A stretch of 33,305 bases of DNA, from assembly GCA_018818105.1 (NCBI GenBank), contig JAHISK010000090.1, positions 1 to 33,305 of the forward strand. Direction: 5' to 3'. Positions 1-33,305 of this stretch are shown here, piece after piece. A program made the translations under genes and the position numbers. This DNA is from Candidatus Omnitrophota bacterium. GTDB taxonomy: Bacteria > Omnitrophota > Gorgyraeia > Duberdicusellales > 4484-171. Below the pieces are notes generated by a model. It saw nothing but the letters and a program-made list of their open reading frames with translations, did no database searches and was not told where the DNA came from. How positions within the stretch are numbered: the stretch's first letter is position 1; the number at the start of each line of letters is the position of its first letter.

Positions 1-1616
1 AATTTCATAACATACTGTTTCGCTCTTTGTGAAAACTGACTATCAGGATAATCCGAAATTAGTTTAGAAAATAAGTCTTTTGCCTTATCATAATTTTTTA
101 AATATTGATAATATATAAGTCCAGCATTGAATCTTGCTTCCAATGCTTTACTACTCTGAGGAAAAGCAGTAAAAATATGTTCATAAAGGCTTAATGCCTG
201 TTCTTTCCTAAACTGCTCATCTTTTCTACGACTGGCAAAATCTTTACCGCTATCTAAATTTCGAGCTTTATTAAATAAATTATATATAATACCCAACTCA
301 GCAGTCACCTCGCCACTGGTCTCAATTTTTTCTTCATGAACTTGCTTTTTGCTTACCATTTTTTTCTCTTCCATCGAACGTAATATTTTAGGAGTTATAA
401 ATACAGCCAACTCTTTCTGTTCAGCATCTCGCTCACTTCTGGAAAAAAGCAGCCCAATTAAAGGAAGCTTGCCTAAAATAGGAACTCTTTCTCTACTGCT
501 GTTATCCTGCTGCTTAATTAACCCTCCAATAACCAACGTTTCGCCCTCTTTTACTCGAACAGTCGTATCAGCCTCTCTGGTAGTAATACGCGGCCCTGCG
601 TCTAAGGCTTCTGATAAAGAAGATACTTCTGGATGCACACGCATAGTAATATAGCCATCATCATTTATCTGAGGCGTTACTTTTAAATTTGTTCCAATAT
701 CAACAAACTTAGTAGTTTCAGTGGTTCCGGTTGTTGTCTGCGTTCGCTCTTTATAGGGAAACCGCTCACCAATAACAATTCTCGCTTCCTGTCCGTTTAT
801 AACCGCTATAGACGGCGCCGCTAAAAGACTGGCTTTCCCATCACGAATTAAAGCATCAATGGTCGCGTTAATACTAACATCTTTTATCGTATAAGCATCC
901 ACTGTTAACTGACCACCGCTTAAAGTGCCAGATTGACCATCCATAGTAATAGTATTTTGTCCTTCATTATAATCCACGCTCCAGGTAATCCCTATATTAT
1001 GAAGATCTGTAGTTGTTATATCTATAATTTTAGCTTCTATCAAAACCTGTTTAGGCTGGGCATCAATCTTTGAAAGCAACTCTTTAACTCTTATAATATT
1101 TGCCGGATAATCAGTCATAATAAGGCTATTTGCCACATCATCAACTTTTAAATCACCTTTGGAAGAAACAACTTCCCTCAACATCCCTTGAGCAGCGGAA
1201 GCCCTAACATATTTTAGAAATAATACTTCGCTGGTTAAATCTATTACTTCCTGATCTCCCAGCGACACATAAATAATTCCCTCTCTTATGCTATAAACTA
1301 ATCCATTTATTGAAAGAATCGCCCCTAAAGCTTTATCTACCGTTACGTCTTTCAAGCTAATAGTTACTTTTCCTTTTACATCCGGACTCGTCACAATATT
1401 TAACTTATATGTCCATGACAAAGAGCGCAGTACGGTTGTAATATCTATATCTTTATAATCAAGATTTATTTTAACCGCTAATTTATCATCGAATAATTCT
1501 TTATCGCTCTTTCCAGAAGAAAGAACCTCCTCCCACTGCTGCTCTTCCTGAGCAAAAACTTGCCCCCCACACATAAACACAACAGTTACCACTATCCCTA
1601 CAATTATCTTACCCAT
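1..1616 (-). CDS. gspD: Secretin (type II secretion GspD / PilQ-like) with C-terminal TPR-like extension, 3' end outside window
   Basis: Outer-membrane secretin forming the exit channel of the secretion/pilus-like machine. It is absent from the ORF track because it runs off the left edge; I translated it by hand and the frame stays open for 538 codons. Residues 1-22 are a signal peptide ending VFAQ. An STN/N0 domain (about 45-95) and one N1-type domain (about 125-185) precede the secretin core (about 190-405), which carries the family signature VPILGKLPLIGLLF at 378-391. From about 440 on there is an unusual helical TPR/YbgF-like tail (FPQSSKALEARFNAGLIYY), cut by the window end. The start is fixed by an in-frame TAA two codons upstream. 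It is the last gene seen in the gsp/pil operon, and the pilO-like gene precedes it. No clear Shine-Dalgarno is visible. The secretin identity is secure; the assignment to GspD rather than PilQ rests on the neighbouring GspE-K genes. Confidence 0.93.
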   Translation of the reverse strand, partial: MGKIIVGIVVTVVFMCGGQVFAQEEQQWEEVLSSGKSDKELFDDKLAVKINLDYKDIDITTVLRSLSWTYKLNIVTSPDVKGKVTISLKDVTVDKALGAILSINGLVYSIREGIIYVSLGDQEVIDLTSEVLFLKYVRASAAQGMLREVVSSKGDLKVDDVANSLIMTDYPANIIRVKELLSKIDAQPKQVLIEAKIIDITTTDLHNIGITWSVDYNEGQNTITMDGQSGTLSGGQLTVDAYTIKDVSINATIDALIRDGKASLLAAPSIAVINGQEARIVIGERFPYKERTQTTTGTTETTKFVDIGTNLKVTPQINDDGYITMRVHPEVSSLSEALDAGPRITTREADTTVRVKEGETLVIGGLIKQQDNSSRERVPILGKLPLIGLLFSRSERDAEQKELAVFITPKILRSMEEKKMVSKKQVHEEKIETSGEVTAELGIIYNLFNKARNLDSGKDFASRRKDEQFRKEQALSLYEHIFTAFPQSSKALEARFNAGLIYYQYLKNYDKAKDLFSKLISDYPDSQFSQRAKQYVMK

Positions 1617-1620
1617 CGAT

Positions 1621-1789
1621 TATCATTTTAAATTTACCATGGCGCTGTTGCGAAATACCCCAAAAGTGTCATCCCTGCGAAAGCGGGGATACAAAACATT
1701 AATGGAATCAATGGATTCTGGATTCCCGCTTTCGCAGGAATGACAGAAAACGTTATTTCGCAACAGCGCCACCATTTATCAATTTCCGC
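1621..1789. repeat. Heptad-type AT repeat interrupted by a MITE-like element
   Basis: Bases 1621-1640 and 1771-1789 together read as the same period-7 AT repeat found intact at 31413-31441. Joining them across the inserted element, with one copy of the ACCAT duplication removed, gives a near-identical match over about 29 bases (one mismatch). It lies between the pilO-like gene and the secretin. Confidence 0.7.
1641..1770. mobile_element. 130-bp MITE-like palindromic element with 5-bp target duplication
   Basis: Perfect 17-bp terminal inverted repeats (GGCGCTGTTGCGAAATA) bound the element, and ACCAT is duplicated immediately outside both ends (1636-1640 and 1771-1775). Inside each end is a second inverted arm (TGTCATTCCTGCGAAAGC type) with a few mismatches, so nearly the whole element can fold into one hairpin. 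It has no coding capacity. The outer repeats resemble the GGCACTGTTGCAAA ends of IS6-family elements, but that family makes 8-bp duplications, so the family is undecided. Confidence 0.8.
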
Positions 1790-1800
1790 CAAAGGCGGAT
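1785..1800. repeat. Short GC-rich hairpin (REP-like)
   Basis: TCCGCC, AAA, GGCGGA forms a short perfect stem in an otherwise AT-rich spacer just right of the MITE. It could be a remnant REP-type unit. There is no adjacent T-run supporting a terminator role. Confidence 0.4.
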
Positions 1801-1882
1801 CAGCCTTTAACTAATGTGGCTGAAGCATTTTAAATTTTTAAACATTAATTCTTCCAAGCACTATCCTCTATATTCTTCTCTT

Positions 1883-1917
1883 CACTAAATACTATATACT
1901 AACGACTAAACACTATT
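1883..1917. repeat. Heptad repeat, TAGTATA family, directly after the pilO-like stop
   Basis: On the plus strand this reads as consecutive 7-base words of the form TACTAAA, TACTATA, TACTAAC, GACTAAA. The same family occurs at 13145-13171, 14461-14494 and 22291-22320, each time immediately downstream of a stop codon. Confidence 0.75.
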
Positions 1918-2775
1918 CTATCTTTCCACATAAAGAACATGCTCTTCTACTCCGTCAATAACAATAACCTTATCTGCTAATATTTCTTTAACCCGATATT
2001 CTGCTACCTCATCTCCCTCTTTAATAACTTCGCCATTGATAATAGCTGTTGGTAGCTTTGAGTCATAAGTTATACCTTCCAACTTTAACTTTGACTTTCG
2101 AATAGGCGTTACAGGCTTAGTCTTTGACACAAATATATCTCTCATTTGAGATGACACCTCGGTTACCTCTTTAGCCTTCATTAATTCAGAAAAAGTAATA
2201 TCCCCTAAAAGGCTTGTCAACACTATCCGAACCGGAGTAGCAGTACCTCTGCCAGACTTCGCGTTTACCTGAGAAATCTCTAATGCTTCTACCTTTAAAA
2301 ACGGAGATATTGTTTCCAATTTTCTTATATAGTTTATTGTATCCTGATAAGACGCGTTAAACTTTAACTCTACATATATACGAGAATAATTTTCTCCATC
2401 ATCTATCTTTTTACGAATAGAAATTAATTTAAATCCTTTTGCTAACCGCGTTAATTCTCCAATTAAACTCGGAACACTTTTCTTCGCCGGGACCTGATTC
2501 TCCCATGCCGCAATCACGCCAAGAGTGCTGTTGAATTCATCATTTAAGCTTCGTAAATCACGTTTTTGTTCATCTATCCGCGGAAACTTAGCCTCTATTT
2601 CAAATATCCTTGCTTTTAATTTCTCATTCTGAAGCTGATAAGTAGCGATATTCTTAACTACTGGTTTATACAAAATGTTATAATACCCACTTATTATTAT
2701 CACACATATAAATACAATTAAAAATCCTTTTTCGCTTTTTTTTAGCTTTTTAAAATTTAATAAATTATTTGTCAT
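1918..2775 (-). CDS. PilO-like inner-membrane platform protein with C-terminal PilP/GspB-like domain
   Basis: Likely partner of the PilM-PilN fusion encoded just upstream, linking the cytoplasmic platform to the periplasm and secretin. I chose the second Met (MTNNLLNF), giving 285 aa, because the ORF-track N-terminus from 2850 translates an intergenic repeat. This start has AGATAGGT just upstream. A short cytoplasmic stretch precedes one membrane helix (about 17-35), a coiled coil (about 40-75) and a ferredoxin-like PilO-type region (about 75-190). The C-terminus (about 230-283, GITYDSKLPTAIINGEVI) resembles the small beta domain of PilP/GspB/GspC proteins that contacts the secretin. No separate gspC or pilP gene exists in the window, so this fused domain may take over that role. 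Domain calls are by pattern only. Confidence 0.75.
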   Translation of the reverse strand: MTNNLLNFKKLKKSEKGFLIVFICVIIISGYYNILYKPVVKNIATYQLQNEKLKARIFEIEAKFPRIDEQKRDLRSLNDEFNSTLGVIAAWENQVPAKKSVPSLIGELTRLAKGFKLISIRKKIDDGENYSRIYVELKFNASYQDTINYIRKLETISPFLKVEALEISQVNAKSGRGTATPVRIVLTSLLGDITFSELMKAKEVTEVSSQMRDIFVSKTKPVTPIRKSKLKLEGITYDSKLPTAIINGEVIKEGDEVAEYRVKEILADKVIVIDGVEEHVLYVER

Positions 2776-2802
2776 ACCTATCTTTACTTCTGGTTCCGCC
2801 AA

Positions 2803-2952
2803 AAATTCCAAATAACAATTTCCAAATCCCAAATAAATCTCAATATACAATGATCAAAATTACAAACAATACGAAAACATTGATGTTTTGGTCATTTGAA
2901 AATTGGAATTTGGAACTTATTTGTTATTTGGTGCTTGTAATTTGTTATTTTT
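2803..2952. repeat. Long inverted heptad repeat (ATTTGGA family)
   Basis: The left arm is made of 7-base words such as AATTCCA and AATCCCA, and the right arm of their complements. The first 42 bases are identical to 23830-23871, about 21 kb away, and the right arms share a further stretch of about 20 identical bases. The right arm encodes the last 11 residues and stop of the PilM-PilN gene. Confidence 0.8.
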
Positions 2953-4872
2953 ATATAAATTTTGTAATCCCTCCCCCTCATCAAATTCCTTATCAGTACT
3001 TTCACCAGCCACAACAGAAACAATTTCAAACTTATAAATCTCAGCAGCCGGTTCTTTCTGCGTATAACTGAAATCAGCGCTTATAAAAAATGATGATTCT
3101 TTTATACTAGCTATTAATTGAGATATTAAACTCGTGTTAGTTGTAGACCCTGTTAACGTTACTTCGTTATCTTCATATTTTAACTCCGTAATCCAAATTT
3201 CTTCCGGTAGAAGCCGCGCAATTTCTCCTAATACCGCGGAAAATTCGTCAGGTCTTCTTACCCCATCTTTAAGAAGACGAACTCTGGAATCCAATAAATT
3301 TTTGGTTCCCATAATCTCCGCTTTTTCTTTAGATAACTCCAGCTCCATTCGCTGCAAAACTCCAAGCCTAGCTTTAATTTCTTTAACTTGCCGCGTGTAA
3401 AAAGACATCTTTGATTTATAAAAAGCGGCCTTTCCTATTTGAACGCCTAAAAACCCGACCCCAATCAAACCAACCAAAATACCGGCTAAAACCGTCTTCT
3501 TTTTTAAAGATTGAAAACAAAACTGAGCGAATTCGCTTCTTTTCTGAACTAATAAACTAATACGCTGCGACGTATCTATCCCTTGCCCCGCGGCTAATGC
3601 TGTACACACCGTAAAATTCACTCCCATATTTATAAAACGATTTCTTAAAGACTCACCTATATTCATGAGGCTGAATATTTTAAAAGGATTATACGGTTCA
3701 ACAGAAACACCTAACCTTGCGGTTAAAAACTGAACCAAATTTTTAAGATTTGCCCCTCCACCACAAAGAACTACCCGGTCAAATTTAGTAATTTGAGACT
3801 GCGTTACTTGATAAGAAAAATATTTAAAGGAGTGTTCTATATCTACTACTAAATTCTCTAAAAGAGAAATAAGACCATAATATACTTTTTTTGATTTATC
3901 ATTTGTTTCTTCAACCTCCTCTCCCGCTTCGAAAAAAGGAGTAATTTTTTTATCTGGCGCCCAAAAAATAAGACCGTACTTACTCATTAACTCTTTGGCT
4001 TGACCCACCTCCACACCACAATGAACCGCGACAGTTTCCGTCATTTTTTTAGAAGTTAGCGATAAACTCCTGGCAAAATTTAACTTTGTGCCCTTTTCTA
4101 TACCAATAAAACTCTCTTCCTCTCCAATATCTAACCACAAAATAACTTCATTATTCTTTACCGTTTCTAGTCCTGCTTTTTTCGAAAATTTATTCAAATT
4201 AATTAAACTTAGAGCTGGTACTTCTATACTTATAGGCCGAAGACCTACGCTATCAAATAAAGAAATCCACTTCTTTATCGTTTCCCGCAAAACACAAATA
4301 ATTATAATCTTACACTGAGATTGCCTTCCTAATACCATACCTCCATCATCCAACCTAATAAATCTAAAAAAGACATCATCAGCTCCTACCCCAAATGGTT
4401 TTAACTGCGATACTTTAAATTTTACCGCGGCTGTAAGCTCAAACTCTGACATAGGAGGAAAAACAACGTTAAAAAAAAGGACTTCTTTTGTAAATATAGT
4501 AAGCAAACAATCTCCGCGAACTTTATTACGTTCAATAATTCTTTGAAGAGTCTTTTTTAGGTTAACAACAGAATCATACCGAGGAACAGCATCATATCCT
4601 TCCTGGTCAATACGGGCAATATCTAAGTTTGAGTCTTTTCTCATTGCCATCTGAACTAACTTAATAGAGGACGTACCGATATCAATAGCGGGAGGCAACA
4701 GCATTGATTTAGGAAATGATATTTTCACCTCATTAGACACTACCTTAGGCGGATGCCTAAAATGTGTTAATAAAGTAGAAATCCCTTCCGTTAATATTTT
4801 TTTTCGTTCGAATACTTCTTTTACTATATTTTTAGTACTATTGAGACTGACAAATTTTTTCTCGGGCTCCAT
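2917..4872 (-). CDS. pilMN: PilM-PilN fusion, type IV pilus-like assembly platform protein
   Basis: Combines the cytoplasmic actin-like ATP-binding PilM with its membrane partner PilN in one 651-aa chain. PilM motifs are clear: phosphate-1 DIGTSSIKLVQ (64-74), phosphate-2 LDIGEEESFIGI (about 248-259) and adenosine motif VVLCGGGANLKNL (about 368-380). A membrane helix (about 459-480) is followed by a coiled coil and a PilN fold (LLPEEIWITELKYEDN). A 50-residue N-terminal extension precedes the PilM core. The start has AAAGGT about 8 nt upstream and overlaps the parA-like gene by 35 nt, implying translational coupling. The last residues (KNNKLQAPNNK) come from an intergenic repeat, so the original C-terminus was probably slightly different. 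A second such fusion (gspL-like) occurs earlier in the operon. Confidence 0.9.
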   Translation of the reverse strand: MEPEKKFVSLNSTKNIVKEVFERKKILTEGISTLLTHFRHPPKVVSNEVKISFPKSMLLPPAIDIGTSSIKLVQMAMRKDSNLDIARIDQEGYDAVPRYDSVVNLKKTLQRIIERNKVRGDCLLTIFTKEVLFFNVVFPPMSEFELTAAVKFKVSQLKPFGVGADDVFFRFIRLDDGGMVLGRQSQCKIIIICVLRETIKKWISLFDSVGLRPISIEVPALSLINLNKFSKKAGLETVKNNEVILWLDIGEEESFIGIEKGTKLNFARSLSLTSKKMTETVAVHCGVEVGQAKELMSKYGLIFWAPDKKITPFFEAGEEVEETNDKSKKVYYGLISLLENLVVDIEHSFKYFSYQVTQSQITKFDRVVLCGGGANLKNLVQFLTARLGVSVEPYNPFKIFSLMNIGESLRNRFINMGVNFTVCTALAAGQGIDTSQRISLLVQKRSEFAQFCFQSLKKKTVLAGILVGLIGVGFLGVQIGKAAFYKSKMSFYTRQVKEIKARLGVLQRMELELSKEKAEIMGTKNLLDSRVRLLKDGVRRPDEFSAVLGEIARLLPEEIWITELKYEDNEVTLTGSTTNTSLISQLIASIKESSFFISADFSYTQKEPAAEIYKFEIVSVVAGESTDKEFDEGEGLQNLYKNNKLQAPNNK

Positions 4873-5731
4873 TTCTTTTTACCTTTTTTTCGGACGCGGT
4901 TAATAAAACTACCTCTAGCGCTAAAGAAAAATAGTCGGTAGCACCATCTGAATCTGGAGCATAATCAAATATAGACCTCTTAAACGCAACAGCTTCAGAT
5001 AAAGACGCGTCTAAACGAATAACCGTCTTAAAAACTTTATCTTGGAAGTAATCCCGTATCTGGCTAAGAATATCTTGAGTAACTTTCCCTCGATTATCAA
5101 ACAAAGTAGGTAAAATTCCTAAAATTTGCAAATCAAGATTAAGTCGATCTTTTATTACTCTCAGTGTAGCAAAGAGATCTTTCATTCCTTCTAAAGAAAA
5201 ATAATGAGCCTGAATAGGAACAAGCACAGAATTCGCCGCGACTAACCCATTTATAGAAATAAGATTCAACGACGGAGAGCAATCTAATATTATATAATCA
5301 TAATTTTTTTTAGAATTATTCACCATCTTATAGAGCGCTGTCCTTAAAATACCTTCTCGACCTAATAAATCCGCTATCTCTAGTTGCGCGCCATTAAGCG
5401 CTGATGTTGCCGGCGCGATATCTAAATTTTCGAGATATGTTGGAACAATAACATATTCCAACTCGATATTTTTTACGATCACATCGTAAGTTGAACAACT
5501 TATGTTATCTACGCCAATACCTATACCTAAAGAAGCGTGAGCTTGAGCGTCTAAATCTATTAATAAAACTTTAAATTCCTGTCGCGCTAACGCGGCTGAA
5601 AGATTTAACGCTGTTGTAGTTTTGCCACACCCGCCTTTTTGATTTGTAACAGCTATAATCACAGGAAATTGACCACGTTTATATCGTTGAGAATCGTTTT
5701 GGATAAAAATATTTTTTATTTCCTCAAACAT
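4838..5731 (-). CDS. ParA/MinD-like ATPase in secretion operon
   Basis: Deviant Walker A ATPase of the ParA/Soj type. KGGCGKTTTALNLSAALA is the signature P-loop with its first Lys, followed by VLLIDLDAQAHAS (Walker A', which normally reads LLIDxDPQ), and YIILDCSPSLNLISIN is Walker B. No ParB gene or parS-like repeat is visible, and its place inside a secretion operon suggests positioning of the apparatus or a pole-related role rather than plasmid or chromosome partition. The ORF track starts at a GTG (5743). I prefer the ATG four codons later (5731), which has GTGGGT upstream. The 3' end overlaps the PilM-PilN start. It is distinct from CpaE of Tad systems because no receiver-like N-terminal domain and no tad genes are present. 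Confidence 0.85.
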   Translation of the reverse strand: MFEEIKNIFIQNDSQRYKRGQFPVIIAVTNQKGGCGKTTTALNLSAALARQEFKVLLIDLDAQAHASLGIGIGVDNISCSTYDVIVKNIELEYVIVPTYLENLDIAPATSALNGAQLEIADLLGREGILRTALYKMVNNSKKNYDYIILDCSPSLNLISINGLVAANSVLVPIQAHYFSLEGMKDLFATLRVIKDRLNLDLQILGILPTLFDNRGKVTQDILSQIRDYFQDKVFKTVIRLDASLSEAVAFKRSIFDYAPDSDGATDYFSLALEVVLLTASEKKVKRNGAREKICQSQ

Positions 5732-5776
5732 AATATGACCCACATTTTTTCGTAAGTTATTATTAGCTATTATCTC

Positions 5777-5908
5777 CTATCTTTTTTTTCGTTCTTGCTC
5801 TTCTTTCCTTTTTGCCAAAATTAACTTTGTAAGGTAATCTTTAAATACACCGTTGACTACTAATGAGGGCTGGAATAAACCATATTTTATATATAGTATA
5901 TATACATA
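5777..5908 (-). other. Start-less open frame of 43 codons in the parA leader
   Basis: This frame opens after a TAA, has no ATG, GTG or TTG near its beginning, and ends TAG about 45 nt before the parA-like start. Its translation (QPSLVVNGVFKDYLTKLI, then a very basic Lys/Arg/Glu tail) looks more protein-like than the surrounding AT repeats. It could be the remnant C-terminus of a lost gene or chance. It lies downstream of the candidate promoter at 5908-5936. Confidence 0.25.
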
Positions 5909-5936
5909 TTATAAGATAATGTATATACGAATACAA
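5908..5936 (-). promoter_or_regulatory. Candidate sigma-70-type promoter for parA-pilMN-pilO-gspD
   Basis: On the minus strand, TTGTAT (5936-5931), a 17-base spacer and a perfect TATAAT (5913-5908) lie about 180 nt upstream of the parA-like start. The spacer length is ideal, but the region is AT-rich, so chance matches are likely. Confidence 0.45.
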
Positions 5937-5997
5937 GAACATATATGTATTTTTTAAATAATTGGTTATAATAAAATCAATCTTTCGGCAGGTCTAT

Positions 5998-6078
5998 GAA
6001 ATAATTATGAGTTCGGAATAAAAATACTTCTATGAACTATTTTATAGTATTTTTCTACGAACTACCAACTACAAACTA
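5998..6078. repeat. Heptad repeat, TAGTTCG family, containing the TPR stop
   Basis: Plus-strand words of the type ATGAACT, ACGAACT and ACAAACT recur here, partly as an inverted hairpin around TTTTATAG. The stop codon of the TPR gene (6076-6078) lies within the first word. Sister copies lie at 8170-8279 and 24950-24985. Confidence 0.65.
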
Positions 6079-8166
6079 ATTCTGTTCTCTTTCATTAAAA
6101 ATTGCCTGAGAGATACGGCTAAGGTAATAATTAGTTTCTTCATAATTTGGCAAGATGCGTTTTACTTCTTCAAATTTTTTTAACGAAGATTGATATTTAC
6201 CTCCCTCATACAGAGATACCGCTTGCCGATATAATAATGCCAGGTTACTCGCGGACGAACTTATCCTCTGTAATTTAGATTCAATACGATCAAAATAAAC
6301 TAACGCGATTTTATTATCAGGATGGTATTCAAGTATAGTTTTATATATAGATTTCGCGTCCATATAATGGCCTTGTTCATACAAAATTTCTGCTTCTTTA
6401 AGTAAGGAGCTAAGCCTATCCTCTTGGACTTTCTTTGTAATACGATGAATATAAATGAATGTATCTTTATAATTGGGATAAAACTCCTCTAATTGCTTAA
6501 ATTTTTCTAAAGCTTTTTTATGCTCTCTCCCATTGTATAAAAAACAAGCTTCTTTATATTTACCCTCAGCTGTAGCATCAATCATCTTTTTGTTCTCATC
6601 TTTATCATCTCTATCCTTTTTTAGTTCCACAAAAATAAGTTTAATATACTGCTCGGTTTTTTCATATTTAGGCCAACTTTCATTGACCTCTTTAAATTTA
6701 TTTATCGCGTCTAAATACATTTTTTTCTTATACAATGTAATTGCCTCTTTATAATCGGCTCTAACTTCCTCGGCAAATGCCTGTTCTTGCGCTTTACGAA
6801 TAGCCGCAAGTCCCCTCTGAATATACTTTTCCGTGTTCTTATACTTCGGAACTAAAATTTGCGCTTCTTTAAACTGCTCTAAAGCACCTCTATACTGTTT
6901 CTTTTTATACAACGTAACCGCCTGACAATAAACAAATTGAGCTTTCTCTATCAACTGCCGTCGCTTTTTCTCCCTAACCTTCGCCGGTATACGGTCCAGT
7001 TGAAATAACGCTACTGAATTCTGTGGGTCACGAACCAACACTTTCTGATAAATAATTTCTGCTTCAGTATAGTTTTCTTTTTCCAACACATTCTCAGCCT
7101 CTTTTAATAACAATTGAATTTCATCTCTTTTTATATCTTTATCTATACAATTAAAATAACTGGCAACATCTTTATAAACAGGATACTCTCTAGTTATTTC
7201 TTTAAATTTGTTCAAAGCCATTTGGTAAGACTTCTTCTTATATAGACTAACTGCTTCTTTGTATTTTTTTCCTATTCGTTTTGCCTGTAAATTCTTCTCG
7301 CCTAAATCCTTAACGTTTAAACTATGCTTGCGCTTTTTAATGTTTGAAGGAAGGTTTTCAATGAAGTATCTCGTCTGTTTATAATCAGGAGCTAGACCTT
7401 CTACTTCTTTGAACTTCTCTAAAGCACGGCTGTACTGACTGTCCTGGTATAAACTAACCGCCTGCTTATAAATATTCTGGGTTTGCCTCTCCCTCTCAAA
7501 TTTTTCTTGTTCTTTCATCTTTTCCGGAATTCGTTCCAAATAAAGCAAAGCAACATTATTTTCAGGATCAAGCTCAATAACTTCTTCATAAAAAGATTTC
7601 GCTTCCAAAAACTTACCGTCTTCATATAAACTATAAGCTTCTTTAAGAAATGATTCCGCCTTCTGGGCAGCATCTACGGAAACCTGTTGACACAAAGAAC
7701 TTGCTTCCTCTAACTGTATTTTCTTAAGATTTTTTTTTCCTTCAATATCGGAGGGAATTTTGTCCAGATAATATTTTGTTCTCTTATAATCAAGTAATAT
7801 GTCTTCGACCGCTTTGAATTTTTCTTGAGCTTGTTGATACTGTTTATTATTATACAAACCAAGCCCTTGATGATACAGGATATATACTTGCTGTTCTTTT
7901 TCGTATTCGGCTTTTTCTTTTATCTTTTCAGGAATAAGCTGCAAATAAAACACCGCGATAGCATTTTGGGGTTGTAATTTTACTACTGTTTCATAAACAC
8001 CCTTGGCTTCAACATAGTTTTCCTCTTCATATAATTCATTCGCTTTACGAATTAAAACATCAATATTTTCTGTCCGCCTATCCGTATCTTTACGGCTCTG
8101 GGCAAAACCATTATTTACCCCTAAAAAACATATACTATAAATTAGTATAGCGATTATATATTTCAT
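6076..8166 (-). CDS. Exported multi-TPR protein of the secretion operon
   Basis: A 696-aa periplasmic or envelope protein: signal peptide (1-22, ending NGFAQ), then almost wholly tandem TPR-like helices. Two repeat types alternate. One reads like YxEAKxxYExVxxxxPxNxxAxxYLxRIPEK (about four copies, near 35, 180, 365 and 605). The other reads like YxxAxxLYxxxxYxxALxKFKEVxxxxPxYKxT (about seven copies). Long charged linkers separate pairs, so it looks grown by duplication of two-repeat blocks. TPR proteins often act as secretin pilotins or assembly scaffolds, and its place next to pseudopilin and ParA genes fits, but no specific partner can be named. No good Shine-Dalgarno is seen; AT repeats surround both ends. 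Confidence 0.85.
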   Translation of the reverse strand: MKYIIAILIYSICFLGVNNGFAQSRKDTDRRTENIDVLIRKANELYEEENYVEAKGVYETVVKLQPQNAIAVFYLQLIPEKIKEKAEYEKEQQVYILYHQGLGLYNNKQYQQAQEKFKAVEDILLDYKRTKYYLDKIPSDIEGKKNLKKIQLEEASSLCQQVSVDAAQKAESFLKEAYSLYEDGKFLEAKSFYEEVIELDPENNVALLYLERIPEKMKEQEKFERERQTQNIYKQAVSLYQDSQYSRALEKFKEVEGLAPDYKQTRYFIENLPSNIKKRKHSLNVKDLGEKNLQAKRIGKKYKEAVSLYKKKSYQMALNKFKEITREYPVYKDVASYFNCIDKDIKRDEIQLLLKEAENVLEKENYTEAEIIYQKVLVRDPQNSVALFQLDRIPAKVREKKRRQLIEKAQFVYCQAVTLYKKKQYRGALEQFKEAQILVPKYKNTEKYIQRGLAAIRKAQEQAFAEEVRADYKEAITLYKKKMYLDAINKFKEVNESWPKYEKTEQYIKLIFVELKKDRDDKDENKKMIDATAEGKYKEACFLYNGREHKKALEKFKQLEEFYPNYKDTFIYIHRITKKVQEDRLSSLLKEAEILYEQGHYMDAKSIYKTILEYHPDNKIALVYFDRIESKLQRISSSASNLALLYRQAVSLYEGGKYQSSLKKFEEVKRILPNYEETNYYLSRISQAIFNEREQN

Positions 8167-8169
8167 TTT

Positions 8170-8279
8170 TTAAGTTAGTAGTTATGAGTTCGTAGTTCAT
8201 AGATAAGAAAGATTTACGAACTATTTCATATTCTCTTTCTACGAACTATGAACTATCAGCAAAGCGTACTACGAACTAA
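8170..8279. repeat. Inverted heptad repeat, TAGTTCG family, after gspG
   Basis: Words such as GAGTTCG, TAGTTCA and their complements ACGAACT, ATGAACT fill the whole gspG-TPR spacer in opposing orientations, so a long imperfect hairpin can form. The repeat begins immediately after the gspG TAA. Confidence 0.75.
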
Positions 8280-8684
8280 TTATTCTTCCCAATTCACAAC
8301 ATCATCTTCGCTTTCAACTCCGTCTCTGCCTAAAGAGTACAAATCATAATCATATGTCCGATGGACTCCGGGACTTTTATATTGATACAACCGACCCCAA
8401 GGATCAAGCGGTTTTTTTTCTAAATACGGACCTTTCCAATTAGTCGCTGAAGAAGAAGCTCTGGTTAAAGCGTCTAATCCTTCTTCCGTTGTAGGAAACA
8501 CACCATTATCTAATTCATAGAGTTTTAAGGCCGTGGGTAAATTTACCTCTATATCCGCCTTAGAAACCTTAATCCTTGCCTCTTCACTTCTTCCTGTTAA
8601 CCGCGGCATAACCATAGCAACTAATACCCCAATAATAATGACAACCAACATCAACTCAATCAAAGTAAACCCTCTTCGCTTCAT
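8280..8684 (-). CDS. gspG: Type II secretion major pseudopilin GspG
   Basis: Major subunit of the periplasmic pseudopilus. A short basic leader ends in the prepilin peptidase site (MKRRG, then FTLIELMLVVIIIGVLVAMV), giving the hydrophobic N-terminal helix with Glu at mature position 5. The C-terminal domain has the GspG hallmarks: TEEGLDAL, the WKGPYLEKKPLDPWGRLYQY stretch, and an acidic end (YSLGRDGVESEDDV) that supplies the calcium-binding loop. At 134 aa it is of normal length. It has the strongest Shine-Dalgarno of the operon (AAGGGGGT) and a TATAAT-like box about 40 nt upstream (8720-8725), fitting high expression. It is placed after gspK, unlike the usual G-H-I-J-K order. Confidence 0.97.
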   Translation of the reverse strand: MKRRGFTLIELMLVVIIIGVLVAMVMPRLTGRSEEARIKVSKADIEVNLPTALKLYELDNGVFPTTEEGLDALTRASSSATNWKGPYLEKKPLDPWGRLYQYKSPGVHRTYDYDLYSLGRDGVESEDDVVNWEE

Positions 8685-8726
8685 TTTACCCCCTTTTTAA
8701 CATATACCCTAACTGGATAATTATAA

Positions 8727-8876
8727 ATTCGAAGCACGAAATACAAAATTCGAAACAATTTTCAAATGTTCAAAATTTTAATACTTAAAATAAAAATGTT
8801 TTGCCTTTTTCGTATTCCGACATTCAATATCACATTTTCTTAGTTTGTTTCGTATTTCGATATTCGCATTTCGAAT
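8727..8876. repeat. Inverted heptad repeat (xxxCGAA family) abutting the gspK stop
   Basis: About 32-base arms (8727-8758 and 8845-8876) are imperfect reverse complements built from words ending CGAA, such as ATTCGAA, ATACGAA and TATCGAA. The right arm ends exactly one base before the gspK stop codon. The middle is A/T-rich and has no gene. Confidence 0.75.
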
Positions 8877-9689
8877 TTAATACTCCTTCCATCTCTTTAT
8901 TTTCTCTCCCTCCATAATAATAATATAGCGCATAGCAGGTCTGTCAAGAATTTCTGTATTAATTTTTACAGCTAAATTATTAGATGACACCCCTAGTAAC
9001 TTTTTTCCTTTCAAAGAAATCAAAAGAGTTTGATCTTCTAAGAAAGAACTTACCTCTGTCACTTCAACACTTTCAAAAGCAACGTCATCTTCTGTTCCTT
9101 CTTGAAAATCAGGACCGCTACGATACGCTTTTATCCCATTAATTAGATCATCATTACAGCCCAACACTTTAAGGGTTTCCTCAGAAGCCGTATTAATGTT
9201 AACCGCGCCATCACCATATACAGTAATAATATCTTTAAACTCTTTATACTTATCTTCGGTGATACCTTCCACAAGTAAAACTTCCTCTACTAATTCAAAA
9301 GGATATAAAGGTGACTCCTTAATAGCGGAAGCTGCCTCCTCATCTAACCCCGGTAAATTAGCTATAATTTCTTCAGTCACTTTATTTATATTAATCTTGC
9401 TCTCCTCATCTACGATAGTGTACTTAAATCTTCCCTTGCCTAATTCCCCCTCAAAATCTGAACTAAATTCATATAAAGTATCATAAGCTGTCCCATCCCC
9501 TTGACGAACTCTCTTAACATACGCCACCGCCGCGTTTGCTGCGGATAAAGAAACTAATCGTTCTTCTAAAACTTTAGCAACTGTTATCTGAGAAGAAACT
9601 ATTTTATATATTCCTACGCTTAAAATAGAAAAAAATACCAACACCCATATCGCGAAGATCAAAAGACTAGCTCGTTTTTTAGTACGCAT
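8877..9689 (-). CDS. gspK: Type II secretion minor pseudopilin GspK-like
   Basis: Pseudopilus tip component. The N-terminus MRTKKRASLLIFAIWVLVFFSILSV is a class III-like signal. The cleavage region is KKRA-S rather than G-F, and the usual Glu5 is absent, as is typical of GspK. The large soluble part contains KININKVTEEIIANLPG and VNINTASEETLKVLG, the paired SAM/helix-hairpin-helix-like segments of the GspK alpha domain. Length (270 aa) is slightly below the usual 300 or so. It follows gspJ and precedes gspG. The start has no Shine-Dalgarno and follows the palindromic element at 9709-9838. Confidence 0.85.
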   Translation of the reverse strand: MRTKKRASLLIFAIWVLVFFSILSVGIYKIVSSQITVAKVLEERLVSLSAANAAVAYVKRVRQGDGTAYDTLYEFSSDFEGELGKGRFKYTIVDEESKININKVTEEIIANLPGLDEEAASAIKESPLYPFELVEEVLLVEGITEDKYKEFKDIITVYGDGAVNINTASEETLKVLGCNDDLINGIKAYRSGPDFQEGTEDDVAFESVEVTEVSSFLEDQTLLISLKGKKLLGVSSNNLAVKINTEILDRPAMRYIIIMEGEKIKRWKEY

Positions 9690-9708
9690 TTTTAATATTA
9701 CCCGGATT

Positions 9709-9838
9709 GTAGGGGCGTCGCTTGCCTGCGCCCATAATACTATAAAATTATCAACAATTGAATGAATAATTATATCAAATCACATTCACGATATAATCAT
9801 AATTAATAATCGGGCGCAGACAAGCGGCGCCCCCTACA
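9709..9838. mobile_element. 130-bp palindromic element with TGTAGGGGC ends
   Basis: Ends of about 26 bases (TGTAGGGGCGTCGCTTGCCT and its imperfect complement) flank an AT-rich core lacking an ORF. It may be a non-autonomous mobile unit or a REP-type palindrome. No convincing target duplication is visible. Related single hairpins occur at 10504-10530, and a related word occurs at 29213-29247 and 31282-31320. Confidence 0.55.
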
Positions 9839-9861
9839 ATTATTATCTCTCTACCCTCTCT

Positions 9862-10488
9862 CTATTCCTGATCTTGCGGCTCTATTGTTTCCTCCCTACT
9901 TTCTTCGGCTATTTTTTTTGACGAAACTGGAATAAACACTGTTTTCACAAATTTATTATCTCCTACTTCAACCTCTAATTTTAATGCTGAAAAAATCCCT
10001 AATTCTTGATCCCACTCATCTACCCAACCATAGGAATCTTGCTCTTCATCCCAATAAAAATAGCTCACATAAAAACTATCTGCGGAGGAAAATTTCCTTT
10101 CGGTATACTCAACGTCCGCCGCCTCTATTTCCTCTTCCTTCGCGAAAAGAATATCTTCGAGCTTCTGAAACCGTAACAAAACACGATTGGAAGAAGAATC
10201 AAACTTATATGTAACTCTACCTATTGAATTAGCTAAAACCGCTGGGAAAAAAAATTCATCTTTAGTTCCGCCAAAGCCTACCGCAGATATATTCACGCTT
10301 TGACGTAACTGACTAGCTATCCTTTCAAGATTAAAGAGAGTTTCGCCTTGAACGAAATCTACGCCTCTAGCCCGACCCCAGATCTTCATGCCGGCAGTAA
10401 AACTTGAAGCTATCCCTACCGCTATGATAGAAAAAATCGTCATTACAACTATCGTCTCAATCAGTGTAAAACCCGGTTTTTTTCCCAT
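9862..10488 (-). CDS. gspJ: Type II secretion minor pseudopilin GspJ-like
   Basis: A 208-aa prepilin-like protein. The leader MGKKPG is followed by FTLIETIVVMTIFSIIAVGIA with the conserved Glu5, so GspO-type cleavage is expected. The soluble domain (FNLERIASQLRQSV, later SFYVSYFYWDEEQDSYGW) matches the general GspJ pattern of an early amphipathic helix and a beta-rich domain. It forms the tip complex with I and K. It lies 41 nt after gspI with a GC-rich hairpin between them. A generic prepilin is certain; the J assignment rests on size and order (I, J, K). Confidence 0.82.
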   Translation of the reverse strand: MGKKPGFTLIETIVVMTIFSIIAVGIASSFTAGMKIWGRARGVDFVQGETLFNLERIASQLRQSVNISAVGFGGTKDEFFFPAVLANSIGRVTYKFDSSSNRVLLRFQKLEDILFAKEEEIEAADVEYTERKFSSADSFYVSYFYWDEEQDSYGWVDEWDQELGIFSALKLEVEVGDNKFVKTVFIPVSSKKIAEESREETIEPQDQE

Positions 10489-10503
10489 GATATTACAAAT
10501 GTT

Positions 10504-10530
10504 GTAGGGGCGTGGAAACTACGCCCCTAC
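10504..10530. repeat. Perfect 10-bp hairpin between gspI and gspJ
   Basis: GTAGGGGCGT and ACGCCCCTAC form a perfect stem around a 7-base loop, overlapping the gspI stop codon. The lack of a T-run argues against an intrinsic terminator. It could act as an mRNA-processing or stability element between the two pseudopilin genes. Confidence 0.6.
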
Positions 10531-10979
10531 TAATATCCAAAATCCTGAACTGATTCATTAGACAAAAAATAAGTTGAGACACTCATCTCTTTTTCTCTAT
10601 ACTCTTGCGACCACGAAACAGAAAGTTGGGCGATATTAATCGTTTCACCCTTCTCAATTTGAGCTTCAATTTCTTCCTGTAACGTCATTTCATCTTCTAA
10701 ATCTAAAACTTCTACATTCAACTTAAACTTTGCTTCCCGATTACCGATTTGAATTTGTTCCTGTTCTTGATATTGTTCAATATATTTCTTCTCTAACACC
10801 TCCAGCCTAAGCTGACTCATTTTATCGTCTAAAAATTGGATAGCTTTTATCCGATTATAACTAGTATCCAAAGCGCCAACCATAGTTAGAAATGAACGAG
10901 AAATAAAAACTATCCCTATCGCCAAAATTGAAGACGCGATAATAAGCTCAACCAACGTAAACCCCTTTCTTTTATTCAT
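10530..10979 (-). CDS. gspI: Type II secretion minor pseudopilin GspI-like
   Basis: A 149-aa prepilin: MNKRKG, then FTLVELIIASSILAIGIVFI with Glu5, and a short soluble domain (FLDDKMSQLRLEVLEKK, then SVSWSQEYREKEMSVSTYFL) whose final strands match GspI proteins. It starts the I-J-K tip set. No gspH is found between G and I, so this or another prepilin may cover H. No Shine-Dalgarno is visible at the ATG, and the stop overlaps a GC-rich hairpin. Confidence 0.8.
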   Translation of the reverse strand: MNKRKGFTLVELIIASSILAIGIVFISRSFLTMVGALDTSYNRIKAIQFLDDKMSQLRLEVLEKKYIEQYQEQEQIQIGNREAKFKLNVEVLDLEDEMTLQEEIEAQIEKGETINIAQLSVSWSQEYREKEMSVSTYFLSNESVQDFGY

Positions 10980-11030
10980 TTCTTAACTATTTACCAAAAA
11001 TATTTTATGGAAAATCTAAGGCTTGTGTTT

Positions 11031-11072
11031 TGTCTGTCTTCTGTCTTCCGTCTTCCGGCCTCTGTCTTCCGC
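11031..11072. repeat. Heptad repeat, CGGAAGA family, after gspM
   Basis: On the minus strand the words CGGAAGA and CAGAAGA repeat directly after the gspM TGA. The same family follows the atpC stop (22581-22600) and the large surface protein stop (25921-25960). Confidence 0.7.
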
Positions 11073-11074
11073 CA

Positions 11075-11593
11075 TCACGGAATCGTTATACTCACTACAC
11101 CATCTACTCTTAACGCTTGAGCCGCTTCATCTTTAGAAGTAATAGCTATTTTATCTAGTCTAATAAGCAACTTGCTCTCTCCTATCGCGTTTAAAAATTT
11201 AAGCAACTGGATAAACGACATTTCTAACCGAAAATCAGCCTTAAAAATATTAAGTTGAGTTTCCTTTTCCTGAGGATTTAAATTTATAACGGTTCCGCCG
11301 CAAATACGAATAACACTTTCAATTTCCTTCAGCAACATCGCGACTATATGTTTATCACTCTCTACCTCCACGTCTAAATAAGGCTTACTCTGTTCATAAT
11401 CCTGAAGGATTTTATCTTTTGTTTTCTCAATAGCAATCCCCTTCTTTAATTCCCTCTCCGTAAGCCTCACCTTACGATTTAACAGTTCTAAACGGTCACG
11501 TAATCCGGAAACAAAGAATCTATCCGCTAAAAATATAAACGCTACCACGACAACAATGTAAATAATGATTTTTTGACTTTTTGCAATCGCCAT
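11075..11593 (-). CDS. gspM: GspM/PilO-like inner-membrane protein
   Basis: A 172-aa bitopic protein: short cytoplasmic N-terminus, membrane helix (about 8-26, IIIYIVVVVAFIFLADRFFV), coiled coil (about 33-70), then a small ferredoxin-like domain (LLKEIESVIRICGGTVINL, ending VVSITIP) typical of GspM/PilO. It follows the GspL-like PilM-PilN fusion, and together they make the inner-membrane platform docking GspE and GspF. Similarity is structural and positional; the sequence itself is divergent. Confidence 0.75.
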   Translation of the reverse strand: MAIAKSQKIIIYIVVVVAFIFLADRFFVSGLRDRLELLNRKVRLTERELKKGIAIEKTKDKILQDYEQSKPYLDVEVESDKHIVAMLLKEIESVIRICGGTVINLNPQEKETQLNIFKADFRLEMSFIQLLKFLNAIGESKLLIRLDKIAITSKDEAAQALRVDGVVSITIP

Positions 11594-11664
11594 ATAATAA
11601 TTATTTAAATTTCATTAAATGTTTCAGGTCTCATGTCACAAGTAGCATGTCTTTAACACCCTCT

Positions 11665-11700
11665 CTACCTGTTACCTGCAACCTGCTACCTGTTTTTTGT
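11665..11700. repeat. Heptad repeat, CAGGTAG family, containing the gspL stop
   Basis: On the minus strand the words CAGGTAG, CAGGTTG and CAGGTAA run in tandem with exact period 7. The gspL TAG stop is part of the first word. Confidence 0.75.
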
Positions 11701-13119
11701 ATCCTGTTTATCTATATCAAAAATAAAACCAATTTCAAAATCAGTAATCTCTCCCTCTACCATCTTTCTCTGCCGGGTATAATTTGTCCGAGCGGCCTCA
11801 ATATACCGCAATTTATCTAAAACTGTAGTATACTGAAACACTTCTGATAGATTATAAGCTTGACCCCGTAACGTTACTTTGTTGTTTTCATCCATTCCTA
11901 TGAAATTAAACGATATCCCTTTAGGCGTATTTTTTTGTAACTGGCTCATAATATAAAAATAAATTTGTCGATCGTTAACATACTTTTTAACAAACTCTAT
12001 TCTATCGAGTTGCCGCACTAAATTACCTACCCCCTCCTCAATTCCGGATTTTTTTTCCTTCAGCTTATTCAAATAATTTTCTTCATTATAAATACGGCCT
12101 AAAAAAATCACACAAACAAGCGATAAAATATAAATAGATAACGTCCCGCAAATACTTAAATCTTTTATCTTCTCGCGTATTGATTTTCTAATCTGAATAT
12201 CAGGAAGAATGAATGACAATCTATTATCTTTATCTTCTAATATTAAATTAGACGCGCTAGTTAGAGAAACATCCTTAGGTAAAGATCTCTTCCTCGCAGA
12301 GATAACCTCAGGAGGCACAATCCCAGACGCATTTAGAACTTCGATATCTAATTCTCCTTTGATTATTTGCCCTAAATTAGGTAAATCTATGCCTGACAAA
12401 AAAATCTTTACCGGTTTTTTATTTATCTCTTCATTCTGAAAAATTAATAACGACTGGCGTATCTCTCCCAAAAATTTTCTTTCGCCCACTTCACCATCAA
12501 TATCAGAAAATTTAATAGCAATGCTACGAGTAAATAACATATGTTCACCGCTAAAAATAATAAAATCAGTAAAAGTCGTATCAATGTCTAATATAAGATA
12601 TAAATCTGTCCGGTTTATCTGTGTCCGCTGGTTATGCACAACCGCCTGCCAAACACAGTAAGAACTCAAACTCACTTTATCTAATAAAAATCCCGCCTGA
12701 TCCAATATCTTTATCTGCCTTCTTATGATATCATTATGTACAATAGCTAAGATTACCCGACTATATCCCATATCATCTTTTCCCGCAAAACTATAATTAA
12801 AAACAACGTCTTCTTTCTTATATGGAACTATTCTGTCAATATGCAGCTCAATCATCTTAGATATCTCGTCTCTATTTTGTGAAGGCAAATGTAAATTCCT
12901 AACCGTAACGAAATTTCTCGGCAACGATACACCCACAAATTTAGGCTTATATTTATCTTTCTTTAAAATATCAACTATCATCCTAGAAATTCCGTCATCG
13001 TCACTATCCGGTAACGATTCCGCTATACAATCAAAAAGTTTTGAATGCATACCTTTAAACTTAACAATCGAAACTTTTAAATATTTTTCTGATACTTCTA
13101 CGCCTAAAGAAACCTTCAT
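11686..13119 (-). CDS. gspL: GspL-like PilM-PilN fusion, second assembly platform protein
   Basis: A 477-aa protein with an N-terminal actin-like PilM/GspL fold (LGVEVSEKYLKVSIVKF at 5-21; LILDIDTTFTDFIIF near 175-189; KIFLSGIDLPNLGQII near 238-253), a membrane helix (about 321-343), a coiled coil and a PilN-like periplasmic domain (NTPKGISFNFIGMDENNKVTLRG). The nucleotide-binding motifs are weaker than in the PilM-PilN protein at 2917-4872, so ATP binding is uncertain, as in GspL. GGTGGA lies 8 nt before the ATG. In classical systems GspL recruits GspE, whose gene lies two genes upstream. The stop codon is supplied by a heptad repeat. Confidence 0.85.
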   Translation of the reverse strand: MKVSLGVEVSEKYLKVSIVKFKGMHSKLFDCIAESLPDSDDDGISRMIVDILKKDKYKPKFVGVSLPRNFVTVRNLHLPSQNRDEISKMIELHIDRIVPYKKEDVVFNYSFAGKDDMGYSRVILAIVHNDIIRRQIKILDQAGFLLDKVSLSSYCVWQAVVHNQRTQINRTDLYLILDIDTTFTDFIIFSGEHMLFTRSIAIKFSDIDGEVGERKFLGEIRQSLLIFQNEEINKKPVKIFLSGIDLPNLGQIIKGELDIEVLNASGIVPPEVISARKRSLPKDVSLTSASNLILEDKDNRLSFILPDIQIRKSIREKIKDLSICGTLSIYILSLVCVIFLGRIYNEENYLNKLKEKKSGIEEGVGNLVRQLDRIEFVKKYVNDRQIYFYIMSQLQKNTPKGISFNFIGMDENNKVTLRGQAYNLSEVFQYTTVLDKLRYIEAARTNYTRQRKMVEGEITDFEIGFIFDIDKQDTKNR

Positions 13120-13144
13120 AATTTATCCACCAATATATTCTCTC

Positions 13145-13171
13145 TACTAAATACTATATACTAACGACTAG
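13145..13171. repeat. Heptad repeat, TAGTATA family, after gspF
   Basis: Words TACTAAA, TACTATA, TACTAAC and GACTAGA in exact 7-base steps begin 5 nt after the gspF stop. They match the copies at 1883-1917 and 14461-14494 in the same orientation. Confidence 0.75.
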
Positions 13172-13176
13172 ACCCC

Positions 13177-14427
13177 CTACCCCATCGTCTGCGTTATCTG
13201 AAACGTAGGAATAAGAATAGCCAAAACAATTGTCCCTAAAACTAATCCCAAAAAAAGAATCAACAGCGGCTCTAATAAAGAACTCACTAAAGAAATATCT
13301 GACTCTACATGTTGATTATACGAACCCGATATTTCACTTAATACCTCTGATAGGCGACCAGATTCCTCTCCCACCGCTACCATTTTTGTAAAAAAATTCG
13401 GTAAATCCGTTAATTCTTCTATACTAGCCGATATACTCTTTCCCGCGGATACTGAGTCATACACCTTTTCAAATGCTTTACGCGATCTTGGATCCTCTAG
13501 CGTCGGAGTAACAACAGCTAAAGAATCCAACACCGGCACACCTCTTTCAAGAAGAAGGCTTAATGACCGCGAAAACTGCGCTAACTCCTGATTTTTAATC
13601 ATGCGCTTGACAATAGGAAGCCGTCCCTTAATCTTTCTCGCTGTTTCTCTAAAAAAGCTCCCCCCTCCAGGCATACGTGACAAAACTAAAATAAAACCAG
13701 CCACCGCCGGTAAGATAATCCACCAGCTTTTATTAGAAAATTCACTAACACCTAAAACTAATCTAGTAAGTAACGGTAACTCTTCACCTAAATTATCAAA
13801 AATAGGTTTAAGTCGGGGAACAACAAAATTTATTAGCACAAAAATACTTGATACCCCTACAAATAAAAGTAACGACGGATACGCCAAAGCTACTGTGATT
13901 TTCTTACGCATAGCTTCTTCCCTGGATAAAAATTCATTTATCTGATCCAAAGCTGTGTCTAACGCTCCAGAAGCTTCTCCCGATTTGATAATATTCACGA
14001 ATAAAGACGAAAAAGTTTTAGGATAAAGTCTCAATGAATTAGAAAAAGAACGCCCTTCCCTAGTTTCATTATAAATCGCTAAAAGAATTTCACCAAAAAA
14101 AGGATTCTCACTCTGTTCATATAGTATTTTCAAGGCCGGAAGTAACTCTACTTTTGCTCTGATCAAAATTGCTAATTTTTGAGTAAAAACTAGAATTTGA
14201 TGCGAAGTAATTTTCTTACGAAACTCTATTTTAATGTTTGCAATACTCGGTTTCGCCTGAATTACTTTACCGGATGGAATTTCTCCCTTAATACCATAAC
14301 TAACAGAAATAGGATAAAGACCTTCCTTAAACAGCCTATTTAAAGCATCTTCCTTGTTCTGTGCCTCAATAGTGCCCTCTACAATATCCTTTAACCCCTT
14401 CTTAGCTTTATAAAAGAATTTTGCCAT
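13177..14427 (-). CDS. gspF: Type II secretion inner-membrane protein GspF/PilC
   Basis: Polytopic platform protein that couples GspE hydrolysis to pseudopilus assembly. The 416-aa sequence starts MAKFFYKAKKGLKDIVEGTIEA, a typical GspF N-terminus. It then contains two T2SSF domains, the first with KLAILIRAKVELLPALKIL and the second with QFSRSLSLLLERGVPVLDSL, each with a GxxSGxLxxxL-type motif (GEASGALDTALDQ, GEESGRLSEVLSE). Membrane helices lie near 180-205, 230-250 and 385-410. The spacing to gspE is 68 nt, filled by a heptad repeat. There is no visible Shine-Dalgarno, so translation may depend on the upstream gene. Confidence 0.95.
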   Translation of the reverse strand: MAKFFYKAKKGLKDIVEGTIEAQNKEDALNRLFKEGLYPISVSYGIKGEIPSGKVIQAKPSIANIKIEFRKKITSHQILVFTQKLAILIRAKVELLPALKILYEQSENPFFGEILLAIYNETREGRSFSNSLRLYPKTFSSLFVNIIKSGEASGALDTALDQINEFLSREEAMRKKITVALAYPSLLLFVGVSSIFVLINFVVPRLKPIFDNLGEELPLLTRLVLGVSEFSNKSWWIILPAVAGFILVLSRMPGGGSFFRETARKIKGRLPIVKRMIKNQELAQFSRSLSLLLERGVPVLDSLAVVTPTLEDPRSRKAFEKVYDSVSAGKSISASIEELTDLPNFFTKMVAVGEESGRLSEVLSEISGSYNQHVESDISLVSSLLEPLLILFLGLVLGTIVLAILIPTFQITQTMG

Positions 14428-14460
14428 GTTTTTTATTAGCGCAACGCCGCCACCGTCCCC

Positions 14461-14494
14461 TACTATCGACTATATACTAAATACTAACGACTAT
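14461..14494. repeat. Heptad repeat, TAGTATA family, after gspE
   Basis: Five consecutive plus-strand words (ACTATCG, ACTATAT, ACTAAAT, ACTAACG, ACTATCT) with exact 7-base spacing begin 1 nt after the gspE TAA. Confidence 0.8.
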
Positions 14495-14495
14495 C

Positions 14496-16175
14496 TTATT
14501 CTTCTAGTTTCGTCACCCTTAATACTTCTTCCGGAGTTGTAATCCCTTCTTTCACTTTTGTCATTCCTACATCCCATAAAGTTTTAAATCCTAACTCTCT
14601 TGCTTTTTGTTGAATTTCGACCGATGACGTTTTCCTTAAAATAAGATACTGAATCTCACTAACTATAGGAAATATCTCATAAATAGTAGTTCTTCCTCTA
14701 TATCCAATAGATTTACAACTTTCACATCCCTTGCCGTAATAAACAGGAACATCCTGAAACGCTTGAGGCAATTTGTCCTTCTGTTTTTTTTCTGTTTTAC
14801 AAACAGGACATATCATTCTTACAAGTCGCTGAGAAATAAACGCGTTAACTGAAGAAGCGACTAAATACGGCTCTATGCCTATATCTATAAGTCGCGTAGC
14901 TCCACTCGCAGCGTCATTAGTATGCAATGTAGAAAAAATAAGGTGCCCGGTCAACGCCGTCCTAATCGCCAATTCCGCGGTTTCTAAATCTCTTACCTCT
15001 CCAATCATCATTATGTCAGGATCATGACGTAGGATACTTCTAAGCGCGCTGGCAAAATTAAAACCTATTTCAGGTTTAATCTGTATTTGCATAATCCCGC
15101 CAAGATCATATTCCACGGGATCCTCAATAGTAATAATCTTTACCGTATCTTTATTTAGTTTACTTAAACAAGAATATAACGTTGTGGTTTTTCCACTGCC
15201 TGTAGGTCCAGTTAGAAAAATAATACCATGAGGTTTTTGCATAATATCTTCTATCTGTTTAAAATCTTCAGGAAAAAACCCTAATTCTTCTAAATTAAAA
15301 AGTAAATGTGTTGGCAATATTCTAATCACCACACTTTCGCCATAAATTGAAGGAATAATCGAAATTCTTAAATCTATTTGTTTTGTATGAAGTTTAACAA
15401 TAGCGCGGCCATCCTGAGGAAGGCGTTTTTCAACAACATTTAAGCTGGACAAAATCTTTATTCTGGAAACTATTGATTGATGAAATGATTTAATTTGTTC
15501 AGAAATATTAATATCATAAAGGATTCCGTCAATACGGTACCTTACCCTTACTTTATCACGATAAGGTTCAATATGAATATCCGTAGCGCGGCTGGTTATT
15601 GCTTCTGACAATATCTGATTAACCAACTTAATTACTGAAGCCTCCTGCACGTTTTTTTCTACTTCTTCTATTTCTTCAACCTCCTGGCGGTGGGGTTTCT
15701 CTTCTTTTTTAGCTTCATCTTTCTTAAGAATCTTATCAACTGTATCAGCGCCAAATCCATAATATCGGCGAATTGCCACTAATATCTCTTTCTCTACAGC
15801 TAAAACTCTCTCTATATCATACCCTAAATGTAATTTTAAATCTTCCATAGACCAAATAGCTAATGGATCTGAAATCGCGATAGTAAGTACTCTTCCCTCA
15901 ACTTTAAGCGGCATAAATTTATAATGCCATACATACTTTACCGGAACAGCATCGATCACATCCTGTTTAATTTCTATATTTTTTAACGTGGGAGAAAACG
16001 GCAAGCCTAACTGTTGTCCTAAAACTTCCAATAAATGATCCTCCGTAATAAACTTAAGCCGCACTAATGTTTTCCCAATAACTTCTCCTTTTGCCTTAGA
16101 CTCTTCCAACGCAATTGTTAACTGCTCTGAACTAATCATCCCTTTCTTAATTAAAATTTCACCAATCTTTGCCAT
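14496..16175 (-). CDS. gspE: Type II secretion / pilus assembly ATPase GspE/PilB
   Basis: Hexameric cytoplasmic ATPase driving pseudopilus extension. The N-terminal 1-145 is an MshEN/T2SSE-N region (KIGEILIKKGMISSEQL, then a second copy ending LGQQLGLPF). In some family members this region binds c-di-GMP, but here the first copy lacks the terminal Gln of the binding pattern. The catalytic part has Walker A GPTGSGKT (323-330), Asp box ITIEDPVEY, Walker B IMMIGEVRDLETA and His box GHLIFSTLHTNDA. Two CxxC pairs (CPVC, CESC) form the zinc-binding metal element typical of GspE/PilB. The start has AGGGAG about 7 nt upstream. It is the first gene of the secretion operon, with a repeat-filled 221-nt spacer upstream. 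No retraction ATPase (PilT) is present. Confidence 0.97.
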   Translation of the reverse strand: MAKIGEILIKKGMISSEQLTIALEESKAKGEVIGKTLVRLKFITEDHLLEVLGQQLGLPFSPTLKNIEIKQDVIDAVPVKYVWHYKFMPLKVEGRVLTIAISDPLAIWSMEDLKLHLGYDIERVLAVEKEILVAIRRYYGFGADTVDKILKKDEAKKEEKPHRQEVEEIEEVEKNVQEASVIKLVNQILSEAITSRATDIHIEPYRDKVRVRYRIDGILYDINISEQIKSFHQSIVSRIKILSSLNVVEKRLPQDGRAIVKLHTKQIDLRISIIPSIYGESVVIRILPTHLLFNLEELGFFPEDFKQIEDIMQKPHGIIFLTGPTGSGKTTTLYSCLSKLNKDTVKIITIEDPVEYDLGGIMQIQIKPEIGFNFASALRSILRHDPDIMMIGEVRDLETAELAIRTALTGHLIFSTLHTNDAASGATRLIDIGIEPYLVASSVNAFISQRLVRMICPVCKTEKKQKDKLPQAFQDVPVYYGKGCESCKSIGYRGRTTIYEIFPIVSEIQYLILRKTSSVEIQQKARELGFKTLWDVGMTKVKEGITTPEEVLRVTKLEE

Positions 16176-16191
16176 AATAACTCCCTATTAT

Positions 16192-16385
16192 TAAATTCAA
16201 AATAAGCAATAAACAAATTACAACCAATAGACAATTCCAAATATACAATATACAAATCACAATGAAAAAATTATAAATTCAAGTTGTGTCGCAATTGTTC
16301 TTTTCTTATTCATTCTTCTATAGTTTTCTCCATTTGTTTATTGTAATTTGTTTGTAATTTGAATTTTGTATATTGTTTATTTTGA
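16192..16385. repeat. Long inverted heptad repeat, TTGTTTA family, upstream of gspE
   Basis: The left arm (words like AATAAAC and AATATAC) and right arm (TTGTTTA, TTGTAAT) are imperfect complements separated by about 70 bases. It shares near-identical blocks with 24785-24945. It fills the spacer between the double-receiver gene and gspE, and no confident promoter can be picked out of it. Confidence 0.7.
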
Positions 16386-16396
16386 TTTTCATTGCC

Positions 16397-17212
16397 TTAG
16401 GTTTCCTTATCAAAAAAATCAGCCAAATATTTAGCGCTATCACCCAACTCACTGGATAAGATAGCCGCTTCTAACTTTGCTAAATTAAACGGTTTAACTA
16501 AATAAGCGCCCGCGCCTAAATCCTTAGCCTGTTTTACAACTTTATCATTTTCTATTCCCGAAGTCACAATAACAAAGATTGAAGAATCGATTTCTTTAAT
16601 GCGGTTCAAAATTACTAAGCCATCCATCCCCGGCATTAAAATATCTAAAATAACGACTTTCGGTTTAGTCACTTTCACTTTTAAAAGAGCTTCCTCTCCG
16701 CTGAAAGCGTTATCAACAATATATCCCCGTCTGCTAAGATGATTGCCAACTAGACTGTTTGATTCATGTTCATCATCAACAATTAGAATACTCCCATTAA
16801 ATGTAATCTCGCCCTCTTTTTTCTCTATATCTTTTTCCTTTAAAATATCTAAGATCGATTGCAAAATCTGCTGAATCTGGACATCTTTATTTAAAAATAT
16901 AATCTTATCATCAACACTCTTTTGAATATTAACTTTTTCTTTTGCTAATTCCGATACCAAAACTATAATTTTAGTGCTGCTATCTATATCTCGTAATTGT
17001 TTAAGCGCGGTTCCCTTGACGGGTTCCTCTAAAGTATCTAAATCAATGATTATATAGTTAGGTCTTTCTTTTTTTATTATTGTAATTAATTCACTGTAAG
17101 AAGGAACCGTAGTAACTTTATAATTAGATTGAACTAACACATTATAAAAGGAGTCCCGCCTATCTAAATCACTATCCATCACTATCACATACTTAAACAT
17201 TCCTCCATTCAT
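16397..17212 (-). CDS. Double-receiver (REC-REC) response regulator without output domain
   Basis: A 271-aa protein with two CheY-like domains and nothing else. The second (about 140-255) is canonical: ILIVDDEHES, phospho-acceptor VVILDILMPGMDG, TSG switch and AYLVKPF. The first (about 5-125) is weakly conserved. It keeps acidic residues (VMDSD) and an Asp (IIIDLD), but the Lys is followed by Asp (LNKD) instead of the usual Pro, so it may be a partner-binding or degenerate domain. It lies 33 nt after atpD, so it is probably co-transcribed with the ATPase genes and lies just before gspE. No histidine kinase gene is nearby. Output is presumably by protein contact, for example with a motor ATPase; this is inference. 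A second Met (residue 5) directly follows GGAGGA and could also be used. Confidence 0.88.
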   Translation of the reverse strand: MNGGMFKYVIVMDSDLDRRDSFYNVLVQSNYKVTTVPSYSELITIIKKERPNYIIIDLDTLEEPVKGTALKQLRDIDSSTKIIVLVSELAKEKVNIQKSVDDKIIFLNKDVQIQQILQSILDILKEKDIEKKEGEITFNGSILIVDDEHESNSLVGNHLSRRGYIVDNAFSGEEALLKVKVTKPKVVILDILMPGMDGLVILNRIKEIDSSIFVIVTSGIENDKVVKQAKDLGAGAYLVKPFNLAKLEAAILSSELGDSAKYLADFFDKET

Positions 17213-17245
17213 ATTTTACCACACTCTCCTTCATAGGTTTAATAC

Positions 17246-18643
17246 CTACTTTTTCACCAACTCATCAACATTACCAATCATATAAAACTTATCGTCAGAA
17301 ACAGAATCTAAGTTACCCGAAACTATTTGTTCACACCCGACTATAGTTTCCTCTAAAGAAAGATAAACTCCCTTGGTTCCGGTATATAACTCCGCGGTAA
17401 AAAATGGCTGTGTTAAAAAATTCTGCATTTTTTTTGCTCGGTCAAATATAACACGTTCCTGTTGAGACAGTTCTTCCCGTCCAATAATGGCAACAATTCT
17501 TTGCAACTCTTGATACCGCTGAAAATGTCTTATCACCTCCTGCGTAATATTAAAATGGCGTTTTCCAATAATAACAGGATCTATAAAACCGCTGCTTGAC
17601 TGCAATGGATCTATCGCTGGATACAACCCCCTCTGAACGTATTCACGAGATAAAACAAGCATTGAATCTAAATGGGAAAAGATAGCTACAACTGCCGGGT
17701 CAGTCAAATCATCGGCAGGAACATACACAGCTTCTGCCGACGTAATAGCCGAAGACTCAGTAGACCTAATTCTTTCATGAAACTCACTGATCTCACTGGC
17801 CAAAGTAGGCTGATATCCCGTTTCTGAAGGAATTCGCCCCAACAAAGCGGACAACTCTGCTCCCGCTTGAGCAAAACGAAAAACATTATCAACAAAAAAC
17901 AATACATCCTGACCTCTATTTAAAAAAGCTTCTGCTAAACATATCCCGGCTCCAGCCGCCTCAAACCTCGCTCCGGGAGACTCATTCATCTGCCCAAAAA
18001 CTAAAATAGAACGCTTCAAGAGATCAGCTTTTTCAAACTCATAATACAACTCGTTACCTTCTCTTATACGTTCGCCAATCCCACTAAAAATACAAGTACC
18101 TCTTTGTTTAGTAATAATATTATGAATAATTTCCAAGATTAAAATAGTTTTACCTAAAGCAGCTCCACCCAAAATACCTGTTTTAGACCCTTTTATTAAA
18201 GGAAATAATAAATCAATGACTTTTATCCCTGTAGCCATAATCTCATATTTAAGTTTTTTACTTTCATCAATAATAATTTCCTTAGACTCTTTTCCTTTCG
18301 AACGAATGGGCACATACTCTGATACTTTTATCTCACCTTTATCGTCAATGGGTTGACCTAAAACATTTAATATTCTTCCATACAACTCTTCGCCTACCGG
18401 CATAGAAAGCGACTTATGCGTTCGCTGACATAAGGAATTACGTTTTAATCCAAAGGTAGGAGTTAACGCGATACAACGACATATATTTGGTTCATAATGT
18501 TCTACTACTTCTAAAATCATTTCCTCACCATAAGAGGTTATAGACTTAAGAATCTCATAAATAATAGGCAACGCGCCCTCTTGAAATTGAACGTCAACAA
18601 CTGCCCCGTAGACCGCTAAAATTGTACCTTCATTCTTAGTCAT
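17246..18643 (-). CDS. atpD: F-type ATP synthase beta subunit (divergent)
   Basis: Catalytic subunit of F1. The P-loop is GGAALGKT (159-166) in place of the near-invariant GGAGVGKT; it still fits GxxxxGKT. The catalytic GERIREG is present at 190-196. [20 protein letters not shown] and YQPTLASEI follow the family closely, and [13 protein letters not shown] is conserved. The DELSEED segment reads EELSQQE. The N-terminal [12 protein letters not shown] differs from the usual IAMDSTDGL-type stretch and recalls alternative F-type ATPase lineages. At 465 aa it is full length. It is the last atp gene in the operon instead of preceding epsilon, which here sits first. AGGGAAG lies upstream of the ATG. 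Confidence 0.95.
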
Positions 18644-18664
18644 CTTTCTACTTCCCTATTTTTA

Positions 18665-18866
18665 TACAATCTTCCATCTTAAAAATAAACAATACACAAT
18701 TAACAAATTACAAACAATATACAATTACGAATACACAAACAAAAATAAAATTTTTTTATTAATTATCTCTAAATACATTCTTTATCTATTCTTTCTCTCC
18801 CGTTTGTTTATTGTTTATTGTCTATTGTTATTTGTTTGTAATTTGGGAGTTGTTTATTGTGATTTC
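18665..18866. repeat. Long inverted heptad repeat, TTGTTTA family, after atpG
   Basis: The left arm has words like ACAATAC and AACAAAT. The right arm runs TTGTTTA, TTGTTTA, TTGTCTA, TTGTTAT, TTGTTTG in exact 7-base steps. It begins within a few bases of the atpG stop and fills the atpG-atpD spacer. Confidence 0.75.
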
Positions 18867-18869
18867 ATA

Positions 18870-19739
18870 TTAAAACGCTCCACTTAGCCCAACTTTTTTC
18901 TTTAATAAAATTTTTGTCGCCGAAATCTCACGAATAGCCTTATCACTCAAAGCATGCACCTGCTTAAAATAAGAGAGAGTAACTTTTTTGCTTACAACAT
19001 TTAGTTCTTGAGTACTTCCTTCTAAATGCATGATTCTAGCAGCGAATTCCGCCTGTTTTGCTGAAGAAAATATTTCCAAAAGTTTATAATCCATCCAGAG
19101 ATGGACTAAAGAGTTAATCACTCTCCTTATAAACGGCTCAATAAGAATATCTCCCATCTTTTTGCCAATATCTAACTTTGATGACGAAAAAGAATACGGT
19201 AAAAAAGGAAACACACTTATTCGTTGAGAAGTCAAAGATATAAATTCCGGAGACACGATAATAATACGCCCAAATTTTTTATTATATCGGCTTAATAAAT
19301 AATTAATTATCTTTTGAGATTCGTTAGAATCAATCGTTTCAGTAATCCCTGGAAAAAAAACAAACCGATCTCCTCTATCTTCTAAATATCTAGCCCCGCG
19401 TTCTCCTAAAATTATAATTTCATCTCTATCCGATTGTTTCCTCTCAAAAGCGGCATTAATACACAGTATATTCAGCTCTCCTAAAAAGCCCTCGTCCGAA
19501 GTTATTATTACTATACCCTGCGGCAGTCCCTCGTTTACCGCTAAATAGGGAGAAGAAACCTTCCTCTCTATTAATAATTTAAAACCAGCCTCTAACTCTT
19601 TCAAATAATCCGCGTTCAATTTTTCTTTCCCTTGAAAAAAACAAAACTGGACTAATGCCGCTGTTTTAAACGCGTCAATTACCCCTCCTAAATCTTTTAT
19701 TAATTCTAAATCCTGTTTTAATTTTGCTAATGCTTTCAT
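18870..19739 (-). CDS. atpG: F-type ATP synthase gamma subunit (divergent)
   Basis: Central rotor stalk subunit, 289 aa. The middle segment GIVIITSDEGFLGELNILCINAA matches the family's TSDRGLCGGLN region. The C-terminal helix EFAARIMHLEGSTQELN... and YFKQVHALSDKAIREISA match the EMAARMxAMxxATxNA and RQAxITxEIxEI motifs, but with several substitutions and an extra tail (KILLKKKVGLSGAF). The N-terminus MKALAKLKQDLELIKDLGGVIDAFKTAALV lacks the usual RxRIxSI start, another sign of divergence. It sits between alpha and beta as normal. The Shine-Dalgarno is weak. Confidence 0.9.
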   Translation of the reverse strand: MKALAKLKQDLELIKDLGGVIDAFKTAALVQFCFFQGKEKLNADYLKELEAGFKLLIERKVSSPYLAVNEGLPQGIVIITSDEGFLGELNILCINAAFERKQSDRDEIIILGERGARYLEDRGDRFVFFPGITETIDSNESQKIINYLLSRYNKKFGRIIIVSPEFISLTSQRISVFPFLPYSFSSSKLDIGKKMGDILIEPFIRRVINSLVHLWMDYKLLEIFSSAKQAEFAARIMHLEGSTQELNVVSKKVTLSYFKQVHALSDKAIREISATKILLKKKVGLSGAF

Positions 19740-19797
19740 TAACCGCTTATTTTCTTAACTTATATTTACAAACATATACCATTTACCTGCTTTATCA

Positions 19798-19834
19798 TTA
19801 CTCTCTGTTTATTCATTGTATGTTGTTTGTAATT
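19798..19834. repeat. Half-site heptad repeat, TTGTTTG family, abutting the atpA stop
   Basis: Words of the TTGTATG and TTGTTTG type run up to the base before the atpA TGA. This copy appears to have one arm only, without an inverted partner. Confidence 0.6.
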
Positions 19835-21328
19835 TCACCCCATTCTATCCTCTGATGCCTCTGATTTCATCTCTCTAAAAAAAGTTACTATAATTTTGTC
19901 AAGTTTGTCCCTTATTGAAGGGACTAAATCTTTCTTTTGATGTAATTCCTCTAGAAAATCGGGAGCAAATTTAGACATATACCCAAAAAACCTATCTATA
20001 AATTTAGACAACATATCAGGAGAAACTACTTCTAAAATCTTTCGTTTAAAAGCATAAAAAAGAACTATTTGCTCTTCCTCAGACATAGGGGAATTATTAT
20101 TTTGCAAAAGTAATTCCCGTAAAGCCTTACCCCGGCGCATTCTTTCTACCGCTTCAGAAGAAAGTTTAGTCCTCAATTTAGTTAACCTCAACATTTCTCT
20201 ATATTGGGCGTATTCTAACCTTAACCCTTTACTTACTTCTTTTATTGCCGGACATTGGACTTTACTTCCAATACGAGAAACTGAAAGACCTAAATCAATA
20301 GATGGTTTAAATCCCTCTTTAAATAAATCTGTGCTGATATATATTTGGCCGTCAGTTATAGAAATTAAATTTGTCTGAATGTATCCAGTTATATCGCCTT
20401 GTAACGTTTCTACGATGGGAAGAAAGGTCATTGACCCGCCGCCAATATCTTGCCTTAAGCGGCCAGCCCGCTCTAACAGCTGGGAATGCAGATAAAAAAT
20501 ATCTCCCGGGTAAGCTTCCCTGCCCGGCGACCGCTCAAGAAGAAGAGAAATTTGCCGATAGATCCAAGCGTGTTTAGTAAGGTCATCAAAAACGACTAAA
20601 ACGTCTTTGCCCTTATTCATGAAATATTCACCTATGGCCGCGGCGGTGTAAGGAGCCAGATATTGTTCAGCAGCAGAATTATCCGCGGCAGCTGAAACAA
20701 CAACAGTATAATCTAACGCTCCATTACGCATTAATGTGTATAAATGTTTTTTAAACGCTGCCCCAGGACCGCCAATCCAACAATATATACATATAACATC
20801 TTTATCTTTCTGGTTAATTATAGCATCTAAACAAATACTGGTTTTGCCTGTTTGACGATCACCAATAATTAACTCACGCTGTCCCTTCCCAAGAGGAATA
20901 ACTAAATCAACAATTTTTACCCCGGTAAGAAGAGACTGACTCAAAGGAATTCTTTTCATAACTCCCGGCGCTTCCTTGAAAACAGGTAGAGACTCTGCCG
21001 AGAGAATCTCTCCTTTCCCATCCAAAGGTTCACCTAAACTATTAACTATTCTGCCTAAAAACTCTTCGCCTACCGGAACATCAATCCGTTCGGCAAAAGA
21101 ACTCACCATATCGCCAATCGATATTTTCGCGTGCTGACTAAGTAAAATTATCATTACATCCTGAGGATTAAACCCCATGACCATGCCTTTGGTACCATCA
21201 GGAAACTGAACAAACTGACCGTAGGCGCAGGAAGGCATACCATCTACTTTAACAATTCCATATTTAACTTCTTTTACACGACCGACTTCTTTGATATCTA
21301 ACGTGGGAACTTTGATTTGTTTGGACAT
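19835..21328 (-). CDS. atpA: F-type ATP synthase alpha subunit
   Basis: Non-catalytic nucleotide-binding F1 subunit, 497 aa. It has an N-terminal beta barrel, Walker A GDRQTGKT (156-163), then APYTAAAIGEYF, VVFDDLTKHAWIYRQ (family: DDLSKHAxAYRQ), LLLERSPGREAYPGDIFYLHS and the arginine-finger segment LGLSVSRIGSKVQCPAIK. All key positions are intact. The segment CIYCWIGGPGAAFKKHL differs from the usual YVAIGQKxSTVA, so this belongs to a divergent branch. AGGA lies about 10 nt before the ATG. Confidence 0.96.
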   Translation of the reverse strand: MSKQIKVPTLDIKEVGRVKEVKYGIVKVDGMPSCAYGQFVQFPDGTKGMVMGFNPQDVMIILLSQHAKISIGDMVSSFAERIDVPVGEEFLGRIVNSLGEPLDGKGEILSAESLPVFKEAPGVMKRIPLSQSLLTGVKIVDLVIPLGKGQRELIIGDRQTGKTSICLDAIINQKDKDVICIYCWIGGPGAAFKKHLYTLMRNGALDYTVVVSAAADNSAAEQYLAPYTAAAIGEYFMNKGKDVLVVFDDLTKHAWIYRQISLLLERSPGREAYPGDIFYLHSQLLERAGRLRQDIGGGSMTFLPIVETLQGDITGYIQTNLISITDGQIYISTDLFKEGFKPSIDLGLSVSRIGSKVQCPAIKEVSKGLRLEYAQYREMLRLTKLRTKLSSEAVERMRRGKALRELLLQNNNSPMSEEEQIVLFYAFKRKILEVVSPDMLSKFIDRFFGYMSKFAPDFLEELHQKKDLVPSIRDKLDKIIVTFFREMKSEASEDRMG

Positions 21329-21331
21329 AAT

Positions 21332-21530
21332 TAAATTCCTAATTGACCTAATTCCTAATCAATTCCCAAATACCAATTCACCAAATACATTTGACCATTT
21401 CCTCATTAGGTATTTTTAAGAGCCCTTACCAATTTATCATTCTCTCAAATTACTAATTAATCTATTGGTTATTTTATAATTGGGTATTTTTTAGATCAAT
21501 TAGGTTAATTAGAAATTAGTCATTTTTAAA
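21332..21530. repeat. AATTAGG-family repeat between atpF-H and atpA
   Basis: The 208-nt spacer holds inverted words of the AATTAGG / CCTAATT type at both ends (21332-21360 and 21495-21530) around an AT-rich middle. The period is 7 in part and irregular elsewhere. One word supplies the AGGA Shine-Dalgarno of atpA. Confidence 0.6.
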
Positions 21531-21536
21531 AATTCG

Positions 21537-22274
21537 TTATTTATTCTGTCCTTTTACAAACGGAATAACTTTTTGCATTTTATTTTGAAGGCTACCATCA
21601 ATAACAAATCCACCAATCTTAACAATAATACCTGAAATCAAATCCTGATTAATTTCTTCGTCTAAACTGACACTAGTCCCTATTTTAACAGACAATATTT
21701 TTACAAGCCGTTCCTTCTCTTCTTTACTTAACGCGAAGCTTGAAATCACTTTGACCTTATCTGTCTTTACAGAAAAAATATGTTTATCAAGAGTATCTAT
21801 TTCACTAACAAGCTCTCCAGTTAACTGCTGCTGCAGGCTTTCCTTACCCTTCTCAGTAAATATGCACTTAATCATTTCCATGGCCAAACCTAACGCTTGT
21901 TTTTCAATATCGGATAAAAGCTTTTGGCGCAACTTATCAACCTCTTCCTTACCATAAATAATAGTCTTCTGACAATCTTCTTTTGCCCGTTCTTCTAATT
22001 TTAGACGCACGGATTCAGCTTCCTTTTTCGCTCTCTCGATTAAATCTTTAGCTTCCTGTTTTCCTCTTTGAACCTCCGCGAGTCTTTCCTGTCGAGCACG
22101 TTCTAACTCTTCGCGTAAATTCTCTTCCTTAATTAAAGCTTCTTCCTGCAATTTTTTAAGCCTTCGTAACGCGGAATTTAAATGCTGATAAAACAACAAT
22201 CTTAATCCTACAATTAAAGCGGCAAACGTCCCTACCTGAATCAAAACTAACCTAATAATATCTTTTATCTCCAT
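21537..22274 (-). CDS. atpFH: F-type ATP synthase b-delta fusion subunit
   Basis: Peripheral stalk protein combining b and delta in 245 aa. A single membrane helix (about 8-28) leads into a long coiled coil (about 35-135, rich in EELERARQER-type heptads). The C-terminal 70 residues match the end of delta: ISSFALSKEEKERLVKIL, then SLDEEINQDLISGIIVKIGGFVIDGSLQNKM (family: DPxLIGGxxxxxGxxxxDxSxxxxL). The delta N-terminal helical bundle is reduced, so the region binding the top of alpha may be partial. AAGGGG lies upstream of the ATG. It lies 47 nt after atpE. Confidence 0.9.
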   Translation of the reverse strand: MEIKDIIRLVLIQVGTFAALIVGLRLLFYQHLNSALRRLKKLQEEALIKEENLREELERARQERLAEVQRGKQEAKDLIERAKKEAESVRLKLEERAKEDCQKTIIYGKEEVDKLRQKLLSDIEKQALGLAMEMIKCIFTEKGKESLQQQLTGELVSEIDTLDKHIFSVKTDKVKVISSFALSKEEKERLVKILSVKIGTSVSLDEEINQDLISGIIVKIGGFVIDGSLQNKMQKVIPFVKGQNK

Positions 22275-22290
22275 ATTTATTTCCCCTTAT

Positions 22291-22320
22291 AATTAGTCGT
22301 TAGTATTTAGTATATACTAA
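22291..22320. repeat. Heptad repeat, TAGTATA family, inverted copy after atpE
   Basis: Plus-strand words TTAGTCG, TTAGTAT, TTAGTAT, ATACTAA end at the atpE stop. This is the same family as 1883, 13145 and 14461 but in the opposite orientation relative to the genes. Confidence 0.75.
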
Positions 22321-22530
22321 TTATTTAAATAACATAAACACAATCAACAGAGCCAGCACAGCAATTCCTTCAGCAAAAAGAAAAGCTGTAATCATCGCTA
22401 TTAAAATTTTTGACGCAGCAGCTGGATTTCGTCCTAAAGCCTTAACTGAAGCATACCCAACAAGCCCAATTACCGCGGCCGGTCCCAGTGTACTCAAAAA
22501 CATAATTAAAGTTATAGTAAAATTCTCCAT
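22321..22530 (-). CDS. atpE: F-type ATP synthase c subunit (rotor ring)
   Basis: A 69-aa hairpin of two membrane helices with the polar loop GRNP (33-36) and ion-binding Glu54 in helix 2 (AFLFAEGIAVLALL). Length and loop are typical. The residues that mark sodium coupling (Gln in helix 1, Ser and Tyr following the Glu) are absent, since the positions read Ile, Gly and Leu, so proton coupling is more likely. This is inferred by eye alignment. It lies 70 nt after the epsilon gene. The usual neighbour, subunit a, is missing. Confidence 0.93.
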   Translation of the reverse strand: MENFTITLIMFLSTLGPAAVIGLVGYASVKALGRNPAAASKILIAMITAFLFAEGIAVLALLIVFMLFK

Positions 22531-22580
22531 AATTTTATCGTATTTCTTATCTTCTATTTCCTAATTATTCTATCTTTTCG

Positions 22581-22600
22581 TTTTTTAGTCTTCCGTCTTC
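22581..22600. repeat. Short heptad repeat, CGGAAGA family, after atpC
   Basis: On the minus strand GAAGACGGAAGACT follows directly on the atpC TGA. It is a two-unit member of the family at 11031 and 25921. Confidence 0.6.
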
Positions 22601-22870
22601 TCACATCATTATCACAAGCTCATTACTTACCATCTTTGCTAACCCCTTACGGATATTAATACGGACAGCTGATACTTTTTTAGGAGTTTTTTTTGCTTCT
22701 TTTTTCTCCCAATCACTAAGAATAATCCTAATAATTCCTGCTGTTAAAGAATATAAAAATGCCTGATGAAAATCTAAAACTGCGAACTCTCCATCCTCTC
22801 CCGGCAAAATAACCTCTTTGGCATTGCCTTCATATATAATTTTTTTTGAGTTTATTACTCTAACCCTCAT
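22601..22870 (-). CDS. atpC: F-type ATP synthase epsilon subunit, N-terminal domain only
   Basis: An 89-aa protein matching the epsilon beta-sandwich: KKIIYEGNAKEVILPGEDGEFAVLDFHQAFLYSLTAGIIRI (family: PGxxGExGILPxHxPLxxxLxxGxxxI) and a last strand NIRKGLAKMVSNELVI. The C-terminal two-helix domain that inhibits rotation in many bacteria is absent. It lies first in the operon, ahead of c, where atpB or atpI usually sits. The start has no obvious Shine-Dalgarno and follows the diguanylate cyclase gene by 49 nt. Confidence 0.88.
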   Translation of the reverse strand: MRVRVINSKKIIYEGNAKEVILPGEDGEFAVLDFHQAFLYSLTAGIIRIILSDWEKKEAKKTPKKVSAVRINIRKGLAKMVSNELVIMM

Positions 22871-22871
22871 A

Positions 22872-22916
22872 TAATTTGTTTACCAGTTAACTGGCTAACC
22901 GGTTAACCAATTAACG
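22872..22916. repeat. Heptad repeat, GGTTAACC family, after the diguanylate cyclase
   Basis: Words such as GTTAACC, GGTTAGC and CAGTTAA in 7-base steps, several of them self-complementary, fill the spacer between the diguanylate cyclase stop and atpC. Confidence 0.65.
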
Positions 22917-22919
22917 CTC

Positions 22920-23795
22920 TTACACGACGCTCACCTTATTTCTTCCCATATCCTTTGCGTTATATAACGCCGCGTCAACCTTAGCCACTATCTTCTCAAA
23001 ATCTTTACCATCATCGGGAAAAGTTCCTACCCCTAGACTTACTGTTGTTGGCATATACAAATTAACTACCGTCCTAATGCGTTCAGCAACTAATACTGCC
23101 CCATCTTTACCCGTATGCGCTAGAAAAATAATAAATTCCTCTCCTCCATAACGAAAAATTACATCTTCCTGACGAATAGCCTCTTTAAATATCTCACACA
23201 TCTTCTTTAATAACTGATCTCCAGCTAAATGACCTTTAGTATCATTGTACTTTTTAAAATAATCAATATCAACCATTAACAACGAAAATCTTTCAGATGT
23301 CCGCTCTACCAACGATATTCTATTATCAATATACATCTTAAGAAAACGCCGATTATAAACACCAGTAAGACCGTCTCTAACTGATAACTCAGCGAATTTT
23401 TCTTTCTTCTTATCGGAAGATAAAAGAAAAAAACGCTCTATCGCCCGTTCTAAAACAATTCTTATTTCTGATGAATTAAAGGGTTTAGTAACATATCCGT
23501 AAGCGCCTTCCTCCATCGCTTCAATAGCTGAACTTATAAAAGTATATGCGGTAATAACGACTATACTTATTTGCGGATTAACTCTTAATAACGCTCTAGT
23601 TATGTCTACCCCGTTCATACGCGGCATATGCAACTCAGTAATTACAGCGGTAAAGGATACACTCTTTGCCAGTTTTATCCCCTCTTCTCCCCTTGAGGCG
23701 CTCCATACTTTGTACCCTGAAGATTTTAATATTTTCTCCAGAAAGACTAAATCCTCTTTCTTATCTTCAATAATTAAAACGTTTATTGATTCCAT
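22920..23795 (-). CDS. REC-GGDEF diguanylate cyclase with altered phospho-acceptor site
   Basis: Response regulator making c-di-GMP. The receiver domain (1-120) keeps the acidic pair (IIEDKKED), Thr82 and Lys104 (VTKPF), but the phospho-acceptor position reads VITELHMPRMNG: Glu54 in place of Asp. That change often mimics phosphorylation, so the enzyme could be constitutively active. The GGDEF domain (132-291) has an intact active site GGEEF (217-221), DGLTGVYNRR, VDIDYFKKYND, and the inhibitory I-site RxxD (RQED, 208-211). AAGGAG lies 7 nt before the ATG. It directly precedes the ATPase operon (49 nt) and may share its transcript. c-di-GMP made here could act on GspE downstream. Confidence 0.95.
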   Translation of the reverse strand: MESINVLIIEDKKEDLVFLEKILKSSGYKVWSASRGEEGIKLAKSVSFTAVITELHMPRMNGVDITRALLRVNPQISIVVITAYTFISSAIEAMEEGAYGYVTKPFNSSEIRIVLERAIERFFLLSSDKKKEKFAELSVRDGLTGVYNRRFLKMYIDNRISLVERTSERFSLLMVDIDYFKKYNDTKGHLAGDQLLKKMCEIFKEAIRQEDVIFRYGGEEFIIFLAHTGKDGAVLVAERIRTVVNLYMPTTVSLGVGTFPDDGKDFEKIVAKVDAALYNAKDMGRNKVSVV

Positions 23796-23829
23796 AGCTA
23801 ACTCCTTATTGAAACCGATGTATTATTGT

Positions 23830-23963
23830 AAATTCCAAATAACAATTTCCAAATCCCAAATAAATCTCAATCACCAAAATTCAAATGACCGAAACAGTTT
23901 TGGTCATTTGGTAATTGGAATTTGGTGGTTATTTGTTATTTGGTGCTTGAAATTTGGAATTTT
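23830..23963. repeat. Long inverted heptad repeat, ATTTGGA family
   Basis: Arms built from AATTCCA-type words and their complements end 12 nt after the peptidase stop. The first 42 bases are identical to 2803-2844. A hairpin with arms of about 60 bases could form. Confidence 0.8.
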
Positions 23964-23975
23964 CATATTCATCTC

Positions 23976-24773
23976 TTACTTAAGCAAAAAGGTTCTCCAC
24001 TTAGTGTTCATATCATGGATATCAGCAAAACTGTAGATATCGAATAATCCTGTATACCAATCTCCTTTATCACGCAAGAATCGGCAATATTCAACGAACT
24101 TATCTCTTCCGTATTCTTTTAACAAAAATTCAATTATACTCGCGGCCTCGGCATAAAAAGTATCCGGATCTGTAATGTTAGTCAAATTAATTTCGGTCAA
24201 CCGTTTGAGAGGAATGAAATTAAAAGTCTTTACTATTTCTTTCGCGCGGATAAGTCGGCGACCCTTATTCCTTTCCACAAAAGTAGCGATACCTTCATCC
24301 ACCCACAATGGAAGAGGAGTCATATACCCTATAAACTCCCGAAAAATTAAATGCCCCATCTCATGAGGTAATATGGTATCAAGAAAATACTGCTCAACTG
24401 AATAGGCGTGAATCACTCTATCCTTTATATGAACACTTGCTCTCGACCACTGCGGCTGCTGCGTGCTATTATAATAATCTTCGGCTGAAGAATAAAGATA
24501 AATTTCACAACGATTATCCCAAGTCCAAAAATTAAATCTTCTAAACCCCAACTCATCTGTAATATCGGCGTAATAATCTTCCGCCTTCTTTAAAAGTTTA
24601 TTAACATCTCCTATTTTAAAATCAGCGGCGTGATATATTATAAAATGCGTACCTTTCTTAATTATCCACTTATTTGATTGATTTTGAGCAAAACTTTCTA
24701 ACGGACTAAAAAAAGCAAGACAGGAAATTATGACAAGCAAAAACAAAATATATTGCCGCGGCATCACCCTCAT
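23976..24773 (-). CDS. Exported HEMGH zinc metallopeptidase (peptidase MA-like)
   Basis: A 265-aa protein with signal peptide (1-30, ending LESFAQ). The zinc site is HEMGH at 137-141, with a downstream Glu in LWVDEGIATFVE (Glu160) as third ligand, the gluzincin pattern of the peptidase MA-like family. Flanking sequence (IYLYSSAEDYYNST, then the helical EFLLKEYGRDKFVEYCRFL) also fits that group. It would act in the periplasm or outside the cell. Neighbours are a membrane-anchored protein and large surface proteins, which makes it a possible processing enzyme for them; that role is inference. Either Met1 or Met4 could be the start; the Met4 position has GAGGG very close. Confidence 0.88.
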   Translation of the reverse strand: MRVMPRQYILFLLVIISCLAFFSPLESFAQNQSNKWIIKKGTHFIIYHAADFKIGDVNKLLKKAEDYYADITDELGFRRFNFWTWDNRCEIYLYSSAEDYYNSTQQPQWSRASVHIKDRVIHAYSVEQYFLDTILPHEMGHLIFREFIGYMTPLPLWVDEGIATFVERNKGRRLIRAKEIVKTFNFIPLKRLTEINLTNITDPDTFYAEAASIIEFLLKEYGRDKFVEYCRFLRDKGDWYTGLFDIYSFADIHDMNTKWRTFLLK

Positions 24774-24784
24774 TTATTAAATAG

Positions 24785-24945
24785 TTATATCAAAAATAAA
24801 CAATTTACAAAATCCAAATTACAAGCAATACACAATACCAAATATACAATATACAAACGAGAATATTCTTAATTTATAAATCTTTTTATCTTTTTCTTCA
24901 TTTGTTTATTGTTATTTGTTTGTAATTTGAGAGTTGTTTATTGTA
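24785..24945. repeat. Long inverted heptad repeat, TTGTTTA family
   Basis: The left arm includes a block nearly identical to 16225-16250, and the right arm a block nearly identical to 18825-18862. It fills the spacer between the gene at 24986 and the peptidase and has no coding potential. Confidence 0.7.
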
Positions 24946-24949
24946 ATTT

Positions 24950-24985
24950 ATAGTAGAAAGTTCATAGATTTTTCTATGAACTATA
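24950..24985. repeat. Heptad hairpin, TAGTTCA family, after the gene at 24986-25798
   Basis: AAGTTCATAG and CTATGAACT form a short inverted repeat ending at the stop codon of the upstream gene. Family members are at 5998-6078 and 8170-8279. Confidence 0.65.
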
Positions 24986-25798
24986 TTATTTATCCTCTTC
25001 TTCGTTAATTATTTTCTCAATATCTTCCGGATTAATTTTATCGTCTTCTTTCATTTCATGCTTTTGAGGCATCATATCCTGCATACTACCGCTGTCTTCT
25101 TTTAGTTCAGAACCTAACCCTTTTAATTGTTTATGCCACACAAAATATAAAGCTAATGCTATAACAGTTAAAATACCAATAACCGCGATAAATACCTTCC
25201 AAACAGTTACTGAAGGCAATGACTTTGCTTTTGTTAAAAGACTTCTAGCTAAAAGCAAATCAGCCTTTACCTCTTCCATAAGCTTTAAATTATCTCGATA
25301 ATCAGAAATATGTTTTTGAGAATTTAACGGGGGTACGCTTTGTTTTTCTTCTATTTTGTTTAGTTTAGATTCTATGCTTTGCTTTAAAAAAATAACTCTT
25401 TCTTCAAAATCCGTATCCTTTAGGAGCTCAGCAGTCTTTACCGCTTCACTGCGTAAAGTAACTAATTCATCTGTAGGGATCATCCAAATATCTTCCATTT
25501 CGACTTCTTTAGCAATTGTTTCTCCCGGAACAAGGTCGTATTCGCCATACACATAATACGCTCCCTGCTGAGTATCATAGATAAGGTCTAAATCTTCTCT
25601 GTCAATAACATGTTCCGGTTTTATTTCTTTCGGCAAGAACGCTTTTAACGTCACTTTTTGTGTCTGCTCTTTTGAAGGGTTTACCCCCATGATTTTTAAA
25701 ACAATACTAGCTTGCGCTGAAGACATAAGAACAGAAAAACAAAAAAACAGAAAAATAAAAAAACCCGCACTCAAAAAATGTCTTCTTTTTCTATTCAT
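24986..25798 (-). CDS. Exported protein with coiled coil and single membrane anchor, unknown function
   Basis: I do not recognise the family. The 270-aa product has a signal peptide (1-31, ending SSAQA), a beta-rich N-terminal region (VLKIMGVNPSKEQTQKVTLK, LIYDTQQGAYYVYGEYDL) of about 100 residues, a helical coiled-coil region (about 105-190), a membrane helix (about 198-218, VFIAVIGILTVIALALYFVW) and a cytoplasmic acidic tail (KINPEDIEKIINEEEDK). This gives an extracytoplasmic sensor or adaptor-like layout. AGAGGTGA lies at good distance upstream of the ATG, and an extended -10 promoter lies about 90 nt upstream. It is followed by the metallopeptidase and preceded by the surface-protein gene, so it may belong with these. 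Confidence 0.75.
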   Translation of the reverse strand: MNRKRRHFLSAGFFIFLFFCFSVLMSSAQASIVLKIMGVNPSKEQTQKVTLKAFLPKEIKPEHVIDREDLDLIYDTQQGAYYVYGEYDLVPGETIAKEVEMEDIWMIPTDELVTLRSEAVKTAELLKDTDFEERVIFLKQSIESKLNKIEEKQSVPPLNSQKHISDYRDNLKLMEEVKADLLLARSLLTKAKSLPSVTVWKVFIAVIGILTVIALALYFVWHKQLKGLGSELKEDSGSMQDMMPQKHEMKEDDKINPEDIEKIINEEEDK

Positions 25799-25885
25799 CT
25801 ACTCACCTCTTATGGAGCTGGTGCTATTATGCATCAACGCCCTTATTTAAAATAATATAATAGTTAAATATCTTTACCCCAAATT

Positions 25886-25894
25886 ATTATACCA
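25886..25894 (-). promoter_or_regulatory. Candidate extended -10 promoter for the 25798-23976 genes
   Basis: On the minus strand TGGTATAAT gives an extended -10 box with a poor -35 (TTTGCT at 16 nt). The spacer here is unique sequence rather than repeat, and the leader to the ATG is about 80 nt. A small inverted repeat (GACTG, tttt, CAGTC at 25914-25927) lies just upstream. Confidence 0.5.
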
Positions 25895-25920
25895 TCCTCT
25901 TTTAAAAAGCAAAGACTGTT

Positions 25921-25960
25921 TTCAGTCGTCCGTCGTCAGTCGTCAGTCTTCCGTCTTCCG
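25921..25960. repeat. Heptad repeat, CGGAAGA/CTGACGA family, abutting the surface protein stop
   Basis: On the minus strand CGGAAGA twice, CTGACGA twice, then CGGACGA follow the TGA without a gap, in exact 7-base steps. This is one of the cleanest examples of the period. Confidence 0.85.
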
Positions 25961-28900
25961 TCATCTCAACTCATACCAAACCTGAATAACCGGCTCACTA
26001 GTTACTTCATCTATAATATTTTTTGATACGCTCATAAGCGCTTCCAACTCTTTTATTTTGTTCATTAGATAAATAATATCCGTACTTTCTTTTTCGGAAA
26101 TCTTACAAATTTCATCCAAATCTACTTTTAACCCCGCGTTTACCCCCCACTTTTTAACTTCTTCACTTATATTACTCAATTGACTGTAGATAATTTTTGT
26201 ATCAGCCGCTGACGTTTGTTCTGTTTGTATACTTACATTCTTGTTAATCTGCGCTAACGCTAATGACAACAATCCCATCTGACTGGTTATATCTTCAGCA
26301 GCACTGGTTAACTTTGACTGTTTAGTAGTCGTCCCTAATATTGTAGTAGCTGCGCCAGCTATATCCTGAAGGCTATGCTCAACCAGCTGAATAGAATAGG
26401 CATCTTTAGTACTATAGATAGACTCCTCGCAGACAATACTATAATCACCTGTATCCCAGGAAGAATCAAATGTTAAATCGTAAGTATAAATCCCTGATGT
26501 CCCAGTTTCAACCATTACCCCGTCATTTACTAATAACGTTTCAGAAGGAGCATACACATCCACCGTAGGTGAAAGCCCAGTTTCAGTCTGATACTTAACA
26601 GGGATTGTCTCTCCCGGCTTAACCTGTTTTTCACGATTAAGTATTGACGATTTAACATGCGGTTTCACATTTGAAGCAACTTGAGTGTTAACCGCCGATA
26701 TCTGATCCGGCAATGAAGTAGTACCAGTAGCGGTTACAATACTGCTGGTATCGCTCTTGATAGAAGTAATGTCAGTGCCTATCTCCCCTGATACGGCAGT
26801 AGCGACAGTACTAGCTTGACTTGTTAACGCGGTATCCACCGCCTCAATTTGCGTTTTTAACTCTTTCGCCTTCTTACTAGTTGTGATATCAAATGATGTA
26901 GAACTCTGATAGGTCACATTATCGGATTCAGTAACACCGCCATAATTAATCGCTAATTTGACATAATATTTCTTACCAGCGGCAAAATTATAGGTATCCA
27001 CAGCATCTAAAACTGTATACCAATAATTGCCGTTAGCATCCGGCACGGCTAAATTACCCGTATACATAGTAGTTACCTCATCCAAACTGCTGTATATATT
27101 AACTGTTCCTGTTTTTAACGTATTAGAACCGCTGTCAACAACCTGTCTCCCTTCTTTCTCTAAATACATTAAAATATTAATTTCATCATCATCCCCATCG
27201 TAAACAAAACTAGCTATCGCTTTAGCTGATGGCGCCGCGATTACAAGCGCTTTATTAGCGCCTAAAGAATTTGCCGCCCCCGGCGTAGCTAACGTTAATG
27301 TGGCGTCATTACTGCTGACGTCCGTAATCGTGCCTCCGTTAAGAGTAAGCGCGCCAGTACCCGTGTAATCTAAATCTTTACTCTCATCATGAGACTGAAC
27401 TATATATTGAAACGTTAAAGTCGTCGTTGTGCTACCGGAATAATTCGCGATTCTATCAACAGCGCCTGTTTCTAATTCTAACCGGGGAGTTCCCGTCACT
27501 GTTACTGCTTCATTAAAGGTAATCGTAATATCTAGAACCTCTCCAACAACACTATACGTACCATTCGGTTCAGTCGAAGAAACACTAGAAACCGTAGGTC
27601 CGATTGTGTCTATTACTAACGCTTTATTCGCCCCCAGAGAACCTGTAGCTGCCGGACTAGGTAAATTTAAATCAACATTATGACTGTTAGAATCGACTAT
27701 TGTACCGCCGTTCAAACTAAAAGCGCTCATTCCCGTACAATCTAAGTCTGAACTGGTATCTCCGGCAACAACCGTATAACGAAACGTCAAAGTAACTGTT
27801 CCGGTACCGCTTAGATAATCTATAATTTGATCACTAGTCCCTGTTTCAAGCTCTAACTGCGGCGTACCGGTCACAGTAACAGTATCGCTGAAAGTAACAG
27901 TAATATCAATTACCTCGCCAGTGGTATATGTACCATTAGTTTTATCGGAAGTTACATTAGTAACTGATATCAAATCATCCGGTCCTATATCCCAACCACT
28001 GCGCGTATCTCCGTCAATATCATCGGTAAAGATACCTGACAAATCTTCTCCCGCATTTCTCGCTACTGTATCAGTTGCCGCTAAATGAAAGTCATTGCCG
28101 TCTTTATCAACAAACACCGGCTCCACCCCGTTGATACTATTATCTCCGGGCGCATCATCGGCTATATCTGATATATTGTAATCCGACGCGGCTTCAAAAG
28201 TTCCTACAAATCCATTAGTACAGTCTACGGTCACGCAATTTCGTACCGTTGTATTTGTCGTGTCATAATCCGCAAAAAAACCATTCCTTGTATTTTGTGC
28301 CATGCAATTATAAAAATACGCCGTAAACCCACTATGAACCGGCATCCACCCCGCGGAATTCAGATTAAACCCAAAATCATAAAATAAAGTATTAGTAACC
28401 GTTACTATTGCCCCGGACGCATTGAAGGCAGTATATATTCCGGATGTACAAGCCTCACTCCCATTACTCTTTAAAATACACCTGTCAATATTAATCGCCC
28501 CTGAACCTATGCCAATGCCATGAAGCAATACACTTCTACCGAAATGATCCTCGTACTGATTCATAATTTGAAGACCTTCTAACCGAACATAACTTTCTTG
28601 AATATATATATTAATGTTATCGGTAACAGGAAGTACATGCGAATAACACAAGCTAGCGTCAACCCATTTGCCGGTATGACAAAAACTGGGATGAGTATAA
28701 ATACGAATATAATTCTCACTGCTCGTTGACCATGTACCAGCAATCTCTACCTCCGTACTGTCAGTCATAGGATAACATACTACTTCCGCGATTACATTAT
28801 TCGTTATAAGATCCTGCTCTTCTCCCGCTTCCCAAGCGTTTAAAGACGTGTAGGCCTCATCAATACTAAACGCTAATACTGACTGACCGGTTTTAGTTGA

Positions 28901-29197
28901 CGCCGTCTGTAACGTAACCTGTGTGGCTGAATCTTTAGATAAAACGTACCTGGCTTCCGGAGTGCCGCCAGTATCAAGAGTCAACTCATCGCCTTTTCCC
29001 ATATCCGCGGACAAATTATCTGTAAAGGTTACGGTTAATCCGTCAGCGCTTACAGAAATAGTTCCGGTTGAAAAAGCTGTTTTACTACCCACAGAACGAG
29101 ATTCTGTAGTAGCCGCCCGCGCCGGCAAACAAAAAAATACCGCCATCACTGCGACTACAATTACTGTCGTTAATATAATTTTTGTTGTTCTACCCAT
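25961..29197 (-). CDS. Large surface/secreted protein: beta-helix, two Ig-like repeats, conserved C-terminal module
   Basis: A 1078-aa exported protein: signal peptide (1-28, ending LPARA), a right-handed parallel beta-helix region (about 100-400, with NCMAQNTRNGFFADYDTTNT and DGNDFHLAATDTVARNAG), then two Ig-like repeats of about 125 residues (NGTYTTGEVIDITVTF, GTPQLELETG). From about 660 comes a module shared with the protein at 31520: a beta domain (ASFVYDGDDDEINILMYLE), a Ser/Thr-rich helical stretch (SIKSDTSSIVTATGTTSLP), another beta domain (TSGIYTYDLTFDSSW) and a C-terminal coiled coil ending PVIQVWYEL. No LPXTG or PEP-CTERM anchor is present. It could be a substrate of the type II-like system; that is inference. 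AGAGGGAAAG precedes the ATG. Confidence 0.88.
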   Translation of the reverse strand: MGRTTKIILTTVIVVAVMAVFFCLPARAATTESRSVGSKTAFSTGTISVSADGLTVTFTDNLSADMGKGDELTLDTGGTPEARYVLSKDSATQVTLQTASTKTGQSVLAFSIDEAYTSLNAWEAGEEQDLITNNVIAEVVCYPMTDSTEVEIAGTWSTSSENYIRIYTHPSFCHTGKWVDASLCYSHVLPVTDNINIYIQESYVRLEGLQIMNQYEDHFGRSVLLHGIGIGSGAINIDRCILKSNGSEACTSGIYTAFNASGAIVTVTNTLFYDFGFNLNSAGWMPVHSGFTAYFYNCMAQNTRNGFFADYDTTNTTVRNCVTVDCTNGFVGTFEAASDYNISDIADDAPGDNSINGVEPVFVDKDGNDFHLAATDTVARNAGEDLSGIFTDDIDGDTRSGWDIGPDDLISVTNVTSDKTNGTYTTGEVIDITVTFSDTVTVTGTPQLELETGTSDQIIDYLSGTGTVTLTFRYTVVAGDTSSDLDCTGMSAFSLNGGTIVDSNSHNVDLNLPSPAATGSLGANKALVIDTIGPTVSSVSSTEPNGTYSVVGEVLDITITFNEAVTVTGTPRLELETGAVDRIANYSGSTTTTLTFQYIVQSHDESKDLDYTGTGALTLNGGTITDVSSNDATLTLATPGAANSLGANKALVIAAPSAKAIASFVYDGDDDEINILMYLEKEGRQVVDSGSNTLKTGTVNIYSSLDEVTTMYTGNLAVPDANGNYWYTVLDAVDTYNFAAGKKYYVKLAINYGGVTESDNVTYQSSTSFDITTSKKAKELKTQIEAVDTALTSQASTVATAVSGEIGTDITSIKSDTSSIVTATGTTSLPDQISAVNTQVASNVKPHVKSSILNREKQVKPGETIPVKYQTETGLSPTVDVYAPSETLLVNDGVMVETGTSGIYTYDLTFDSSWDTGDYSIVCEESIYSTKDAYSIQLVEHSLQDIAGAATTILGTTTKQSKLTSAAEDITSQMGLLSLALAQINKNVSIQTEQTSAADTKIIYSQLSNISEEVKKWGVNAGLKVDLDEICKISEKESTDIIYLMNKIKELEALMSVSKNIIDEVTSEPVIQVWYELR

Positions 29198-29212
29198 CTT
29201 TCTTTCCCTCTT

Positions 29213-29247
29213 TAACGGTCAGGCGCAGGAACCTGTCCCTACATATT
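29213..29247. repeat. TGTAGGGAC palindromic repeat upstream of the surface protein gene
   Basis: On the minus strand TGTAGGGACAGGTTCCTG, then CGCCTGACCGTTAAAG, lies just before the Shine-Dalgarno of the gene starting at 29197. A close copy lies at 31282-31320 in front of the DUF2341-type gene. Confidence 0.65.
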
Positions 29248-29253
29248 TTTCAT

Positions 29254-31305
29254 TTATTCTATCACCTGCTCAATGATTTCTTTTGATAAAATACTATTTT
29301 TTAATGATTTACGCACTTGGCCCATCTTTTTACCTTTAAATTTTAACCTTTCTAAATTAATTATGTTCTTCTGTTCTTTAAATATTAGCGCGCCGGCGAC
29401 GTCAACTTTACCGGTATTGATGCTGCGCGGCTTTATCTGATCAAACTCATCATCAGTAAGGTAAACTTGTATAATTAAAAAATTTCGCTTCTCAGATGAA
29501 CCCCATTCATATCCTGTTGGATTAATCGCTATCACTTTTCCTTTTTTATAAGTGATTTCGGCGCCATCTAAAAACACGGTGGGATCTTTCATTTTATCTC
29601 TTACCTTTACTAAAACGTCGTAAGATTTTTTATCTGACCGTATGACCATATCATCAATAACCGCGCTTAAATCTATCATTTCTTCCCTCGCTGAAATTAT
29701 TTCTTCTTCTAAAACAACTCCACGCGCAGCTTCTTCCTTAGAGTTTATCCTAAAGACCTGATCTGACACATCGAAAACGCTGAAATCAAATGGATCAGAT
29801 ATTTTTATCAAAGCCGCATCAGAAAACTCCTGAGGTACATCCCAGATAAAACTGCCTGTGTTTGGCACTTTCTTCGAAATCAAATTATAGGTCTTACCGT
29901 TATCAAAAGAATACTCTAACTTTATATTATACGCGCCATATTCATCCGCTGTCCATATGATTTCTTCTTTTTCTCCCACGACTAGAATCTCCCTACCGTT
30001 AGGTGAAATGAGAGAGATTTCGCCGGAGGCATATTCAAGTTTTATTGAATCAACTTCGATTAAGTTTTCTGCTGACCTGCCATTGCTAAAAGTGAAACGG
30101 TAATCTATCTCACTACCAATAAAAAAGTCACCTCTGGTCGCGTAATAATTCCGGCTACTTACACAATTAGCCCTATAAGTACTACCGCCATCAGCGGAAA
30201 TATCTAATCTTAGCTCTCCCGATTCAGGATAAAGAACAGTATAAACTGCTTTTATAATACGAATATCAAAATCGGTATTTATAACAGCTGAAGTAAAACT
30301 ACCTTTGTCCGCGCCGTCGGCTAATACTAAATTACCATTTTCTTTAAGTGTTGTGCTAGAAAACTTACCTAACCTAACGATTTCTTCTTGATCCATGGTA
30401 ATTTCAAATGAATACAGCGTTGTCGCGACTTCCTTAACTTTCCCATCCAAAATCGTCTCGTCAGGATAATCCCACGGATTTATATCAAAAACCTCATATA
30501 TGCTGGAATCATCACTTGCAAGTTTATTACCATAATAAAGGTAGATATCTACTCCCGAGGAGGGTATCTGTAAAACTTTTATGAAAACCTCTGCTAACTG
30601 CTCGGAGTCGTCCCCTGTTATCTTTCCTACATAATAAGGGAGAGACGTTTGGCCGTCTGAAGCAGTAAACCTTATATCTCTAAACCCAATCGCTACCCCT
30701 CCTTGGTAACTCACATCGGCTGCTCCTTGAGCTAAGGAATCACCTGTTGAAATAACCATTTTTACTACTTGATTAAATAAAGACGTGTTTATATTATCTT
30801 TAGCAGTAATATTAATTTTTTTCCTGTATTTAAACCCTGCTAATTCAGGATTACCAAATGAACCAGCAACGCCAGAAGTATCGGTATAAACAATACTAAC
30901 CTCTTCAAGCTGGCTATTGGCACCAATGCTAGCCTTCCACTTTAGCCTTCTCCCCTGACCCTTGACCCCTGACCCTTGACCCTCTAAATCCAACGGCACT
31001 CCATTGACCACATCCATATAATCAATACCACCATTAACGCTCACCGCTAAAGAAACTCTCCCTTTACTCTTGTAACTGACAACAATACTTTTTATCTGTC
31101 CGGCAGTAAGAAAAGTTTCTTTAACCTCATATACGCCTTGCTGTAATTGAGACAGGCCATAATCACCCTTACCATCTGTTCGCCAAACCAACGGTGATTT
31201 AAAAATAGCCGTACCGCTTTCACAGTAGGCAAAACTACTCCATCCCGCTATCATCATTGCTACTAAAATAATTTTTATTCCTTTAACGGACAGGCACAGG
31301 GACAT
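29254..31305 (-). CDS. Exported DUF2341-type protein with Ig-like domain
   Basis: The ORF-track start (31365) translates a CACAAAT heptad repeat, so I prefer the Met at 31305, which gives a signal peptide (MSLCLSVKGIKIILVAMM, ending FAYC) with AGGGA close upstream. The start is still uncertain because this Met lies inside another repeat. Domains (ORF-track numbering): N-terminal beta region with a heptad-repeat insertion (EGQGSGVKGQG near 128-138), DUF2341 (about 178-290, FKYRKKINIT to VDIYLYYGN), a beta-sandwich, a Kre9/KNH-like Ig domain (about 450-545, SPNGREILVVGEKEEIIWTA) and a basic C-terminal tail. It lies between the two paralogous surface proteins and is likely exported with them. 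Ligand and function are unknown. Confidence 0.82.
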   Translation of the reverse strand: MSLCLSVKGIKIILVAMMIAGWSSFAYCESGTAIFKSPLVWRTDGKGDYGLSQLQQGVYEVKETFLTAGQIKSIVVSYKSKGRVSLAVSVNGGIDYMDVVNGVPLDLEGQGSGVKGQGRRLKWKASIGANSQLEEVSIVYTDTSGVAGSFGNPELAGFKYRKKINITAKDNINTSLFNQVVKMVISTGDSLAQGAADVSYQGGVAIGFRDIRFTASDGQTSLPYYVGKITGDDSEQLAEVFIKVLQIPSSGVDIYLYYGNKLASDDSSIYEVFDINPWDYPDETILDGKVKEVATTLYSFEITMDQEEIVRLGKFSSTTLKENGNLVLADGADKGSFTSAVINTDFDIRIIKAVYTVLYPESGELRLDISADGGSTYRANCVSSRNYYATRGDFFIGSEIDYRFTFSNGRSAENLIEVDSIKLEYASGEISLISPNGREILVVGEKEEIIWTADEYGAYNIKLEYSFDNGKTYNLISKKVPNTGSFIWDVPQEFSDAALIKISDPFDFSVFDVSDQVFRINSKEEAARGVVLEEEIISAREEMIDLSAVIDDMVIRSDKKSYDVLVKVRDKMKDPTVFLDGAEITYKKGKVIAINPTGYEWGSSEKRNFLIIQVYLTDDEFDQIKPRSINTGKVDVAGALIFKEQKNIINLERLKFKGKKMGQVRKSLKNSILSKEIIEQVIE
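30948..30985. repeat. GGGTCAA/GGGTCAG heptad repeat inside a coding sequence
   Basis: Four to five tandem 7-base words read through the DUF2341-type gene in frame, adding a Gly/Gln/Ser-rich stretch. This is the only long heptad array seen inside a gene body. Confidence 0.8.
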
Positions 31306-31320
31306 GTCCCTACATATTTC
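31282..31320. repeat. TGTAGGGACATGTCCCT palindromic repeat at the DUF2341-type gene start
   Basis: Contains the perfect 14-base palindrome AGGGACATGTCCCT, whose ATG is the preferred start codon, and matches 29213-29247 over most of its length. Confidence 0.65.
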
Positions 31321-31366
31321 CGTGATTTGTGATTTGTGATTTGTGTTTCGTGTTTCGTGTTTCATG
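31321..31366. repeat. Heptad repeat, CACGAAA/CACAAAT family
   Basis: On the minus strand CACGAAA twice then CACAAAT three times run with exact period 7. The ORF track translates it as the N-terminus of the DUF2341-type protein, which I regard as spurious. Confidence 0.8.
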
Positions 31367-31412
31367 ATTCGTCCCTCATCTTTCCCTCTTCCTTGATGAC
31401 TCTTGCCCCTAT

Positions 31413-31508
31413 TATCATTTTAAATTTATCATTTATCAATTAGCATTTTAAATTTTTAGATATTTCTCTTAAATGCTAATTTTAAAATGTTAATTGTTAA
31501 ATTTCTAT
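31413..31508. repeat. AT heptad repeat with inverted arm; intact copy of the site interrupted at 1621-1789
   Basis: Words TATCATT, TTAAATT, TATCATT, TATCAAT, TAGCATT run in 7-base steps. AATTAGCATTT (31438-31448) and AAATGCTAATT (31471-31481) are a perfect inverted pair. The left part preserves the pre-insertion sequence of the MITE site at 1641. Confidence 0.75.
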
Positions 31509-31519
31509 CACTTCCTCCT

Positions 31520-33305
31520 TTACTTTGTCTCAAGCCACGACTGTATAACCGGATCATCAGACATCCGCTCAATCATTTTTTTAGATATATCCATCATCGC
31601 TTTTAATTCCTGCGTTTTATTCTTTAGATACTCTATATTATACTTCTTACTTTCTGTAACTTCATAAATTTTTTCTAAACTCGGACCGCTTACACCTAAC
31701 TCCTTAACCACACCGCTGATCTCTTTTAGTTTTGCGTATATAAATTCCATGTCTGTCCCTGTATTAGTTATAGCGGTAGTACGCGTCGCGATATTAGTAT
31801 TAAGCTTAGATAAAATAGTATCAATACTGCTGAACTTAACACTTATGTTTTCCGCCGCCGCTGACAACGTGGATTGTCGTGAAATTTGACCTAATACGGC
31901 TGATGTAGACGCCGCGACATCTTGGAGATCATAATTAGCCGAAGTTAAAAGCATGGCATCAGTTGTTCCCTGGGTGGACTCTGAACAAACAATAGTAAAA
32001 TCTCCTGTTCCCCAAGAATCCAACATCGTTAAATCGTAAGTATAAATTCCTGTTGTTCCCATCTCAGTCATATCCACGCCATCTAAGACTTTTGTTCCAT
32101 CGGCATCATAAACTGTCATCGTTGGACTCAATCCTGAAGCTGCCCTATAAGCAACATTTAAAGAGTCTCCCATCTTTATAAGCGCCTCGCGGTTTAGTAT
32201 TTCTGAAGTAACATGATACTCAACTGATGAAACTTCAGCACTAACACTTGAAATTTGCGTCGCTAATGATGTTGTACCTACCGCGGTTACAATACTGGAA
32301 GTATCACTTTTTATAGACGTAAGATCGGCATCCACATCAGCTATAACCGCGTCTGAAATTGTACTGGTCTGTGTTGCCACGGTAGCTGACATTGACTGAG
32401 CCATAGTCTGGACTTGTTTCATTTTTTTACTAACCCCTAAATCAAAAGACGTCGCGCTTTGATAAGTAACATTATCGGAAGCAGTACCATAGACAACACT
32501 AAGGTCAGCGTAATATTTTTTACCTACAGCAAAACTATAAGTACTCATCGCATCACTAATAGTAAACCAGTAGTTTCCATTAGCGTCGGCGGTTGCTGAG
32601 GAACCCGTGTACATCGCGACAGCGGCATCGGCAGAACTGTACAGACTTATTGCCCCTGTACGTAAAGTATTGGTACTACCTCTGGTAACCTGTCGACCTT
32701 GGGACTCTAAATACATAACTATATTAATATCGTCTTCATCAGGATCATAAACAAAATCAGCGATAACTTTCGCTGACGGAGCGGCAATAACTAAGGTCTT
32801 ATTAGCGCCTAAAGAATTAGCTTCTTCCGGCATAGCAAGGGTTAAAATCGCGTTATTGCCAGCAGCATCTTTAATCGTACCGCTGTTAAGAGTAAGAGCG
32901 CCGGTTCCCGTGTAATCTAAATCACCGGTAATATCTCCTGTTTGAACAGTGTATTGAAACGTTAGTGTAGTAGTTCCCGTACCTGAAGAGTAACTTGCTT
33001 TTCTATCAGCCTCACCGGTTTCTAACTCTAATTGAGGAGTACCGGTTACTATTACGTTTTCAGTAAATGTAATCGTAATATCTAAAATTTCACCTACTAT
33101 GGTATAATTACCATTTAATTCAGTTGAAGTTACATTAGAAACCGTAGGCGCACCGGTATCAACAACAATCGCTTTATTTGCGCCTAACGACCCTGCCGCG
33201 CCAGGTGACGCAAGCGTTAAGGTCGCGTTGTTAACCGCGGCGTCTTTTATCGTCCCGCCGTTCAGCGTTAACGCGCCGGTTCCCGTGTAATCTAAATCGC
33301 TGGAT
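31520..33305 (-). CDS. Surface/secreted protein with Ig-like repeats and the shared C-terminal module, 5' end outside window
   Basis: The ORF track starts this at an internal Met (32833), but the same frame is open to the window edge and encodes further repeats, so about 594 residues of a longer protein are visible. The N-terminal visible part holds one full and one partial Ig-like repeat (GNYTIVGEILDITITF, GTPQLELETG, DLDYTGTGALTLN). The remainder (from about 165) is closely similar along its whole length to the C-terminal module of the protein at 25961-29197, including DFVYDPDEDDINIVMYLE, SIKSDTSSIVTAVGTTSL, TTGIYTYDLT and the end PVIQSWLE. Even the DNA is near-identical in short blocks. 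The two are paralogues flanking the DUF2341-type gene. AGGAGG just after the stop may belong to a repeat rather than a ribosome binding site. Confidence 0.88.
   Translation of the reverse strand, partial: SSDLDYTGTGALTLNGGTIKDAAVNNATLTLASPGAAGSLGANKAIVVDTGAPTVSNVTSTELNGNYTIVGEILDITITFTENVIVTGTPQLELETGEADRKASYSSGTGTTTLTFQYTVQTGDITGDLDYTGTGALTLNSGTIKDAAGNNAILTLAMPEEANSLGANKTLVIAAPSAKVIADFVYDPDEDDINIVMYLESQGRQVTRGSTNTLRTGAISLYSSADAAVAMYTGSSATADANGNYWFTISDAMSTYSFAVGKKYYADLSVVYGTASDNVTYQSATSFDLGVSKKMKQVQTMAQSMSATVATQTSTISDAVIADVDADLTSIKSDTSSIVTAVGTTSLATQISSVSAEVSSVEYHVTSEILNREALIKMGDSLNVAYRAASGLSPTMTVYDADGTKVLDGVDMTEMGTTGIYTYDLTMLDSWGTGDFTIVCSESTQGTTDAMLLTSANYDLQDVAASTSAVLGQISRQSTLSAAAENISVKFSSIDTILSKLNTNIATRTTAITNTGTDMEFIYAKLKEISGVVKELGVSGPSLEKIYEVTESKKYNIEYLKNKTQELKAMMDISKKMIERMSDDPVIQSWLETK

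Follow-up and report, generated by a model that had tools for sequence, protein, structure and literature searches.

How did an array of seven-nucleotide repeats come to lie inside a protein-coding gene, and does it act there as a switch? Among the longer repeats of many bacterial genomes, heptanucleotide repeats have been noted as the most frequent. The array considered here lies in a stretch of 33,305 nucleotides from a Candidatus Omnitrophota bacterium (hereafter the window). An earlier note had described GGGTCAA and GGGTCAG words in tandem within a DUF2341-type gene, translated as a Gly/Gln/Ser stretch, and had proposed either a phase-variable switch or a very recent insertion.

The array and its host gene

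The array at 30952-30982 is 4.4 heptads long; TRF gives it a score of 62 and reads it as 2.2 perfect copies of a 14-mer (period 14, 100% matches). It lies on the minus strand within an ORF (Table 1), which bears out the heptad repeat first seen in a reading frame. Its adjacent units account for four of the eight GGGTCAR matches in the window. The codons are GAG GGT CAA GGG TCA GGG GTC AAG GGT CAG GGG, and the peptide in context is E-GQGSGVKGQG-RR; Gly, Gln and Ser are indeed present, but Val and Lys are too. The same ORF matches PF10102 (DUF2341) at residues 228-294 of the protein, but the array occupies codons ~128-138, upstream of DUF2341 itself and in a region conserved among homologues. 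The arithmetic of the earlier note is correct in that a change in unit number would shift the frame: loss or gain of one or two units leads to a stop soon downstream, and a gain of three units remains in frame.

Table 1. Repeat-related features of the host gene and its surroundings in the window
Feature	Position	Strand	Description
Heptad array	30952..30982	minus	(GGGTCAA GGGTCAG)x2 + GGG; in-frame translation EGQGSGVKGQG
Host gene	29254..31365	minus	703 codons, longest-ORF call; homologues collinear across array
Length-variable loop	30942..30992	minus	between conserved blocks GVP and (L/I)(K/R)WK
Second heptad array	31317..31373	minus	reverse complement of CGTGATT/TTTCGTG words; covers longest-ORF start of host gene
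GTAG-type palindromic repeat-like sequence TGTAGGGACATGTCCCTGTGCCTGTCCGTTAA	31284..31318	minus	adjoins second heptad array

The array occupies a loop of variable length. An alignment of 27 sequences takes in the window gene, in which 18 residues separate GVP from the Trp of (K/R)W; in 24 of the 27 this segment has 11-13 residues, the own-genome paralogue being one of this shorter group. The window loop is thus 5-7 residues longer, and the notion of an insertion stands. Longer loops occur elsewhere in the alignment, in L181 (17 residues) and in L176 (28 residues). The homologue L181 belongs to a different family of the class, and its loop contains at this position a heptad array built on an unrelated word, (CCACAGT)3. 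Given this length difference and the L181 array at the same spot, the alignment shows the window array to be inserted in frame in a permissive loop, where it is not the sole heptad array. Homologues and the own-genome paralogue are collinear on both sides, which rules out that the gene was fused or reads through an intergenic array. A search of GTDB contigs for relatives of the window protein gave no match.

The true start of the host gene is probably downstream of the called one, and the N-terminus as called is likely to be in error or to come in part from the repeat (see the second heptad array in Table 1). The adjoining palindromic sequence resembles the GTAG-type family described in PMC3733652, and sequences similar to it come after arrays in L004 and L007.

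Heptad arrays across the source genome and other phyla

Over 370 kb of the same genome, intergenic tandem periodicity peaks at lags 7 and 14, where it covers 27.9 and 40.7 bp of each kb; other lags give 0-8 bp per kb and shuffles ~0. The 17-mer form of the window array has 62 near-matches in the genome and its backward control has 0. Together with the TRF result and the shuffle controls, these counts rule out chance or base composition as the origin of the window array. The heptad arrays of this genome are built on many different words, most of them not G-rich. Counts were taken from pattern searches and from 20 sampled stretches, with runs of N treated as breaks in gene calls, and they give at least 37 distinct GGGNCAR arrays in the genome sequence read. 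Twenty of the 37 lie within ORFs, all 20 of them in sense, since the antisense strand has TGA in every frame. Eleven of these 20 fall in the final ~50 nt of their ORF, and many of the remaining arrays lie 1-20 nt past a same-strand stop codon. Seven other genome sites have GGGTCAGGGGTCA in common with the window array. Moreover, the A/G unit order of the window copy is that of arrays elsewhere in the genome and of exact 23-mers in other phyla.

Some arrays of this genome lie in giant open frames: L086 (the whole of contig C145) has 4,941 codons, L088 (C77) has 2,186, and L083 runs through a 15-kb stretch. All three join unrelated domains and contain recurrent SSPV linkers along with in-frame heptad arrays; L086 and L088 contain no N and are real open frames.

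Exact matches to the window array's 23-mer were found in 53 named GTDB stretches from several phyla (Nitrospirota, Desulfobacterota/Geobacter, Chloroflexota, Omnitrophota, Margulisiibacteriota, Saganbacteria and others). An assembly artefact is unlikely, as the same pattern occurs in independently assembled genomes of several phyla. Of these 53 copies, 37 are in ORFs in the sense direction, 27 of them deep inside according to simple ORF calls, and four overlap an ORF in antisense, reaching just a few bases into its end. The proteins that host deep copies include HisF (in two Nitrospiria, at exactly the loop described below), IspE, MoeA, ArgS, TsaD, an MsbA-like ABC protein, PrmC and two XerC-type recombinases; curated models span the insertions in IspE, MoeA, TsaD, PrmC and XerC. 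Four hosts (L155, L156, L158 and L161) have both arms of an inverted pair in frame, of the type KGQGSGVKG...LAPCPLPLAP. Their inverted arm is mostly GGGGCAA, whose complement is free of TGA.

The HisF loop

The hisF gene of the source genome contains (GGGTCAA)4 at C114:20435-20463. Its product has 277 amino acids as against 254 and scores 385 bits with NCBIfam TIGR00735 (cut-off 294.55). The protein is interrupted solely at the hairpin loop that follows residue 137 of solved HisF, the flanks matching residues 1-137 and 137-251. In relatives this loop holds arrays of CATCAGC, CAGACAT, CGATACG, CGCAAAA, CGCAAAG, CAATACC, GGGACAA and further words, or else is plain (6-11 residues). With a threshold of at least 12 of 14 matches at lag 7, a period of seven is found in 33 of 53 long loops (at least 13 residues), a proportion that is not the class prevalence because 40 of the loci were picked for length. 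Dinucleotide shuffles give a mean of 0.2 and codon shuffles 0.09, and lags other than 7 and 14 give 0-3 in the same 53 loops. Among 30 relatives' HisF loci taken without regard to length, ~11 heptad loops were counted by eye. The loops of L227, L288, L291 and L292 contain repeats of period 8 or 9, not 7.

The longer inserts are built of two mutually inverted heptad arms. Taken together, these arms show better pairing within their own insert than with arms of other species (27 of 20,000 permutations). On a quick HisF tree, weakly supported in depth, at least 17 changes between the heptad and non-heptad states are needed. Recent gains are seen between congeners: 18 nt in L232 as against 63 nt in L243, and 21 nt in L252 as against 45 nt in L244, the last being a GTAG palindrome. 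The L243 loop has a duplicated palindrome (RRRSNLDN twice) that its congener L232 lacks, a very recent insertion. In the pairs of near relatives examined that have an array in common, its length is equal (39/39, 39/39, 99/99 and 84/84 nt), and the letters of such arrays drift at constant length (e.g. L265/L289). No broken reading frame was found among the heptad-bearing HisF genes.

The words CGCAAAG and CATCAGC are nearly private to HisF in some genomes. Thus the idea that the dominant word of each genome is copied into its HisF is not supported, the words tested being nearly confined to HisF; it does hold for the source genome. Where a word hardly occurs in the genome outside HisF, as for some of these arrays, genesis in place is the favoured origin.

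In the class of the Nitrospiria genome G388, five of 11 HisF loops have a period of seven by the same threshold (codon shuffles 0.003), and one GTAG palindrome lies in the same loop (L322). These HisF sequences (L312-L322) have a conserved insert of ~27 residues, KRVVAHDPDFKPPLTWADDPKY, followed by variable heptad arrays of several words. Across the class of the window, and again in that of G388, the HisF loop has repeatedly received in-frame heptad arrays of unrelated words, inverted heptad pairs and GTAG palindromes. Insertions with a 7-nt step would take the form of single heptad arms of ~40 nt or of two inverted arms of ~85 nt. We see an even chance that such insertions, defined by their step and not by their sequence, recurrently colonise the same loops (the HisF hairpin above all) in no fewer than two groups of bacteria, and that the words are rewritten from one related species to the next. 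If this is true, a dedicated or polymerase-intrinsic 7-nt copying process would be continually adding new peptide to conserved enzymes.

The HisF loop is an alignable, single-copy test site. Related species differ there by in-frame gain and rewriting of arrays, which makes rate, direction and mechanism measurable. Heptad arrays as such are already known (PMC4692102, PMC4679880), and so are extragenic repeats in frame within genes (RPEs, PMC10969869; REPs, PMC3733652). In the open-licence literature we found neither their combination with word-independent recurrence at one loop, nor anything relevant on a GGGTCAR-type word or on heptads in HisF.

Origin of the window array and comparison with known repeats

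We favour, with a probability of roughly three in four, the interpretation that the window array is a copy of invading, or dispersed, heptad-periodic repeats that colonise permissive loops, and that it is tolerated and not an on/off switch. Such repeats would normally sit between genes, often just past or over a stop codon, and would repeatedly enter, or grow within, permissive surface loops of coding genes. Insertion or growth may take place everywhere, while in coding DNA just the in-frame, loop-located and stop-free outcomes would survive. The window copy probably derives from another GGGTCAR array of the genome; copying is favoured here because the unit order is in common. It would have been retained since GGGTCAR is free of stop codons in all three forward frames and the loop appears to tolerate a hydrophilic Gly/Gln/Lys stretch. 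It would have no switching function, and the simplest description of its role would be a tolerated hydrophilic loop extension. Several observations count against this interpretation. The three reading frames are used unevenly among the deep 23-mer copies (17:6:4, p 0.004, the copies not being independent), which could reflect selection on the peptide. The HisF words tested, nearly confined to HisF in their genomes, speak there for local genesis and against copying. Nor did the analysis find a donor site, a target duplication or a dedicated enzyme. A polymerase footprint, an idea from the literature that PMC4692102 and PMC4679880 cite, is compatible with the 7-nt step.

It is less likely, though the best of the alternatives, that the array grew by slippage in place from a native GGGTCAA-like heptamer (Glu-Gly-Gln codons), with no donor copy. 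The same-family homologue L174 reads LDYRGQV at the loop, with AGA GGG CAG; this sequence, the near-private HisF words and the drift of words at constant length are in line with local growth. However, the unit order of the window copy recurs in other arrays of the genome and in the 23-mers of other phyla, and only against an 11-residue loop does the net gain, 5-7 codons, come to a whole multiple of 7 nt.

An array that acts through its RNA or DNA structure, tuning translation or RNA decay, seems to us improbable. The array has five G-tracts on the mRNA strand, 4 nt apart, and this G3N4 spacing fits the heptads that form G-quadruplexes in Xanthomonas and Nostoc (PMC4692102). An mRNA G-quadruplex is possible by this pattern, and a hairpin might do the same in two-arm forms such as the HisF inserts, whose arms as a set pair better within an insert than between species. 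The preference of arrays for gene 3' ends would also suit such a role. Yet heptad words are mostly not G-rich, and many arrays lie mid-ORF in unrelated genes. No RNA stem is predicted at the window array, where the ordinary fold is unremarkable (z 0.77, with a default energy model that does not score G-quadruplexes).

The weakest alternative is a contingency repeat whose slippage turns the protein on and off, which we consider highly implausible: the 7-nt intragenic unit, not a multiple of three, the early stops and the apparently secreted host protein would suit it, but there are only 4.4 units of alternating variants, the word forms arrays outside this gene too, similar arrays occur in many housekeeping enzymes (HisF, ArgS, TsaD and others) where switching off makes little sense, HisF arrays common to near relatives are equal in length in the pairs examined, and the frames of heptad-bearing HisF genes are unbroken. 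The switch proposed by the earlier note thus finds no support, and a 7-nt repeat within an ORF need not mean a phase switch. The HisF loop also shows a simple natural route from extragenic repeats to new protein segments.

Among known systems, the G-rich heptameric repeats GGGAATC of Xanthomonas and GGGGATT of Nostoc, 7-11% of them intragenic (PMC4692102), come close. They too have a 7-nt unit starting with GGG, mostly four units, a position close behind the 5' neighbouring ORF, and inverted pairs in convergent orientation. The source genome likewise has many dispersed 7-nt arrays, mostly intergenic and near the end of the preceding gene. The window array has the sequence pattern of a putative G-quadruplex (five GGG tracts, 4-nt loops). 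However, the word differs, many unrelated words are found here, most without G-tracts, and recurrent in-frame loop insertion in one enzyme is not described there. The TAACTGA direct repeats of marine Beggiatoaceae (PMC4679880) are also abundant, mostly intergenic heptanucleotide arrays, some in ORFs outside conserved regions. Unlike the present arrays, they use one word per lineage, have stop codons in forward frames and lie mostly upstream of start codons, and no insertion site common to species is described.

Rickettsia palindromic elements (Ogata 2000/2002, as summarised in PMC10969869) are extragenic repeats that also occur in frame in unrelated metabolic genes and are tolerated by the protein. 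The present insertions similarly have homology on both sides, in HisF, IspE, MoeA, TsaD, PrmC, XerC and the DUF2341 gene. In contrast to the ~150-bp Rickettsia families, whose sequence and encoded peptide are conserved, they measure ~30-90 bp and conserve just the 7-nt period, the HisF loops holding unrelated words. GTAG/CGTC REPs (PMC3733652) can be intragenic, and different REPs lie at about the same recB site in two Xanthomonas species; GTAG palindromes also enter the HisF loop here (L244, L322). REPs are however palindromic, tagged GTAG at one end, and linked to RAYT transposases, whereas heptad arrays, that of the window included, are direct repeats with no known enzyme; the GTAG-like palindrome of the window is separate (Table 1). 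Finally, Borg tandem repeats (PMC9879509) also evolve fast and occur both between and inside ORFs, but their units within ORFs are all divisible by three.

Elsewhere in the window, intergenic spacers at 2803-2915, 18687-18837, 23830-23926 and 24826-24929 contain pairs of heptad arrays, apparently mutually inverted, that could form long hairpins.
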